Assembly (NCBI RefSeq): GCF_014199915.1
Contig: NZ_JACHOO010000005.1
Coordinates: 325,027 to 389,026 of the forward strand
DNA: 64,000 bases
Direction of reading: 5' to 3'
Source of the DNA: Prosthecomicrobium pneumaticum
Lineage (GTDB): Bacteria; Pseudomonadota; Alphaproteobacteria; Rhizobiales; Kaistiaceae
Shown: positions 1 through 64,000 of the stretch, one piece after another
Layout of the letters: every line of letters starts with the position of its first letter
Numbering within the stretch: the stretch's first letter is position 1
The notes under the pieces: generated by a model
What the model was told of the DNA's origin: nothing
What the model saw: the letters and a program-made list of their open reading frames with translations, nothing else
Database searches by the model: none
Position numbers and translations under genes: made by a program

Positions 1-36
1 AGTGATGTTTCGAGGGCGTCGGTCCACGGCTCGGGC

Positions 37-1167
37 GTGATGGAGAGAGCCGTGATCGCCGGCGTGATTCTCGAGGACGGGGCGGCGTTTTCGCCCGACT
101 ATGCGAGCGCGCGGACGAAGATCGCCGCGCTCGCCGGGCTGTGGCCGTCGACCGCGATCCGCTACGACAATCCGCACGAGGGGCCGCAGGGCGAGCGGCT
201 CGCCACCGAGGCCCACTGGTTCGGGCCCGAGGCGGCGGCCGACGTGCTCGTGCTCGTCTCGGCGACGCACGGCGTCGAGGGTTTTTGCGGCTCGGGGGCG
301 CAGGCCGACTGGCTCCTGACCGGCGGACCGGCACGGCTTCCCCCCGACACCGCGGTGCTGATCGTCCACGCCCTCAATCCGCACGGCTTCGCCTGGCTGC
401 GGCGCACCACCGAGGAGGGCGTCGACCTCAACCGCAACTGCATCGATTTCGCGGCGCCGCTCCCCGCCAATCCCGGCTATGACGCGCTCGCCACCGCCTT
501 CGTGCCCGAAACGCTCGACGCGGCGACGCTCGCCGCGGCCGACCGGCGGATCGAGGCCTACCGCGCCGAGCATGGCCCGGTGCGCCTCGAGGAGGCGCGG
601 TCGAGCGGCCAGTACAGCCATCCGGAAGGCATTTTCTACGGCGGCACGGCGCCGACCTGGTCGCGCCGCACGATCGGGCGGATCGCCGCCGATTTCCGCC
701 TCGCCGGCCGCCGCAACGTCGCGGTGATCGATTTCCACACCGGGCTCGGCCCGTTCGGCTATGGCGAGCCGATCTGCGGCCATCGCCCGGGCGAGAGCGG
801 CCAGGCGCGCTGCCGCGCCTGGTATGGCGACAGCCTCGGCGAGCCGATGCTCGGCCGCTCCGCCTCGCTGCCGATCGCCGGCCTCAGCCAATATGCCTGG
901 GCGGCGGCGATCGGCGCCGAGCGGCTGAGCTTCGTGGCGCTCGAATTCGGCACCTATCCGCCCGACGAGGGCATGGCGGCGCTGCGCGCCGATCACTGGC
1001 TGCACGCCCATGGCACGCCCGACTGGGCGTCCGAGGAGACGCGGCGGATCAAGGCGGCGCTCCGCCGCTTCTATCACCCCGACACGCCGGACTGGCGGCA
1101 GATGGTGCTCCTGCGCAGCCGTCTCGTCGTCGCCCAGGCCTTTGCCGGCATGGCCCGGACCGTCTGA
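37..1167 (+). CDS. DUF2817 family M14-like zinc hydrolase
   Basis: A 376-residue protein of the DUF2817 family, related to M14 zinc carboxypeptidases and deacylases. Putative zinc-site elements are visible: ATHGVEG (His78, Glu81), DLNRN at 130-134 and DFHTGLGP with His234. There is no signal peptide, so it probably acts in the cytoplasm on a small amide or peptide. GTG at 37 is followed directly by ATG at 40; neither has a strong ribosome site, so the exact start is open. It lies 40 bases before a racemase and an amidohydrolase, which suggests an amide- or ureide-degrading operon. The substrate is unknown. Confidence 0.85.
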   Translation: MMERAVIAGVILEDGAAFSPDYASARTKIAALAGLWPSTAIRYDNPHEGPQGERLATEAHWFGPEAAADVLVLVSATHGVEGFCGSGAQADWLLTGGPARLPPDTAVLIVHALNPHGFAWLRRTTEEGVDLNRNCIDFAAPLPANPGYDALATAFVPETLDAATLAAADRRIEAYRAEHGPVRLEEARSSGQYSHPEGIFYGGTAPTWSRRTIGRIAADFRLAGRRNVAVIDFHTGLGPFGYGEPICGHRPGESGQARCRAWYGDSLGEPMLGRSASLPIAGLSQYAWAAAIGAERLSFVALEFGTYPPDEGMAALRADHWLHAHGTPDWASEETRRIKAALRRFYHPDTPDWRQMVLLRSRLVVAQAFAGMARTV

Positions 1168-1207
1168 CGCCGGCCGCGTCGATCATCAAGAAAAGGGTCT
1201 CCGAGCG

Positions 1208-1867
1208 ATGGCGCGCATCTTCGTTCTCAATCCGAACAGCTCGATCGGCGTCACCGCCGAGATGGACGCCGCGCTCGACCGGCTGCGTACGGCCGGCGGG
1301 CCGGAGATCGTCTGTGGCACGCTCGCCGAAGGCCCGCCCGGCATCGAGACGCAGGAGCACGTCGAGCGCGTCGTGCTGCCGATCGCCCGCCGCTTCGAGG
1401 CGGAGCCGGCCGACGCCTATGTGATCGGCTGCTTCTCCGATCCGGGCCTCGCGCTCGCCCGCGAAAACCTCTCCAGGCCGGTGTTCGGCATCGCCGAATC
1501 GGCCTTCCATCTCGCCCTCGGCCTCGGCCGGCGCTTCGGCATCGTGGCGATCAAGGCCGGCTCGATCCCGCGCCACATGCGCCATGTCCGCAGCCTCGGC
1601 CTCGCCGACCGGCTCGCCGGCGACCGGCCGCTCGGCGTCGGCGTCACCGAGATGGCGGGGGCGGGCGTCGTCGAGCGCATCGTCGCGGTCGGCACGCGGC
1701 TCCGCGACGAGGACGGTGCCGACGTGCTGATCCTCGGCTGCGCCAGCATGGGCGGGCACCGCGCGGCGATCGAGGCCGCGCTCGGCCTGCCGGTGATCGA
1801 CCCGACCCAGGCGGCGGTGGCGCGCGCGCTCGGCTTCCTCGCCCTCGGCTACGGCAGGGCGGCGTGA
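1208..1867 (+). CDS. Asp/Glu/hydantoin racemase family protein
   Basis: A 219-residue cofactor-independent racemase of the Asp/Glu/hydantoin racemase superfamily. The two catalytic cysteines expected of the family are present: Cys75 in VIGCFSDPG and Cys178 in ILGCASMGG. The N-terminus LNPNSS is typical of hydantoin racemases. The ATG at 1208 gives the standard family length; the frame stays open upstream but that part has no homology signature. It overlaps the next gene by four bases (GTGA), so the two are probably translationally coupled. With a downstream cyclic amidohydrolase, epimerisation of a hydantoin or allantoin-like ring is a reasonable inference. Confidence 0.88.
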   Translation: MARIFVLNPNSSIGVTAEMDAALDRLRTAGGPEIVCGTLAEGPPGIETQEHVERVVLPIARRFEAEPADAYVIGCFSDPGLALARENLSRPVFGIAESAFHLALGLGRRFGIVAIKAGSIPRHMRHVRSLGLADRLAGDRPLGVGVTEMAGAGVVERIVAVGTRLRDEDGADVLILGCASMGGHRAAIEAALGLPVIDPTQAAVARALGFLALGYGRAA

Positions 1868-3219
1868 CGGGAATGGCCTTCGATCTCGTGCTCAGGGGCA
1901 CGCTCGTCCGCCCCGCCGGCCCGACGCCCGGCGGCTGGATCGCCGTGTCGGGCGAGCGGATCGCCGCGATCGGCGCCGGCGCTCCGCCGCCGGCAAGGGC
2001 CGAAGAGGATTTCGGCGACGCCCTCCTCTTCCCCGGCTTCGTCGACGGCCAGACCCATGCGACGAGCTATCGCGGCCTGTCCGGCTTCGCGGCGACGAGC
2101 CGCTCGGCGCTCGCCGGCGGGGTGACCACGATGGTCGACATGCCCTATGACAATCCCGACCCGCTCGACACGGTCGCGAGGCTGGAGGCGAAGGTCGCGG
2201 CGGTCGAGAGCCTGTCGGCCTGCGACGTCGCGCTCTATGCGACGGTCGCGCCCGGCCAGGGCACGGGCGAGATGGCGGCGCTCGCCGCGGCCGGCGTCTG
2301 CGCCTTCAAGATCTCGAGCTTCGAGAGCCATCCGGTGCGCTTTCCGCGCCTGCCGGCCGACGAGACGCGCGCCATCCTCGCCGCCTCGGTGCCGACCGGC
2401 CTGCCGGTCGGGCTGCACAATGAGGATCAGGAGATCGTCCGCGGCGCGATCGCGGCCCTGAAGGCGGCGGGGAAGACGACGCCCGAATGGCACGAGCCGA
2501 GCCGGCCGCTCGCCGCCGAGCTCGCCGCGACCGCGCATTTCCTCGAGCTCGGCCGGGCGACCGGCGCGCATGTCCACATCGTCCATCTCTCCCATCCGCT
2601 CGGCTACGAGCTCGTCGCGCGCTATCGCGAGGAGGGCGTGCGGGCGACCGGCGAGATGTGCGTCCACTATCTGCATTTCGACGCGGCGCGCGACACGGCC
2701 CGGCTCGGCGCCCGCATGAAGGTGAGCCCGCCGATCCGCGCGGGCGTCGTCGACGCGCTGTGGCGGAGCCTCGCGGCCGACCGCTTCGCGCTCGTCTCGT
2801 CCGATCATTCGAGCTGGCCGGTCGACAACAAGCTCGTCCCGTCGATCTTCGACGCCGGCGCCGGCATTCCGGGGCTCGAGACGCTGGTGCCCTCCTTCTA
2901 CACCGACCTCCTCGCCCGCACCGACCGGCCGGCCGAGCGGCTGGCGCTCGAAGTGGCGGAGAAGCCCGCCCGGCTGTTCGGCCTGTGGGGCGTGAAGGGC
3001 GCGCTCGAACCCGGCTTCGACGCCGATGTCGCCGTGCTCGCGCCGGGCGCCTGGCGTTTCGACGCCTCGACGACACGGGACGGGCTCAACTGGAGCCCCT
3101 ATGACGGCGAGACCTTCGCCGCGCGCGTCGCCGCCACCTATCTGCGCGGCCGCAAGGTGTGGGACGGCACGTCCGTGCTCGGCGCGGCGGGCGGCCGGTT
3201 CGTGCCGCGGAGGGGCTGA
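1864..3219 (+). CDS. Cyclic amidohydrolase, dihydroorotase/allantoinase/hydantoinase type
   Basis: A 451-residue TIM-barrel amidohydrolase that probably opens a cyclic amide such as a hydantoin, dihydropyrimidine or allantoin. Visible metal-site elements are the probable carboxylated Lys149 (CAFKISSF), His185 (HNED), His241 (HIVHLSH) and Asp314 (SSDHSS). The usual N-terminal DxHxH motif reads DGQTHA (61-66), so the first metal His is replaced by Gln63, which departs from canonical dihydroorotases and allantoinases. The start is GTG 1864, overlapping the racemase stop; ATG 1873 is an alternative. The exact substrate cannot be assigned. Confidence 0.87.
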   Translation: MTGMAFDLVLRGTLVRPAGPTPGGWIAVSGERIAAIGAGAPPPARAEEDFGDALLFPGFVDGQTHATSYRGLSGFAATSRSALAGGVTTMVDMPYDNPDPLDTVARLEAKVAAVESLSACDVALYATVAPGQGTGEMAALAAAGVCAFKISSFESHPVRFPRLPADETRAILAASVPTGLPVGLHNEDQEIVRGAIAALKAAGKTTPEWHEPSRPLAAELAATAHFLELGRATGAHVHIVHLSHPLGYELVARYREEGVRATGEMCVHYLHFDAARDTARLGARMKVSPPIRAGVVDALWRSLAADRFALVSSDHSSWPVDNKLVPSIFDAGAGIPGLETLVPSFYTDLLARTDRPAERLALEVAEKPARLFGLWGVKGALEPGFDADVAVLAPGAWRFDASTTRDGLNWSPYDGETFAARVAATYLRGRKVWDGTSVLGAAGGRFVPRRG

Positions 3220-3220
3220 C

Positions 3221-4522
3221 TTGGCCGTCGAGACGTTCCATCGCACGCTGTGGTCGGCGCTCGCCCCCGCCGCCCCGCCCACCCCGCCGCTCGACGGCAT
3301 GGCGCGGGCGGACGTGGTGATCGTCGGCGCCGGCCTGCTCGGCCTGTCGGCGGCGCTGCATCTCGCCGAGACGGGCGTCGACGTCGCCGTGCTCGAGGCG
3401 GCGGAGCCGGGCTTCGGCGCTTCCGGGCGCAACACCGGCTTCGTCGTGCCGAGCCTTCGGACCTCGCTCGGCCCGGGCGACGTGACGGCCCGGCTCGGCG
3501 CCCATGGCGAGCCGCTGACCCGGCTGGTCGGCCAGTCGGGCACCATCGTCTTCGGGCTGATCCGCCGCCTCGGCATCGCCTGCGCCGCCGAACAGACCGG
3601 CTGGATGCAGCCGGCGCACAGCGCGGCGATGATGCGCACGCTCGAAACCCGCCAGCGCGACTGGGCGGCGCGCGGCCGCACCGTCACGATCCTCGACGCG
3701 GCCGAGACGGCACGGCGCGCCGGCATCGCCTTCTATCACGGCGCGCTCGTCGACCCGACGGGCGGCCAGATCAACCCGCTCGCCTATGCCCGCGGCCTCG
3801 CCGCCGCGGCGATCGGCGCGGGGGCGCGGATCCATGCCGCGAGCCGGGTCGCGGCGCTCGACCGGGCGGATGGCGGCTGGCTGGTGCGGACCGCGCGCGG
3901 CGCGGTGCGGGCCGATCGCGTGCTCCTCACCACCAATGCGCTCGTCGATGCGCTCGAGCCGTCGATGGCCGCCTCGATCATCCCCGTCCGGGTGCACCAG
4001 ATCGCCACCGAGCCGCTCGCCGAAGCCTTCGCCGACCGCCTGCTCGTCGGCCGTTCGCCGCTCGCCGACACCCGCCGCCACACCTTCGCGCTCCGCTGGT
4101 CGCCGGACGGCCGGCTCGTGACGGGCGGCATGGTGATGCCGGGACCGGGCGCGCTCGGCCGGGCGGAGCGCGGCTTCCTCGCCCGGCTGCGCCGCTTCGT
4201 GCCGGGGCTCGGCCCGGTGCGGGCGGACTTCGTCTGGAACGGGGTGATCGCGGCGACGCTCGACCAGATGCCGCGCTTCGTCGATCTCGCGCCCGGCCTC
4301 GACGCGGCGATCGGCTGCAACGGCCGCGGCGTCGCGCTCACCACCGCACTCGGGCGGGAGATCGCCGGCCTCTATGCCGGCCGCATCGCCGCCGCCGACT
4401 TCCCCCTGCCGCACGGCCGGCCGGAAAAGGTGCCCGGCCATTTCATGGCGCGGCACGGGCCGGCGCTGTGGCTGCCCTGGAGCAATTGGCGCGACGACCG
4501 CGAGAGCGCCGCCGGACGATGA
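3221..4522 (+). CDS. FAD-dependent amino-acid/amine oxidase (DAO family)
   Basis: A 433-residue FAD oxidoreductase of the D-amino-acid-oxidase fold. After a leader ending in PPLDG comes the dinucleotide-binding strand VVIVGAGLLGLSAALHLAE, an acidic strand end (VLEA) and the ASGRNTGF flavin-contact motif. The C-terminus has the NGRGVALTT segment expected near the isoalloxazine. TTG 3221 is chosen because members of this family carry the same leader before the GxGxxG motif; ATG 3299 would remove it. It starts one base after the amidohydrolase stop, so it belongs to the same transcript and may oxidise an amine or amino acid released upstream. Confidence 0.86.
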   Translation: MAVETFHRTLWSALAPAAPPTPPLDGMARADVVIVGAGLLGLSAALHLAETGVDVAVLEAAEPGFGASGRNTGFVVPSLRTSLGPGDVTARLGAHGEPLTRLVGQSGTIVFGLIRRLGIACAAEQTGWMQPAHSAAMMRTLETRQRDWAARGRTVTILDAAETARRAGIAFYHGALVDPTGGQINPLAYARGLAAAAIGAGARIHAASRVAALDRADGGWLVRTARGAVRADRVLLTTNALVDALEPSMAASIIPVRVHQIATEPLAEAFADRLLVGRSPLADTRRHTFALRWSPDGRLVTGGMVMPGPGALGRAERGFLARLRRFVPGLGPVRADFVWNGVIAATLDQMPRFVDLAPGLDAAIGCNGRGVALTTALGREIAGLYAGRIAAADFPLPHGRPEKVPGHFMARHGPALWLPWSNWRDDRESAAGR

Positions 4523-4605
4523 GGCCGGCGGCCCGTGCGGCGGCGGCGCCGCCGTGACGTCTGGCGATAGACGGGCTCCGCGGCGGAACGCGACGATGGC
4601 GCGGC

Positions 4606-5535
4606 TCAGCCGCGCTGCGCGAGCCGCCTTTCGAGCCGGTCCATCAGCCGGGTCAGCTCGGCCTGGTCGATCGCGTCGAGCTTCGGACCGGGCGCGCGCA
4701 CATGCGCCGAGGCGATCGCACCGCGGCGGCGCAGGATCTCCTTGCGGATCGCGAGGCCGAGGCCGGGCTGCGTCTCGTGCCGGATCAGCGGCAGATGCGC
4801 GTCGAAGACGTCCTCCGCGCCCTCCTCATCGCCCGCCCGCATCCGCGTCACCACATCGGCGAGCATCTCCGGATAGGCATAGCCCGTCATCGCGCCGTCG
4901 GCGCCGCGGGCGAGCTCCTGCGGCAGGAACAGGCCGCCATTGCCGACGAGGATCGAGACCCGCCGCGAGCCCCGCTCGGCGGCGTTGCGGCGCAGTCGCG
5001 ACAGCTTCGAAAGGCCCGGCCAGTCCTCGTGCTTCAGCATCACGATCTGCGGATTGGCGGCGAAGATCGCCTCGAGGGTCGGAACGGAGAAGTTGACGCC
5101 GAGAGTGAGGGGGAAGTCCTGCAGCACCACCGGCACGTCCGGCCCGAGCGCGGCGCAGACGGCGGCGTAATAGCCGATCAGCTGCTCCTCGGTCTTCTGG
5201 CTCGGCAGCGGCGCCACCATCACGCCCGCCGCGCCGGCCTCGATCGCCTCGTGCGCCAGCGCGACGAGCGCCGCCATGCCCGGGCTCGAAACGCCGACCA
5301 CCACCGGGAACCGCCCGGCGACGCGGCCGAGCACGACCTTCAGGAAGTCCGAGCTCTCCTGCGGCGAGAGCTTCGGCGCCTCGCCCATCATGCCGAGAAT
5401 GGTGAGGCCGGTGGCGCCGTGGCCGGCATAGAAATCGGTCAGCCGCTCGGCGCTCGCGAGATCGAGCCGGCCGTCGTCGGAGAAGGGGGTGGCGGAGATC
5501 GGGAAAACGCCGCTCGCGCTTTCATCGAGACGCAT
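4606..5535 (-). CDS. DapA-like class I lyase/aldolase (DHDPS/NAL superfamily)
   Basis: A 309-residue member of the dihydrodipicolinate synthase/N-acetylneuraminate lyase superfamily of Schiff-base enzymes. The catalytic lysine is Lys168 in IVMLKHED. It is not a canonical lysine-biosynthesis DapA: the TTGE motif reads MMGEAPKL (49-56) and the active-site tyrosine region reads VVLQDFP, without Tyr. A 2-keto-acid aldolase, dehydratase or amide-type lyase is therefore likelier. The start ATG at 5535 gives the family length. The gene is divergent from a DapB-like reductase and sits beside a GntR regulator, with a predicted operator in between. Confidence 0.85.
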   Translation of the reverse strand: MRLDESASGVFPISATPFSDDGRLDLASAERLTDFYAGHGATGLTILGMMGEAPKLSPQESSDFLKVVLGRVAGRFPVVVGVSSPGMAALVALAHEAIEAGAAGVMVAPLPSQKTEEQLIGYYAAVCAALGPDVPVVLQDFPLTLGVNFSVPTLEAIFAANPQIVMLKHEDWPGLSKLSRLRRNAAERGSRRVSILVGNGGLFLPQELARGADGAMTGYAYPEMLADVVTRMRAGDEEGAEDVFDAHLPLIRHETQPGLGLAIRKEILRRRGAIASAHVRAPGPKLDAIDQAELTRLMDRLERRLAQRG

Positions 5536-5571
5536 CGGGAATCCTCGCTTCGCAGGTGTCGGGCCGGTCGC

Positions 5572-5600
5572 TTGATCTAATATATCTGCTGTCATGTCAA
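5572..5600 (-). promoter_or_regulatory. Predicted promoter with embedded GntR-type operator
   Basis: On the minus strand, TTGACA (5600-5595) is followed after 17 bases by GATCAA (5577-5572), a plausible promoter for the DapA-like gene starting at 5535. Between them lies the dyad GATnTAnTAnATC (5574-5586), which resembles the GATAT-containing sites near other promoters of this cluster. A bound repressor here would block RNA polymerase. Inference from sequence only. Confidence 0.45.
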
Positions 5601-5690
5601 TCGGCGCCGACGGCCGGCTCAGCCGTCCTCTTCGGAAGCCCGGAACGGGCGGAATGCCGCGTGTCGGCGGCATTTTAAGACGCAGCGAAT

Positions 5691-5702
5691 TGAGATATCA
5701 CT
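5691..5702. promoter_or_regulatory. ATATCAC operator-like site upstream of DapB-like gene
   Basis: TGAGATATCACT lies about 40 bases before the ATG at 5737. On the complementary strand it reads AGTGATATCTCA, close to GTGATATTTCA at 7304-7314 and GTGATATATC at 12627-12636. It is a candidate site for the GntR regulator encoded at 7367-8212. Confidence 0.4.
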
Positions 5703-5736
5703 CGGCGTATCAATGGTCCTTCGAAAGGCTTCGCTC

Positions 5737-5835
5737 ATGCCGGCCGGCTCCCCGCGTCCCATCCCCGTCGTCCTGTTCGGCCTCGGCGCCCTCGGCGCGC
5801 TGGTGATCCGCTGCTCGCCACCGGCTATCCGATGA
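5737..5835 (+). pseudogene. Detached N-terminus of the DapB-like reductase (frameshift)
   Basis: A 32-codon frame starting at ATG 5737 encodes the first Rossmann strand and glycine loop (FGLGALG, codons 5776-5796), which the following gene lacks. It leaves the reading frame near 5809-5811. Skipping one base there joins ..GALVIR to LLATGYPMIRVV.., restoring a normal reductase N-terminus as in the intact paralogue at 12969. As written it ends at TGA 5833-5835, overlapping the next ATG. The cause may be a real one-base deletion, a programmed frameshift or a sequencing error. Confidence 0.7.
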
Positions 5836-6863
5836 TCCGCGTCGTCGCCGCGGTCGACCACGATCCGCAGAAGGCCGGCCGGCGCCTCGCCGACCTCTTT
5901 CCCGATTTCGCCGGCGCCGGCGATGTGGTCGTCGCGGCCGATCTCGCGACCGCGCTCGCCGGTGCGGCGGAGCGGCCGGAGCTCCTCTACCACCTCACCG
6001 AATCGGCGCCGGAACGGATCGAGGGCCAGTTGCTCGCGGCGCTCGCCGCCGGGCTCGACGTGCTCTCCGCCTCGGAGGCGATGTTCCATCCGGGCCTGCG
6101 CCATGCCGGCTTCGCGGACCGGCTCGATCGCGCGGCGAAGGCGGCGGGCGTGACGGTCTCCGGCACCGGCATCAATCCGGGCTTCTCCTTCGACAGCCTG
6201 CCGCTCGTGCTCGCCCGGGCGAGTTCGGGCATCCGCCGCGTGACGATCACGCGGGCGATCGACGTGACCGGCACCGGGCCGGGCGACATCGACCATGTCG
6301 GCTATGCGCTGTGGCCCGACGAGTTCGACGAGAAGATCGCCGCCGGCCGGATCGTCGGCCATATGGGCATGCCGGAATCGATCGCCGTCCTTGCCGAGCG
6401 GCTCGGCATCGCGATCGACCGGGTCGAGGAGCGCTGGGAGACGGCGACCGCCGATTTTCCGGTCGATTCCGGCACGCCGAGCCTCGGCATGATCGAGCCG
6501 GGGCGGGTGATCGGCATCACCCAGACCGGGATCGGCCTCGCCGGCGCCGAGGCGGTGATCCGGATGAGCCTGATCATGTATTACGACCCGGAGCGGTTCG
6601 GCATCGCCGTCGCCGATACGATCGACATCGAGGGCGACCATCACGTGCGGGCGCGCGTCGAGCCGGCGGCGCTGTCGCTGCTCGGCGCGGCGAATGTCCT
6701 CGTCAATGCGACCGCCGATGTGCGGGCGGCGCCGCCCGGCCTCTTCGACGTGCTCGAAGCGCCGCTCGCCGGCGCGCGGCGGGGCGGCTTCCGCTACCGC
6801 CTCGATCCCGACACGGCGCTGCGGCCGGGCGTCGTGCCGCTCGTCCGGGTCGCCGCCTCCTGA
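5832..6863 (+). CDS. DapB/2,4-diaminopentanoate-dehydrogenase-like NAD(P) reductase, N-terminus frameshifted
   Basis: A 343-codon frame encoding most of a DapB-like NAD(P)-dependent oxidoreductase. It has the INPGF motif (GTGINPGFSFD) and the GHMGMPES motif typical of the amine-dehydrogenase branch that includes 2,4-diaminopentanoate dehydrogenase, rather than true DapB. The first beta strand and the GxGxxG loop are missing from this frame and lie in the overlapping upstream frame (5737-5835). It is clearly paralogous to the intact gene at 12969-14015. If translated only from ATG 5832 it would lack nucleotide-loop residues and may be inactive. Context suggests a reductive step on an amino or imino acid. 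Confidence 0.8.
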   Translation: MIRVVAAVDHDPQKAGRRLADLFPDFAGAGDVVVAADLATALAGAAERPELLYHLTESAPERIEGQLLAALAAGLDVLSASEAMFHPGLRHAGFADRLDRAAKAAGVTVSGTGINPGFSFDSLPLVLARASSGIRRVTITRAIDVTGTGPGDIDHVGYALWPDEFDEKIAAGRIVGHMGMPESIAVLAERLGIAIDRVEERWETATADFPVDSGTPSLGMIEPGRVIGITQTGIGLAGAEAVIRMSLIMYYDPERFGIAVADTIDIEGDHHVRARVEPAALSLLGAANVLVNATADVRAAPPGLFDVLEAPLAGARRGGFRYRLDPDTALRPGVVPLVRVAAS

Positions 6864-6907
6864 GAGGCGGCAAGGGCCGGGGCGCTCGCGGCGCTCCGGC
6901 CGTCCGG

Positions 6908-7273
6908 TCACATGTCGCCGTCTTCCTTGCTCGGATTGGCGCAGACCGCGATGACGAGCCCGGCATCGCCGATGATGTGGCGGTAGCGATAGACCTTCGG
7001 CAGATACATCGCGTCGCCCTGGCGGAAGATCCGCTCCTCGCCCGTCGCCTCGACGATCTGCCGCGACCAGCCCTGCAGGCAGTAGAGGATCACCTCGTGC
7101 TTGCCGTCGCCTTCGACCATCACGTCGAAATGCGGCATGTAGGTCGTGATGTGGAAGGAGATCGAGGAGCCCTGCTTCTTGTTGGTGATCAGCCGATGGC
7201 TGAACTCCTGTCCCTCGTGGATCCAGGTCTTCGTCGTGCCCTCCTGGCGGGCCCACATGATCTTGTCGCCCAT
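6908..7273 (-). CDS. Small cupin-domain protein
   Basis: A 121-residue single-domain cupin. A beta-rich core with HFDVMVEGDGKHEVIL, GWSRQIV and FRQGDAMYLPK matches the two cupin motifs; the histidines at HFD and KHE could bind a metal. The start at 7273 is preferred because GGGGA lies seven bases upstream; 7321 is a longer option that would cover an operator-like site. It lies between the DapB-like gene and the GntR regulator. Small cupins in catabolic clusters are often isomerases, lyases or dioxygenase-like enzymes, and no specific reaction can be assigned. Confidence 0.78.
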   Translation of the reverse strand: MGDKIMWARQEGTTKTWIHEGQEFSHRLITNKKQGSSISFHITTYMPHFDVMVEGDGKHEVILYCLQGWSRQIVEATGEERIFRQGDAMYLPKVYRYRHIIGDAGLVIAVCANPSKEDGDM

Positions 7274-7302
7274 CGGCGCGTCCCCATCGTTTGAGATGTG
7301 TC

Positions 7303-7314
7303 GTGATATTTCAG
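7303..7314. promoter_or_regulatory. GTGATATTTCA operator-like site before cupin gene
   Basis: CGTGATATTTCA lies about 30 bases upstream of the cupin start at 7273. Its complement contains AAATATCACG. It shares the GTGATAT core with the sites at 5691 and 12608, so it is a candidate site for the neighbouring GntR protein. Confidence 0.4.
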
Positions 7315-7366
7315 TTAACATGGCGTGTCGATGCCGCGGCGTGTCCGCGGCGCCCCGCAGGCGGCG

Positions 7367-8212
7367 TCAGAGACTGATCTGGGCGAAGCTGCGCGAGGTG
7401 GCGAGCGCCTTGAACAGGCCCTCGCGGGTCAGGTCGTTGTGCCTGATCATGATCGCGCGCGCCGCCGCCGGATCGCGCCGGCGCAGCACCTCGACGATGG
7501 CGTGATGGTCGTCGACCGTCTCGCTGTTGACGTCGCGCAGCCGCGCGCCGAGATAGAAGAAGCGCTCCAGCTCGTCGATCTGGCGGGTGATCAGCGTTTC
7601 GAGCCGGACATTGCCGGAGGCATTGGCGATCGCGGCGTGGAAATCGCGATTGGCCTTGATGAAGCGCTGCAGGCTCGGCTGCTCGGCGCGGTCGTAGACG
7701 ACGTCGGCGAGCTTCTGCAGCCGGTCGAGCTCGGCATCGGTGATCCGCGCGCAGGCGAGTTCGGCGGCGCCCGCCTCGAGAATGGTGCGCAGGTCGAACA
7801 GCTCGCTCATGTCGCCGAAGGTGATCGGCACGACCTGATAGCCGCGGCGCGGAAAGGTGCGCACGAAGCCCTCCTGGCGCAGCGTCGCGAGCGCCTCGCG
7901 CACCGGCGTCTTCGAGACGTCGAAGCGCTGCGCGAGTTCCGCCTCGGAGAGCTCGCGCCCGGGCTCCAGCGCGCAGGTCAGGATGTCGTTGCGCAGCAAT
8001 TGATAGACGCGGTCGGTCAGCGATTCCCGCCCGCCCTTCTTCGGTGCCCGCGATCGCGCCGGCGGGGCGGGGCGGCGCACCGGCACGTCCCTCGCCGGCG
8101 TCTCGCCCTCGGCCCTCACGCCGTTCTCGTCGCTGCCCGCTGCCATCGTTCCGTTCCGCGCTTTCCGGTTCGAACCTGCCGACTCCGCATCGGCGATCAT
8201 ATCAGCCCGCAT
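7367..8212 (-). CDS. GntR-family transcriptional regulator (FCD/FadR type)
   Basis: A regulator of up to 281 residues. After a basic, low-complexity N-terminus (to about residue 60) comes the winged helix: SLTDRVYQLLRNDI, then LSEAELAQRFDVSKTPVREAL, then the wing FPRRGYQV. A C-terminal helical FCD effector domain follows. Starts at 8212, 8200 or 8146 are possible and none has a convincing ribosome site; two ATATCA elements fall at 8201-8216, which would be leader sequence if 8146 is used. It probably represses the surrounding DapA/DapB-like, flavoprotein and transporter genes, with an organic acid or amino acid as effector. Confidence 0.88.
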   Translation of the reverse strand: MRADMIADAESAGSNRKARNGTMAAGSDENGVRAEGETPARDVPVRRPAPPARSRAPKKGGRESLTDRVYQLLRNDILTCALEPGRELSEAELAQRFDVSKTPVREALATLRQEGFVRTFPRRGYQVVPITFGDMSELFDLRTILEAGAAELACARITDAELDRLQKLADVVYDRAEQPSLQRFIKANRDFHAAIANASGNVRLETLITRQIDELERFFYLGARLRDVNSETVDDHHAIVEVLRRRDPAAARAIMIRHNDLTREGLFKALATSRSFAQISL

Positions 8213-8217
8213 ATCAA
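8198..8217. promoter_or_regulatory. Pair of ATATCA half-sites at the GntR gene start
   Basis: ATCATATCAGCC and GCATATCAAG follow one another ten bases apart across the possible starts of the GntR gene. They match the core of the other operator-like sites and may mediate autoregulation. Weaker than the 8264 and 12608 sites because they are not a clear dyad. Confidence 0.3.
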
Positions 8218-8263
8218 GAGACGAGGCTCACCGGCACGTGCCACCGCCCGGGAGACAGCATCA

Positions 8264-8299
8264 GATATTTTTGACGAAATATCAATGATACGCTAGACC
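8264..8299 (+). promoter_or_regulatory. Promoter with overlapping operator dyad for FMO-like gene
   Basis: A perfect dyad GATATTT-N6-AAATATC spans 8264-8283. Its spacer is TTGACG (8271-8276), which fits a -35 element; 17 bases later TAGACC (8294-8299) could be the -10. The operator would therefore cover the -35 of the promoter for the gene at 8337, as expected for repression by a GntR protein. Confidence 0.5.
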
Positions 8300-8336
8300 T
8301 CGTGTTGCAGTGCAAACGGGAACCGGGAGAGGCAGA

Positions 8337-9908
8337 ATGGACGGGGCGGATGGCGCGGCGATCGCGACCGAGGCCGATGGCTATGCGCAGGAGATCGCCG
8401 CGATGCTGGCGCTCGATCATGCCGAGCTGCGCGGCGGCCTCGCGCCGCCCTCCTGCCCGCCGCCGCGGCCCGACGCCGGCCGCCGGCTCGCCGCGCTGAC
8501 GGCGCGGGTGCGGCACGATCTCGCCGTGCTCTCCTATCCGAAGGACGACTGGGTCCTGCCGCGCCGCCATCCCGACGGCCACCATGTCTACGACGTCGCG
8601 ATCGTCGGCGGCGGGCAGTGCGGCATGGCGGTCGCCTTCGGCCTGATGCGCGACCGGGTGACCAATGTCGTCGTGCTCGACCGCGCGCCGAAGGGCCGCG
8701 AGGGGCCGTGGATCACCTATTCGCGGATGTGGACGCTGCGCTCGCCCAAGCACGTCACCGGACCCGATCTCGGCATCCCCTCGCTCGCGCCGCGCTCCTG
8801 GTTCGAGGCCGTGTTCGGCGAGGACGGCTGGGAGAAGCTCGGCAAATGGCCCCGCCAGGCCTGGCAGGCCTATCTCGACTGGTATCGCGAGGCGCTCGCC
8901 CTGCCGGTGCGCAACGACGCCGAGGTGACGGCCTTCGAGGACGAGGCCGGGCTCGTCCGGCTCGCGATCCGCGGCGGCGAACCGGTCTATGCCCGCAAGG
9001 TCGTGCTCGCCACCGGGCTCGAGGGCATCGGCGACTGGTACGTGCCGCCCTTCGTACGCGACAAGCTGCCGGCCGATCGCTGGACGCTCGCCACCGACGA
9101 TGTCGACAGCCTCGACTGGAAGGGCAGGCGGATCGCCGTGCTCGGCGCCGGCGCGACGGCCTGGGACCGTGCCGCCGACCTCCTCGAACTCGGCGCGGCG
9201 CGCCTCACCCTCTATATGAGGCGGCCGCAGATCCTCACCGCCAACCCGTTCCGCTATCTCGAGAAGGCGGGCTTCCTGCGCCACTTCGCCTCGATGGGCG
9301 ATGCCGACAAATGGCGCTGGATCCAGGCGATGTTCCGCTTCGGCCAGCCGCCGACGCAGGACGGCGTCGACCGCTGCGCCGCCTTCGACACCTTCCGCCT
9401 TCATGCCGGCGCCTCCTTCGCCGACGTGGCGCTCGAAGAGGGCCGGGTTCGCGTCACCGGCACGGACGGCTCGGTCGACCATTTCGACCATCTCTTCATC
9501 GGCTGCGGCTTCTCGATGGATCCGCACAACCGGCCGGAGCTCGCCCCGCTCGCCGACAACATCCTCACCTGGGCCGACGTGCACACCCCGCCGTCGGGCC
9601 AGGAGGACAACTGGCTGATCACCTATCCCTATCTCGACCGCGATCTCGCCTTCGTCGAGAGGGAGCCCGGGCGGACGCCGGTGCTCGCCAACATCCACTG
9701 CTTCAACTACGGCGCGACCGTCACCAACGCCCATTCCGGCGCCTCGCTGTCCGGCATCCGCTACGGCATCGAGCCGCTCATCCACGGCCTCACCTACAAG
9801 CTCTGGATCGAGGACGAGCCGGTCCACTATGAGCGGACCCGGGCGTGGGCCGAGATCGACACCGACCCCGCCCCGCTCGCCGGCCGGCTCTGGCGGCCGG
9901 GCGACTGA
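8337..9908 (+). CDS. FMO-like FAD/NAD(P)-binding oxidoreductase
   Basis: A 523-residue two-dinucleotide-domain flavoprotein related to flavin-containing monooxygenases. The FAD-binding loop is [12 protein letters not shown] near residue 90, and a second Rossmann motif [14 protein letters not shown] lies near residue 270, the expected NAD(P)H site. The C-terminus has IGCGFSMD and [15 protein letters not shown]. The start ATG 8337 follows GAGAGG. It is divergent from the GntR gene with an operator over its promoter, so it is probably induced by the pathway substrate. An N- or C-oxygenation of an amine or keto acid is possible; the substrate is unknown. Confidence 0.85.
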
Positions 9909-9950
9909 GCGCTCTCTCCGGGGCGGCGCGCCGCCCCGGACCCGGCCCGC

Positions 9951-11474
9951 CTACTTGAGCACGGCCTCGAGGAAGCGGATGGTCCGCTCGTGCTGCGGCC
10001 GCTCGAAGAAATCCTCGGCCGACGCGACCTCGACGATCTGCCCGCCATCCATGAACACCACCCGGTCCGCGACGCGGCGGGCAAAGCCCATCTCATGGGT
10101 GGCGACGAGCATCGTCATGCCGCTCGCCGCGACGTCCTCGAGCACCTGCAGCACCTCGCCGACGAGCTCCGGATCGAGCGCCGAGGTCGGCTCATCGAAC
10201 AGCATCACGTCCGGCCGCATGGCGAGGGCACGGGCGATCGCGACGCGCTGGCGCTGGCCGCCGGAGAGCTGGCTCGGAAAGGCGGTGAGCTTGCCCCCGA
10301 GGCCGACCCGGGCGAGCAGGCCGGCGGCGATGCGTCCGGCCTCCGGTCCCGCCATCCGGCGCACCCGCAAGAGGCCTTCCGTGACGTTCTCGACCGCCAG
10401 CTTGTGCGGCCACAGATTGAAGTGCTGGAACACCATGCCGACATGGCCGCGCAGCCGCGTCATCTCGCGCCCCGACACCGCCCGCGCCGTCGGTCCGAAG
10501 GCGAGGTCGAAACGGGCGCTGCCGGCATCGATGGCGATCTGGCCGCCATCCGGCCGTTCGAGCAGGTTGATGCAGCGCAGCAGCGTGCTCTTGCCCGAGC
10601 CGCTCGGCCCGAGCACGCAGACCACCTCGCCGGCCCGCACGCTGAGATTGACCCGGGCGAGCGCCGTCGTCGCGCCGAAGCGCTTTTCGAGGCCGGCGAT
10701 CTCGAGCACCCGCCGGCCCTCCTCGGCGGGGCCCTCGACGAGCGCCGGCGCCGCGGCCGGCACGGAGGCCGCATCGCCGCCGAGGCCGAGCCGGGTGAGC
10801 CGGCGGCGCGACGGCGGCCGCTTGTCGAAGGCGAGGTAATGCTCGAGGAGGAGCTGGCCGAAGGCGAGGAAGGACGTCAGGAACAGGTAGATCGCCCCCG
10901 CGACGATCAGCGCTTCCAGCGCCCGGAAGGTGTTCGAATAGATGAAGGTCGTCGTCAGAAGCAGTTCGCGCACCGTCACGACGGAAGCGAGCGAGGTGCT
11001 CTTCACGTGACTGATGAAGTTGCTCATATAGGGCGGCGTGACGACCTGGATCGCCTGCGGCAGGATGATCCGCCACAGAATGGTCGGATAGCTCATGCCG
11101 ACGGCGCGGGCCGCCTCGACCTGGCCCGGCTGGATCGATTGCAGGCCGGCGCGCAGCACCTCCGCATTATAGGCCGCCGAGGTGATGGCGAAGGCGATGA
11201 TCGCCGCCGGCAACGGCTCGAGCGTGATGCCGATGGTCGGCAGGCCGAAATAGATCAGAAAGAGATGGATCAGCGGTGGCGTGCCGCGGGCGATCCAGAT
11301 GTAGAGGAAGGCCGGCACGCTGAGGATCTTGAGCGGCGACATCCGCGCGAGCGCCAGCAGGAAGCCGCACAGCGTGCCGATGATCTGCGACGTGACGGCG
11401 AGGAAGATCGTCATCAGCGTCGCCGTCGCGAGCAGCGGCGCGTAGGGAAGGATCGAGGTGAAGTCGAGGGTCAT
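9951..11474 (-). CDS. Polar amino-acid ABC transporter, permease-ATPase fusion
   Basis: A 507-residue fusion of two subunits usually encoded separately. Residues 1-215 form a HisM/GlnP-type membrane permease with several hydrophobic segments and an EAA loop ([20 protein letters not shown], 120-139). After a Pro/Ala-rich linker, residues from about 257 form an ATPase: Walker [10 protein letters not shown] (289-297), Q-loop [10 protein letters not shown], signature [10 protein letters not shown], Walker [12 protein letters not shown] and switch HEMGFA. The start ATG 11474 sits directly before the first membrane segment. With the binding protein at 11655-12473 it forms an importer needing only this one membrane protein, probably as a homodimer. 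Confidence 0.92.
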
Positions 11475-11654
11475 CGCAATCCGGTGTCGGCGGCGGTCTG
11501 AACGGCCTCGCCGCCCGCGAGCGGGGTGCGGCCCGCTCCGGACGCCGAAGCAACGGCCGTGCCGCGCCGCAGAGCGGCGCCCGGGCGAGCGCGGCACGAG
11601 AGCCGCCGCATCCGGTGTGGCACCGGATGCGGGGCAGAACGGCGGGCGCTCCGC

Positions 11655-12473
11655 CTATTTCTTCAGCGGCGCGTCTTCGCCGATCGGCGGCAGGGCGGCG
11701 TCGTAATCGTCGAGATTGAAGCTCGTCTTCGCCATCGCGTTCAGCGTGCCGTCGCTGCGGGCGTCCGAGATGATCTTGTCGAGCGCCGCCTTCATCTCGG
11801 TCGAGCCCTTCGGCAGCGGATAGCCGACCAGATTGACCTTGTAGGGCTTGCCGACGATCTTGGCGATGCCGGGCCGGCTCTTCATGAATTCGGCCGCCTG
11901 CTTGTCGCCGACGATCGCCACTTCGATGCGGCCGGCGACGAAATCGGCGAACTGCTCGGCGACGCCGGGATAGACCTTCAGCTCCTTGTAGCCGCCGATC
12001 TCGCGCACAACGTCGTCGCCGTCCGCGCCGATCGGCGCGCCGACGATCTTGCCGGCGATGTCGGTCGGGCCGGACACGTCGGTGTTCGTCTCCGGCACCA
12101 TGGCGACGATCGCGGTGCGGGAATAGGGCACGGAGAAGTCGAACACTTCCTGCCGCGCCGGCGTGATGTTGACGCCCGAGCAGATCATCTGCGTGCGGCC
12201 CGAAGTGATCGAGGGCAGCAGGCCTTCCCAGGCGAGCACGCCGAGATCGAGCTTCACGCCGAGCTTGTCGGCGATGAGGTTGCACATGTCGACCTCGTAG
12301 CCGACCGGCTTGCCGGACGCGTCCATCATGACGTTCGGCCGGTCGTTGCCGGTGGTGAGCGCGTGCATCACGCCCTCCGACTTGATCTTGGCGAGATCGT
12401 CGGCGAGGGCCGGCGCCGCTCCGGCGACGGCGATCAGCGCCGCGGCGGCGAGAGTCTTGCAGATCGGAGTCAT
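11655..12473 (-). CDS. Polar amino-acid ABC transporter substrate-binding protein
   Basis: A 272-residue periplasmic binding protein of family 3. It has a Sec signal peptide with a hydrophobic core AAAALIAVAGAAPALA and likely cleavage after ALA, followed by the two-lobed binding domain (GYEVDMCNLIADKLG, RTQMICSGVNITPARQ, FSVPYSRTA). It captures an amino acid or opine-like ligand for the fused permease-ATPase, whose gene lies 180 bases downstream on the same strand. The gap between them may allow higher expression of the binding protein. A strong operator dyad lies upstream at 12608-12633. Confidence 0.92.
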   Translation of the reverse strand: MTPICKTLAAAALIAVAGAAPALADDLAKIKSEGVMHALTTGNDRPNVMMDASGKPVGYEVDMCNLIADKLGVKLDLGVLAWEGLLPSITSGRTQMICSGVNITPARQEVFDFSVPYSRTAIVAMVPETNTDVSGPTDIAGKIVGAPIGADGDDVVREIGGYKELKVYPGVAEQFADFVAGRIEVAIVGDKQAAEFMKSRPGIAKIVGKPYKVNLVGYPLPKGSTEMKAALDKIISDARSDGTLNAMAKTSFNLDDYDAALPPIGEDAPLKK

Positions 12474-12607
12474 GGAACCTGTTCCCTGAAAGGTGTGCCG
12501 GACCGTGCCGGACGCTTGTTGCGGCGTCTTCGGCTCCCCCCAATGCCCGGTGTTCGCGTCTTCTGACGAGCCGCTCTGCACCTCCGGGACGATGCAACGA
12601 TCCGACA

Positions 12608-12633
12608 ATATCACTTGAAGTGTCAAGTGATAT
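12608..12633. promoter_or_regulatory. Perfect operator dyad between transporter and YciI operons
   Basis: ATATCACTTGA-N4-TCAAGTGATAT is a perfect 11-base inverted repeat in the 202-base divergent region between the binding protein (12473, minus) and the YciI gene (12676, plus). It contains the same ATATCAC core as the sites near 5.6, 7.3 and 8.2 kb, so it is the best candidate for the strongest site of the GntR regulator at 7367-8212. One dimer here could control both directions. Confidence 0.65.
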
Positions 12634-12675
12634 ATCTATGGTTCGGGGAACAGCCCGAAACGGAGGCCGGCGGCC

Positions 12676-12969
12676 ATGTTCATGATCACGAGCACCTATC
12701 GCGCGCCGCAGCCTGCGATCGCCGCGGCGCTGCCGGCGCACCGGGCCTGGATCGACGCGCTCTATGCGGGCGGCGTGTTCGTCCTGTCCGGCCGGCTGGT
12801 GCCGCCCTCCGGCGGCTTCATGCTCGCGATCGGCATCGGCCGGGCGGAACTCGAGGCGCTCCTCGCCACCGATCCGTTCCGCATCGCCGATCTCCTCGAT
12901 CACACGATCACCGAACTCGAGCCGACCCGCCACGCCCCGGAGTTCGAGCCCTTCAAGGAACGCTTCTGA
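12676..12969 (+). CDS. YciI family protein
   Basis: A 97-residue protein of the YciI fold, a small ferredoxin-like domain. The family's conserved His-Asp pair is recognisable in AHRAWIDALYAGG (His about 23, Asp about 27). These proteins are thought to be small hydrolases, dehydrochlorinases or isomerases, but few have a proven role. GGAGG nine bases before ATG 12676 supports the start. Its stop overlaps the ATG of the DapB-like gene by one base, so the two are coupled and probably act in the same pathway. Confidence 0.85.
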   Translation: MFMITSTYRAPQPAIAAALPAHRAWIDALYAGGVFVLSGRLVPPSGGFMLAIGIGRAELEALLATDPFRIADLLDHTITELEPTRHAPEFEPFKERF

Positions 12970-14015
12970 TGCGGATCGCGCTCTTCGGCTTCGGCAGCCT
13001 CGGCCGCGCCCTCCTCGCCGCCGCCGCGGCGATGCCCGACGTCACCGTCGCGACGATCGTCGACCACGCCCCCGGCCTCGCCGGCACCGCCGTGGAAGGT
13101 CCGGCCGGCAGCCTCACGGTCGCACCCCGCCTTCCCCCCGCGGCGGCGCCGACCGTGCTCTTCCATGCCACCACCTCGGATCCCGAGCGCGCCACGGCCG
13201 AAATCGTCGCCGCGCTCGAGGCGGGCTATGCCGTCGTCTCGGCGGCCGAGTGGCTGTTCCATCCCTGGCTGCGTTTTCCCCGCGCGGCGGAGGCGATCGA
13301 CCGGGCGGCGCGTGCCGCCGGCCGGGCCGCGCTCGGCTGCGGCATCAATCCCGGCTTCTGCTTCGAGGCGCTGCCGATCCTCGCCGCGCGCACCCTCGCG
13401 CGGGTCGACCGCTTCGACATCCTGCGCATCTCGAACGTCTCGGGCGTCGGCCCGTCCGATTTCGCTCATCTCGGCTTCGGCCTCGACGAGGCGACCTTCC
13501 GCGCCCGCGTCGCGGACGGCGCCATCGAGGGCCATATGGGCTTTCCGGAATCGGTCGCCGCGCTCGCCGAATGCACCGGCGTCGCGATCGACGCGATCGA
13601 GGACCGGCTCGCCGCGCTGCCGGCGCGGCGGCCGGTGACGCTCGCCCACCGCACCGTGGCGGAGGGCGAGGCGGTGGCGATCACCCAGGTGGCGACCGGC
13701 TTCAGGGCCGGCGCGGCGGTGATCACCATGACGCTCGAAATGCATCTCGATCCGGAGTTCTACGGCCGCACCCCGCGCGAGGCGGTGCGCATCGAGGGGA
13801 GCCGGACGCTCGCCCTCGACATCGCACCCGCCGCCCCGCCGGTGCCCGGTGCCGCGGCGATGATGCTCCATGCCGCCCGCGCCCTCGGCGCCCTGCCGCC
13901 GGGGCTCGCGAGCCCGCTCGACCTGCCGGCCGGCGGCAGCGGGCCGACCCGCCGCCTCTCCGCCGGCCCGGCGGCGCGCGACGGCAGCGGCAGCCGCTTC
14001 GCCCTCGCCGGCTGA
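12969..14015 (+). CDS. DapB/2,4-diaminopentanoate-dehydrogenase-like NAD(P) reductase
   Basis: A 348-residue intact paralogue of the frameshifted gene at 5737-6863. The Rossmann loop FGFGSLG is at residues 6-12; CGINPGFCFE and GHMGFPES mark the branch containing 2,4-diaminopentanoate dehydrogenase and related amine dehydrogenases rather than lysine-biosynthetic DapB. AAGGA eight bases upstream lies inside the YciI gene, and start and stop overlap as TGATG. Its place in a regulon with an amino-acid importer supports an NAD(P)-dependent amine or imine reaction during catabolism. The exact substrate is unknown. Confidence 0.85.
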   Translation: MRIALFGFGSLGRALLAAAAAMPDVTVATIVDHAPGLAGTAVEGPAGSLTVAPRLPPAAAPTVLFHATTSDPERATAEIVAALEAGYAVVSAAEWLFHPWLRFPRAAEAIDRAARAAGRAALGCGINPGFCFEALPILAARTLARVDRFDILRISNVSGVGPSDFAHLGFGLDEATFRARVADGAIEGHMGFPESVAALAECTGVAIDAIEDRLAALPARRPVTLAHRTVAEGEAVAITQVATGFRAGAAVITMTLEMHLDPEFYGRTPREAVRIEGSRTLALDIAPAAPPVPGAAAMMLHAARALGALPPGLASPLDLPAGGSGPTRRLSAGPAARDGSGSRFALAG

Positions 14016-14133
14016 GCCGCCGCCCGCGGCGGCGTCGGGCGCCGCGCGGCCGCGCGCGCCTTGGGCGCCGGCCTCGCCCGTGCTAGGGCGAAGCGGGCCG
14101 GGCGCGGCGGACGCGGCCGGGGGAGCGCGGCGG

Positions 14134-14997
14134 ATGAGCGTCCATCTCTACACGCGGTGCTGGAACGACGGGGCCATGCTGCCCTTCTTCTTCCGGCACT
14201 ACGACCCCTGGGTCGACCGCTATGTCGTCTATGACGACGGCTCGACCGACGGCTCGCTCGACCTCCTCAACGGCCATGCGAAGGTCGAGGTCCGGCCGAT
14301 GCCGCCGCCCGCCGACCCGACCTCCCGCGTCGAATCGCACCGCCGGCTGCAGAACGAATTCTGGAAGGAGAGCCGCGGCGCCGCCGACTGGGTGGTGGTC
14401 ACCGATATCGACGAGCACCTCGATCATCCCGACATGGCGGCCTATCTCGCGGCCTGCCGACGCGCCGGCGTGACCCTGCTGCCGGCCCTCGGCTTCCGGA
14501 TGGTGGCGCGGGACTTTCCGCCCGCGGACGCGACGCTCGCCGAGGCCGTGCCGATGGGCATGCCGCATCGCCACGAGAGCAAGCTCGGCATCTTCGATCC
14601 CGCCGCGCTCGCCGAGACGAACTTCGCCGTCGGCCGGCACGACGCGGCGCCGCAGGGCCGCCTCGTCCTGCCGATGCGGGACGAGATCCGGCTGCTGCAT
14701 TTCCACTGGGTGGGCTATGAGCGGGTCGCCGCCCGCCACCGTCTGTTCAGGAGCCGCCAGCGGGCGGGCGACATCGCCCGGCGCTGGGGCGCGCATTACG
14801 ACCTGGACGAGGCCGCCTTCGAACGGGATTGGCGCGCCGCCGAGAACGGTGCCGTCGACGCCCGGGCGATGCCGCTCGCCGCACATCCCGGCCGTAAGCT
14901 GAAGGCGCGGGCGGCGCGTGTCGCCGTCGGCCCGGACGGCGGCGGCGGTGGTCTGGTCGGCGCGCTGCGGCGGCTCTTTCCACCCTATCGGCGGTGA
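14134..14997 (+). CDS. Glycosyltransferase family 2-like protein
   Basis: A 287-residue protein of the glycosyl transferase 2-like group that starts with HLYTRCWNDG and has YDDGSTDGS (nucleotide-sugar site) and TDIDEHLDHPD, an acidic metal-binding motif of the DxD type. No membrane segment is seen. It lies 118 bases after the reductase gene with no clear promoter or operon partner, and overlaps the 3' end of the convergent aldolase gene by 13 bases. A role in surface-polysaccharide assembly is a family-based guess. It looks functionally unrelated to its catabolic neighbours. Confidence 0.82.
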   Translation: MSVHLYTRCWNDGAMLPFFFRHYDPWVDRYVVYDDGSTDGSLDLLNGHAKVEVRPMPPPADPTSRVESHRRLQNEFWKESRGAADWVVVTDIDEHLDHPDMAAYLAACRRAGVTLLPALGFRMVARDFPPADATLAEAVPMGMPHRHESKLGIFDPAALAETNFAVGRHDAAPQGRLVLPMRDEIRLLHFHWVGYERVAARHRLFRSRQRAGDIARRWGAHYDLDEAAFERDWRAAENGAVDARAMPLAAHPGRKLKARAARVAVGPDGGGGGLVGALRRLFPPYRR

Positions 14998-15812
14998 TCG
15001 CGCCGCGCCGCGACGAGCGCGCCGCGCGCCGCCTCGAGCGCCGGCGGATCGCACGACGCCCAATGGGCGAGCCGGCCGCGCAGCGCCGCGACGCCGTCCG
15101 CGAGCGTCCAGTTCGGCGGCGGGTCGCGAAAAAAGGAGCGGGCGAGCCAGGCGCCGCCGGCGCCGAGCCGGGGATATTGCGCGTAGAGGAGGTCGGGCGC
15201 GACCGGCAGGCCGGTCTGGTCGTAACGGCCGAGCCCGCCGAAGGAGAAGGCGAGGCCGGCGCCGCGCACCGCCTGCGCGATCGTCTCCATCACCACCGAG
15301 CCGACGAACTCCATGCCGTCGAGCCGCATCTCCAGCCGCAGGTCGTTGAGCCCGACCATCACCTCGTCGATGCCCGGCACGGCGAGGATCTCGCGCAGCC
15401 GGACGAGGGCGCGCGGCGTCTCGAGCAGCAGCATCGCATGGGCGCGGCCGCGCACCGCCGCGGCGAAGGCGGCGACCTCGGCCTCGTCGTGGAAATAGGG
15501 CAGCATGATCACCGTCGCGCCGAGATCGAGCGCCCGCTCGACCTCCTCGGCTGTCGCCGCGTGCGGCGGGTTGATGCGGATGAAGACGTCGGCGCGGCCG
15601 ACCGCCGCGCGGATGCGGGCGAGATCGTCGAAATCGTGATCGGAGATGCGGGTGTCGTGCCCGGCCTGCCGGTCGACCTTGCCGTTACGCTCGATGTCGA
15701 TGCCGATGCGGTCGATGCCGGCCGCCTCCGCTTCCGCGGCGCGCGCCGGGTCGGCGGTGAGCAGGGTGAGCCGGAAGGACGCCGCGAACCGCGCCGCCGC
15801 GTCCGGCGTCAT
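14985..15812 (-). CDS. HpcH/HpaI family class II aldolase
   Basis: A 275-residue TIM-barrel aldolase of the HpcH/HpaI (citrate-lyase beta-like) family, which cleaves 2-keto-3-deoxy acids or citramalyl-type substrates with a divalent metal. The substrate arginine is in FIRINPP, the metal-binding Glu in LLLETPRAL and the second acidic site in VGLNDLRLEM. The start ATG 15812 overlaps the preceding cupin gene by four bases (ATGA). It is convergent with the glycosyltransferase. With the cupin and the nearby FAH-type hydratase it may complete a keto-deoxy-sugar-acid or aromatic meta-type pathway. Confidence 0.85.
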   Translation of the reverse strand: MTPDAAARFAASFRLTLLTADPARAAEAEAAGIDRIGIDIERNGKVDRQAGHDTRISDHDFDDLARIRAAVGRADVFIRINPPHAATAEEVERALDLGATVIMLPYFHDEAEVAAFAAAVRGRAHAMLLLETPRALVRLREILAVPGIDEVMVGLNDLRLEMRLDGMEFVGSVVMETIAQAVRGAGLAFSFGGLGRYDQTGLPVAPDLLYAQYPRLGAGGAWLARSFFRDPPPNWTLADGVAALRGRLAHWASCDPPALEAARGALVAARRDHRR

Positions 15813-16321
15813 AGCGCGATCGGCGGCAGGGGCGAGTCGGCCGGCAGACGATGATTGTCGGGGTCGGCGTGGTCGTAGGGCACGTCGTTGATGTTGAGAT
15901 AGCTCGCCGGAACGCCGCTTTCGTTGCGCAGCCCGTGCCAGACGCCGGGCGGAACGATGGCGATCAGCGGCCGCATCACGCCCATGCGGATCACGTCCGC
16001 CGCGCCGTGCGTCGGCGAATCCTCCCGCCCGTCCCACAGCACGAGCTTGATCGTGCCGCCGATCGCGACGAGATGGTCGGTCTGCATCCGGTGGCGATGC
16101 CAGTCGGTGATGCCGCCGGGGTTCATCGTCGCCAGGATGACATGGCGCGGCGCGATCGAAAGCTCCGGCCAGTCGGTGCGGAGGATCTCGGTCAGCACGC
16201 CGCTGCGCGTCAGCACATTGTGCAGCGCAATCGTCCGCACGCCGGCGATCGCGAAGGGCGTCGCGCGGCTGCCGTCCGGCCGGACGGACTGGGGATCCTT
16301 GACACCTGTCCGAGACGTCAT
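15809..16321 (-). CDS. RmlC-like cupin (dTDP-4-dehydrorhamnose 3,5-epimerase-like)
   Basis: A 170-residue cupin. WHRHRMQTDHLVAIGGTIKLV supplies the first cupin motif and VPPGVWHGL the second, a pattern shared with RmlC-type epimerases. The C-terminal YDHADPDNHRLP also resembles that family. Shortness and context (aldolase, hydratase, aldo/keto reductases; no rml genes) argue against dTDP-rhamnose biosynthesis and for a sugar or sugar-acid epimerase or an uncharacterised cupin. It is the first gene of a two-gene overlap with the aldolase. Confidence 0.8.
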   Translation of the reverse strand: MTSRTGVKDPQSVRPDGSRATPFAIAGVRTIALHNVLTRSGVLTEILRTDWPELSIAPRHVILATMNPGGITDWHRHRMQTDHLVAIGGTIKLVLWDGREDSPTHGAADVIRMGVMRPLIAIVPPGVWHGLRNESGVPASYLNINDVPYDHADPDNHRLPADSPLPPIAL

Positions 16322-16446
16322 CGCGTCCCTCCCGGATGGCCGGCACCCCCCAGTGCAGCGGCCGGTTGCGCCCGTCCGGATTGCCCCGATGCGAGGCTTT
16401 CGTCAAGCGCTTCCTCTATCGGCGGCGCCGGCGCGAGCGCCTCCGT

Positions 16447-17244
16447 TCAGGCGCCCCGCGGCTGCGCCACGATGCGCACCTCGAAGGCGCCCGCCGCCCC
16501 GAAGTCGAAGGTGGCAACGGAACCGGGCGTGATGACGTGGACGCCGGTGGTCGCGCCGGTCGAGATCCAGTCGCCGGCCCTGAGGCCGCGGCCGCGTCGG
16601 GCGAGATTGGCGACGAGAAAGGCGAAGGCCGCGAGCGGCCCGCCGGCGACACGCGCCGCGTCGCCCTCGCCGATCGTCGCGCCGTCGATCGCCACCCGGC
16701 TCGTCAGGCTCTCGAGCGGCCGGGCGCGCCAGTCGCCGATCGCCGGGCCGATGACGATCGCCGCATTGTTGCCGTGGTCGGAGACGACCGCCGTCGGGCC
16801 GAGATCGTTCAGGGTCGCGAGCGGACTGCCGGCGATCTCCGCACCGATGTGGACGGCGGCGACCGCCGCGGCGAGGTCCTCGGCCGCATAGCCCTCGGCG
16901 CGCGGCGGCAGATCGCGGCCGAGCAACAGCACGAACTCCGCCTCGGCGGCCGCGAAGCCGCCCGCCACCACCGGCACCTCGACCGCCCCGTCCGCGCGGC
17001 GGGCGTCGACGAGACGGGTGATCGGCCCCGCGACGCGCTCGGCGCCGAGCGCGGCGCGCAGGTCCGGCCGCACGCCGGCGATCTTCCAGCCCGGCAGCGC
17101 GGCCCCGATCTCGTCCACCTCGCGGTCCTGGATCCGGTACGCCTCGTCGAGCGTCTCCGGCTGGGAGAGCGGAAAGGCGTCGAGCGCCGTGCCGGCCGCC
17201 CGGGCCGCAATGAAGGCATCGGCGATCGCCGCGATCCGGTCCAT
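16447..17244 (-). CDS. 2-keto-4-pentenoate hydratase/FAH-family protein
   Basis: A 265-residue member of the fumarylacetoacetate-hydrolase fold, closest to 2-keto-4-pentenoate hydratases. The metal-binding acidic residues appear in AEAEFVLLLGRDLPP, and GDWISTGATTGVHVITPG forms the conserved C-terminal segment. The ATG at 17244 follows GGAGGAGA, a strong ribosome site. It would hydrate a 2-hydroxydienoate or act on a related 2-keto-3-deoxy acid, the step before an HpcH/HpaI aldolase, which is encoded 635 bases downstream on the same strand. Confidence 0.87.
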   Translation of the reverse strand: MDRIAAIADAFIAARAAGTALDAFPLSQPETLDEAYRIQDREVDEIGAALPGWKIAGVRPDLRAALGAERVAGPITRLVDARRADGAVEVPVVAGGFAAAEAEFVLLLGRDLPPRAEGYAAEDLAAAVAAVHIGAEIAGSPLATLNDLGPTAVVSDHGNNAAIVIGPAIGDWRARPLESLTSRVAIDGATIGEGDAARVAGGPLAAFAFLVANLARRGRGLRAGDWISTGATTGVHVITPGSVATFDFGAAGAFEVRIVAQPRGA

Positions 17245-17313
17245 CGGTCATCTCCTCCGCATGCCGGTCCTTGGCGTGACCGGGTCGGGCGGCACCCTAA
17301 CGGCCCGGCCGGC

Positions 17314-18285
17314 TCAGCGGAAGCCCGCCACCCGGTGCGGCTGATAGGGCGCCTCGAGAGCGGCGATCTCGGCCTCGTCGAGATCGAGCGAAAGAGCGGC
17401 GACGGCGTCGTCGAGATGCTGCGGCTTCGAGGCGCCGACGATCGGGGCGGTCACCTCGTCCTTCTGCAGCAGCCAGGCGAGCGCCACCTGCGCCCGCGGC
17501 ACGCCGCGCGCGGAGGCGATCGCCGCCACGGCATCGACGATCTGCCGGTCGGATTCGACATAGAGCGTCTTGCCGAACTCGTCGGTCTCGGCGCGCTCCG
17601 TCCTGTCGTCCCAGGCGCGGGTGAGCCGGCCGCGGGCGAGCGGGCTCCAGGGGATCACGGCGAGCCCCTCATCGGCGCAGAAGGGCAGCATCTCGCGCTC
17701 CTCCTCGCGGTAGAGGAGGTTCAGATGGTTCTGCATGCTGACGAATTCGGCGAAGCCGTTGAGCCGCGACGTGTAGAGCGCCTGGGCGAGCTGCCAGGCA
17801 TACATCGACGAGGCGCCGATATAGCGCGCCTTGCCGGCCCGCACGACGTCGTCGAGCGCCTCGAGCGTCTCCTCGATCGGCGTCTCATAGTCCCAGCGGT
17901 GGATCTGGTAGAGATCGACATAGTCGGTGCCGAGCCGGCGCAGGCTGGCGTCGATCTCCGACAGGATCGCCTTCCGCGACAGGCCGGCGCCGTTCGGGCC
18001 GGGCCGCATGCGGCCGTGCACCTTCGTCGCGAGCACGATCTCGTCGCGCCGGGCGAAATCCCGGATCGCCCGGCCGACGATCTCCTCCGAGGTGCCGTCG
18101 GAATAGACGTTCGCGGTGTCGAGGAAGTTGATGCCGAGTTCGAGCGCCTTGCGGATCAGCGGCCGGCTCTTCTCCTCGTCGAGCGTCCAGGCGTGGCTGC
18201 CGCGCTCGGGCACGCCATAGGTCATGCAGCCGAGACAGAGCCGCGACACTTCGAGCCCGGTCTTGCCGAAGCGTACATAGTCCAT
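17314..18285 (-). CDS. Aldo/keto reductase
   Basis: A 323-residue NADPH-dependent aldo/keto reductase. The catalytic tetrad is visible: Asp and Tyr in [13 protein letters not shown], Lys in LATKVHG and His in [11 protein letters not shown]. The C-terminal [13 protein letters not shown] binds NADPH. Length and motifs fit the AKR groups that reduce small aldehydes or sugars. It is divergent from a second aldo/keto reductase across 262 bases in which I see no strong dyad. Its role may be to reduce or detoxify aldehydes formed by the neighbouring aldolase; that is inference. Confidence 0.92.
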
Positions 18286-18547
18286 GAGCGCTCTCCTGCC
18301 GATCACCCCGGGCCGCGCTGAGAAGCTAGGCCGCGCCCCGGGCGCCGACCAGTGCGGCGCCGGCAATTCAGCTTTTCGCCGTAGGGCATCTTCGGCCCGG
18401 GCCTTGGAAAGCCGTGCCGCCGCGTCCATCTCCTTGCCGACACGGCGCGCTCCCCTCCCCCCCGGGCGCCGCCGGTCACGGCCTCGAGGCCCGCGCATCG
18501 CACCGCGAACCCGCTCTCGAACCCGTCTCGCACGAAAGGATCCTCCC

Positions 18548-19408
18548 ATGGCAACGGTCTCTGCGGCCGGCTCCGGCACGTTCTCGATCGGCGGCGATCG
18601 TCCCGTCACCCGCCTCGGCTTCGGCGCGATGCGCATCACCGGCCCCGGCATCTGGGGCCCGCCGCTCGACCGCGGCGCGGCGATCGCCACCCTGAAGCGG
18701 CTGCCGGAGCTCGGCGTCGACTTCATCGACACCGCCGACTCCTATGGGCCGAACTGGTCCGAGGAGCTGATCCGCGACGCGCTCGCGCCCTATGAGGGCA
18801 CCGTCGTCGCGACCAAGGGCGGCCTCGCCCGCACCGGCGTCGACCGCTGGATCCCGCTCGGCCGGCCGGAATATCTGATCCAGCAGGCGCATACGAGCCG
18901 CTGGCGGCTCGGCGTCGAGCGGATCGACCTCTGGCAGCTCCACCGCATCGACCCCAAGGTGCCGCGCGACGAGCAGTTCGACGCGATCCGGTCGCTCATC
19001 GACGACGGCGTGATCCGCCATGCCGGGCTTTCCGAGGTCTCGGTCGCCGAGATCGAGGCGGCGCAGAAGGTCTTCCCCGTCGCCACCGTGCAGAACCGCT
19101 ACAATCTGGTCGACCGGCAGAGCGAGGCGGTGCTCGACTACTGCGCCGCGAACGGCATCGGCTTCATCCCGTGGTATCCGCTCGCCGCGGGCGACCTCGC
19201 GAAGCCCGGCTCGATCCTGGACACGATCGCGAAGAAGCACGGCGCCGCGCCGAGCCAGATCGCGCTCGCCTGGGTGCTGAAGCGGAGCCCGGTGATGCTG
19301 CCGATCCCCGGCACGTCGAAGGTGGAGCATCTCGAGGAGAATGTCGCGGCGGCCGACATCGTGCTCTCCGACGAGGACTTCGCCGCGCTCGACCGCGCGG
19401 GCCGCTGA
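18548..19408 (+). CDS. Aldo/keto reductase (second copy)
   Basis: A 286-residue aldo/keto reductase, more compact than its divergent neighbour. Catalytic residues lie in [14 protein letters not shown] (Asp, Tyr), VVATKGG (Lys) and [12 protein letters not shown] (His); [14 protein letters not shown] is the cofactor-binding end. AAGGATCC just before ATG 18548 supports the start, while the frame remains open upstream without homology. It differs from the 17314 gene along its length, so it is not a recent duplicate. It precedes a DAO-type oxidase by 76 bases and may be cotranscribed with it. Confidence 0.92.
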
Positions 19409-19484
19409 CCGGCCCCGAAACCGCTTGCGGCGGCCGCCATCCTCGGGCATCCGGGGCCGGGCGGCCGAGGCGAGCGGAACGGGC

Positions 19485-20735
19485 ATGAACACCGGGGTGG
19501 ACGTCGTGATCATCGGGGCCGGCATGGTCGGCCTCTCCTCGGCGCTCCATCTGCAGGAGCGCGGCCTCACCGTCGCGCTCTTCGATCCCGGCCGCGAGGA
19601 AGGCCGCGCCTCGTTCGGCAATGCCGGCGTGCTGTCGCGCAACTCGATCTTCCCGGTCGCCGCGCCCGGCCTGCGGAGCCGCCTGCCGCGCTATGCGCTC
19701 GGCCGCGACGTCGCGGTGCGCGCCCGGCTCGCCTCCGTCCCGTTCCTCCTTCCCTGGCTCACCCGCTTCGTCGCGGCGGCGGACGAGCGGCGCTGGCGCG
19801 CCGCGGCGGCGGCGCTCGATCCGCTCGTCTCCCGCGCCTATGACGAGCATCTCCATCTCGCCGACCGCGTCGGCGGCCGAAGCCTGATCCGGCGGAACGG
19901 CTGGATGCGGCTCTACCGGAGCGCCGCGGCCTTCGAGGCCTCGGCCCGCGAGCGGGCGGTGCTCGCGGAATACGGCGTCGGCATGGAATGCCTCGAGCAG
20001 CAGGACATCGTCCAGCTCGAGCCGCATCTCGCCCGCCGTTTCGCGCGCGCCATCCTCTTCACCGACAGCGGCGCGGTCGAGAGCCCCGGCGCGCTCGTCC
20101 GGCTCTATCGCGCCGCGGTGGCGGCGCAGGGCGGCCGCTTCGTCGAGGCGCTCGCCGAGCGCATCGAAGAGGATGCCGACGGCATCGCGGTGACGGGCGG
20201 GCCGACGACGATCCGCGGCCGCTTCGCCGTGCTCGCCGCGGGCGCCTGGTCGGGACAACTCGCGCGCACGCTCGGCGACCGCTTCCCGCTCGCCGCCGAG
20301 CGTGGCTATCACCGCCATTTCCGCCTCGCCGAAGGCGCGGAACTGCGCCGGCCGGTGCACGATGCGGCCGGCGGCTATGTGATGTCGCCGATGAACGGCC
20401 GGGTGCGGGTGCTCTCCGGCGTCGAGCTCGCCCGGCCGGACGACCCGCCCGACCATCGCCAGATCGCCGCGGTGACGGCCGATGCGGCGAACACGATCGC
20501 GCTCGGCGATGCCGTCGAGCCGGCGCCCTGGATGGGGAGCCGCCCCTCGACGCCGGACGGCCTGCCGGTGATCGGCGTCTCGAAGCGCCGCAGCCGGCTG
20601 ATCTTCGCCTTCGGCCACGGCCATATCGGCTTCGCGAACGGCCCGCTCACCGGCCGCATCGTCGCCGCGCTCGTCGCGGGAGAGGCCGCCCCGATCCCGA
20701 TCGGAGCCTTCAGCCCGCGCCGCTTCGGCGCCTGA
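19485..20735 (+). CDS. FAD-dependent oxidoreductase, DadA-like
   Basis: A 416-residue DAO-family flavoenzyme resembling the D-amino-acid dehydrogenase small subunit (DadA). It begins DVVIIGAGMVGLSSALHLQE, then FGNAGVLSRNSIFP, the segment contacting flavin in DadA-like proteins. The C-terminus has SRPSTPDGLPVIG and FGHGHIGFANGPLTGRIV. ATG 19485 lies just ahead of the glycine loop. It is convergent with the SDR gene, eight bases apart. It probably oxidises a D-amino acid or secondary amine, feeding electrons to the respiratory chain; the substrate is unknown. Confidence 0.9.
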   Translation: MNTGVDVVIIGAGMVGLSSALHLQERGLTVALFDPGREEGRASFGNAGVLSRNSIFPVAAPGLRSRLPRYALGRDVAVRARLASVPFLLPWLTRFVAAADERRWRAAAAALDPLVSRAYDEHLHLADRVGGRSLIRRNGWMRLYRSAAAFEASARERAVLAEYGVGMECLEQQDIVQLEPHLARRFARAILFTDSGAVESPGALVRLYRAAVAAQGGRFVEALAERIEEDADGIAVTGGPTTIRGRFAVLAAGAWSGQLARTLGDRFPLAAERGYHRHFRLAEGAELRRPVHDAAGGYVMSPMNGRVRVLSGVELARPDDPPDHRQIAAVTADAANTIALGDAVEPAPWMGSRPSTPDGLPVIGVSKRRSRLIFAFGHGHIGFANGPLTGRIVAALVAGEAAPIPIGAFSPRRFGA

Positions 20736-20743
20736 GCTCCTTG

Positions 20744-21508
20744 CTACGGCAGGTTCAGGCCGCCATTCACATGGATCGCCTGGCCGGTGATCTGCACCGC
20801 GCCGGGCGAGAGCAGGAAGGCGACCGTCGCGGCGATGTCGGCGGGCTCGGTCAGCCGGCCGGTCGGCGTCACCGACACCGCGGTCTTCAGCGAATCGGGC
20901 GTCGCGGCGAGATGGCCGCCGCCCTGTTTGCGGGTGAAGCCGGGGACGATCGCGTTGACCGTGATGCCCTGCGGCGCGAACTGCATCGCCATCACCTTGA
21001 CGAGCGCCTCGAGCGCCGCCTTGGCGGCCGAGGTGGCGGGGAAGTTGAGCCCGGCCGTGCCGAAAATGTGCGCGACGAAGGAGGAGATCGCGACCACCCG
21101 GCCGCAGGACGACCGCTCGAGATCGGGCAGCGCCGCCGTGACCATGCGCAGGAAGGCGACCGGCATGGCGGCAAAAGCCGCCTCGAGCTCGGCCGGCGTC
21201 AGGTCGCCGATCCTCGACCGCGCCGCCTGGCCGGCATTGGAGACGATCTGGTCGACCCGGCCGAAGGCGGCGCGCGCCGCGCCGACGAGCGCCGCCGGCA
21301 CGTCCGGATCGCCGAGATCGCCGGTCGCGGTCTCGACGGCGGCGCCGCGGGCGCGGCAGGCCTCGGCGACCTCGGCGAGGCCGGCGGCGTTCTTGCGGGT
21401 GTGGAGGAGGAGGGCGGTGCCGCCCGCGGCAAGGGTTCTCGCCGTTTCCGCGCCGATGCCGCTCGCGGCTCCGGTGACGAGGACGACGCGCTCGAATGCT
21501 GCGGTCAC
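20744..21508 (-). CDS. SDR-family protein lacking the catalytic Tyr
   Basis: A 254-residue Rossmann protein of the short-chain dehydrogenase/reductase family. The cofactor motif LVTGAASGIGAET (10-22), SNAGQ (90-94), Ser143 and Lys163 are present. The catalytic YxxxK reads TSAAK (159-163), so Tyr is replaced by Thr, within NFPATSAAK. It may use a different acid/base or be a non-redox family member. The start is GTG 21508 preceded by GGAGAGCAGC. It is divergent from the flavin monooxygenase at 21684 and shares with it an intergenic region containing a GTATAC dyad. Confidence 0.88.
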   Translation of the reverse strand: MTAAFERVVLVTGAASGIGAETARTLAAGGTALLLHTRKNAAGLAEVAEACRARGAAVETATGDLGDPDVPAALVGAARAAFGRVDQIVSNAGQAARSRIGDLTPAELEAAFAAMPVAFLRMVTAALPDLERSSCGRVVAISSFVAHIFGTAGLNFPATSAAKAALEALVKVMAMQFAPQGITVNAIVPGFTRKQGGGHLAATPDSLKTAVSVTPTGRLTEPADIAATVAFLLSPGAVQITGQAIHVNGGLNLP

Positions 21509-21590
21509 GCTGCTCTCCGTTCTTTTAGACTGACGATGAAAGGCGCGGCGGGCCGGCCGGCGGCGATCCTAGCGGCAGTCCGCGCACTTC

Positions 21591-21631
21591 GGTATACAAA
21601 ATTCCGTCAGTATACCCCCTTTTAATTGACA
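21591..21631. promoter_or_regulatory. GTATAC operator dyad and -35 element
   Basis: GGTATAC (21591-21597) and GTATACC (21610-21616) form a perfect seven-base inverted repeat with a 12-base spacer. TTGACA (21626-21631) follows and could be the -35 of the monooxygenase promoter. Read from the other strand, the right arm is GGTATACTGA, identical over nine bases to sites at 42441 and 43616. I infer a shared regulator; the MarR protein at 42641 is a candidate. Confidence 0.5.
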
Positions 21632-21683
21632 GGCCGGCGCGGCTCGGTCCTAATGGGACAAAGCGACAGACACCATCCGAGGG

Positions 21684-22940
21684 ATGAAGGCCATGGACGT
21701 CATCATCGTCGGCGCCGGCATTGGCGGCCTGACACTCGCCCTGATGCTGCACCGGAAGGGCATCCCGACCCGCGTCTATGAGGGCGCGTCGGAAATCCGC
21801 CCGATCGGCGTCGGCATCTCGATCCTGCCGCATGCGAGCCGCGAGCTCTGCGAACTGGGCCTCAGGGACGCCCTCGCCGCGGTCGCCGTGACGGCGCAGG
21901 AATCCTGCTTCTTCAACCGCTTCGGCCAGTTCGTCTACAAGGAGCCGGTCGGCACCTATGCCGGCTATGAGTGGCCGCAGTTCCAGATCCACCGCGGCGA
22001 CCTGCAGCAGATCCTCTACCGGGCCTATATCGCCGAAGCCGGCGCCGACCGGGTGATCACCGGCCGCCGCTGCCTGCGCGTCGACCAGGGCGAGGGCAAG
22101 GCGACCGCCACCTTCGCGGTCGCCGGCCACGAGGGCGAGACCGAGACGGTCGAGGGCGCCGCGGTGATCGGCGCCGACGGCATCCATTCGGTGGTCCGCA
22201 AGCAGCTCCATCCCGAGGATGGCGGGCCGATCTATTCCGGCGTCAACATGTGGCGCGGCGTCACCCGCTGGAAGCCCTATCTCACCGGCGCGTCCTATGT
22301 CCGCGCCGGCTGGCTCTCGCACGGCAAGATGGTCATCTATCCGATCCGCAATGCGCTCGATTCGGACGGCAACCAGCTGATCAACTGGGTCGCCGAGGTC
22401 GAGACCCCGCAGCACGACAAGCAGGACTGGAACAAGCAGGGCCGGCTCGAGGACTTCATCCATTATTTCGAGGACTGGCACTTCGACTTCCTCGACGTGC
22501 CGGCGATGATCCGCGCCGCCGACATGATCCTCGAATACCCGATGGTCGACAAGGATCCGCTCGACCGCTGGAGCTTCGGCCGGATCACCCTGCTCGGCGA
22601 CGCGGCGCATCCGATGTATCCGCGCGGCTCGAACGGCGCCGGCCAGGCGATCCTCGACGCGCGCGCGCTCGCCGACGCGCTCGCCGCCGAGCCGGATGCC
22701 GAGCGGGCGCTCGCCGCCTATGAGGCGGAGCGCCTGCCGGCGACGGCGAAGGTCGTGCGCACCAACCGCACCACCCCGCCCGACGCGATCCTGCGCGAGG
22801 TCTGGCTCAGGAGCGGCGACAAGCCGTTCGACCGCATCGAGGACGTCATCTCGGCCGAGGAGCTCGCCGCGATCACCAACAGCTACAAGAAGGTCGCCGG
22901 CTACGACAAGCAGACGCTGGCGGCGAAGCGGGTCGCCTGA
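21684..22940 (+). CDS. FAD-dependent aromatic-ring-type monooxygenase
   Basis: A 418-residue class A flavoprotein monooxygenase. It has the FAD loop VIIVGAGIGGLTLAL, the DG motif VIGADGIHSVVRKQL and the GD motif LLGDAAHPMYPRGSNGAG, in the order found in salicylate and p-hydroxybenzoate hydroxylases. It probably hydroxylates an aromatic or heteroaromatic acid with NAD(P)H and O2. ATG 21684 is listed, but ATG 21693 is better spaced from GAGGG. A possible promoter and operator lie 50-90 bases upstream and a strong terminator follows, so it may be a single-gene transcript. Confidence 0.9.
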   Translation: MKAMDVIIVGAGIGGLTLALMLHRKGIPTRVYEGASEIRPIGVGISILPHASRELCELGLRDALAAVAVTAQESCFFNRFGQFVYKEPVGTYAGYEWPQFQIHRGDLQQILYRAYIAEAGADRVITGRRCLRVDQGEGKATATFAVAGHEGETETVEGAAVIGADGIHSVVRKQLHPEDGGPIYSGVNMWRGVTRWKPYLTGASYVRAGWLSHGKMVIYPIRNALDSDGNQLINWVAEVETPQHDKQDWNKQGRLEDFIHYFEDWHFDFLDVPAMIRAADMILEYPMVDKDPLDRWSFGRITLLGDAAHPMYPRGSNGAGQAILDARALADALAAEPDAERALAAYEAERLPATAKVVRTNRTTPPDAILREVWLRSGDKPFDRIEDVISAEELAAITNSYKKVAGYDKQTLAAKRVA

Positions 22941-22961
22941 CCCCGCCGCAAGGCCGCAATG

Positions 22962-22995
22962 AAAAAGGCCGCCGTCCCCGGACGATGGCCTTTTT
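22962..22995. terminator. Bidirectional rho-independent terminator
   Basis: AAAAAGGCCGCCGTC pairs with GACGATGGCCTTTTT across a four-base loop, with one G-T pair and one mismatch, giving a stem flanked by A and T runs. It lies between the convergent monooxygenase (stop 22940) and SMP-30 gene (stop 23038) and can end transcription from both sides. Confidence 0.85.
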
Positions 22996-23037
22996 CCCAC
23001 GAGGTGCCCCGTTTCGGCCGGTTCCGTACCCGCCGCG

Positions 23038-23877
23038 CTACAGGCTCGACAGGTCGATCTCGGTGATGTGCCAGCGGCCGAGATTGGCGGTGTAGAGCCT
23101 GTCGCCCTTCAGCGCGATGTTGGTCGGATGGGCGATCGTCGTCGCCATCCTGTCCTCGATCAGCAGTTCGAGCCGCCCGGAGGGCGACAGGCGGTAGATG
23201 CGGCTCGGCTCGTAGCAGGAGATGTAGAGCGTGCCGTCGGGCGCGAAGGCGAGGCCGTCCGGCACCACCGCGACCTCCCCCGTGACGCGCGACACCGGGC
23301 CGGCGGCACCGTCCGCCCCGATCGGCACGAAGCTGACGCAGGGCACGTCGCTCTCGACCACATAGAGCCCGCTTCCATCGGGCGCCATCGCCATGCCGTT
23401 CGCGAAATCCATCGGTGCGGTCGACCACACGCCGCCCTCGCCGGTCGCGAGATCGTAACGGAAGACGCCGGGCCCCGGATTGCCGTTGCCGCGGCTGTCC
23501 GACACGTAGAGATGGCCGCGCGCCGCGTCGACCACCGGATAGTTCGGCACGCGGATGCCCGACGCGGCGAATTTCTCCATCCGCCGGCTCGCCGCGTCGA
23601 AGCGGAAGATCGCGGCGTGTTTGAGGTCGCAGGCGAAGAGATGGCCGGCCGGATCGAAGGCGATGCCGAGCAGGAAGCCGTCCGTCCCGGCCATCCGCTC
23701 GACCGTGGATCCGTCCGGCGCGATGCGCAGGAGATCGCCCGTCTCGGTGCCGCACCAGACCGACCCGTCGGCATGGATCGCGACGCCCTCGGGATGGGCG
23801 ATGCGCGGGTTGGTGAACACCCCGTCGATGAAGACTCGGGCGGCGGAGATGTCGAGCAGCGGGGTGAGATGGGTCAT
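23038..23877 (-). CDS. SMP-30/gluconolactonase/LRE family protein
   Basis: A 279-residue six-bladed beta-propeller of the SMP-30/gluconolactonase family. The metal ligands typical of the family are recognisable: Glu in HPEGVAIHADGS, Asn in DFANGMAMAPDG and Asp in PDGLAFAPDG. It would hydrolyse a sugar or other lactone to its acid in a Ca or Zn-dependent reaction. It is the last gene of the minus-strand run, 23 bases after the fused CoA-transferase gene, and ends at the bidirectional terminator. A second lactonase of this family is at 40239. Confidence 0.9.
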   Translation of the reverse strand: MTHLTPLLDISAARVFIDGVFTNPRIAHPEGVAIHADGSVWCGTETGDLLRIAPDGSTVERMAGTDGFLLGIAFDPAGHLFACDLKHAAIFRFDAASRRMEKFAASGIRVPNYPVVDAARGHLYVSDSRGNGNPGPGVFRYDLATGEGGVWSTAPMDFANGMAMAPDGSGLYVVESDVPCVSFVPIGADGAAGPVSRVTGEVAVVPDGLAFAPDGTLYISCYEPSRIYRLSPSGRLELLIEDRMATTIAHPTNIALKGDRLYTANLGRWHITEIDLSSL

Positions 23878-23900
23878 CGGCGGCTCCTCCCAAAGCCGGA

Positions 23901-25706
23901 TCAGGTCTGCGCGTGAGGCGGCCCGGCGGCGAGCCGGTCGACGAGCGCGCGGTCGGCGGCCAGAATCGCGCCGATCAGCGCGCCGCGGTCACGCGCCGCG
24001 ACGAATTCGAGCCGCCTGAGCCCGAGCGGATCGATGGTATGGCGGAGCGTCTCGAGCGTACCGGGCTCGGGCAGGGCGACCGGACGGACGTCCTCATCGA
24101 AGATCAGCGGGAAGCCGGTCGCCGCGGCGAGCGCCTCGCGCGTCGTGCCGGGCATCAGTTCAGCGACGACGAGCAGCCCGGTCCCGGCGTCGAGCCTGAA
24201 CACGGCGAGGTCGGTGAAGACGAGTGCGCGTCCGGTGCGATAGCCGGCCGCGGCGCGCTCCTCCGGCCGGATCAGGCCGCGGGCGGAGCTCGCGATGTCG
24301 ACCTCGGCGACGAGCGAGAGCGGCGAATGCCGGGTGACGTAGAGCCCGTAATCGCGGTGCATGTTGGCGACGTCGGCCATGCCGCCCTGGCCGGGCAGGC
24401 GGATCTGCCCGCCGTTCTTCTTGCGGATCGACAGCGTGTTGACCCGGCCGAACCGGTCGACCTGCGCCGCGCCGACGATCTCGTGCGTCACCGCGCCGGC
24501 CTGGTAGAGCGCCGCATAGGTGTCGTCGCCGCCGGCATGGGCCGCCGCCGTCGCCGCGTCGAACCCCTCGATCAGCGACAGCACCATCGGCGAGGGCGCG
24601 ATGTCGAGATGGCCGCAGGAGAGCGTGGCGACGATCATGCCCGGCGCGTGCGTCGCCTTGGCGAGGCGGTAGGCGACATTGGCGAGCGGCGACACCGCGC
24701 CGGCGCTCGCAAAGCTGTCGTCGTCGAGCTCGGCGGCGACGCGGCAGACCATGATCTCGTCGAGGCTCGCCGGCGCGGCTGCCGGGACGATCGCCGGCGC
24801 GGCGAGGCCGTCCGCGCCGGGGCGGAGCGCGCCCGCAATGGCGGCCGCCTCCGGCGGGATCGCCGCCGCAGCGACGAGATGGGCCGGCACGCCGCCCTCC
24901 GGCAGCGCGAGGCTGTCGGCGAGCGGCGCGGCGCCCGAAAAGGCGGCGGCGAGCGCGGCATAGTCGGTGACGTAATGCGGCAGGGACGAGGTCGGCCAGG
25001 CGGCGCCGTCGTGCTGCGCGATCGCCGTCACCTGGTTGCGCAGGATGACGGTCTGCCGCCCTCTCGCGCCGAGCGTGCCGGTCGGCACGATCGCGTCGAC
25101 GGTGACGAGCACGGTGCGCGCCGCGCCGACCATGGCGAGGTCGAGCGCGCGGGCGCCGTAGATCTCGACATTGCCGCTCTCATCCGCCCGCGGCGCGTGC
25201 AGCACCAGCGTGTCGAGCACGAGCGGCGGCACGGCGCCGACCGGCGCGCCGGTCAGCGGATCGGCGACCCTGCGCGCCGTCGGCATCCGCTCCATCATCG
25301 CCGAGCCCGCCGGAAGCTGGAAGCTGCGGCTCGGCATGTTGGTCGCCGCCGCCCGCAGCGCCTCGATCATGGCGAGCGCGGTCCAGTCCTCGAGCGGCAG
25401 CGCGCCGCTCTCGACCGCGGCGCGGAAGCGTGGCGGCAGGCCGAAGATGTCGAGGCTCGAAAAGCAGAGATCGGCCGAGGCGACGGCCTCCGCCTCGAGC
25501 AGGATCTCGAGCGGCAGGCCGCCGGCCCAGGCCGTGTAGCGGAGCCCCGTCACCCCGCGCGCCGCGACGGCGCGCAGCAGCGCGATCGGCAGCCGCGCGA
25601 AATGATGCCCGCCGACCCCGAACCGCCCACCCGCGCCGACCCGCGCCGCCAGCCCGTCGAGATCGGTGAACACCGGCCGGTTCGGCTTGACGAGACTCGT
25701 CACCAT
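23901..25706 (-). CDS. Two-domain (alpha-beta fused) CoA-transferase-like protein
   Basis: A 601-residue protein that looks like the two subunits of a family I CoA-transferase (GctA/GctB or 3-oxoacid type) joined in one chain. Residues about 1-300 match the alpha half (FTDLDGLAARVGAGGRFGVGG, VEIYGARALDLAMVGAART); about 320-590 match the beta half (LDEIMVCRVAAEL, GGMADVANMH, VFTDLAVFRLD). I do not see the usual beta-subunit E-S-G motif; the aligned stretch reads VATLSCGHLD, so the catalytic glutamate is uncertain. ATG 25706 follows the repeat island. It would move CoA between carboxylates if active. Confidence 0.82.
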   Translation of the reverse strand: MVTSLVKPNRPVFTDLDGLAARVGAGGRFGVGGHHFARLPIALLRAVAARGVTGLRYTAWAGGLPLEILLEAEAVASADLCFSSLDIFGLPPRFRAAVESGALPLEDWTALAMIEALRAAATNMPSRSFQLPAGSAMMERMPTARRVADPLTGAPVGAVPPLVLDTLVLHAPRADESGNVEIYGARALDLAMVGAARTVLVTVDAIVPTGTLGARGRQTVILRNQVTAIAQHDGAAWPTSSLPHYVTDYAALAAAFSGAAPLADSLALPEGGVPAHLVAAAAIPPEAAAIAGALRPGADGLAAPAIVPAAAPASLDEIMVCRVAAELDDDSFASAGAVSPLANVAYRLAKATHAPGMIVATLSCGHLDIAPSPMVLSLIEGFDAATAAAHAGGDDTYAALYQAGAVTHEIVGAAQVDRFGRVNTLSIRKKNGGQIRLPGQGGMADVANMHRDYGLYVTRHSPLSLVAEVDIASSARGLIRPEERAAAGYRTGRALVFTDLAVFRLDAGTGLLVVAELMPGTTREALAAATGFPLIFDEDVRPVALPEPGTLETLRHTIDPLGLRRLEFVAARDRGALIGAILAADRALVDRLAAGPPHAQT

Positions 25707-25724
25707 GACCCTCGCCCTCTCCTC

Positions 25725-25850
25725 CACCCGTCCCATCCGTCCCGCCGCCGCCGCCGCACCGCCCGTCCTCCGGGCACATCCCTCTCCACCCGTCATGCCG
25801 GCCTCCGTGCCGGCATCCATAATCGTGCCGCCGCCCGGCGGGCGCCCCCG
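25725..25850 (+). repeat. 126-bp direct repeat, copy A
   Basis: This copy matches 26295-26420 without gaps at an offset of exactly 570 bases; I count six mismatches in 126 (about 95 % identity). It runs from CACCCGTCCCATCCGT to GGCGCCCCCG and includes the palindromic GCCGGCCTCCGTGCCGGC. The copies lie just after the start of the CoA-transferase gene and just past the end of the epimerase gene, bracketing the island. Confidence 0.85.
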
Positions 25851-25904
25851 CTTCCCCCCGTCGCGCCCGGCTTGGCGCGGACGACGCCGCATGTCGGGCG
25901 CGGT

Positions 25905-25942
25905 TTCCCTCCCCCCTTGCGGGGGAGGGGCAGGGTGGGGGG
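25905..25942 (+). repeat. 38-bp inverted repeat, left arm
   Basis: The arm begins TTCCCTCCCCCCTTG and ends GGGTGGGGGG. The reverse complement of 26021-26058 matches it at 35 of 38 positions. Each arm also folds on itself (CCCTCCCCC with GGGGGAGGG). Probably a dispersed intergenic palindrome family. Confidence 0.75.
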
Positions 25943-26020
25943 AAGCGGGATGGAACGCCCTCGCCGGTCTTGCCGGCTCCCCGCCGTCCCGGGAAACGGC
26001 CGCCGGCCTCGGCGTATTCA

Positions 26021-26058
26021 CCCCCCACCCCGACCCTCCCCCACAAGGGGGGAGGGAA
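26021..26058 (-). repeat. 38-bp inverted repeat, right arm
   Basis: Reverse-complement partner of 25905-25942 with three mismatches. It carries the internal hairpin CCCTCCCCC-ACAA-GGGGGGAGGG. The two arms are 78 bases apart, inside the 570-base segment set off by the direct repeats. Confidence 0.75.
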
Positions 26059-26294
26059 GCCGTTCCCGCACCATGCCGCCCGCCCTGCGAACATCCCCCC
26101 ACCCGTCATCCCCGCGAAGGCGGGGATCCATACGACCGAGCCCGGCCCGGCGACATCGCTCCGGCCTTGCCTCGCCCGCGCGGACGGACGCGGAACGCGA
26201 CGCCGGGCCACCCGGCGTCCGGCATATGGACCCCGGCCCGGAGGCCGGGGTGACGGGTGTTCGGGGATGGCGAATCCCGTTCCGACCCTCCGAC

Positions 26295-26420
26295 CACCCG
26301 TCCCATCCGTCCCCCCGCCGCCGCCGCACCACCCGTCCTCCGGGCACATCCCTCTCCACCCGTCATGCCGGCTTCCGTGCCGGCATCCATAATCGTGCCG
26401 CCGGGCGGCAGGCGCCCCCG
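26295..26420 (+). repeat. 126-bp direct repeat, copy B
   Basis: Second copy of the repeat at 25725-25850. The match weakens at the right end, where CCGCCCGGCG in copy A reads CCGGGCGGCA here. It ends nine bases before the stop codon of the epimerase-like gene, so it lies directly downstream of that gene on the minus strand. Confidence 0.85.
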
Positions 26421-26429
26421 TCAGCCGCC

Positions 26430-27470
26430 TCACAGCGGCTCGGCGGCGATCCGGTAGCGGGTGACGAAGGGCGTGTCGGGGTCGAAGGCGATCGCCGTCG
26501 GCGTGCCGGAGCGGGCGATCGGATTGTCGGCGGCGGCGACCGCCGGGCCGAGGCCGAAGGGCGAGCAGATCGGCTCGATGCCGAGCGCGACATGGCGGCC
26601 GTTCCAGGGATGGAACTTGCGGCCGCGATTGCTCATCCACAGGAGAAGGCTCGGCAGGTGCTCCTTCTGCCAGCTGAGGCGGACGCGAAACCCCTCGTCC
26701 GGATAGGCGAGCGCGACGCTGCCGTCGATGCCGTTCAGCTGCAGCAATTCCTCGGTCGGTGCGGCGAGCGGCACGGCGGCGGCGTCGACCGTGCCGCCGT
26801 CGATCCCCGGCACGGCGGAGAGATCGGTGAAGCGCTGGTTGGCGGCGAAGACGGGCGTCGCATCGTCGACGCTGCGCAGATAGGTGAGGCCGTGATCGAA
26901 GGCGCCCGGCTCGATGCGGGCGCCGCCCGGCCGGGCCGGCAGGCGGAAGGTCGGGTGGAGGCCGAGCGGCAGCCGGCAGGGCCGGCGGGCATGGACCGTC
27001 AGCGTGATGTCGACCGCCGGGGCGGAGGGATCGGGCGTGACGGTCCGCTCCATGCGGCGGATCGGGTCGGGGTCCGGGATGTCGATCGCGAGGGCGAGGC
27101 TGCCGGCGGGCGCCTCCTGCCAGGTCCAGCCATGGTTCGAGGCATAGCCGTGCGGCAGGTCGTGCGCCTCGGCCGGCTGCATCAGCGCGGCCCATTCGGC
27201 CGGGAAGCCTTCGGGCGCCGCGGCATAGCCGAAGGGCAGGCAGGGCCAGTCGCCGCGCAGCTTCCGCTCGACCGCGGCGATTCGCTCGGCGCCCGGCTCA
27301 TAGGCCCAGGGGGCGATCTGCATCGGCGCCGCCTGCCGGCCGTCGGCGAGCACGAAGGTGACCGGCGCCAGCATCGCCGCATGGCGCTGCACGGTGAGGC
27401 TGCCGAATTCCCAGCCCAGACCGCGATACTCGTCCGTCGTGCCTGGCGCCGTACTTGGCGTCGTGCCCAT
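26430..27470 (-). CDS. Aldose 1-epimerase-like (galactose mutarotase fold) protein
   Basis: A 346-residue beta-sandwich protein of the aldose 1-epimerase family. Likely catalytic residues lie in LPHGYASNHGW (His), PLGLHPTFRLP (His) and HVALGIEPICSPFG (Glu), matching the His-His-Glu layout of mutarotases. ATG 27470 overlaps the crotonase stop as TGATG, and a GTG codon lies just before it. The sugar it equilibrates is unknown, but the ribose-type importer earlier in the same run suggests the imported sugar. Copy B of the direct repeat begins nine bases after its stop. Confidence 0.82.
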   Translation of the reverse strand: MGTTPSTAPGTTDEYRGLGWEFGSLTVQRHAAMLAPVTFVLADGRQAAPMQIAPWAYEPGAERIAAVERKLRGDWPCLPFGYAAAPEGFPAEWAALMQPAEAHDLPHGYASNHGWTWQEAPAGSLALAIDIPDPDPIRRMERTVTPDPSAPAVDITLTVHARRPCRLPLGLHPTFRLPARPGGARIEPGAFDHGLTYLRSVDDATPVFAANQRFTDLSAVPGIDGGTVDAAAVPLAAPTEELLQLNGIDGSVALAYPDEGFRVRLSWQKEHLPSLLLWMSNRGRKFHPWNGRHVALGIEPICSPFGLGPAVAAADNPIARSGTPTAIAFDPDTPFVTRYRIAAEPL

Positions 27471-28306
27471 CACCCGTCCTCCCGTCGGCCGGCGGCCTTC
27501 TGTGCCGCCTTTTCCGCGGCCCGTGCCGCACTCTTCGCCGCGAACTCCCGGACCCGGCGCTCTCCGGTCTCCGTCCGGTAGAGGGCGCAGACGAGCGCCC
27601 GCTCCGCTTCGAGGCCGGCGTCGAGATCGCCCTTCGCGGCGACCGCCGTCAAGCGCTTCAGCCCTTCGATCGCCTCCGCCGGCTCGTCGGCGATCATCGC
27701 CGCGAGAGCGAGCGCCCGCGGCATCAGCGCCTCCGCCGGCACGATCTCGGCGACGAGGCCGGCCGCGACGAAATCGGCGGCGGGCACGATCGCCCCGGTC
27801 ATCAGGAGAAGGTTCGCCCGGTTGCGGCCGAGCTTGGCGACGCTCCGCTGCGTGCCGCCGCCGCCGGGCACGAGGCCGAGCTTGATCTCGGGCAGGCCCA
27901 TCTTCGCGGTGTCGGCGGCGATCACGATGTCGCAGCAGAGCACGAGCTCGAAGCCGCCGCCGAGCGCGAAGCCGTTGACCGCCGCGATGACCGGCTTCCG
28001 GTTGTCCTCGATCGCCGCATACATCGCCCCGCCGGCCTTCTGGAAGGCGTCGAATTCGGGGCCGGTCTGGTCGGCATAGTCCTTGATGTCGGCCCCGGCC
28101 ATGAAGCCGCGGCCTTCCCCCGTGACGACGATCGCGCCGACGCCCTCGTCCTCCGACAGCACGGTGAAGGCGGCGGTGATCTCGCCCTGCATCCGCCTGT
28201 TCATGGCGTTGAGCTGCTCGCCGCGGCGGAAGGTGACGATCGCGACGCGGCCCTGCCGCGCGACCGCGAGCGTCTCGTAGTCCCTGCCCTCGAGTCCGGC
28301 CATCAT
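27470..28306 (-). CDS. Enoyl-CoA hydratase/isomerase family protein
   Basis: A 278-residue crotonase. Both catalytic glutamates of hydratases are present: one in ALGGGFELVLCCD, the other in GLPEIKLGLVPGGGG; the oxyanion-hole segment GRGFMAGADIKDY also fits. It hydrates an enoyl-CoA. GAGGAGG ahead of ATG 28306 (ATG 28303 is also possible) lies inside the end of the CoA-transferase gene, and the four-base overlap signals translational coupling. It probably acts on the CoA ester made by the upstream CaiB/BaiF enzyme. Confidence 0.93.
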   Translation of the reverse strand: MMAGLEGRDYETLAVARQGRVAIVTFRRGEQLNAMNRRMQGEITAAFTVLSEDEGVGAIVVTGEGRGFMAGADIKDYADQTGPEFDAFQKAGGAMYAAIEDNRKPVIAAVNGFALGGGFELVLCCDIVIAADTAKMGLPEIKLGLVPGGGGTQRSVAKLGRNRANLLLMTGAIVPAADFVAAGLVAEIVPAEALMPRALALAAMIADEPAEAIEGLKRLTAVAAKGDLDAGLEAERALVCALYRTETGERRVREFAAKSAARAAEKAAQKAAGRREDG

Positions 28307-29511
28307 CGGGCCTCCTCGACCGTCATGTCGCCGGCCGCCTCGAGCGCGGCGATCTCGTCGTCGGAGACGCCGAACTCCTTCAGGATCTCGCGGCCGTGCT
28401 CGCCGACGAGCGGCGCCGGCCGCTCGATCGCGGGCGGCGTCTCGCTCATCCGCACCGCCGGCGCGATCACCTTCACCGTCCCGGCCTTCGGATGCTCGTA
28501 GCTCGCGATCATGCCCATATGGGTGACCTGCGGGTCCTCGGCGGCGCGGCGGATGTCGTTGACCGGCGCGCACCAGATGTCGGCATCGAGCATCCGCTCG
28601 AGGAGGTCGTCGCGGTCGAACTTCTTCGTCTCCTCATTGACCTTCTGCCACACCGCATCGCGCTGCGAAAACAGGGTGGCAAGGTCGTCGTAAGGAGCAA
28701 GATGCGGCGCGTCGAGCGTCTCGTAGAGCGTCCTGAACGGGCTCATCGCGATGGTGACGTAGCCGCCGTCCTTCGTCTCGTAAACGCCGAAGGGCGCTTG
28801 CATTCCGGGATGGCCGATGCCGGAATTGGGGCGCACGAAGTCCTCGCCGAGATTGAGCACGCCGACATATTCCTGCGCCAGATGGGCGAGCATGCCGGCG
28901 AGGAGATTGACCTCGATCTTCTGCCCCTTTCCGGTCTTTTCGCGGTAGTAGAGGGCGGAGAGTATGCCATAGACCATGTTCATGGCGCCGATCTGGTCGG
29001 CCATGCCGGAGCCGGCCGGCACCGGCGGCATGTCGCCCCGCCCGGTATTGGCGAGCAGCCCGGCGAGCCCCTGGATCAGCATGTCCTGCCCGGGCCGCTC
29101 GACATAGGGTCCGTCCTCGCCATAGCCCGAGCCCGAACAATAGATGATCCGCGGGTTGACGGCCCTGAAGTCCTCATAGCCATAGCCGAGCTTGGCGAGC
29201 ACGCCCGGGCGGAAGTTCTGCACGACGATATCGGCCTTCTTCGCCATCTCCATGATCAGGCCGTGGACCCTGCGGCTCTTCAGGTTGAGCGCGATCGATC
29301 TCTTGTTGCGGTTCCAGGCGAGGAAGTTCGGGCTTTCCGATCCGCCGACCCATTTCGCGAAGAAGGTCATGCCGCGGAACATGTCGCCCGATCCGGCGCG
29401 CTCGATCTTGATCACCTCCGCCCCCATGTCGGCGAGCAGCTGGGTCGCGAACGGCCCCTGCAGGAGATGGCTGAAATCGAGGATGGTGACGCCGGAAAGG
29501 GCCTTGTCCAT
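28303..29511 (-). CDS. CaiB/BaiF (family III) CoA-transferase
   Basis: A 402-residue family III CoA-transferase like formyl-CoA transferase and CaiB. Diagnostic segments are LLQGPFATQLLADMGAEVIK, NRNKRSIALNLK and the catalytic aspartate in GSGMADQIGAMNMVYGI. The C-terminus has GEHGREILKEFG, also typical. It transfers CoA from a donor to an organic acid without an oxyacid anhydride intermediate. The start ATG 29511 follows GAGAGAAGC. It sits between an SDR and a crotonase, a set used for CoA-dependent oxidation or hydration of an organic acid. Confidence 0.93.
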   Translation of the reverse strand: MDKALSGVTILDFSHLLQGPFATQLLADMGAEVIKIERAGSGDMFRGMTFFAKWVGGSESPNFLAWNRNKRSIALNLKSRRVHGLIMEMAKKADIVVQNFRPGVLAKLGYGYEDFRAVNPRIIYCSGSGYGEDGPYVERPGQDMLIQGLAGLLANTGRGDMPPVPAGSGMADQIGAMNMVYGILSALYYREKTGKGQKIEVNLLAGMLAHLAQEYVGVLNLGEDFVRPNSGIGHPGMQAPFGVYETKDGGYVTIAMSPFRTLYETLDAPHLAPYDDLATLFSQRDAVWQKVNEETKKFDRDDLLERMLDADIWCAPVNDIRRAAEDPQVTHMGMIASYEHPKAGTVKVIAPAVRMSETPPAIERPAPLVGEHGREILKEFGVSDDEIAALEAAGDMTVEEAR

Positions 29512-29535
29512 GGTGCTTCTCTCGGAAATGTGCCG

Positions 29536-30321
29536 TCAGACGAGATCGGGCACGAAGCGCGGCGCGGCGGTCAGGCCGCCGTCGACGCGCAGGTCGATGC
29601 CGGTGGTGAAGCCGGCGGCGTCGCTCGCCAGATAGATCGCCGCTTCCGCGATCTCCGACGGCTTCCCGATCCGGCCGATCGGATGCATCTTCAGCCAGGC
29701 ACGGGCGATGTGGTCGCCCTGCTCGGCGACGATCTTCTCGTTCATCGGCGTGGCGATCGTGCCGGGCGAGATCGAGTTGACGCGGATGTTCAAGGGGCCG
29801 AACTCGACCGCCATCTGCCGGCTCATCGACATCACCGCGCCCTTCGCGCCGGCATAGGCGGTCCAGCCGTCGAGGCCGACATGGCCCTGCGCCGAGGCCA
29901 TGTTGATGATGGCGCCGGATTTCTGGCGGATCATGTGCGGCAGCGCCGCCTTGCAGCCGAGGAAGACGCTCGTCAGATTGACCGCGATCAGGCGGTTCCA
30001 CTGCGCTTCCGTCATCTCGTGCAGCGGCATGCCGCCGATCGCGATCGCCGCATTGTTGACGAGCACGTCGAGCCGGCCGCCGGTCTCCGCCGCGGTGTCG
30101 ACGAGCCGGGCGACATCGGCGGCGACCGACACGTCGCAGTGGAGATAATCGGCCGCCAGGCCCTCGGCCTTCAGCGCGGCGACGACGGCCTCGCCCTTCG
30201 CATCGTCGATGTCGCCGGCGAAGACATGCGCCCCCTCGCGCGCGAACCCTTCCGCGATGGCGTGACCGATGCCGTCGGCGGCTCCGGTGACGACGGCGAT
30301 CTTTCCTTCGAGACGACCCAT
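29536..30321 (-). CDS. SDR-family oxidoreductase
   Basis: A 261-residue classical short-chain dehydrogenase. It shows the cofactor loop VVTGAADGIGHAIA, NNAAIAIGG, a serine in NMASAQG and the catalytic YAGAK; CDV at the end of the third strand and GDIDDA after the second suggest NAD preference. ATG 30321 gives the family length. It lies 11 bases from the permease gene upstream and 24 from the CoA-transferase gene downstream, linking sugar uptake to CoA chemistry. The substrate could be a sugar, a polyol or a hydroxyacyl compound. Confidence 0.93.
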   Translation of the reverse strand: MGRLEGKIAVVTGAADGIGHAIAEGFAREGAHVFAGDIDDAKGEAVVAALKAEGLAADYLHCDVSVAADVARLVDTAAETGGRLDVLVNNAAIAIGGMPLHEMTEAQWNRLIAVNLTSVFLGCKAALPHMIRQKSGAIINMASAQGHVGLDGWTAYAGAKGAVMSMSRQMAVEFGPLNIRVNSISPGTIATPMNEKIVAEQGDHIARAWLKMHPIGRIGKPSEIAEAAIYLASDAAGFTTGIDLRVDGGLTAAPRFVPDLV

Positions 30322-30332
30322 GTTCTGCTCCT

Positions 30333-31308
30333 TCAGGCGCGTCGCCGCTTCAATTCGTCGAAGGCGACGGCCGCGATGATGATGCCGCCGGTGATGACGA
30401 GTTGCCACTCGGTCGCGATGTTGAGCATGCCGAGGCCGTTCGAGACGAATTGCAGGATGAGCACGCCGAGCGCCATGCCGGCGAGGCTGCCGACCCCGCC
30501 CGACAGGCTGACGCCGCCGAGCACCACCGCGGCGACGACCTGGAATTCGAAGCCGAGCCCGGCGACGTGCACCGCCGAGCCGAGCCGCGAGGCGAGCAGG
30601 ATGCCGGCGATGGTGGCGAGCAGCGCGCTGATCACGAAGGCGACGAACTTCACCCGGCGGACATTGTAGCCGGCGAGCCGGGCCACCTCCGGATTGCCGC
30701 CGACGGCGTAGAGCTGCCGCCCGAACGGCCGGTGCCGCAGGAAATAGGCAAACGCGATCAGGAGGATGACGGCGATCACCGCCGGATGGGGCACGACCCC
30801 GAAGAGCCGGCCATTGCCGAGCTGGAAGAAGCTCTCGAGCATCACGTCGTCGGGGATCGCCCGCTGGCCGGTGTAGAGATAGACCCCGCCGCGCAGGATG
30901 AAGAGCGTGCCGAGCGTCACGATCAGCGAGTTGATGCCGAGATAGGCGGCGAGATAGCCGTTCACCACGCCGACCGCGAGGCCGAGCGCCAGCGCGCCGG
31001 CGACGCCGAGGGCGAAGGATTCGGTCGCGTTCATGATGGTGATCAGCGGAATGGCGATCGCCGCGACGAGCGAGCCGATCGACACGTCGACCTCGCCGGA
31101 AATGAAGACGATCGCCACCCCGATGCCGGCGACGAGCGGCAGCGCCGCCTGGCCGAGCACATTGGTGAGGTTGCGCGTCGTCAGGAAGGTGTCCGAGGCG
31201 AGCGCGAAGAAGGCGATCACCGCGAGGAGCGACAGGAGGAGCGCGATCTCGTTCCGCCGCGCGAGGCGGCGCAGCAAGGAGGGACCGGCCGGCGCCGCGG
31301 CAAGGGAG

Positions 31309-31325
<17 letters not shown>
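30333..31325 (-). CDS. Ribose-type sugar ABC transporter permease (second)
   Basis: A 330-residue membrane protein of the RbsC/branched-chain permease family, with about eight to ten hydrophobic segments and the conserved VVLGGVSLSGGVGSLAG loop that contacts the ATPase. It starts at ATG 31325, overlapping the ATPase gene by 17 bases. Together with the different permease at 32825 it probably forms a heterodimeric channel, unlike RbsC, which is a homodimer. It belongs to the importer with the ATPase at 31309 and the binding protein at 34029. Confidence 0.93.
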
Positions 31326-32824
<1,499 letters not shown>

Positions 32825-32835
<11 letters not shown>

Positions 32836-33808
32836 CGCGGCGCCTCCGCACGAGGTCGAGCCAGGTGGCGAGGATGATCACCACGCCGGGCACCACCATC
32901 TGCAGGTCCTGGTTCCAGCGCAGGATGATGATGCCGTTGTCGATCACCTTGAGGACGAGCACGCCGAGCAGCGTGCCGACGAGCGTGCCGCGGCCGCCCG
33001 ACAGGCTCGTTCCGCCGAGGATGACGGCGGCGATCACGGTCAGTTCGAAGCCGCGGCCGGCGGTCGGCTGGCCGGCATTCATCAGCGAGGCGAGGATCAG
33101 CCCGGCGACGCCGACGAGCAGGCCGGTCGCGAGGAAGGCGACGAGCTTGAGGCGCTCGGCCCGCAGCCCCGAGAGCCGCGCCGCCTTGCCGTTCGCGCCG
33201 ACCGCATAGAGATAGCGGCCGAAGGTGGTGAAGCGGAGCGCCACAAAGCCGGCGATGAAGATGAGGGCGGCGATCAGCACCGGGATCGGCAGGCCGCCGA
33301 CATAGCCCGCGCCGAGTTCGGTGAAGGCGCGGATCTGGTGGAGGTTCTGCACCGCCTCGCGGGTGTAGAGATAGACGCCGCCCTGCAGCATCATCATCGT
33401 CGCGATGGTGGCGATCAGCGAATTGACCTTGAGCCGGGTGACGACGAGGCCGTTGAAGAGGCCGACGCCGCCGGCGAAAGCGAGCGCGGCGAGCGTGCCG
33501 AGCACGAGGCTGCCGGTGCGGTTGGTGACGTCCATGCCGACGCAGCCGGTGAAGGCGAGCGAGGCGCCGACCGAGAGATCGACCTCCGCCGCGACGAGCA
33601 GCATCGTCATGCCGGTGGCGACGATCAGCACGAGCGCGCATTGGCGCAGGATCGCGATGACATTGGCGCCGGTGTAGAATTGCGGCGCGGCGAGCGAGAT
33701 GGCGATGCACAGCAGCGCCAGTATGCCGAGGAGCACGATCTGGCTGCGGTCGGAGACGAGGCTCATGCCCGCCCCCGGCTTTCGCGCGGGCAATGTTTCG
33801 GTCGACAT
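32825..33808 (-). CDS. Ribose-type sugar ABC transporter permease (first)
   Basis: A 327-residue permease of the RbsC family, with multiple hydrophobic segments starting at SQIVLLGILALLCIAISLAA and the VILGGTSLSGGRGTLVG loop. The start at 33808 (MSTETLP) is preferred; 33847 would add 13 basic residues. It differs clearly in sequence from the permease at 30333, so the two are partners rather than duplicates. A GC-rich inverted repeat and about 220 bases separate it from the upstream binding-protein gene, which would allow differential expression. Confidence 0.93.
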
Positions 33809-33976
33809 GCTTCGGCTCGTTGCTCTCGAAAGGCGTCGGACGACCATCGCCCCGTCATTCCGGCGGAGCCGGACCCCCTTCGGCCGAGCCGCCGGACGGC
33901 GCTCTGCGCGATGGGTCCCGGCTCTCCGCTGCGCTGCGCCCGGTCGGGCGGGCAGCGAAGGGCGTGCGGTGTCGTG

Positions 33977-34013
33977 CCGTCATCCCGGCGCGCCTCTGCG
34001 GCCGGGATGACGG
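33977..34013. terminator. Perfect inverted repeat after sugar-binding protein gene
   Basis: CCGTCATCCCGGC pairs perfectly with GCCGGGATGACGG across 11 bases, 15 bases past the stop of the binding-protein gene. There is no U-run, so it may be a 3' mRNA-stabilising or attenuating structure rather than a classical terminator. Such elements often keep binding protein in excess over permease. The wording resembles a dispersed intergenic repeat. Confidence 0.5.
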
Positions 34014-34028
34014 AGCGCGTCGGGGCGG

Positions 34029-35057
34029 TTACTTGAGGTCGGCCGCCGTCTTCATGCACTTGTCGGCCGGCTTGACGCCGTTGACGGCATCCCAGTTGAT
34101 CGACCGGGTGGTGCCTTCGACCGAATAGTACTTCTTCCAGTCGGCGCCGATCATCGGCGTGGTCGGCGACACGATGTGCTCGGGAACGGCCTCGCCGTTG
34201 AACACCTTGACCGCGGCGTCGACGGCGGTGAAGCCGACCTTCTCGGGGAACATCGCGGCTTCGATCTTGTAGGAGGGCTCGGTCTCCATCGCGTTGATGA
34301 AGGCGAGGCCCTCGCCGCCGGTGCCGACGACGAGCAGGCCGTCCTGCGACTTGCCGGCCGCCTTCCAGGCCTGCAGGCCGCCGAGCGAGGAATTGTCGTT
34401 GATGCCGTAGATGATGTTCACGTCGGCGTTCTGGGCGAGCGCCGCCGAGGACACTTCGAGGGCACGGTCCGGATTGCCGCCGCCGTCGAGGTCGTGGACC
34501 AGGGTGGCTTCCGGAATCTCGGTCTTGATGCCGTCCATGAAGCCGTTCGAGCGCAAGACGGTGGCCGACAGCAGCGGCAGGCCGACATTCATCACCTTGG
34601 CGACGCCGCCGAGATGCTCCTTGGCGTACTGGCCGGCGGCGACGCCCGCGTGATAGCCGGTGTCGTAGTCGCAGATCGCGACCATGGTGGTCATGCCCTT
34701 GACCGGGTTGCCTTCGAGCACCAGCGGCATGTTCTCGGCCTTGGCGCGGCGGAGCAGCGGCACGACGCCTTCCTCGTTGACCGGCGTGATGATCAGCACG
34801 TCGACGCCCTGGGCCATGAAGTCCTCGGCACCGGCGACCTGCTTCGCCACGTCGAGATTGGCGTCCTTCACCTCGAGCTCGATGCCGAGCTGCGCGGCGC
34901 GGTCCTTCATGCCCTTGATGACGTTCTGGTACCACTCATGGGTGGCGTAGTTGACGACATAGCCGATCTTCTTCGGCATGTTCTCGGCGGCCGCGGCTCC
35001 GGCGAGCGCACCGAGCGCGACCGACGCCGCGAAGAGCGTCTTCATCAGTTTCGTCAT
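34029..35057 (-). CDS. Sugar ABC transporter substrate-binding protein (RbsB-like)
   Basis: A 342-residue periplasmic binding protein of the ribose/galactose type (family 4 fold). The Sec signal peptide MTKLMKTLFAASVALGALAG ends near AAAAEN. The mature part has IGYVVNYATHEWYQNVIKGM and GVDVLIITPVNEEG, typical of sugar binders. It delivers the ligand to the permease pair at 33808 and 31325. It lies 60 bases after the IclR gene on the same strand. The sugar is not predictable, but the neighbouring epimerase and SDR genes are consistent with an aldose. Confidence 0.93.
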   Translation of the reverse strand: MTKLMKTLFAASVALGALAGAAAAENMPKKIGYVVNYATHEWYQNVIKGMKDRAAQLGIELEVKDANLDVAKQVAGAEDFMAQGVDVLIITPVNEEGVVPLLRRAKAENMPLVLEGNPVKGMTTMVAICDYDTGYHAGVAAGQYAKEHLGGVAKVMNVGLPLLSATVLRSNGFMDGIKTEIPEATLVHDLDGGGNPDRALEVSSAALAQNADVNIIYGINDNSSLGGLQAWKAAGKSQDGLLVVGTGGEGLAFINAMETEPSYKIEAAMFPEKVGFTAVDAAVKVFNGEAVPEHIVSPTTPMIGADWKKYYSVEGTTRSINWDAVNGVKPADKCMKTAADLK

Positions 35058-35117
35058 GTCTTCTCCTCCCTTTCGACGGCCCGTGCGGCGGGCCTTCCGA
35101 TGGTTTCTGTCAGGGGC

Positions 35118-35993
35118 TCAGGGCGAACCCCTGCGACGCGGCCGGGCGGGCTCCTCGACCCGCACGGCACGGTTGCGGGCGGGGGCTTCGGCGGCGCCGA
35201 GCCCGCGGGAAATCTCGAGAGCCGCGGCGCGCGCCTCCTCGAACACCGCGGCGCGCGACAGGCGCGCCTGCTTCTGCGGCAGATAGGGGACGGTCAGGGC
35301 GGCGATCGTCGCGCCCATGTGATCCCGGATCGGCAGGGTGATGTTGGTACAGCCGTCGACGGCGAGCGAGGCGCGCATCTCGAAGCCCTTGTCGAGGATG
35401 GCGGAAAGCCGCTCCTCGACGGCCGCCCGCTCGACACCCGCCTCGCCCTCGGCGAGCAGCCGGTCGAGCAGCGCGTCGCGCTCGTCGGGCGGCATGAAAG
35501 CGAGGAGGACGGCGCCCGAACTCGTCTCGAGGATCGGGAAATGCGAGCCGAGCGCCACGGAATAACGCATCGGCAGCGGCGATTCGACCTGCAGCACGAT
35601 CAGCACGGTCGAGCCGCGCAGCACCACGAGATGGCAGCTCTGGTCGGTCCGGCCGGCGAGCGCCCGCATCACCGGCAGCGCGGTGTCGATCAGCCGGTTG
35701 ACCGGCGGATGCATGTGGGCGAGCTCGAAGAGCTTGAGGGACAGGCGGTAGCGGTCCGACTTGGTGCGGGTCAGATAGCCGCGGCCCTCAAGGAGCTGGA
35801 TGATCCGGTAGACCTCGTGGATCGACCGGCCGAGCGCGGCGGAGATCTCGGTCTGGGTGACGTCCTCGCGGCAGCCGGCCATGAATTCGAGAATGTCGAG
35901 CGCCTTCTCGGCGGCCGGCACCTTGTAGTCGCGCCGGCCGGATTCGGCCTCGGCATCCTCGGCGGCGGGCGGGGCGGTCTCGGCGCGGCTCAT
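35118..35993 (-). CDS. IclR-family transcriptional regulator
   Basis: A 291-residue IclR regulator. The N-terminal winged helix includes AAEKALDILEFMAG and TQTEISAALGRSIHEVYRII; the C-terminal ligand domain has SHFPILETSSGAVLLAF and CTNITLPIRDHMGATIAAL. The start ATG 35993 overlaps the upstream stop by four bases. It presumably controls the importer and CoA genes that follow it and perhaps its own operon. A CGTTT-N10-AAACG dyad at 37216-37235, in front of the first gene, is a candidate operator. Confidence 0.92.
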   Translation of the reverse strand: MSRAETAPPAAEDAEAESGRRDYKVPAAEKALDILEFMAGCREDVTQTEISAALGRSIHEVYRIIQLLEGRGYLTRTKSDRYRLSLKLFELAHMHPPVNRLIDTALPVMRALAGRTDQSCHLVVLRGSTVLIVLQVESPLPMRYSVALGSHFPILETSSGAVLLAFMPPDERDALLDRLLAEGEAGVERAAVEERLSAILDKGFEMRASLAVDGCTNITLPIRDHMGATIAALTVPYLPQKQARLSRAAVFEEARAAALEISRGLGAAEAPARNRAVRVEEPARPRRRGSP

Positions 35994-37159
35994 GCCGGGC
36001 TCTCCGCCGGTTCGGCGGGGACGAGCGAGACCCGATAGCGTGCGTCGAGCCAGTCGGCGAAGGCGGCGGGCGCGAGTTCGCCGGCGATCGCCGCCGCGGC
36101 GCGGTGGGTCGCATCGCGGAAGAAATCGATGAAGCCGGCATGGGTCGGCCGCAGATAGGAACGGTCGAGCGTCGCGAGCGTGTCGCGGAAGAAATTCCGC
36201 GTCGCCGCGTTGGCGGCCGCGTCGGTCCAGGCGGCGCGCGAGCCCGGCTGGCCGCCATGGATGACGTAGTCGCCGCGCTGGTAATCGGCCGAGCAGAGGA
36301 AGAGCGCGTATTCGGCAGCCGCCCGCGGCGCCGCCGAGAAGGCCGAGATGCCGATACCGGCGCCGCCGAGCAGGGCGCCGCGCGCCTCGGGATGCGGGAT
36401 GTCGCCGAAGCGCAGATGCGGCGCCTCCGCGCGGGCGGCGTAGTTCACATAGCCGAAGGCGTAGGGGACGTAGACCACCTCGTCGGTCGCCACCATGTGG
36501 TCGTAGCAGCGGATCGGGTTCCATTCCGCCGAGCGCGGATGGGAAAGCGCGGCGAGCTCGCGCAACTGCGCGACGATCCGCTCGACCGCCGCGCGGGCGA
36601 GGAAGCGGCCCCCCTCGCCGATCGGGTCGCCGGCCCCGGCGGCGAGCGTCAGCACGAGGCACATCGCGTCGGTCGGCACCATCGGCAGGCCGATCCATTT
36701 GCCGTCGGCACGCAGCCGCCGGCCGAGCGCCACCACCTCGTCATGACTCGTCGGGAAACGGTCGGCATAGGCGGAGAAGAGGTCCGGCCGGCAGGAGGCG
36801 ACCTGCGCCGCGGCGTCGATCGGCAGCGCCCATTGCTTGCCGTGCGCCGCATAGGAGGGCCAGGAGCCGCCGACGCTGTCGGCCTCGAACCGGCGCCGTT
36901 CCTCGTCCGGGAGATAGGGATCGAAGGGCAGCATCAGGCCGCGCGCCGCAACGTCGCCGACAAAGGGATGGTCGAAGACGACGAGATCGTAGCGGGCGAG
37001 CACATCCTCGATCCGGCCCTCGCCGAACTCGTAGAGGCTGCGGCGGTCCCAGACGATCTCGACGTCGGGATGCGCGGCACGATAGGGCGCGACGCTGGCG
37101 TCGAGCGGCCCCCAGCAGCGCCTGTGATCCCAGGCGAGCCCGCGCAGCAGCGTCCCCAT
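35990..37159 (-). CDS. Leaderless extracellular-solute-binding-like protein
   Basis: A 389-residue protein with the fold signature of family 1 solute-binding proteins (YDLVVFDHPFVGDVAARGLMLP, VYVPYAFGYVNYA, GAGIGISAFS). Unlike the other binding proteins here it begins MGTLLRGLAWDHRRCWG, without a hydrophobic signal peptide, and no in-frame upstream extension supplies one. It may be a cytoplasmic ligand sensor or carrier, or be exported by another route. It is the first gene of the run and overlaps the IclR gene (ATGA), which makes a regulatory partnership with IclR plausible. Confidence 0.8.
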   Translation of the reverse strand: MGTLLRGLAWDHRRCWGPLDASVAPYRAAHPDVEIVWDRRSLYEFGEGRIEDVLARYDLVVFDHPFVGDVAARGLMLPFDPYLPDEERRRFEADSVGGSWPSYAAHGKQWALPIDAAAQVASCRPDLFSAYADRFPTSHDEVVALGRRLRADGKWIGLPMVPTDAMCLVLTLAAGAGDPIGEGGRFLARAAVERIVAQLRELAALSHPRSAEWNPIRCYDHMVATDEVVYVPYAFGYVNYAARAEAPHLRFGDIPHPEARGALLGGAGIGISAFSAAPRAAAEYALFLCSADYQRGDYVIHGGQPGSRAAWTDAAANAATRNFFRDTLATLDRSYLRPTHAGFIDFFRDATHRAAAAIAGELAPAAFADWLDARYRVSLVPAEPAESPA

Positions 37160-37215
37160 TCGATCGTTCCTCCCCGCCCGTCTTCCTCCCGGGCTCGTCC
37201 CGGACGCTAGTGTAC

Positions 37216-37235
37216 CGTTTTCAAATGTGCAAACG
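37216..37235. promoter_or_regulatory. CGTTT-N10-AAACG dyad before the importer operon
   Basis: The arms CGTTT (37216-37220) and AAACG (37231-37235) flank TCAAATGTGC, about 57 bases upstream of the gene at 37159. The region is the most AT-rich part of the divergent intergenic space. Candidate IclR operator; short arms keep confidence low. Confidence 0.35.
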
Positions 37236-37316
37236 ACTTTTTTCTGTGCCAGAACCTGGCGGACGGCAAGTCTCAGCTTTCCGCGCCGCAACGGAGCGGA
37301 TCGTTCGGTGGTGTCG

Positions 37317-37330
37317 ACTAATATATTAGT
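37317..37330. promoter_or_regulatory. Perfect 14-bp palindrome before the GntR gene
   Basis: ACTAATATATTAGT is a perfect palindrome 50 bases upstream of the GntR start at 37381, within GC-rich surroundings. It is a likely autoregulatory operator for the GntR protein. It shares CTAATATAT with the promoter region at 5576-5584 of the other GntR cluster. AGGAGG precedes the ATG. Confidence 0.55.
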
Positions 37331-37380
37331 GGACGACTGCCGTCCAGCCCGTTAAGTCTCGATCGACAACAGGAGGCCCG

Positions 37381-38106
37381 ATGTTCGCGCTCGAGCCGGC
37401 GGCCCCGCCGCGGACCCGATCGACCGCCCAGCACGTCTACGAGATGCTGCGGGCGGAGATCGTCATGAACGCGCTGAAGCCGCGCGAGCCGATCCGCGAG
37501 GCCCTCATCGCCGAGCGGCTCGGCGTGTCGCGCACGCCGGTGCGCGAGGCGTTGCTGCGGCTCGCCGATCTCGGTCTCGTCGACATCTACCCGCAGAGCG
37601 CCACGCGGGTGGCGCCGATCCGGCTCGAAAAGGTCCGCGCCGCGCAGCTGATCCGCGAGGCGGTCGAGGTCGAGGTGGTGCGCCGCGCCGCCGGTGCGAT
37701 GGACGCCGCGGCGCTCGCCGGCCTCGAGGGGCTGATCGAGGACCAGACGGTGGCCGCCGAACGGGGCGACATCAGGCGGCTGTTCGAGCTCGACGAGGCC
37801 TTCCACCGGGCGATCTTCGCCGCCGCCGGCCTCGCCGCGGTCGCCGACGAGCTCGAGGACGTCAAGGTGCACCTCAACCGGCTGCGCTATGTCTCGGTCG
37901 ATTGGCCGCGCAGCGCCGGCTTCATCGTCGCCGAGCACGCCGAGATCATGGCGGCGCTGAAGGCGCGCGACGCGGCGGCGGCGGAAGCCGCGATGCGCGT
38001 CCATCTGCGCGCCATCCTCGCCGCGCTCGACGTGATCACCAGGCGGGCGGACGATCCCGCCGGACAACGGACCGGCAGGGACGATGCCGGCAGGGAGGAC
38101 GCATGA
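37381..38106 (+). CDS. GntR-family transcriptional regulator (FCD type)
   Basis: A 241-residue GntR/FCD regulator. The DNA-binding domain contains [39 protein letters not shown] and [11 protein letters not shown]; the FCD half has the metal-binding-type DEAFHRAIF and [14 protein letters not shown] upstream of ATG 37381 is strong. It heads a four-gene plus-strand operon for acid-sugar catabolism and overlaps the SDR gene by four bases, so regulator and enzymes are made from one transcript. The effector is probably a sugar acid; the operator is likely the palindrome at 37317. Confidence 0.92.
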
Positions 38107-38891
38107 GCGACGGTGGGGAACTCGACGGCAAGGTGGCGCTCGTCACCGGCGCGGCGATGGGGATCGGCGCCGCGGTCGCGGAGCTCTTCGCCGAGCGCGG
38201 CGCGCGGCTCGTTCTCATCGACCGGTCGCCCGAACTCGGCGGCCTCGCCGAGCGGCTCGGCGCCGCCGCGGTCATCGGCGACCTGACCGATCCGGCCGTG
38301 CTCGACCGGACGGTCGCGACCGCGCTCGACCGCTTCGGCGGCCTCGACATCCTGTCGAACAATGCCGGCATCCAGCGCTACGGCACGCTCGAAACGACGA
38401 CCGATGCGGTCTGGGACGAGGTGTTCGACATCAATCTGAAGCCGATGTTCCGGCTCGCGCAGCGCGTCGTGCCGCATCTCAAGGCGAGCCGCGGCGCGAT
38501 CGTCAACATGGCCTCGGTCCAGGGCCTCGCCTCGCAGGCGAATGTCGTCGCCTATACCGCCTCGAAACACGCCGTGATCGGACTCACCCGCGCGGCGGCG
38601 GTCGATCTCGCCCCGTTCGGGGTGCGGGTGAACGCGGTCGCGCCGGGCTCGGTCGACACGCCGATGCTGCGCTGGGCGGTGTCGCTCGCCGACGATCCGG
38701 CCGCCCTCGACGCGGCGATCGACGCGATGCATCCGCTCGGCCGGCGGGCGCGGACCCGCGAGATCGCGGAAGTGGTCGCCTTCCTCGCCTCCGATCGCGC
38801 CTCCTTCGTCACCGGCGCGGTCTATGTCGCCGATGGCGGCCTCACCATCCCGCTCGGCGGTGCGCCGAAGCCCTCCGAAACCGCGCGCTGA
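38103..38891 (+). CDS. SDR-family oxidoreductase, probable sugar dehydrogenase
   Basis: A 262-residue classical short-chain dehydrogenase with [19 protein letters not shown], a serine in NMASVQG and the catalytic [13 protein letters not shown], with Asp after the second strand, indicates NAD preference. ATG 38103 overlaps the GntR stop by four bases. With a lactonase and an enolase-superfamily dehydratase in the same operon it most likely oxidises an aldose to its lactone, the first step of a non-phosphorylative pathway. Confidence 0.92.
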
Positions 38892-38902
38892 AGGGAAGTG
38901 CC

Positions 38903-40123
38903 GTGAAGATCGTCGACATCCGCGCGACCACCGTCGCCGTGCCGCTCGAGGCGCCGCTGCGCCATGCGAGCGGCGCCCATTGGGGCCGCTTCATCCGCAC
39001 CATCGTCGAGGTGATCACCGACGAGGGCGTCGTCGGTCTCGGCGAGCTGGGCGGCGGGGGGGAATCGGCCGAAGCGGCGGTGCGCGGCATGCTGCCCTAT
39101 CTGAAGGGCCATGATCCGCTGCAGCTCGAACAGCTGCGCTGGAAGATCATGAATCCCACCGCCTCGCTCTACAACAACCGGATGCAGATCCATGCCGCGC
39201 TCGAAATGGCCTGCATGGACGCCGCCGGCAAGGCGCTCGGCATCCGCGCCTGCGACCTGATCGGCGGGGCGCTGCGCGAGACCGTTCCCTTCGCGGCCTA
39301 TGTCTTCTACCGCCTGCCCGACCCGGCGAGCGGCCGCGGCGGCGAGACGAGCGCCGAGGAGATCGTCGCGCACGCCCGCGACCTCAAGGCCCGCTACGGC
39401 TTCAGGGCGCACAAGCTGAAGGGCGGCGTCTTCCCGCCCGACCACGACATCGCGGTGACCCGCGCGCTCGGCGCCGCCTTCCCCGAGGACGGGCTGCGGC
39501 TCGATCCCAATGCGGTGTGGTCGGTCGAGGAGGCGATCCGCGTCGGCCGGGCGATCGAGGATCTCAGAAACGACTATTTCGAGGATCCGACCTGGGGCCT
39601 CGAAGGCATGCGGCGCGTCCGGCATTTCGTCCGCATCCCGACCGCCACCAACACGGTGGTGGTCAATTTCGAGCAGCTCGCCGCCAATATCCGCCAGGAG
39701 GCGGTCGACGTGGTGCTGCTCGACACCACCTTCTGGGGTGGGCTGCGGCAGGCGCACAAGGCCGGCACCGTGCTCGAGACCTTCCAGTACGGCGCCTCGG
39801 TGCATTCCTCCGGCGAACTCGGCATCCAGCTCGCCTCGATGCTGCATCTCGGCGCCGCGCTGCCCAATCTCGCCTTCGCGGCGGACGCGCACTACCACCA
39901 CCTCGTCGACGACGTGATCGTCGGCGGCAAGATGGCCTATCGCGACGGCGCCATCGCCGTGCCGCAGGGGCCGGGCCTCGGCGTCACGCTCGATCGCGAC
40001 AAGCTCGCGCAGTATGCCGAGTGTTATCGCGAGGTCGGCGGCTACACCTATGACCGCGATCCGACCCGGCCGGACTGGTATGCCGTCGTGCCGGGCAACC
40101 GCTACGCCGATCCGGGCCGGTAA
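38903..40123 (+). CDS. Enolase-superfamily acid-sugar dehydratase (glucarate dehydratase-like)
   Basis: A 406-residue enolase-superfamily enzyme. Its KLKGG (probable general base), [10 protein letters not shown] and YFEDPTWG provide the lysine and metal-ligand pattern, and [16 protein letters not shown] the later His/Glu region of the glucarate-dehydratase subgroup. It would dehydrate an acid sugar to a 2-keto-3-deoxy acid. The GTG start at 38903 follows AAGGGAAG; the open frame upstream lies in the SDR gene and has no homology. The best partner steps are the SDR (oxidation) and SMP-30 protein (lactone opening) beside it. Confidence 0.88.
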
Positions 40124-40238
40124 GGGCGCGGCGGCCGGTCCTGACGGGCTGGCCGTCCGCGGCGGCTTCGCCTAGGATCGCCGCGCCAAGAAGGGGCCCG
40201 GCAAGGGACCCCGTGTGACGCCCGAGACGGGGGAGACC

Positions 40239-41177
40239 ATGGACGGCCAACTCATCAATGCGATCGCGGCGGACGAGCCCGAATTCCTTTCCTTGTTTCC
40301 GGCCGGGGCGACGCTGACGCGGATCGCCACCGGCTTCATCTGGGCCGAGGGGCCGGTGTGGTTCGGCGAGCTGAACGAGCTGCGCTTCTCCGACATCCCG
40401 AACAACCGGATCATGCGCTGGTCGCCGACCGCCGGGCTCTCGGTGTTCCGCCAGCCCGCTCAGCGCACCAACGGCCACACCCGCGACCGCGAAGGCAACA
40501 TGATCTCGTGCGAGCACGGCGGCCGCTGCGTCTCGCGCACCCGGCTCGACGGCAGCTACGAGACGCTCGTCACCCACTGGCAGGGCAAGCGGCTCAACTC
40601 GCCGAACGACGTCGTCGTGAAGTCCGACGGCACGATCTGGTTCACCGACCCGCCCTACGGCATCGTCTCCGACCATGAGGGCATCGCCGCGGAGAGCGCG
40701 ATCGGCAACAATCAGGTCTACCGCTTCGATCCGCAGACCGGCACGCTCGATGCGGTGGCGACCGATTTCGACCGGCCGAACGGCCTCGCCTTCTCGCCCG
40801 ACGAGACGACGCTCTACATCGCCGATTCGGGCTATGCCCGCGGCCACGGCCATGGCGAGGAGGAGGGCCGGCCGCGCCATGTCCGCGCCTTCGACGTGAT
40901 CGACGGCAAGACGCTTTCGAACAGCCGGGTGTTCGCGGAGATCAGGCCGGCGGTGCCGGACGGCCTGCGCGTCGACACCGAAGGCCATGTCTGGATCTCG
41001 GCGGGCGACGGCATCCACTGCTACCGGCCGGACGGCAAGCGGCTCGGCCGCGTGCTGGTGCCCGAAGTGGTCGCCAACCTGACCTTCGGCGGCCCGGGCC
41101 GCTCGCGCCTCTTCATCACCGCGACGAGCTCGGTCTACGCGATCGAGACGAACCGGGTCGGCGCCCAGCGCCCCTGA
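40239..41177 (+). CDS. SMP-30/gluconolactonase family lactonase
   Basis: A 312-residue beta-propeller lactonase. Metal ligands are recognisable in IWAEGPVWF (Glu), RLNSPNDVVV (Asn), DRPNGLAFSPD (Asn) and AVPDGLRVD (Asp), a more complete set than in the 23038 paralogue. GGGGGAG before ATG 40239 supports that start over GTG 40215. It lies 115 bases after the dehydratase gene and very likely hydrolyses the lactone formed by the SDR. No signal peptide is seen, so it should act in the cytoplasm. Confidence 0.92.
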   Translation: MDGQLINAIAADEPEFLSLFPAGATLTRIATGFIWAEGPVWFGELNELRFSDIPNNRIMRWSPTAGLSVFRQPAQRTNGHTRDREGNMISCEHGGRCVSRTRLDGSYETLVTHWQGKRLNSPNDVVVKSDGTIWFTDPPYGIVSDHEGIAAESAIGNNQVYRFDPQTGTLDAVATDFDRPNGLAFSPDETTLYIADSGYARGHGHGEEEGRPRHVRAFDVIDGKTLSNSRVFAEIRPAVPDGLRVDTEGHVWISAGDGIHCYRPDGKRLGRVLVPEVVANLTFGGPGRSRLFITATSSVYAIETNRVGAQRP

Positions 41178-41336
41178 CGAGCCGGCCGGAAAACGGCCTT
41201 CACGCCTGAGCGGCGGGCGGGGGAGCGTGCTCTTCCCTGCCCGTCTCGCCCGACCGCCAGAAACCGGCCGCGGAAAGAAGAGCGGAGGGCCGCCGGCGGG
41301 GAGGCCGCCGATTCGTTCGAAGGCGGCCCGGCCTCG

Positions 41337-41978
41337 TTAGAACGCGTCGGCCTGGGTCTGGGGCGCGACCCTCTCCACCGCCGGCAGGGCGGCGACGCGG
41401 TCGGCAATCGCCACCGTCACAGGATAGGGCGCGAGATCGCAGTTGAAGCGCCGGGCATTGGCGACCTGCGGCACGAGGCAGACATCGGCGATGGTCAGCA
41501 TCTCGCCGAGGCAATAGGTGCCCGACCGGCCCTCGTGGAGCAGCGTCGCCTCGAAGGCGGCGAAGCCCTCGGCCACCCAGTGCGCATACCACTCGTCGCG
41601 CTCCGCGTCCGAAAGGCCCCAGCGGCCTTTCAGATATTTGAGCACCCGGACATTGTTGAGCGGGTGGATGTCGCAGCCGATGATCTGCGCGAGGCCCCGC
41701 ACATAGGCCCGCTCGAGCGGATCGCGCGGCAGGAGGGGCGGCTCGGGATGGACCTCCTCGAGATAGTCGAGGATGGCGAGGCTCTGCGCGATGGTGTGGC
41801 CGTCCTCGACGAGGGCGGGCACGAGACCTTGCGGATTGACGCCGAGATAGTCCGGCGTCTTGTGCTCCATCTTCGGCAGCGAGATGTAGCGCGGCTCCCA
41901 GTCGAGCCCCTTGACCGCGAGCGCGATGCGCACGCGGTACGAGGTCGACGAGCGGAAGAAGGTGTAGAGCGCGCGCAC
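41337..41978 (-). CDS. Maleylacetoacetate isomerase-like glutathione S-transferase
   Basis: A 213-residue zeta-class GST, the family of maleylacetoacetate and maleylpyruvate isomerases. The N-terminal SSTSYRVRIALAVKGL carries the SSCSWRVR-like glutathione motif, with Thr in place of Cys. NPQGLVPALVEDG, QSLAILDYLEE and GCDIHPLNNVRVLKYL follow in order. The GTG start at 41978 has GGGGAG upstream and gives the usual length. It probably isomerises a maleyl intermediate of gentisate or homogentisate-type ring cleavage. It is cotranscribed with the ABM protein 16 bases upstream. Confidence 0.9.
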   Translation of the reverse strand: MRALYTFFRSSTSYRVRIALAVKGLDWEPRYISLPKMEHKTPDYLGVNPQGLVPALVEDGHTIAQSLAILDYLEEVHPEPPLLPRDPLERAYVRGLAQIIGCDIHPLNNVRVLKYLKGRWGLSDAERDEWYAHWVAEGFAAFEATLLHEGRSGTYCLGEMLTIADVCLVPQVANARRFNCDLAPYPVTVAIADRVAALPAVERVAPQTQADAF

Positions 41979-41994
41979 CCCCGGTCTCCCCTGC

Positions 41995-42366
41995 TCAGCC
42001 TTCGGCAGCCTTCTCGAGGATCTCGTCCGGCGTGGAGGAAACCACCTCGACATATTTCGGCACGAACTTGCGGCCCTCGATCAGGCCGACGAATGCCGGC
42101 TTGATCTCCTCGGCGAGCACCTTGCGGATCTTGGCGTGCTCGACGATGTCCGACCATTCCGCGATGAGGAAGAAGCGCTGCGGGTTCTCCGTGTCGCGGC
42201 AGAGCACGCCGTCCTTCACCTGCGCCCACGACTTGTGCATCGGATTGCCGTCCGAATAGTCGAATTCTTCGAACAGCTTGATGAATTCGTCCTCGCGCCC
42301 CTTCTCGACGATGAAGTCGTAGATGTGAAGGAAGTTGCCCTTCGTGGCGAGCGGCTCCTGGGCCAT
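41995..42366 (-). CDS. ABM-type (antibiotic biosynthesis monooxygenase-like) small protein
   Basis: A 123-residue ferredoxin-like-fold protein of the ABM/dimeric alpha-beta barrel group. EFIKLFEEFDYSDG, RFFLIAEWSDIVEHAKIR and KPAFVGLIEGRKFVPKYVEV give the alternating strand-helix layout. Members are cofactor-free monooxygenases or isomerases acting on quinols, but many are uncharacterised. ATG 42366 follows AGGAGAG on the minus strand. It precedes a maleylacetoacetate-isomerase-like gene and is divergent from a MarR regulator, with a GTATACTGAT motif about 75 bases upstream. Confidence 0.82.
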   Translation of the reverse strand: MAQEPLATKGNFLHIYDFIVEKGREDEFIKLFEEFDYSDGNPMHKSWAQVKDGVLCRDTENPQRFFLIAEWSDIVEHAKIRKVLAEEIKPAFVGLIEGRKFVPKYVEVVSSTPDEILEKAAEG

Positions 42367-42439
42367 CGTCTCTCTCCTTGTCGGTGGAAGTGGCGGATCG
42401 GCACGGCGCCGAGGCGGGGAATGCGGCGACCGCATAATC

Positions 42440-42450
42440 ATCAGTATACC
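42440..42450 (-). promoter_or_regulatory. GGTATACTGAT operator-like half-site
   Basis: On the minus strand this reads GGTATACTGAT, upstream of the ABM-isomerase genes and within the 274-base divergent region shared with the MarR gene. The same GTATACTGAT ten-mer occurs at 43615-43624 upstream of the peptide-transporter operon. Confidence 0.4.
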
Positions 42451-42640
42451 GCTCTTCTTCCCTGCGGCAAGCCTCTCCGTGCCGGCCGCCGAGGCGGCGC
42501 GCCATTCCGCATCCATCGGATGAATGCGCATTCCGGATTTCCGGCTATGGTGGCGTAGGGCAGGATCGGCGAGTCGGGATGTCGCCCCGGCCGCCGAAGA
42601 CACGAAGGGACAGTCGCCGGATGAGGAACCGCTAGAGCCG

Positions 42641-43201
42641 ATGCGATCGTATCGGGACAAGGGACAGGCCGGACGACCGGAATCCGTCTCGCCGCCGCAG
42701 CCGGAAGCCAATCCGGCGCTTCGGGTGCTCGCCGAGAAGCTGCCGCTGTGGAAGCGGCCGGGCTATCTCGTCCGGCGCCTGCACCAGGTGCATTACGCGC
42801 TGTTCTTCGAGGAATGCGCCGGCTTCGGGATCACGCCGGTGCAGTACGGGCTGCTCACCATCCTCTCGACGCAGCCCGATACCGACCAGATCACACTCGC
42901 CAACGCGCTCGGCATCGACCGAACCAATGTCGCCGATGTCCTCGCCCGGCTCGAGCAGCGCGGCCTGGTGGCGAGGACGCGCAGCCGCTCCGACCGGCGC
43001 ATGGTGCTCGCCCGGTTGACGCCGGAAGGCGAGCGGCTCGTGGAGAGCATGCATCCGGCGATGGCCCGGGCGCAGGAGCGCCTGCTCGAGACGCTCGCGC
43101 CGGACGAGCGCGAGCGCTTCCTCGAGACCCTGATGCGCCTCGTCGACGCCAACAACCGGTTCGGACGGGCGGCGCTCGGCACGGCGAAGATGGACGATTG
43201 A
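42641..43201 (+). CDS. MarR-family transcriptional regulator
   Basis: A 186-residue MarR protein with the recognition helix region ITLANALGIDRTNVADVLARLEQRGLV split over helix-turn-helix and the basic wing RSRSDRRMVLARLT. The start is uncertain: ATG 42641 is chosen, ATG 42524 would add 39 residues without homology. It separates the ABM-isomerase operon from the dipeptide transporter, and GTATACTGA motifs lie upstream of both. MarR proteins usually bind such palindromic AT-rich sites and respond to phenolic ligands, which fits the aromatic-type neighbours. Confidence 0.88.
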   Translation: MRSYRDKGQAGRPESVSPPQPEANPALRVLAEKLPLWKRPGYLVRRLHQVHYALFFEECAGFGITPVQYGLLTILSTQPDTDQITLANALGIDRTNVADVLARLEQRGLVARTRSRSDRRMVLARLTPEGERLVESMHPAMARAQERLLETLAPDERERFLETLMRLVDANNRFGRAALGTAKMDD

Positions 43202-43298
43202 GCGCGGGGCGGATACGGCCGGGCGCCCGGCCCGCGCGGCTGCGCGTCCGTCCGGCGATCGGCGAAGGTCGGGAAAGCGGTATGGGGAATGCCGCGAT

Positions 43299-43328
43299 CC
43301 ATTGTATGCAGTATGGCGTATACAATGG
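43299..43328. promoter_or_regulatory. CCATTGTAT-N12-ATACAATGG inverted repeat
   Basis: Perfect nine-base arms about 410 bases before the binding-protein gene and 98 bases after the MarR gene. The TTGTAT/ATACAA wording matches the core of the TTGTATAC element at 43613, so the same protein could bind both and loop the region. Its distance from the gene start makes the role uncertain. Confidence 0.4.
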
Positions 43329-43612
43329 CCGGCCGATAGCCGAAATTTTGATCACGCGCCGATTTTCCGCAGGCCCGTCCGGAAAAGAGGCGGTCCGAAC
43401 GGCACGCCGCCCCTCCTCGCAGCGGGCGGCGCATGACGGCAGACGGGGAGAGCCGCGGAAATCCTCGATTTCAGCATGTCGGCGCGACGCAGGGCGCAGG
43501 TCTGGCGCACGCCTCGACGCAAGGCCGCATGCGGCCCCGAACGGCTTTTCGCCGGGCCGAATCCGCGTCGCGCGCTGCCCGCTCTGCCGTCACACTGATC
43601 AAGATCAATGCG

Positions 43613-43633
43613 TTGTATACTGATCGCTTGACA
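43613..43633 (+). promoter_or_regulatory. TTGTATACTGAT site next to TTGACA
   Basis: TTGTATACTGAT (43613-43624) is followed four bases later by TTGACA, a good -35 match. It shares GTATACTGA with sites near 21.6 and 42.4 kb. Probable control element of the dipeptide-transporter promoter. Confidence 0.45.
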
Positions 43634-43737
43634 GACCTTTAGAGAGGCTCCAATCTCCGCGCCCGGGGAATGCCGACGATCCGCAGTGGGGCAGCGCAGG
43701 GCTGCGTCCACAACCTTGCCGTGGAGCAACGGAGCGG

Positions 43738-45228
43738 ATGATGAACTCGATAACAAAACTGCTTTCCAGAGCGGCTCTCGCAGCCATGGTGGCATTGCCC
43801 GCGATGACCGCGGCGCAGGCGGCGGAGATCACGATCGCCGTCGGCTCGGAGGCCTCCACCCTCGATCCGCAGAAGCGCGACGACGGCGGCGAGCGCGCCA
43901 TCAACGACAATATCTATGAGACGCTGCTCGCCCGCACGCCCGCCGGCGAGCTGGTGCCCGGCCTCGCCGAGGCGCTGCCGACCCAGGTCGATCCGCTCAC
44001 CTGGGAATTCAAGCTGCGGCCGAACATCAAGTTCACCAATGGCGAGGCCTTCAATGCCGACGCCGTCGTGAAGAGCGTCGCGCGCATCATCGATCCGAAC
44101 TTCGCCTCCGAGCAGATGTCCTATTTCGGCACGATCGCCAAGGCGGAGAAGGTCGACGACCTGACCGTGCGCGTCGTGACCACCGGCCCCGATCCGATCC
44201 TGCCTTCGCGCATGTACTGGATGAAGATGGTGCCGGCGACCTATTCCGACGATCCGGCCTTCCAGACCGAGCCGGCCGGCACCGGCCCCTACAAGCTCTC
44301 GACCTGGACCCGCGGCCAGGAAGTGGTGCTCGAGAAGAACCCCGACTATTGGGGCGACGCGCCGTCGATCGACACCGTCCGCTTCCGCTTCATCGGCGAG
44401 TCGGGCACCCGCATGGCCGGCCTGATGGCGGGCGAACTCGACGTCATCACCAACCTGCTGCCGGAATTCGTCGAGAGCGTGCCGAAGTCGGCCGCCGTCC
44501 AGGGCGTCGAGACCTCGGTCATCATTCTCTCGACCGAGAACGAGGCGACCAAGGACGAGCGCGTCCGCAAGGCGCTCAATCTCGCCATCGACCGCCAGGC
44601 GCTCGCCGACAGCCTCTATTCGGGCTTCGCGCTGCCGACCAAGGGTCAGCTCGTCAACCCGCGCGCCTTCGGCTTCAACACCGCGCTCCAGCCCTATCCC
44701 TATGATCCGGAGCAGGCCAAGGCCCTGATCAAGGAAGCCGGCGCCGAGGGCAAGACCGTCACGCTGGTCGGCGAAGCCGGCCGCTGGCTCAAGGACCGCG
44801 AGCTGATCGAGGCCGTCGGCAATTACTGGGAAGAGGCCGGCGTCAAGGTCGACTACCGGATCGAGGAATTCGGCGAGTATCTGAACCAGCTCTTCGACCG
44901 CAAGAAGCGCCCGGACGCGGTGTTCGTGGTCAACTCGAACGAGCTGCTCGACGCCGACCGCGAGATGAGCTTCGCCTATATGCCGAACGGCACCGCCTCC
45001 TCGAACAACGATCCCGACCTCGCCGCCTGGGTTCCGGCCGCCCGCGTCGAGACCGATGTCGAGAAGCGCAAGGGCATCTACGCCCAGGCGACCCAGAAGG
45101 CGCACGACCACTACTATCTCGTGCCGCTCCTCAACATGCAGGACGTCTACGGCTTCTCGGCCCGGCTCGAATGGCAGCCGCGCGTCGATGCGAAGCTGCT
45201 CGCCAAGGAGATGAAGGTCACCGAGTGA
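43738..45228 (+). CDS. Dipeptide/oligopeptide ABC transporter substrate-binding protein
   Basis: A 496-residue family 5 binding protein (DppA/OppA type). The Sec signal peptide has core AALAAMVALPAMTAA, with cleavage near AQA-AE; there is no lipobox. The mature domain includes ASTLDPQKRDD, TWEFKLRPNIKF and GTGPYKLSTW, all standard. Tandem ATGs at 43738 and 43741 are possible starts; the second is better spaced from GGAG. It is the first gene of a complete five-gene importer. Peptides, glutathione or other nitrogen compounds are possible ligands. Confidence 0.94.
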   Translation: MMNSITKLLSRAALAAMVALPAMTAAQAAEITIAVGSEASTLDPQKRDDGGERAINDNIYETLLARTPAGELVPGLAEALPTQVDPLTWEFKLRPNIKFTNGEAFNADAVVKSVARIIDPNFASEQMSYFGTIAKAEKVDDLTVRVVTTGPDPILPSRMYWMKMVPATYSDDPAFQTEPAGTGPYKLSTWTRGQEVVLEKNPDYWGDAPSIDTVRFRFIGESGTRMAGLMAGELDVITNLLPEFVESVPKSAAVQGVETSVIILSTENEATKDERVRKALNLAIDRQALADSLYSGFALPTKGQLVNPRAFGFNTALQPYPYDPEQAKALIKEAGAEGKTVTLVGEAGRWLKDRELIEAVGNYWEEAGVKVDYRIEEFGEYLNQLFDRKKRPDAVFVVNSNELLDADREMSFAYMPNGTASSNNDPDLAAWVPAARVETDVEKRKGIYAQATQKAHDHYYLVPLLNMQDVYGFSARLEWQPRVDAKLLAKEMKVTE

Positions 45229-45266
45229 TCGGTGACCTTCCGGTAACGTCGAACTGAGGGTGCAGC

Positions 45267-46187
45267 ATGGGCCTTTTCATCCTGCGTCGGCTCTTCCAGG
45301 GGTTCCTGGTCGTGCTCGGCGTAACGCTGGTCGTTTTCGTGGCGACCCGCATGGTCGGTGACCCGGCGCAGGTCATGCTGCCCCTCTCCGCGACCGCGGA
45401 GCAACGCGCGGCCTTCGAGCACAAATTCGGGCTCGACCGGCCGATGGCGGAGCAGTTCGTCGATTTCATCGGCGATCTCGCCACCTTCGACTTCGGCGAG
45501 AGCATGTGGCAGCGGCGCCCGGCGATGGACGTCATCGCGGGACGCCTGCCCAACACGCTGAAGCTGATCGCCGCCGGGCTCGGTCTCGCGATCGTGCTCG
45601 CTCTGCCGCTCGGTGCATTGGCGGCGATCCGGCCCGGCGGCTTCGCCGACCGGATCACCGTCTTTCTCGGCCTGTTCGGCCTCTCCCTGCCGCAGTTCTG
45701 GCTCGGCCTTCTCCTGATCATGGTGTTCGCCGTCACCTTCAAGGTGCTGCCGACATCGGGCTATGGCGGCTGGACCCATTTCATCCTGCCCGCGGTGACG
45801 CTCGCATTGCCGGCCGCCGCCCGGCTGATGATGCTCGTCCGCTCCTCCGTCATCGACGAGCTGAACCAGCAATATGTCCGCACCGCCCGGGCGAAGGGCC
45901 TGCGCTTCCCGCAGGTGCTGTTCGGCCATGCGCTCAGGAACGCGCTCGTCCCCTTCATCACGCTCGCCGGCTGGGAGTTCATCAGCGCGCTCGCCGGCTA
46001 CACCGTCGTCGTCGAGACCGTCTTCGCCTGGCCGGGCCTCGGGCTGACCGCCATGCAGGCGATCAAGTTCAGCGATCTGTTCCTGCTGCAGGCGATCGTC
46101 TTCACCGTGGCGATCGGCATCGTGCTCGTGAACATCGTGCTCGACGTCATCTACAAGCTCATCGACCCCCGGATAAAGCTGGCCTGA
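45267..46187 (+). CDS. Dipeptide-type ABC transporter permease (DppB-like)
   Basis: A 306-residue inner-membrane permease with an N-terminal membrane segment (FLVVLGVTLVVFVATRMVGD), five further segments and the EAA-like loop YVRTARAKGLRFPQVLFGHAL. ATPases of the family contact that loop. It is one half of the heterodimeric channel with the permease at 46189, which begins two bases after its stop. Order and spacing match canonical dpp/opp operons. Confidence 0.95.
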   Translation: MGLFILRRLFQGFLVVLGVTLVVFVATRMVGDPAQVMLPLSATAEQRAAFEHKFGLDRPMAEQFVDFIGDLATFDFGESMWQRRPAMDVIAGRLPNTLKLIAAGLGLAIVLALPLGALAAIRPGGFADRITVFLGLFGLSLPQFWLGLLLIMVFAVTFKVLPTSGYGGWTHFILPAVTLALPAAARLMMLVRSSVIDELNQQYVRTARAKGLRFPQVLFGHALRNALVPFITLAGWEFISALAGYTVVVETVFAWPGLGLTAMQAIKFSDLFLLQAIVFTVAIGIVLVNIVLDVIYKLIDPRIKLA

Positions 46188-46188
46188 C

Positions 46189-47162
46189 ATGGCTGTCATC
46201 TCTCCCGCCGTGCCGACCGCCGCGGCCAAGCCCCGCGCCGGCTCGTTTTCCGCCCTCGCCGCCGAGCTGTGGCACGACAAGGCGGGCCTGTTCGGCTTCG
46301 CGATCATCGTGCTGCTCATCGTGCTCGCCTTCATCGCGCCCTTGATCACGCCCTATGATCCGGCGCTGCAATCGGTGGCGGCGCGCCTGAAGCCGCCCGT
46401 CTGGATGGCGAAGGGCTCCTGGGAACACCTTCTGGGCACCGACCATCTCGGCCGCGACGTGCTCTCCCGCGTCATGGCGGGCGCCCGCACCTCGCTGATC
46501 GTCGGGGTGTCGGTCGTGCTGCTCGCCGGCTCGTTCGGCGTGCTGGTCGGCCTCTTCGCCGGCTTCAAGGGCGGCCGCACCGACGCGGTGTTGATGCGCC
46601 TCGTCGATATCCAGGTCGCCTTCCCCGGCCTCCTGATGATCCTGCTGATCGTATCGGTGATCGGCCCCAGCATGACGACGATGATCGTCGTGCTCGCGAT
46701 CACCAACTGGATGATCTATGCCCGCGTGGTGCGCGGCATCGTGCTGTCGGTCCGCCAGACGCCCTATGTCGAGGCGGCCGAGGTGATCGGCTGCAAGCCG
46801 GCCCGCGTCATCTTCAAGCACATCCTGCCGAACCTCACCTCGCCGCTGCTCACCCTCGGCATTCTCGAGTTCACCAACATCGTGCTCGCCGAAGCGGCGA
46901 TGTCCTTCCTCGGCCTCGGCGTACAGCCGCCGGCGACGAGCTGGGGCTTGGACGTCGCCAACGGCAAGGACTACATCTTCGTCGCCTGGTGGCTGATCAC
47001 CTTCCCCGGCCTGTCGATCTCCGTGACGGTGCTGGCGATCAACCTCTTCGCCAACTGGCTCCGCGTCACCACCGACCCGCAGGAGCGCGAGAAGCGCTTC
47101 GCCCGGGCGAAGGCCGCCGAGCGCCGGCGCGCCGGACGGACCGCGCCAACCCCGGTCGAGGC

Positions 47163-47166
<4 letters not shown>
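46189..47166 (+). CDS. Dipeptide-type ABC transporter permease (DppC-like)
   Basis: A 325-residue permease with the N-terminal OppC-type segment (LFGFAIIVLLIVLAFIAPLI) and LLGTDHLGRDVLSRVMAGAR, the family signature. The ATPase-contact loop is PYVEAAEVIGCKPARVIFKH. It ends with a basic tail. Its stop overlaps the start of the first ATPase gene (ATGA), so membrane and ATPase subunits are coupled. Confidence 0.95.
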
Positions 47167-48200
<1,034 letters not shown>

Positions 48201-48207
48201 GGACCGG

Positions 48208-49236
48208 ATGTCCGCAGCCCTCTCCATGACCACCGCTCCCGCGACCCCCGGCCTCGCGACCGCCGCCGATCCGATCCTGAGCGTGCGCGGCCTGTCCGTC
48301 GAATATGAAGCGAGCCGTCCCGGCTTCTGGTCGAAGCCGACCCGCGTCCAGGCGCTGCGCGACATATCCTTCGACATCCGCCCCGGCGAGACGCTCGGCC
48401 TCGTCGGCGAATCGGGTTCCGGCAAGACGACGATCGGCCGCGCGGTGCTGCGCCGGATCGACACGTCCGACGGCCGCATCCTCTTCAAGGGCCAGGACAT
48501 CACCAATGTCCGCGGCGAGGCGCTCAGAAAGCTGCGCCGCCACATGCAGCTGGTCTTCCAGGACCCCTATGCGAGCCTCAACCCGCGCATGCGCGTGCTC
48601 GACATCGTCGCCGAGCCGCTCATCGTGCACGGCATCGTCCGGTCCGCCGAGGAGGCGCGCGACCAGATCGGCGAGCTGCTGCGCCTGACCGGCCTGCCGC
48701 GCGATGCGCACGACCGCTTCCCGCACGCCTTTTCCGGCGGCCAGCGGCAGCGCATCGGGATTGCCCGCGCGCTCGCCCTGAAGCCGGAATTCATCGTCGC
48801 CGACGAGCCGGTCTCCGCGCTCGACGTCTCGGTCCGCGCCCAGGTCGTCAACCTGCTGCAGGATTTGCAGAAGGAGCTCGGTCTCGCCTATCTCTTCATC
48901 GCCCACGACCTGTCGGTGGTGCGCCACATCTCGCACCGGGTGGCGATCCTCCATTCCGGCCGGCTGGTCGAGATCGCCGATCGCGACACGCTCTACGAGA
49001 ATCCACTGCACCCCTATACCGAGGCGCTGCTCTCGGCCGTGCCGGTGCCTCATCCGCGCACCCAGAGGGCACGCAAGCGCCTGATCTACAAGGGCGACAT
49101 CCCCGACGTCGCGCATTGGCCGACGGGCTGCCATTTCCACGCCCGCTGCCCGCACGCGACCGAGCGCTGCTCCCTGCAGGTGCCGCCGCTGGTGCGCAAG
49201 GCCCCCGACCACCAGGTCGCCTGCTGGCACCGCTGA
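48208..49236 (+). CDS. Dipeptide-type ABC transporter ATPase (DppF-like)
   Basis: A 342-residue ATPase that forms the second half of the energy unit. Walker A is GESGSGKTTI, signature FSGGQRQRIGIARAL, Walker B FIVADEPVSALDVS and switch IAHDLSVV; the C-terminus again has a Cys-rich GCHFHARCPHATERC. GAGGA ahead of ATG 48208 supports the start. It closes the five-gene importer operon and is followed 23 bases later by a strong bidirectional terminator. Confidence 0.94.
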   Translation: MSAALSMTTAPATPGLATAADPILSVRGLSVEYEASRPGFWSKPTRVQALRDISFDIRPGETLGLVGESGSGKTTIGRAVLRRIDTSDGRILFKGQDITNVRGEALRKLRRHMQLVFQDPYASLNPRMRVLDIVAEPLIVHGIVRSAEEARDQIGELLRLTGLPRDAHDRFPHAFSGGQRQRIGIARALALKPEFIVADEPVSALDVSVRAQVVNLLQDLQKELGLAYLFIAHDLSVVRHISHRVAILHSGRLVEIADRDTLYENPLHPYTEALLSAVPVPHPRTQRARKRLIYKGDIPDVAHWPTGCHFHARCPHATERCSLQVPPLVRKAPDHQVACWHR

Positions 49237-49258
49237 AGACGGCGAACGACGAAAATGA

Positions 49259-49284
49259 AAAAGGCGCCGTCTCCGGCGCCTTTT
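49259..49284. terminator. Perfect bidirectional terminator hairpin
   Basis: AAAAGGCGCCG pairs perfectly with CGGCGCCTTTT across a four-base loop. The A and T runs serve both strands, ending the dipeptide-transporter operon (stop 49236) and the convergent gamma-glutamyltransferase gene (stop 49307). Confidence 0.93.
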
Positions 49285-49306
49285 CTCATGGGTGTGGCGA
49301 CGCGGC

Positions 49307-50776
49307 TCAGAGACCGAGGACCGTGCCGTCCTTGCGCCGGTCCGAGGCGCCGACGAGGCCGCCATCGGGCGTCCGCATGACGAACTGCGCACCGCCGAAA
49401 TCGGACCGTCCGGCGATCTCGCCGCCGGTCGGCTCGACATAGCCGGCCGCCGCGAAGGCGGCGACGAGCGGCGCGGGCGTGCCCGGCTCGACCGCCAGCT
49501 CCATGCCGCTCTCGAACCGCCAGCGCGGCGCGTCGAGCGCGGCCTGCAGCGGCTCGCCCCAGGCGGCGATGCGGATCAGCAATTGCACATGGCCCTGTGG
49601 CTGCATCGCGCCGCCGACCACACCGAAGCCGGCATGGAAGCGGCCGTCCTTCAGCGCCGCAGCCGGGATGACGGTGTGATAGGGGCGCTTCCCCGGCCCC
49701 GGACCGTTGACATGGCCCGGCTCGGAGAAGCCCGAGCCGCGGTTCTGCAGCACGAAGCCGCAGCCCGGCACACCGATGCCCGACCCGAAGCGCTTGAAGA
49801 CGCTCGTCATCAGGGTGATGGCGAGGCCGTCCCGGTCGACGACGACGGTCGCAACGGTATTCCCGGCCGGGTCGGCGACCGTCTTCTTCGCCGTTTCGAA
49901 TCCCTTCGCCATCGCCTTCACGGCGGCGATCATCGTCGCCGGGTCGTCGCGCTCGAGCGGCAGCGGCTCGAGCGCCCCGAGCGCCTCGATGACGGCGAGA
50001 CCATGCGTGTTGGGCGGGCATTCGAGCACGTCGAGGCCGCGGAAACGGGTCGCGAGCGGCACGTCGAAATCGCCGCGATGGGCGGCGAAATCGGCCGCGG
50101 CGAGCACGCCGCCATGGCTCCGCGCCGCCCGCTCGGCGGCCCGCGCCGGCTCGCCTTCGTAGAAGGCGGAGGGTCCTTCGGCGACGATCGCCTCGAGCAC
50201 GGCGGCGAGCCCGGGATTGGCGAAGGTCTCGCCCGCCTTCGGCACGGCGCCCGCGCGATAGAGCGCGGCCGCGACAGGATCCCTCGCAATGACGCCCTCG
50301 AACACGCTCCATTCGCGGCCGCAGATCGGTCCGACGACGAAGCCGTCCCGGGCGAGCGCGATCGCCGGCGCGAGGAGGCGGGCGATCGGCAGCCGGCCGA
50401 AGCGGGCATGGAGGTCGAACCAGCCGGCGACGGCGCCCGGCACGGTGAGCGACAGCGGATGGCGGTCGGGAATGCGCCGGGCGGGCAGCGCCTCGACGAG
50501 ATCGGCGGTGAGCGCGGCGGGCGCCCGGCCGGTGCCGTTATAGGTGAGCGGCGCGGCGTCGGGCGGCACGATCATGGCGAGCATGTCGCCGCCGATGCCG
50601 GTCGCCATCGGCTCGACGACGCCGAGCACGGCATCCGCCGCGATCGCCGCGTCGATCGCGCTGCCGCCCTCGGCGAGCACGGCGCGCGCCGCCTCCGCGG
50701 CGAGCGGGCTGCCGGTCGCGACGATGGCATGGTCGGCCCGCACGCCCTCGGGCGGGATCGTCGGATGCGGGGTCAT
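49307..50776 (-). CDS. Gamma-glutamyltransferase family protein
   Basis: A 489-residue Ntn-hydrolase of the gamma-glutamyltranspeptidase family, probably a self-cleaving precursor. The likely catalytic nucleophile is Thr307 in PAGNTVATVVVDRDG; cleavage before it would give a large chain of about 306 and a small chain of about 183 residues. GGDMLAMIV and GSGIGVPGCGFVLQNRG are other conserved parts. It lacks a signal peptide, unlike periplasmic GGT, so a cytoplasmic glutamyl-amide or acylase-like role is possible. ATG 50776 is followed by MTPHPT. It is convergent with the peptide importer. Confidence 0.9.
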   Translation of the reverse strand: MTPHPTIPPEGVRADHAIVATGSPLAAEAARAVLAEGGSAIDAAIAADAVLGVVEPMATGIGGDMLAMIVPPDAAPLTYNGTGRAPAALTADLVEALPARRIPDRHPLSLTVPGAVAGWFDLHARFGRLPIARLLAPAIALARDGFVVGPICGREWSVFEGVIARDPVAAALYRAGAVPKAGETFANPGLAAVLEAIVAEGPSAFYEGEPARAAERAARSHGGVLAAADFAAHRGDFDVPLATRFRGLDVLECPPNTHGLAVIEALGALEPLPLERDDPATMIAAVKAMAKGFETAKKTVADPAGNTVATVVVDRDGLAITLMTSVFKRFGSGIGVPGCGFVLQNRGSGFSEPGHVNGPGPGKRPYHTVIPAAALKDGRFHAGFGVVGGAMQPQGHVQLLIRIAAWGEPLQAALDAPRWRFESGMELAVEPGTPAPLVAAFAAAGYVEPTGGEIAGRSDFGGAQFVMRTPDGGLVGASDRRKDGTVLGL

Positions 50777-51030
50777 GGGAATCCTCTCGGCGCGGCGACA
50801 AATAGGAGGCTGCTACCGCATATATCCCGTCGCCGCGCGCCCGTCCATGGCCGGCGGTCCTGCGGGAGGCCGTGCGCCGGGTATCCGGCGCGTCCCTTCC
50901 CGCCGGCGTTGCGGGTGTATCCGGGAGTCGGCCGACCGACCGGGTATCGTTGCGCGGTCCGCCCGGCGCAAGGATCGTCGGTCCGACCCGGCGGTGTCGG
51001 GGCGATGGATGTTCAGAGGCTGCGAGGAGA

Positions 51031-51106
51031 TGGTGCCGCAAGAGGGATTCGAACCCCCGACCCCGTCATTACGAATGACGTGCTCTACCAGCTGAGCTAT
51101 TGCGGC
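51031..51106 (-). tRNA. tRNA-Thr (anticodon CGU)
   Basis: The reverse strand folds as a complete cloverleaf: acceptor GCCGCAA with TTGCGGC, D-arm GCTC-AGCTGGTA-GAGC, anticodon stem CGTCA/TGACG around loop TTCGTAA (anticodon CGT at 51073-51071), and T-arm with TTCGAAT. The 3' CCA is encoded (51033-51031). The anticodon reads ACG threonine codons. It stands alone between the gamma-glutamyltransferase and hemY genes, and no integrase or attachment-site duplication is visible. Confidence 0.95.
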
Positions 51107-51222
51107 GTCGGGGCGCTAGATAGCCGGAATGCGGCGGCGTTTCAAGCGCGTCCGCTCAAACACGATGCAGGCGCTGCGCGAGCGGGGCGCGCCGGCGAGG
51201 CCGCTGGCGGCACGGCCATCGC

Positions 51223-53070
51223 TCAAACGAGGTGCAAGCGGTCGATCCCCGGGCGGGGCTCGACGAGGTCGCCTTCCGGTCCGGGATCGTCGGGCGGCGG
51301 GGGCGGCATCACCTCGTCCTTGCGGCGCCGGGCGGCCGAGGGCTTCGCGCCCTCCACCCGCGGCACCACCGGAGCCGTGGCGGGCGACGCCGGGACGGCT
51401 GCGACCGCGGGCTTTGCCGCCGGAGCCGGGATCGGCGTCGATGCCGCCGCGCCGCCATCGGCAGCCGCGGCGAGCGATGCGGACGCCGCGGGCCGGACGG
51501 CTGGTGCGGCAGCGGGCTCCGCCTCGGCCGACGCCGCGGTGCGCGTCGCCGGTCGAATCGGCGGCGTCACGGGCGCGGTCGCATCGGGCTGCACGGGGCG
51601 GGCGGCGATCTGCGGCGCGGCGAGCGCCGCTGCCGTCCGCGGAGCGGGCTGCGTCGGGGCGGACGGGGGGCGCGCCGGGAGTGCCGGCTCGGCGGCGCGG
51701 GCGACGGTGTCAGCGGGTTCGGCCACCGCGGGCGCCTCGAGCGCGGCGGGCTCCGCGCCGGTGGCGAGATCGAGCGGCTCCGGCGCGCCGATCAGCGCGG
51801 CAGGAGCCTTCCATTCGAAGGCGTCGAGCCGGCCGGTGACCGGCGAGATCGGCGCCCAGCGGGCGGCGGCGATGCCATCCGCGATCCAGGCCGGATCGCG
51901 CGGCGCCCGCACGGCGCGGCCGAGCAGTTCGCGGGCGCGGCCGAGATCGCCGGCCTCCTCCTCGATATCGGCGAGCAGCAGGAACACGCGCTCGCTCGGC
52001 GCCTCGCGCGCGACCTCGGTGGCGAGCCGCCGCGCCTCGCCGAAGTCGCGCTCTTCGAGCGCCGCCCTGGCGAGGGCGAGCCGTCCTTCGACATGGCCCG
52101 GCACGAGCGCGGCGAGCTTCTCCATCCGCTTGCGGCGGTCGCGCGCCGCATCGCCGGGCCGCAGTTCGGCATAGGCGTCGGCGAGTTCGGGATGCGGCCC
52201 GCGGCGCCAGGCGGCTTCGAGGATGCGCGCGGCGCGGCGGGTCTCGCCGAGCCGGGTGAGAATGCGGGCGGCGAGGGTGGCGGCCGGCACGAGGTCGGGC
52301 GCGAGCCGCACCGCATCGAGGGCGAGCGCCTTCGCCTCGCTCGGGCCGCCCTGCTCGGCGGCGAGGCCCTGCGCGGTCAGGAGCACCGCGCGATAGCGAT
52401 GCGCCCGCTGCCGGTCGATCAGCTTCGCATTGAGATTGGTGGCGAGGGTGAGCAGCGCACCGCGCCAGTCGCCGGCCGCCGCCCGATAATCGAAGAGCGC
52501 CGTGCCGGCCCAGCGCAGCGTCGGGGCGAGCGCGGCCGCCTCCTCGGCGAACTGCCGCGCCGCCTCGTGTTCGCCGCGCCGCTGCGCCTCGACGAACAGG
52601 CCGTGCAGGCCGAGCAGCCGCGTCTCGGGGTCGGCCCGCATCGCCTCGAAGGCGGCGCGCGCGCCGGCCGTGTCGCCGGCGAGCTGGGCGGACTGTGCCG
52701 CGAGGAGCAGGGCGAGCGGCTCCTCGCCGAGGATCCGGCGCGCCTCGACCGAGAGCCGCCGGGCGAGCCGGGTGTCGCCGGCGCCGACCGCGATCATGCC
52801 GCGCGACAGGGCGCGATAGCCGCGATCCCGCTTGCGGCCCGAGAAGAAGCGCCCGATCAGGCGCGGCGTGCGGAAAATGCCGGAGACGAGCGCCCAGAGA
52901 AGCGCGAGCGCGACGAACAGCGCGGCGAGCGCCACGGCCGCCACCATCAGCGTGGTGCGGAACTCGCGCCCCTGCCAGACGAGCGTGACGTCGCCCGGAT
53001 TGTCGGCGAGCCAGGCGAAGCCGGCGGCGGCGACGAAGACGATCGCGAGGGTGGCGAGCAGGCGCAGCAT
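51223..53070 (-). CDS. hemY: HemY N-terminal domain-containing membrane protein
   Basis: A 615-residue protein of the proteobacterial HemY type (not the Gram-positive HemY oxidase). Two membrane segments lie at the start (LRLLATLAIVFVAAAGFAWL and LMVAAVALAALFVALALLWA), followed by a long TPR-like helical region to about residue 420 and an Ala/Pro-rich disordered tail of about 190 residues. These proteins accompany haem-biosynthesis genes and are thought to support late steps at the membrane, but the mechanism is unclear. The start ATG 53070 lies six bases from the upstream mitofilin-family gene. Confidence 0.9.
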   Translation of the reverse strand: MLRLLATLAIVFVAAAGFAWLADNPGDVTLVWQGREFRTTLMVAAVALAALFVALALLWALVSGIFRTPRLIGRFFSGRKRDRGYRALSRGMIAVGAGDTRLARRLSVEARRILGEEPLALLLAAQSAQLAGDTAGARAAFEAMRADPETRLLGLHGLFVEAQRRGEHEAARQFAEEAAALAPTLRWAGTALFDYRAAAGDWRGALLTLATNLNAKLIDRQRAHRYRAVLLTAQGLAAEQGGPSEAKALALDAVRLAPDLVPAATLAARILTRLGETRRAARILEAAWRRGPHPELADAYAELRPGDAARDRRKRMEKLAALVPGHVEGRLALARAALEERDFGEARRLATEVAREAPSERVFLLLADIEEEAGDLGRARELLGRAVRAPRDPAWIADGIAAARWAPISPVTGRLDAFEWKAPAALIGAPEPLDLATGAEPAALEAPAVAEPADTVARAAEPALPARPPSAPTQPAPRTAAALAAPQIAARPVQPDATAPVTPPIRPATRTAASAEAEPAAAPAVRPAASASLAAAADGGAAASTPIPAPAAKPAVAAVPASPATAPVVPRVEGAKPSAARRRKDEVMPPPPPDDPGPEGDLVEPRPGIDRLHLV

Positions 53071-53076
53071 GGGTCC

Positions 53077-54246
53077 TCAGCGGCCGGAGAATTTCTGGCG
53101 CAGGGCGGCGACGTCGCGGTCGAGCGCGATGCGCGTGTTCGCCTGCGCCGCCCAATCGGCGGAAGCGGCCTGGCCGGCCGGCCCGAGCGTCTCGCGCTCG
53201 GCGAGCGCGGTCTGAAGATCGCCGGCGGCGACGGCCGCCTCCATGCGGGAGACGATCGCGCTGGTCGATTCGCCCGAGATCGCGCCGACCGGCCGCACCG
53301 AGACGAGCGAGCGGGCCGAGGCGCCGAGCCGGTCGAGCAGGCCGGCTTCCGGGTCGGGCCGGGCGGCGGCGCGGCGGACCGCCTCGGCGACCGGGGCGAA
53401 GCGCTCGGCGAGATAGGCCTTCGAGGGCACGCCGCGCTCGGCGGCCGGTCCGAGCGCCGCGAGCGCCGGATCGTCGCCGATGATGGCGCGGAACTGGCCG
53501 AGCTCGACCTGGAAGGGCTGTCCACGGCCGGCCGCCTCGACCAGCGCGGTCAAGGCGATGGTGCGGGCGGCGGCCTCGGTCTGGGGGTCCTTGGGCGGCG
53601 CGCTGACGAGACGGTCGACCCGTGCGGCGAGCGCATCGATCCGGCCGCCCAGTGCGGCGAGTTCGCCGCTCGGCACGGCCTCGCGCACCGAGGTCTCCGT
53701 GGCGCGGTTCTCGAGCGCGGCGAGCCGATCCTCGAGCGGACCGAGATCGGCCGGCGGCGGCGTGCCCTCGAGCGCAGCGATGCGCTGGTCGAGCGCGGCG
53801 AGTGCCGCGGGATCGGCGCCGGCCGGCGTCGCATCGATCCGCCTGGTGGCCTCGGTGAGGCTCGCGCCGAGGCCGTCGACCCGGGTTGCGAGCGCCGCGA
53901 GCCGGCTGTCGACGCTCGCCTGGACGACCGGATCCTCGCCCGGCGCGGCGATGAAGACGGTGACGAGCGCACCGACCACGCCGCCGACGAGGCCGGCCGC
54001 AAGGAGGGGAACAAAGGCGGGGACGGCGCGCCGCGGCGGCGCGGCGTCGGCCGGAGGCTCTTCCGCCGTGCCGCCGGCGCCGGTCGCGGAGCCGGCGGTC
54101 CGCTCGGACTCCGGCGGGTCGACCGATTCGCGGCTGAAATCGCGCTGCCCGAGGTCGATCGTCGGCGCGGGCCGCGCCGGCGTCCTCGGAGGCCGCGCCT
54201 TGTGCGTCTCGGCCTTGTGCGCCTCGTTGTCGCTGTCGCTCATCAT
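53077..54246 (-). CDS. Mitofilin-family (COG4223) membrane protein
   Basis: A 389-residue protein with an acidic/proline-rich N-terminus, one membrane segment near residues 70-95 (VPLLAAGLVGGVVGALVTVF) and a long periplasmic coiled-coil region (DQRIAALEG, LEDRLAALENRA), followed by a helical C-terminal domain. This matches the alphaproteobacterial homologue of mitofilin/Mic60, whose gene typically sits between hemD and hemY. It may organise inner-membrane shape or contacts. Tandem ATGs at 54246 and 54243 are both possible starts. Confidence 0.85.
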   Translation of the reverse strand: MMSDSDNEAHKAETHKARPPRTPARPAPTIDLGQRDFSRESVDPPESERTAGSATGAGGTAEEPPADAAPPRRAVPAFVPLLAAGLVGGVVGALVTVFIAAPGEDPVVQASVDSRLAALATRVDGLGASLTEATRRIDATPAGADPAALAALDQRIAALEGTPPPADLGPLEDRLAALENRATETSVREAVPSGELAALGGRIDALAARVDRLVSAPPKDPQTEAAARTIALTALVEAAGRGQPFQVELGQFRAIIGDDPALAALGPAAERGVPSKAYLAERFAPVAEAVRRAAARPDPEAGLLDRLGASARSLVSVRPVGAISGESTSAIVSRMEAAVAAGDLQTALAERETLGPAGQAASADWAAQANTRIALDRDVAALRQKFSGR

Positions 54247-54293
54247 CCACTCCGCTCGAAGCCCGACTATAGAGCAAAGCGAGCATGGCCGCT

Positions 54294-55010
54294 TCAAGAC
54301 GGCGCGGTTCGGGGGAGCAACGCCAGAAGCGCCGCTTCGTTCGCCGCTGCGGCGACATGAACGGTTTTCGCGCCCGCCCCGCGCGCGGCGGCCCCGACCG
54401 CCTCCGACAGGACATAGGCGGCGACCGGGGGAAAGGCGAGACCGGCGGCGGCGAGAAGCGCGCCGAACCGGGCGGCGCTCGCCGGGGAATAGAGGAGCAC
54501 GCCGTCGAGCGCGCCGGCCCGCCAGAGGTCGGCGATCGCCGCCGGCAGGATGTCGGCCGCCGCCATGCGATAGGCCGGCACGCGGCGGACCGGGATGCCG
54601 GCGGCCCCGAGCGGCGCGACGAGATCGGCCGCCGGCTCCTCGGCGGCCGGCCACAGCGCGACGCCGGGGCGGCCGGCGAGCCGGCGTTCCGCGCGTGCGA
54701 TCAGCGCCGCGGCGTCGCCGGCCGCCGATTCGACATCGGAGAAGCCGGCCTCGCGCGCGGCCTCCGCGGTGCGGTCGCCGACCGTGAGCACGGGCAGCGC
54801 GCGCCATGCGGCGACGCGGTCCCATGCGGCGAGCGCCCGCACCGCATTGGCGCTCGTCAGCAGGAGGGCCGAGGGCGGCTCGGAGAGATCGGGCGGCGGC
54901 AGGATCAGAGGCTCGGCGAGCGGGGCGAGGATCGCCGTGTGGCCGAGCGCCTCGAGCCGGGCGGCCGTGCGCGCCGCATCCTCCGCCGGGCGCGTCACCA
55001 GGAGCCGCAT
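54294..55010 (-). CDS. hemD: Uroporphyrinogen-III synthase
   Basis: A 238-residue HemD-type protein that closes and inverts hydroxymethylbilane to uroporphyrinogen III. The family is poorly conserved, but LLVTRPAEDAARTAARLEALGH at the start, LLLTSANAVRAL, VLTVGDRTAEAAREAGF and LYSPASAARF are typical. It starts at ATG 55010, six bases after hemC, and the four hem-linked genes form one operon. The assignment rests on these motifs plus position after hemC. Confidence 0.9.
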   Translation of the reverse strand: MRLLVTRPAEDAARTAARLEALGHTAILAPLAEPLILPPPDLSEPPSALLLTSANAVRALAAWDRVAAWRALPVLTVGDRTAEAAREAGFSDVESAAGDAAALIARAERRLAGRPGVALWPAAEEPAADLVAPLGAAGIPVRRVPAYRMAAADILPAAIADLWRAGALDGVLLYSPASAARFGALLAAAGLAFPPVAAYVLSEAVGAAARGAGAKTVHVAAAANEAALLALLPRTAPS

Positions 55011-55015
55011 CGGGC

Positions 55016-55945
55016 TCAGCCGGGCATCAGCGTCGCCGCGCCGGCGGCGAGGAGGGCCTCGGCGGCGGCAAGGCCGAGCGCCGTCGGCTCGCTGATCGGG
55101 CCGTCCTGCACGGTCTCGCAAGACGCCCGGCCGTCGGGCGACAGCACGGTGCCGCGGAAGGTGAGCCGCTCGCCGTCGCGCAGTGCCAGACCGCCGATCG
55201 GCGTGCGGCAGGAGCCGTCGAGCCGGCCGAGAAAGGCCCGCTCGGCGAGCAGGCAGAGCGTCGTCTCGGCGTCGTCGATCGCCCCGACGAGGCCGAGCGA
55301 ACGCGCGTCGTCGGCCCGCGTCTCGATGACGACGGCACCCTGGCCGGCGGCGGGGAGGAAGCGGCCGGTGTCGAGCGGCTCGCGGACATGAGCCGTCAGG
55401 CCGAGCCGGTTGAGGCCAGCCATCGCGAGCAGCGTGCCGTCGGCGACGCCGTCGGCGAGCTTCTTCAGCCGCGTCTCGACATTGCCGCGGAACTCCACCA
55501 CCTCGAGGTCCGGCCGCAGCCGCAGCGCCATCGCCTTGCGACGCAGCGACGAGGTGCCGAGCACGGCGCCTTCCGGCAGCGCGTCGAAGGAGGCGTAACG
55601 GACCGACAGGAAAGCGTCGCGCACGTCCTCGCGCGGCAGGAAGGCGGAGAGCGCGAGCCCGTCCGGCAGCACGGTCGGCATGTCCTTCGAGGAATGCACG
55701 GCGAGGTCGATGCGGCGATCGAGCAGCGCCTCCTCGATCTCCTTGGTGAACAGGCCCTTGCCGCCGACCTCCGAAAGCGGCCGGTCCTGGATGCGGTCGC
55801 CCGAAGTGCGGATGACGACGATCTCGATCGTCTCTTCGACGACCCCGTGCGCGGCGGCGAGCCGGCCGCGCACCGTGTGCGCCTGGGCGAGCGCGAGCGG
55901 GCTGCCGCGCGTGCCGATACGGAGGAACGGAGCGGTCGATTGCAC
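55016..55945 (-). CDS. hemC: Hydroxymethylbilane synthase (porphobilinogen deaminase)
   Basis: A 309-residue HemC that polymerises four porphobilinogens to hydroxymethylbilane. The N-terminus [13 protein letters not shown], the catalytic aspartate in HSSKDMPT and the dipyrromethane-binding cysteine in [11 protein letters not shown] are all present. The GTG start at 55945 (VQSTAPFLR) gives the family's normal length; the upstream open frame lacks homology. It heads the hem operon and is divergent from tsaD across 95 bases. Confidence 0.96.
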
Positions 55946-56040
55946 GGCCTCGGGTCCCGGTGCTAGGTGACGGGCGTTTCCGCCCTTTTGGACCCTGGCG
56001 CAGCCCGCCGCAACCATTCCGAACGCGTCGAAAGGCCCCG

Positions 56041-57120
56041 ATGATCGTCCTCGGCATCGAGACGAGCTGCGACGAGACCGCGGCGGCCGTCGTCCGGCGG
56101 GAGCCGGACGGCCGCGGCACGATCCTGTCGAACGTCGTGCTCAGCCAGATCGCCGAGCACGCGGCCTTCGGCGGCGTGGTGCCGGAGATCGCGGCGCGCG
56201 CCCACGTGGCCGCGCTCGACGGCATCGTCGCTGCGGCGATGGCGGAAGCGGATGTCGGCTTCGGCGATCTCGACGCGGTCGCCGGCACCGCCGGTCCCGG
56301 CCTGATCGGCGGGCTGATCGTCGGGCTCTCGACCGCCAAGGCGATCGCCTTCGCGGCCGGCAAGCCGCTCGTCGCCGTCAATCATCTGGAGGGCCATGCG
56401 CTCACCGCGCGTCTCACCGACGGACTCGCCTTTCCCTATCTCCTGCTCCTCGTTTCCGGCGGCCACAGCCAGATCCTGCTCGTCGCCGGCGTCGGCGACT
56501 ATCGCCGGCTCGGCACGACGATCGACGACGCGCTCGGCGAGGCCTTCGACAAGACGGCGAAGCTGCTCTCGCTCGCCTATCCCGGCGGGCCGGCGGTCGA
56601 GCGGGCGGCGGCCTCGGGCGATCCGGCGCGCTTCGCCCTGCCGCGGCCGATGCTCGGCCGGCCGGGCTGCGATTTCTCCTTTTCCGGCCTGAAGACCGCC
56701 CTCCGCGTCGAGGCGGAGGCCGCGGCGCCCTTGTCGGAGGCGGATGTCGCCGATCTCTGTGCCGGTTTCCAGGCGGCTGTGACCGATGTGGTGCGCGACC
56801 GGGTCGGCCGCGCCATGGCGGGCTTCGCGGCGGAGTTTCCGGGGGTCGACGCGCCGGCGCTGGTGCTCGCCGGCGGCGTCGCGGCGAACCGGGCGATCCG
56901 GACGGGCCTCGCCGAAGAGGCGCAGAAGCGCGGCTTCCGTCTCGTCGCGCCGCCGGGAAATCTCTGCACCGACAATGGCGCGATGATCGCCTGGGCCGGC
57001 ATCGAGCGGCTGTCGCAGGGGCTCGCGGACGGGCTCGACGCGCCGGCCCGGCCGCGCTGGCCGCTCGACGCCCTGTCCGAGCCCGCCTATGGCGCCGGAC
57101 GCAAGGGGGCCAAAGCGTGA
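56041..57120 (+). CDS. tsaD: tRNA N6-adenosine threonylcarbamoyltransferase
   Basis: A 359-residue TsaD, the universal enzyme that attaches threonylcarbamoyl to A37 of ANN-reading tRNAs, working with TsaB, TsaE and Tsa[28 protein letters not shown], the metal-binding NHLEGH and [10 protein letters not shown] are hallmark segments. ATG 56041 starts directly at the conserved N-terminus. It precedes gpsA, a common order in alphaproteobacteria, with a 63-base tandem repeat between them. Confidence 0.97.
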
Positions 57121-57183
57121 CGCCAAGGCACGAGGGCGCCAAGAGACAAGGGCGCCAAACACGAGGGCGCCAAGACACGGGGG
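57121..57183 (+). repeat. Four-unit 15-16 bp tandem repeat between tsaD and gpsA
   Basis: Units are CGCCAAGGCACGAGGG (57121-57136), CGCCAAGAGACAAGGG (57137-57152), CGCCAAACACGAGGG (57153-57167) and CGCCAAGACACGGGGG (57168-57183). They begin immediately after the tsaD stop and end nine bases before the gpsA start. The copies are imperfect. No spacers separate them, so this is not a CRISPR. It could affect coupling between the two genes or simply reflect replication slippage. Confidence 0.85.
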
Positions 57184-57192
57184 CGTCGCGGC

Positions 57193-58209
57193 ATGAAGGA
57201 TGACGGCGCGACGGGACGCGGCGCGACGAACCCGTGGCGGTCCGTCGCGGTGGTCGGCGCCGGCGCCTGGGGCACGGCGCTCGCCCTCGCCGCGCTGCGG
57301 GCGGGCCGCGAGACGGTGCTGATCGGCCGCGACGCCGCGACGATCGCCGCCATGGCGCAGGCGCGGACGAGCGGCCGCCATCTGCCGGGCATCGCGCTGC
57401 CGGCCGATCTCGCGCTCGCCGCGAACCCGGAGGCGGCGCGCGGCGCCGATCTCGTGCTCCTCGTCGTGCCGGCGCAGGCGGTGCGGAGCGCGGCGGCCGG
57501 GCTTTCGGACGTCGTCGCGCCCGGCACGCCGGTCGTACTCTGCGCCAAGGGTCTCGAGCGCGGCAGCGCCAAGCGGCTCACCGAAGTGCTCGCCGAGGCC
57601 TTGCCGGACGCGGTGCCCGCCGTCCTCTCGGGCCCGAGCTTCGCGATCGATGTCGCCCGCGGCCTGCCGACCGCGGTGACGATCGCCGCAGCCGACGAGA
57701 CGCTCGCCCTCGCGCTCGCGCAGGCGCTCTCCTCGCCGACCTTCCGGCCCTATGGCGAGACCGATCTCGTCGGCGTCGAGATCGGCGGGGCGCTCAAGAA
57801 CGTGCTCGCCATCGCCGCCGGCATCGTCGCCGGGCGCCGGCTCGGCGCGAGCGCCGCTGCCGCGCTCACCGCGCGCGGCTTCGCGGAGCTGCGCCGGCTC
57901 GGCGAGCGGCTGGGCGCCCGGCCGGAGACGCTGATGGGCCTCTCCGGCCTCGGCGATCTGGTGCTCACCTGCTCGTCCGGCCAGTCGCGCAATTTCGCCT
58001 ATGGCGAGGCGCTGGGGCGCGGCGGCACGGCGGGAACGGCGCTCGCCGAGGGGGCGGCGACCGCGCCGGTGGCGCGCGATCTCGCCCGCCGGCTCGGCGT
58101 CGCCATGCCGATCACCGAGGCGGTGGCGGCGATCCTCGAAGGGGAGATCGGCATCGACGCCGCGGTCGACGCGCTGATGACGCGGCCGATCCGGCGCGAG
58201 GCCGATTAG
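57193..58209 (+). CDS. gpsA: NAD(P)H-dependent glycerol-3-phosphate dehydrogenase
   Basis: A 338-residue GpsA that reduces dihydroxyacetone phosphate to sn-glycerol-3-phosphate for phospholipid synthesis. The N-terminal cofactor loop [32 protein letters not shown] and the catalytic lysine in [14 protein letters not shown] are diagnostic, as is [16 protein letters not shown]. It starts at ATG 57193 with a 15-residue extension before the loop. Its stop overlaps the convergent ccmG gene by four bases. Confidence 0.96.
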
Positions 58210-58781
58210 GGCGCGAGCGCCGCCTCGATCGCCGCGGTGAGGCCGGGGAGATTGTCCTCGCTGATCGGCCCGATCTGCTTGTAGCGGATGGTGCCGTCGC
58301 GGCCGAGGAGGAAGGTCTCCGGCACGCCATAGACGCCCCAGTCGATCGAGGCGCGGCCGTTCCGGTCGGCGCCGATCGCCGCGAACGGGTTGCCGAGATC
58401 GGCGAGGAAGGCGGCGGCGTTTTCGGGCTGGTCCTTCTGGTTGATCCCGACGAGGCGGATGCGGGAATCCGCCGCGAGCCGCATCAGCATCGGGTGCTCG
58501 ATCCGGCAGGGCGCGCACCAGGACGCCCAGACATTGACGAGGGTCACCGTGCCGCGCAGATCGGCCGCCGAAAGGCCGGGCCGGCCGGTTCCCTCGACCG
58601 GCGGCAGTTCGGTCGCCGGCGCCGGCCGGCCGATCAGCGCGGAGGGGATCGCCGAGGGATCGCCGCCCTGTTCGAGCCGGACGAGGAAGAGCACGGCGAG
58701 CGCGGCGAAGACGAGGAGCGGCAGGACGACGAGGAGGACGCGGCCGAGCGAGCGCGGCGGCCGCTGCGCGGCCCCGCTCAT
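58206..58781 (-). CDS. ccmG: CcmG/DsbE thiol:disulfide interchange protein
   Basis: A 191-residue membrane-anchored thioredoxin-like protein that reduces apocytochrome c haem-binding cysteines. One N-terminal membrane anchor ([20 protein letters not shown]) precedes the thioredoxin domain with the redox site [13 protein letters not shown] and [12 protein letters not shown], typical of CcmG. It overlaps ccmD by four bases (ATGA) and ends convergent with gpsA. The ccm genes are on the minus strand in the order C-D-G. Confidence 0.95.
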
Positions 58782-58924
58782 CGCTTCTGCGCCTTTTCGA
58801 GCCGCTTCAGCTGCGCCGACAGCCGGGCGCGGTCGACGAGCAGCCAGGCGACCAGCCCGGCGACGACCGCCGCGGTGACGAGATAGGCGCCGATGATGAA
58901 GCCGGCATGGGGTCCGAGATCCAT
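58778..58924 (-). CDS. ccmD: Haem exporter CcmD (small membrane protein)
   Basis: A 48-residue protein, translated by hand from the minus strand: it begins MDLGPHAGFIIGAYL, has one membrane helix (VTAAVVAGLVAWLLV) and a basic tail ending in KAQKR. Size, layout and position between ccmC and ccmG identify CcmD, which links CcmC-bound haem to CcmE. The start ATG 58924 follows GGGAGGCGGCG. It overlaps ccmG by four bases. Confidence 0.92.
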   Translation of the reverse strand: MDLGPHAGFIIGAYLVTAAVVAGLVAWLLVDRARLSAQLKRLEKAQKR

Positions 58925-58934
58925 CGCCGCCTCC

Positions 58935-59663
58935 CTACCGCGCCGCCGCGGCGCGCAGCCCGAGCGCCCGGATGCGCCGGCGCATCAGCTCGTTCCGCAT
59001 GCCGATCAGCACGAGGGCGAGGAAGAGCAGCGTCGCGCCGCCCGCCATGACGAGGAGCGGCACCAGCAGGCTCGGATGGATGGTGGGGCCGCCCATGCGG
59101 AAGACGCTCGCCGGCTGGTGCAGCGTCCACCACCAGTCGACCGAGAACTTGATGATCGGCAGGTTGACCGAGCCGACGAGGATCAGCACCGCGGCGGCGC
59201 GGGCCGCCCGGGCGGGGTCCTCGACCGCGCGCCACAGCGCGATCAGGCCGAGATACATGAGAAAGAGCACGAGAACCGAGGTGAGCCGCGCGTCCCATTG
59301 CCACCACGTGCCCCACATCGGCTTGCCCCACAGCGAGCCGGTGGCGAGCGCGATGAAGGTGAAGGCCGCCCCGATCGGCGCGGTCGCCTTCGCCGCGACA
59401 TCGGCGAGCGGATGCCGCCAGACGAGCGTGCCGAGCGCGGCGACCGCCATCAGGCCGTAACCGAACATCGACAGCCAGGCGGCCGGCACGTGGATGAACA
59501 TGATGCGGACCGTCTCGCCCTGCTGATAATCGGCCGGCGCGACGAACAGGGACAGATAGAGGCCCACCGCGAGCGTGATCAGCGCGGCCGCGAGGACGAA
59601 CGGCAGCAGCCGCCCGGCGAGGGCGGAGAAGCGGGTCGGATTGGCGAGGGTGGCGACGGCCAT
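58935..59663 (-). CDS. ccmC: Haem exporter permease CcmC
   Basis: A 242-residue six-helix membrane protein for cytochrome c maturation. The tryptophan-rich WGTWWQWDARLTS motif and conserved histidines in FIHVPAAWLSM and PTIHPSLLVP are the haem-handling signature. It is followed 10 bases later by ccmD. CcmA and CcmB, often encoded just upstream, are not in this window: the next gene on that side is a plus-strand lipoprotein. They must therefore lie elsewhere. Confidence 0.96.
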   Translation of the reverse strand: MAVATLANPTRFSALAGRLLPFVLAAALITLAVGLYLSLFVAPADYQQGETVRIMFIHVPAAWLSMFGYGLMAVAALGTLVWRHPLADVAAKATAPIGAAFTFIALATGSLWGKPMWGTWWQWDARLTSVLVLFLMYLGLIALWRAVEDPARAARAAAVLILVGSVNLPIIKFSVDWWWTLHQPASVFRMGGPTIHPSLLVPLLVMAGGATLLFLALVLIGMRNELMRRRIRALGLRAAAAR

Positions 59664-59845
59664 GGCGACGATTTAGAAGAGTGCGGCGCCGACGGCAATG
59701 CGGCGCAGACGCCCGCAGGGCGGAACCGTGACGGCGGCAGCCGCGTTTTGCCGCAGGCCCCGCCCGTGCTAGGGTCGAGTACGGGCAGGAATCGCGTTCG
59801 ACCCACCCACCGCGTCAAGAAGAAGACGAGAACCAGGCCTTTCAG

Positions 59846-60169
59846 ATGAATTACCGACTTCTCGCGGCGCTCGCCGTGATCGGCCTCTCCGGCTGCACCT
59901 CTCTCGAATCCTCCCGTCCCGTCCGGATGGCGTCGATCGCGCCGGAGGAGGGCCTCACCTGGGTCCGCACCGACGGGCAGAGCGGCCGCGCCAATCCGGC
60001 GCTGCTCGACCAGTTCGCCGCCGACCGCGCGGCCTGCGTCGCGCCGCCGGCCGACAATGCGGCGCTGCGGGCGGCCGAGAGCTGCATGTCGGCGCGCGGC
60101 TATGTCCTCGTCGCGCAGAGCCAGGCCGCCGCCACCGCCGCCGAGTTCCGCCGCCGCCAGGGCTACTGA
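59846..60169 (+). CDS. Small putative lipoprotein
   Basis: A 107-residue protein with a lipoprotein signal peptide: MNYRLLAALAVIGLSGC gives a lipobox LSGC with Cys17 as the likely lipidated residue. The mature part has two further cysteines (RAACVAPP and ESCMSARGYVLV), which may form a disulfide, and a Gln/Ala-rich end. I do not recognise a family with a known function; similar short lipoproteins ending in a GYxLV motif occur in alphaproteobacteria. It is divergent from ccmC across 182 bases. Confidence 0.75.
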   Translation: MNYRLLAALAVIGLSGCTSLESSRPVRMASIAPEEGLTWVRTDGQSGRANPALLDQFAADRAACVAPPADNAALRAAESCMSARGYVLVAQSQAAATAAEFRRRQGY

Positions 60170-60190
60170 CGAAGAGCGCCCGACGCCGGA

Positions 60191-61807
60191 TCAGGGGGCG
60201 GTTCGCTCCGGAAGCGGTGGCGGGACGATCGCATCGGCCGCCATCGCCTCGATCTCGAGGCGATGGGCCTGCATCCGCCGCAGGATCCGGTAGTCGCGCG
60301 CATGCGCCCGCGCCGCCCGCGGATCGGGCAGGAAGCTGCGGCCGTCCTGCCGCATGGCGGCGCAGGCCGCGGCGACGCTGTCGTGCCAGCCGGCCGCGGC
60401 GGCCGCGGTCGACGCCGTGCCGAGCAGCACCGCGTCCTCGCCGCCGCTGCGGGTCACCGGCCGGCCGAGCGCATCGGCATAGAGCTGCATCAGCAGCGGG
60501 CTGCGCGCATGGCCGCCCGCGGCGTGCAGATGGCGGGGGCTGTAGCCCTGCGCCTCGAGATGTTCGACGACCTGGCGCAGGCCGAGCGCGATCGCCACCG
60601 CGGTGCGCCAATAGAGCCGGCACAGCCCGTCGAAGGAAGAATCGAGCGCCAGCCCGCTCAGCACGCCGCGCGGCCGCGGATCGGCGAAGGGCGTGCGGTT
60701 GCCGTGGAAATCGGGCAGCACGTGCAGTTCGGCGGCGAGATCGCCGCCCGCCTCGGCGCGCAGCGCCTCGATCCGGGTGGCGATCGCGCCATGCGTCGCC
60801 CCATCGGGCGTCGTCCCGTGCGCGCGGACGAGATGGTCGAGCAGCGCCCCGCTCGCCGACTGGCCGGCCTCGGCGATCCACAGATCGGGCAGCGCCGCGC
60901 CGAGATAGGGGCCCCAGACGGCGGTCGCCGGCCGCGGATCGGCGGAGAAGCCCATCACGCAGCTCGACGTACCGGCGATCAGCGCGAAGTGCTCGTGCCG
61001 CTCGGCCGCGTCATGGCCGCCGATCGTGCCGAGCGCGCCGGCATAGGCGTCGATCAACCCGCTCGCCACCGGGATGCCGGCGGCGAGGCCGAGCTCGCCC
61101 GCCGCAGCGGGCGAGAGCGTGCCGACGACGCCGCCGACCGGGGTCGCCCGCTCCGGCAGGCCGGCGCGGTCCATGAGGTCGCCGAGCCCGACGCCGTCGA
61201 GGAAATCCCTCTGCCAGCCGCCGCGCTGCGGCAGATAGGTCCATTTGCAGGCGAGCGTCGACTGCGACCGGGCGGCCGCGCCGGTCGCCCGCCAGGTGAG
61301 GAAATCGGCGAGATCGAAAGCGAGGCCGAGCCGGCGCCAGAGATCGGGCCGCTGCCGCTTCAGCCAGACGAGCTTCGGGATCTGCATCTCCGGCGAGATC
61401 CGGCCGCCGGAATAAGCGAGCACGGCATGGCCGGTGGCGTCGCAGAGCGCGGCCTCGGCGGCGGCGCGGTGATCGAGCCAGGCGATGGTGTCGAACCGGC
61501 CGCCCTCGCCCGCCCCGCCGAGATCGAGCGGCGTGCCGTCCGCGGCGCGCAGCACGAGGGAACAGGTCGCGTCGAAGCCGAGCGCGGCGACATCGTCGGC
61601 GCTCGCCGCCGCCTCGGCGAGCGCGGTGCGGACCGCGACCGCCGCCGCCCGCCAGATCGCCTCCGAATCCTGCTCGGCCCAGCCCGGCACCGGCCGGCTC
61701 ATGCCGATCGGCCGCGTGGCGCGCGCCCGCAAGGCGCCCTTGCGATCGTAGAGGCCGGCGCGGACACTGCCGGTGCCGGCGTCGACCGCGCAGACGAGAT
61801 CGCCCAT
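60191..61807 (-). CDS. FGGY-family pentulose kinase
   Basis: A 538-residue carbohydrate kinase of the FGGY family, closest to the pentulose (ribulose-type) kinase subgroup. It has the N-terminal VCAVDAGTGSVRAGLYD phosphate-binding motif, GFDATCSLV and EMQIPKLVWLK, and the C-terminal LHAAGGHARSPLLMQLYAD with GTASTAAAAAGWHD. It phosphorylates a ketopentose or related sugar made by the polyol dehydrogenase nearby. Its ATG overlaps the HAD stop by one base. D-ribulose or D-xylulose are possible substrates. Confidence 0.9.
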   Translation of the reverse strand: MGDLVCAVDAGTGSVRAGLYDRKGALRARATRPIGMSRPVPGWAEQDSEAIWRAAAVAVRTALAEAAASADDVAALGFDATCSLVLRAADGTPLDLGGAGEGGRFDTIAWLDHRAAAEAALCDATGHAVLAYSGGRISPEMQIPKLVWLKRQRPDLWRRLGLAFDLADFLTWRATGAAARSQSTLACKWTYLPQRGGWQRDFLDGVGLGDLMDRAGLPERATPVGGVVGTLSPAAAGELGLAAGIPVASGLIDAYAGALGTIGGHDAAERHEHFALIAGTSSCVMGFSADPRPATAVWGPYLGAALPDLWIAEAGQSASGALLDHLVRAHGTTPDGATHGAIATRIEALRAEAGGDLAAELHVLPDFHGNRTPFADPRPRGVLSGLALDSSFDGLCRLYWRTAVAIALGLRQVVEHLEAQGYSPRHLHAAGGHARSPLLMQLYADALGRPVTRSGGEDAVLLGTASTAAAAAGWHDSVAAACAAMRQDGRSFLPDPRAARAHARDYRILRRMQAHRLEIEAMAADAIVPPPLPERTAP

Positions 61808-62508
61808 CAGCCGGTCTTCGCGGCGGGGCCGCCGCCGTCGATCAGATCGGGCAGGAGGCGCATGTCGTCGAAGACGCGGTCGGGACGGGCGGCCGCGACG
61901 AGGTCTGCGAGCCCGGCGGGGCCGGCATGGCTGCCGCCGAGAAAGCAGAACACGCGCATGCCGGCGCGCTTCGCCGCCTCGATGCCGGCGGGGCTGTCCT
62001 CGATCACGGTGCAGGCGGACGGCGCCGCGCCGCGGCTGCGCGCGGCGAGGAGGAAGAGATCGGGGGCCGGCTTGCCGTGATCCACCATGGTCGAACTGTA
62101 TATGTGTGGCTCGAACCTTTCCAGAAGCCCGGTGACGCGAAGCGTGAGGCGGATGCGCTCCGGCTGGCTCGAGGAGGCGACACAGAACGGCCGGCGGAGC
62201 CGGTCGAGCGCCTCGGCGATGCCTTCGACCGGCGCGAGCGCCGCCTCGAAGCGGCGATAGAGCCTGCCCCGCATGGTCGCGAGCGCCGTCTCGGACAGCA
62301 CGACGCCCTCGGCCGCGAGATCGGCCGCGATCGCCGCCATGCTGCGGCCGAGGAAGCGGCGATAGGCCTCCGCCTCGCCGATCGAGCCGCCCGCCTCCGC
62401 GATCGTCTCGCGCAGCACCGCGATCGCGATCGGCTCGCTGTCGACCAGCACGCCGTCGCAGTCGAAGATGACGAGACCGTTCGTCGGCGCCTCGCCCGGT
62501 GGGGTCAT
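61807..62508 (-). CDS. HAD-family phosphatase
   Basis: A 233-residue HAD hydrolase of the phosphoglycolate-phosphatase/beta-phosphoglucomutase subgroup: nucleophile motif IFDCDGVLVDSEPIA, motif II SSSQ, motif III lysine in GKPAPDLFL and acidic motif IV EDSPAGIEAAKRAG. Members dephosphorylate small sugar phosphates. It lies between the mannitol-dehydrogenase-family gene (18 bases) and the kinase gene (overlap), a grouping seen in polyol operons. It may remove dead-end sugar phosphates. Confidence 0.92.
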   Translation of the reverse strand: MTPPGEAPTNGLVIFDCDGVLVDSEPIAIAVLRETIAEAGGSIGEAEAYRRFLGRSMAAIAADLAAEGVVLSETALATMRGRLYRRFEAALAPVEGIAEALDRLRRPFCVASSSQPERIRLTLRVTGLLERFEPHIYSSTMVDHGKPAPDLFLLAARSRGAAPSACTVIEDSPAGIEAAKRAGMRVFCFLGGSHAGPAGLADLVAAARPDRVFDDMRLLPDLIDGGGPAAKTG

Positions 62509-62526
62509 CAGCGCCTCACGGCGCCC

Positions 62527-64000
62527 TTACGGCCCGGCCGTGCCGCCGGCGCCATAGCGCGACAGCGTCGCAGCGACGCCCTCGGACCACAGCGCCCGCA
62601 GCGCGGCCGCGAAGGCGAGGCGGAACGGCGCGGCGCGGCCGACCTCGCCATAGATGTCGTCCATGGCGAGCCACTGCGCGGGATCGTCCTTGGCGCGCCG
62701 CGCGGTTTCGGTCAGCCGGTCCCAGTTCGGGTCGTTCGGGGCGATCGCCGCACCGCTCTCGGTGGTGCCGAAGCAATAGCGGCACCAGAGCGCCGATTCG
62801 AGCGCGAGACCGTCGACGGCCTGGCCGCGGGCGAGCCGGTCGGCGATGGTCGGGATGATGAATTTCGGCTGCCGGTTCGAGCCGTCGAGGCAGAGCCGGC
62901 GGATCGTGTCGCCGATCTTGGGATTGGCGAAGCGCCGCTTCGTCAGGTCGAAATAGGCGGCGAGGTCGGTGTCGGGCACGGGTGGCACGACCGGAATGAT
63001 CTCCTCGCGCTCGAGCCGGTCGAGGAAGCCCGCGACGAGCGGATGCGCCATCGCCTCGTGCACGAAATGGATGTCGAGGAGGCCGGCGGGATAGGCGATC
63101 GTCGCGTGGCCGCCATTGAGAATGCGGATCTTCATCAGCTCATAGGGGGACACGTCCGGCACGAATTGTACGCCGACCGTCTCGAGCGCCGGCCGGCCGG
63201 CCGGGAAATGATCCTCGAGCACCCATTGCCGGAATCCCTCGCAGAACACCGGCCAGCCATCCTCGATGCCGAAATCCTCGGCGAGCATCTGCCGCTCCCG
63301 CGCGCCGGTCGCCGGGGTGATGCGGTCGACCATGCCGTTCGGGAAGGCGACGGTGTCGCGGATCCAGGCGGCGAGGCCCGGATCGGTCAGCGCCGCGAGG
63401 CCGGCGACGGCGTTCCGCGCGACGACGCCGTTATGGGGGATGTTGTCGCAGGACATCACGGTGAAGGGCGCGATGCCCGCCTCGCGCCGGCGCCGCAGCC
63501 CGGCGGCGATCAGGCCGAACACGGTGCGCGGCCCGGCCGGCGACAGGCTGTCCGCGACGATGTCGGGATGGCCGGCATTGAAGAGGCCGGTCGCCGGGTC
63601 GATGTAGTAGCCGCCCTCGGTGATCGTCATCGAGACGATGCGGATCGCCGGATCGGCGAGGCGCGCGACGATCGCCGCGCGGTCGCCGGGCGCGATCGCG
63701 CCGATCATCGGACCGGTGACGCGGGCGACCGACCGGTCCGCCTCCTGCTCGACCACGGTGGTGAGGAAGTCCTGCGCGGCGAGCGTGTCGATCATCGCCG
63801 CGTCGCCCGGCATCACGCCGGTGCCGACAATGCCGAAATCGAGGTCGCGCCCGGTCGCGAACAGATCGTCGAGATAGACGGCCTGATGCGCCCGGTGGAA
63901 ATTGCCGACGCCGAAATGCAGGATGCCGGCGCGCATCGCCGCGCGGTCATAGGCCGGCACGGCGGCGGTGCGGGCGATCCGGTCGAGCGCTGCGGCCGAG
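62527..64000 (-). CDS. Mannitol dehydrogenase family protein (5' end beyond window)
   Basis: At least 490 codons of a polyol-specific long-chain dehydrogenase that oxidises mannitol, arabitol or a related polyol to the ketose with NAD. GILHFGVGNFHRAHQAVYLDD is the cofactor-binding start and KIRILNGGHATIAYP carries the catalytic Lys-Asn-His signature. A GTG at 63960 is possible, but the frame stays open to the edge with plausible coding (AALDRIARTAAVPAYDRAA), so the true start probably lies beyond 64000. It leads the polyol operon with the HAD and kinase genes. Confidence 0.92.
   Translation of the reverse strand, partial: SAAALDRIARTAAVPAYDRAAMRAGILHFGVGNFHRAHQAVYLDDLFATGRDLDFGIVGTGVMPGDAAMIDTLAAQDFLTTVVEQEADRSVARVTGPMIGAIAPGDRAAIVARLADPAIRIVSMTITEGGYYIDPATGLFNAGHPDIVADSLSPAGPRTVFGLIAAGLRRRREAGIAPFTVMSCDNIPHNGVVARNAVAGLAALTDPGLAAWIRDTVAFPNGMVDRITPATGARERQMLAEDFGIEDGWPVFCEGFRQWVLEDHFPAGRPALETVGVQFVPDVSPYELMKIRILNGGHATIAYPAGLLDIHFVHEAMAHPLVAGFLDRLEREEIIPVVPPVPDTDLAAYFDLTKRRFANPKIGDTIRRLCLDGSNRQPKFIIPTIADRLARGQAVDGLALESALWCRYCFGTTESGAAIAPNDPNWDRLTETARRAKDDPAQWLAMDDIYGEVGRAAPFRLAFAAALRALWSEGVAATLSRYGAGGTAGP

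Follow-up and report, generated by a model that had tools for sequence, protein, structure and literature searches.

A conserved racemase, amidohydrolase and oxidase operon of Prosthecomicrobium pneumaticum with glutamine at the metal site of the amidohydrolase

Four closely spaced genes of Prosthecomicrobium pneumaticum encode a DUF2817 protein, a hydantoin-type racemase, a cyclic amidohydrolase and a DAO-family oxidase. They lie at the start of a 64,000-nucleotide stretch of contig NZ_JACHOO010000005.1 (positions 325,027 to 389,026), which is referred to as the window. The amidohydrolase has a glutamine where a metal-binding histidine is expected. The locus raises two questions: whether this glutamine marks an unusual metal site, and which ring compound the four proteins would degrade.

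Operon layout and conserved gene set

The coordinates, frames and stop codons of all four operon genes held on re-reading of the window sequence.

37-1167, forward strand, DUF2817 gene; GTG start; Pfam PF10994, 352 bits
1208-1867, forward strand, racemase gene; ATG start; Pfam Asp_Glu_race (PF01177), 181 bits
1864-3219, forward strand, amidohydrolase gene; GTG start; Pfam Amidohydro_1, 29 bits
3221-4522, forward strand, DAO gene; TTG start; Pfam DAO, 198 bits

The called starts reproduce the spacing that the sequence-only reading had given for a four-gene operon, namely 40 bases after the DUF2817 gene, an overlap of 4 bases between the racemase and amidohydrolase genes, and 1 base before the DAO gene, the last of which depends on the assumed TTG start. 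The amidohydrolase ortholog in another genome (G302, 83% identity) has its own first codon aligned with the ATG at 1873 and an open frame of only 450 residues; hence, the true start of the window gene is probably ATG 1873, which would leave a 5-base gap after the racemase gene instead of the 4-base overlap. The racemase-amidohydrolase-DAO order was found again in other genera and is therefore not due to chance; the operon is real.

One search for relatives of the amidohydrolase confirmed 552 stretches, of which the best 80, picked by likeness to the window protein and thus leaning to close relatives, were taken. The branch set comprised 94 rows, with identical copies left out, and the outgroup 37 rows; the tree was calculated from 92 of the 131 rows by a quick search (LG+G4) with the Gln column left in. 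Ten rows of the tree, together with L187 (78% identity) and L188 (79%), which were added by identity and lie off the tree, are referred to as the window branch.

The genes around these 12 loci were counted by tblastn. The racemase was found in 11 of 11 visible loci, L188 ending at a contig edge with its racemase, regulator and upstream genes outside the visible part. A pipecolate-oxidase-like DAO gene was present in all 12, directly after the amidohydrolase gene in eight and not adjoining it in L093, L094, L097 and L098. DUF2817 occurred in five loci and a creatininase-family hydrolase in six, at least one of them being present in 10 of the 12 (both in L092, neither in L098). Because DUF2817 is found in only 5 of the 12 loci and L092 has both genes, the two are not clean substitutes for each other. 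The following downstream genes of the window locus (L009) were counted in the 12-locus set only.

4606-5532, reverse strand, DHDPS-family lyase/aldolase, in the same gene island on the strand opposite to the operon; 10 of 12 loci
5832-6863, forward strand, 2,4-diaminopentanoate-dehydrogenase-like oxidoreductase (NF040740, 172 bits, cut-off 400); 5 of 12 loci
6908-7321, reverse strand, small cupin; recurs in 8 of 12 loci
7367-8212, reverse strand, GntR/FCD regulator; 11 of 11 visible loci
9951-12626, reverse strand, polar amino acid type ABC transporter, comprising a fused permease-ATPase (9951-11597) and a binding protein (11655-12626); permease/ATPase-like match in 11 of 12 loci

The GntR/FCD protein is likely to regulate the island, and the ABC transporter is likely to be an uptake system. 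Of the 397 genomes examined from the order, four have a close DUF2817 copy, against 18 with the amidohydrolase at E<=1e-125, and in two of those four genomes (G444, 46% identity; G625, 39% identity) no racemase or amidohydrolase was recognised within about 1.5 kb of the DUF2817 gene when the open frames were read by eye. DUF2817 was accordingly rejected as a universal partner.

Family placement and gate loop of the amidohydrolase

The closest NCBIfam model to the amidohydrolase was that of ErtD, the hydantoin-5-propionate amidohydrolase (NF058538), with 472.6 bits against a cut-off of 600. The second ErtD model (NF058539, 340.5 bits, cut-off 650) and the models of allantoinase (TIGR03178, 249.4 bits, cut-off 357.85), D-hydantoinase/dihydropyrimidinase (TIGR02033, 184.4 bits, cut-off 393.25) and dihydroorotase (TIGR00857, 172.9 bits, cut-off 279.05) also scored below their cut-offs. 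From these scores, the earlier suggestion of a substrate other than plain hydantoin or allantoin is probably correct. ErtD falls in the same amidohydrolase branch; by its score, its neighbouring genes and the lack of a urocanase-like gene in its genome, the window enzyme is not ErtD proper but a member of an alphaproteobacterial branch that has partner genes of its own.

The AlphaFold model of the amidohydrolase (pLDDT 94.0) has the cyclic amidohydrolase fold of hydantoinases, allantoinases and dihydroorotases, with the L-hydantoinase 1gkr as the top match (TM 0.94) and TM 0.88 for 2gwn. 1gkr and the allantoinases 3e74, 3hm7 and 8hfd have this fold in common with the window enzyme (TM 0.90 to 0.94) as well as the Lys, His, His and Asp ligands, whereas their identity to it is 27-31% and their aligned chains keep the first His and are devoid of the following signature.

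2338-2349, forward strand, RFPR codons, Arg156 to Arg159 (numbered from ATG 1873), in the loop equivalent to stereochemistry gate loop 3 of hydantoinases

Arg156 is present in 100% and Arg159 in 99% of the 94 sampled clade members, compared with 3% and 5% of the 37 outgroup rows. This clade-wide arginine pair in the gate loop, which ErtD also has, suggests an acidic substituent on the ring. Confidence in the AlphaFold model is lowest just in gate loop 3 (mean pLDDT 61, residues 151-160), so that the model does not fix the direction of the arginines.

Glutamine at the metal site

2044-2058, forward strand, DGQTH codons, Asp61 to His65 (numbered from the GTG start), with Gln63 in place of the first His of HxH

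The motif and the retention of Lys149, His185, His241 and Asp314 (GTG-start numbering) were confirmed as first read; strand 1 carries QxH instead of HxH, and DGQTH aligns opposite DEHVH in 1gkr, DVHVH in 3hm7 and DAHTH in 3e74. When the alignment proposed to see whether the glutamine defines a clade was run, 92 of the 94 sampled members of the ErtD superclade carried Gln, and the ligands His62, Lys146, His182, His238 and Asp311 (ATG numbering) were kept in all 94. Among the NF058538 matches above the ErtD cut-off, Gln was found in four of five (for the second G040 copy, L090, by a crude text search for the motif) and His in the other (L014), indicating that His and Gln interchange within one named family.

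Gln was also found in 11 of the 37 outgroup rows, and Arg in one. All 11 Gln rows form one dihydroorotase clade, in which every row carries Gln; one is from the window's own genome, and the two that were scanned are PRK09060 dihydroorotases. As placed in the tree, these dihydroorotases are a clade apart, in which Gln arose separately. The PRK09060 dihydroorotase of the window's genome (L005, 763 versus 482 bits) reads DTQVH; the other dihydroorotase-like gene (L007), 97 bases from PyrB, no longer encodes the ligands, and a search of the genome for type II PyrC found nothing above the cut-off. According to the available text of PMC3880350, HxH is present in every known dihydroorotase of types I and II, a statement with which these QxH dihydroorotases are hard to reconcile.

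The crystallised Porphyromonas gingivalis dihydroorotase 2GWN, only 24% identical to the window enzyme, reads DDQVH at the site and is tabulated as Zn(alpha,beta), with zinc in both sites, in one table row of the available text of PMC12524618. Since 2GWN has Gln and is nevertheless listed with both zincs, a mononuclear site does not follow from the presence of Gln alone. 2GWN and the PRK09060-type enzymes have QxH for HxH as in the window enzyme; unlike it, they serve pyrimidine synthesis, and the PRK09060 rows compared have no RFPR signature.

The sequence-only reading had suggested that the glutamine may make the metal site mononuclear or shifted, an idea that it would have given up if Gln were widespread in characterised allantoinases or hydantoinases. 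By this standard Gln is widespread, being present in four of five above-cut-off matches of ErtD, a hydantoin-opening family, in PRK09060 dihydroorotases and in 2GWN, and a metal site that is new, mononuclear or shifted is not supported by it. Gln is a trait common to the enzyme branch, in enzymes that very probably work, and not a broken or unique metal site; recognising this avoids a false lead towards a 'broken metal site'.

An alternative that we regard as unlikely is a mononuclear beta-site enzyme with Asp314 as the base, in which Gln has abolished binding of the alpha metal in the manner of E. coli NagA. According to the available text of PMC3880350, NagA likewise has an altered HxH with Gln first, and it shows that loss of HxH can cost the alpha metal; its single metal lies at the beta site (PMC3880350, PMC6016474, available text). 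Lys149, His185 and His241 of the window enzyme could hold a beta metal by themselves. However, NagA has QxN, both residues being changed (PMC3880350), whereas the second His is kept in all 94 sampled members here; the two zincs listed for 2GWN with its Gln and His (PMC12524618) and the interchange of His and Gln within the ErtD family also argue against a single metal.

Partner proteins and candidate pathway

The DUF2817 protein keeps HxxE (His78, Glu81), His234 and Glu303 in five of five aligned copies, and a search by sequence found no relatives of it in the PDB. Its model, of middling confidence (pLDDT 68.5, pTM 0.77), resembles carboxypeptidases with Z up to 16.6 (2c1c, rmsd 3.5 over 239 residues). 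Having this zinc carboxypeptidase-like fold together with the HxxE...H motif, the protein is predicted to be a zinc-dependent carboxypeptidase-like (M14-type) amide hydrolase. The literature searched, from which subscription journals were mostly absent, mentioned DUF2817 in a single paper, on an unrelated topic.

The racemase belongs to the Asp/Glu/hydantoin racemase family (PF01177, 181.3 bits, gathering score 31) and keeps both cysteines (75 and 178), which are Cys in 70 of 70 matches covering both sites. Its nearest solved relatives are hydantoin and allantoin racemases (3qvj, 2eq5, 5lfd). Members of this racemase family also act on compounds other than hydantoins, which counts against the ureide pathway proposed below. 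The DAO protein is an FAD-dependent amine oxidase with the DAO fold; its nearest NCBI model is that of the L-pipecolate oxidase AmaA (NF050086), with 269.8 bits against a cut-off of 600.

Our proposal, with a probability of about 0.5 for the mechanism as a whole, is that the four-gene operon serves the catabolism of a cyclic ureide, or of a comparable cyclic amide, that is chiral and bears a carboxylate. The ABC transporter would bring the ring compound in, and the racemase, in view of its family and both cysteines, would equilibrate the enantiomers at an acidic ring carbon. The ErtD-like amidohydrolase would use a metal-activated water to open the ring; judging from 2GWN, the metals most likely form a pair bridged by carboxy-lysine, with Gln63 replacing one alpha-site His or leaving its position open, and the gate loop arginines may bind the acidic substituent. 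Once the ring is open, its amide or carbamoyl group would be hydrolysed by the DUF2817 protein, in the place that an M20 gene takes in ErtD clusters, and presumably by the creatininase-family protein in most relatives without DUF2817. Oxidation of the liberated amine would fall to the DAO flavoenzyme, and its product would be processed by the DHDPS-like lyase and the dehydrogenases. What the sequences themselves establish is the identity of the genes, their conserved set, the clade with its residue signature, and the lack of a urocanase-like gene in the genome.

Hydantoin operons consist of racemase, hydantoinase and carbamoylase genes. The window operon resembles them in having a racemase of the hydantoin/allantoin kind beside a cyclic amidohydrolase but differs in the remaining genes, where a DAO oxidase and either DUF2817 or creatininase stand in place of the M20 carbamoylase. 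More tentatively, and with some doubt, we suggest that the window branch forms the core of an undescribed alphaproteobacterial pathway for a natural acidic ring compound, running through racemisation, ring opening by the Gln variant, deacylation by DUF2817 or creatininase, flavin oxidation and a lyase. If so, this would be the first function for DUF2817, and the conserved, testable operon could reveal a ring compound consumed by Rhizobiales and Rhodobacterales. A description of the operon was not found in the literature searched, which is weak evidence as the search left subscription literature mostly outside.

It seems rather improbable that the ring is not a ureide but a cyclic imide, lactam, lactone or sulfur heterocycle, with DUF2817 or creatininase acting elsewhere. 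An M20 carbamoylase gene does not adjoin the operon, yet the genome's two classical hydantoinases have M20 genes beside them, and a MalY/PatB lyase and rhodanese in sister operons hint at sulfur chemistry there; against this, the solved structures nearest in fold are those of L-hydantoinase and allantoinase, and the racemase resembles those acting on hydantoin and allantoin.

That the amidohydrolase is ErtD itself, acting in ergothioneine breakdown, is very improbable despite ErtD being its best model and the RFPR signature being common to both, since it scores below the curated cut-off, its gate loop residues differ at positions 66, 69, 95 and 97, no M20 gene lies near it in 10 window-branch loci whereas one is adjacent in six of seven ErtD-type loci, only weak DUF917 matches (26-29%) were found, and a urocanase-like gene is absent from the window's genome and from G302 by a search that was positive in four control genomes. 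The window locus thus has a racemase and a DAO gene in place of the adjacent M20, urocanase-like and DUF917 partners of the ErtD-type loci compared, and ergothioneine breakdown was rejected as the pathway.

Breakdown of creatinine or N-methylhydantoin was not adopted either, because these compounds are not chiral and need no racemase. Ectoine breakdown, considered on account of the small cupin, was set aside, as ectoine synthase did not match the window cupin at E up to 1; a cupin homologue in another locus (L134) showed a weak ectoine synthase match of 20.5 bits, the cut-off being 27.

Gene boundaries and enzyme assignments

The four-gene operon and the further genes of its island are as follows.

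37-1167 (+), DUF2817 hydrolase
1208-1867 (+), racemase
1864-3219 (+), amidohydrolase
3221-4522 (+), DAO oxidase
4606-5532 (-), DHDPS
5832-6863 (+), diaminopentanoate-dehydrogenase-like
6908-7321 (-), small cupin
7367-8212 (-), GntR
9951-12626 (-), ABC transporter

The four genes were found with the coordinates and spacing of the sequence-only reading (40 bases, a 4-base overlap, and 1 base), given GTG, ATG, GTG, and TTG starts, respectively. The racemase/amidohydrolase overlap is doubtful, however, because an 83% ortholog favours ATG 1873, suggesting that amidohydrolase translation starts there. DGQTH (61-65), Lys149, His185, His241, and Asp314 were present in the translated sequence as described; residues elsewhere follow the ATG-1873 numbering, three below these values.

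The top NCBIfam model of the amidohydrolase was ErtD, hydantoin-5-propionate amidohydrolase, matched at 472.6 bits and so short of its 600-bit cut-off; the allantoinase, hydantoinase, and dihydroorotase models scored below ErtD and under their own cut-offs. The predicted structure was confident (pLDDT 94.0) and closest to L-hydantoinase 1gkr (TM 0.94), with dihydroorotase 2gwn at rank 18 (TM 0.88). The closest solved relatives of the racemase were hydantoin and allantoin racemases, and both cysteines were retained in 70/70 matches covering them. A search of the PDB gave no sequence relative of DUF2817; its model (pLDDT 68.5) resembled zinc carboxypeptidases (Z up to 16.6, rmsd 3.5 over 239 residues), and its HxxE, His, and Glu motifs were conserved in 5/5. 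DAO was closest to L-pipecolate oxidase, yet far below that model's cut-off.

Glutamine at the first HxH position

In HMMER alignments with 1gkr, 3hm7, and 3e74, the Gln of DGQTH lined up with the initial HxH histidine of those chains. When checked as a possible clade marker, it was indeed carried by 92 of 94 distinct members of the ErtD superclade (a sample leaning to close relatives, one search having supplied the best 80 of 552 stretches), the other two having His; His62, Lys146, His182, His238, and Asp311 were conserved in all 94. The 37 outgroup rows had His (25), Gln (11), or Arg (1). These 11 formed a single clade in the tree, and the two scanned, L005 and L064, were PRK09060 dihydroorotases (763 and 734 bits vs cut-off 482). 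The tree required four state changes at this position, three forced by well-supported branches. Five matches in a 289-genome sample exceeded the ErtD cut-off, four with Gln and one with His. The change at this metal-site residue is a trait of the clade rather than a novelty.

The sequence-only reading had suggested that the Gln may give a mononuclear or shifted metal site; the mononuclear reading is possible but not favoured. E. coli NagA, described with a single metal at the beta site (PMC3880350), has QxN, whereas the window enzyme has QxH and retains the second His. The crystallised P. gingivalis dihydroorotase 2GWN (DDQVH) shares both the Gln and the second His, and is given as Zn(alpha,beta) in the table of a 2025 paper (PMC12524618). 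A Gln accompanied by the second His is therefore compatible with two metals.

In the host genome, the Gln-bearing L005 is probably the working dihydroorotase, a guarded assignment because another locus, L003, also exceeded the broad TIGR00857 model (316 vs 279). The other dihydroorotase-like gene, L007, exceeded its own NCBI cut-off (679.9 vs 645) and lacked the aligned metal ligands; no type II PyrC scored above its cut-off in this genome. L007 (C3:315203-316420) lies 97 bases from PyrB (C3:316518-317411), and the Gln-bearing PRK09060 copy lies elsewhere.

Partner genes and substrate

Twelve loci of the alphaproteobacterial sub-branch, including the window's own, were compared (Xaviernesmea, Microvirga, Salipiger, Faunimonas, an Alsobacter MAG, an Acetobacteraceae MAG, and others). 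The racemase was upstream of the amidohydrolase and GntR was present in 11/11 loci where visible, and DAO occurred in 12/12, immediately 3' of the amidohydrolase in eight. A DHDPS-like gene was found in 10/12 and the small cupin in 8/12. DUF2817 occurred in five and a creatininase-family gene in six, with at least one of the two in ten; L092 holds both. The operon is real and conserved, probably catabolic, with an enzyme of known kind and a distinctive partner set, and is of more interest than the Gln. A homologue of the window cupin showed weak likeness to ectoine synthase.

At ErtD-type loci, an M20 gene adjoined the amidohydrolase in 6/7, and urocanase-like and DUF917 genes occurred in 4/7, whereas the window branch has racemase, DAO, and DUF2817 or creatininase, with no M20 match in the ten loci searched. 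The host genome contained no urocanase-like gene, although the same query was positive in four control genomes. Given this absence and the different partners, ergothioneine breakdown is probably not the pathway. We infer that DUF2817 or creatininase stands in for M20. In the host, M20 carbamoylase genes directly adjoin the two classical hydantoinases, L004 and L006.

The ErtD superclade as a whole carries a signature (Asp93, Ser148, Arg156, Arg159, Asn183, and Trp315) missing from nearly all outgroup rows. Its Lys146 aligned with the hydantoinase lysine that is Lys150 in Geobacillus, an enzyme whose stereochemistry gate loop 3 is given as Lys150 to Asp162 (PMC7175128). RFPR (Arg156 to Arg159) therefore falls within the loop meeting the ring substituent, and the natural guess is that this substituent is acidic, like that of hydantoin-5-propionate. 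The model was least sure in this loop (residues 151-160, mean pLDDT 61). Compared with seven ErtD-type rows, the window branch has Tyr for Gln at 66, Leu for Gln at 69, Pro for Gly at 95, and Pro for Leu at 97, all in or close to the remaining gate loops, suggesting that the rest of the substrate molecule probably differs from that of ErtD.

Sister loci and neighbouring genes

A 57% paralog of the amidohydrolase in the host, L010 (locus positions 12013-13404; C11:97021-98361 of the host genome), also has DGQTH and neighbours nitrilase, Rieske oxygenase, ferredoxin reductase, and NIPSNAP genes. This grouping, which recurs in Mesorhizobium, Kaistia, Faunimonas, and others, is a separate pathway with the same ring-opener. 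At L105, L139, L119, L146, and similar loci (Rhizobium, Devosia; locus positions around 10001-11341), paired racemase and amidohydrolase genes accompany DHDPS, SDR, MalY/PatB lyase, rhodanese, and an oligopeptide-type ABC transporter, partners hinting at a sulfur-containing ring.

Just beyond the window's transporter, 12615-14015 holds a second diaminopentanoate-dehydrogenase-like frame, about 42% identical to 5832-6863. The FAD/NAD(P)-binding oxidoreductase at 8310-9908 is an island neighbour also in genome G302 (81%), Lichenifustis L153 (73%), and others.
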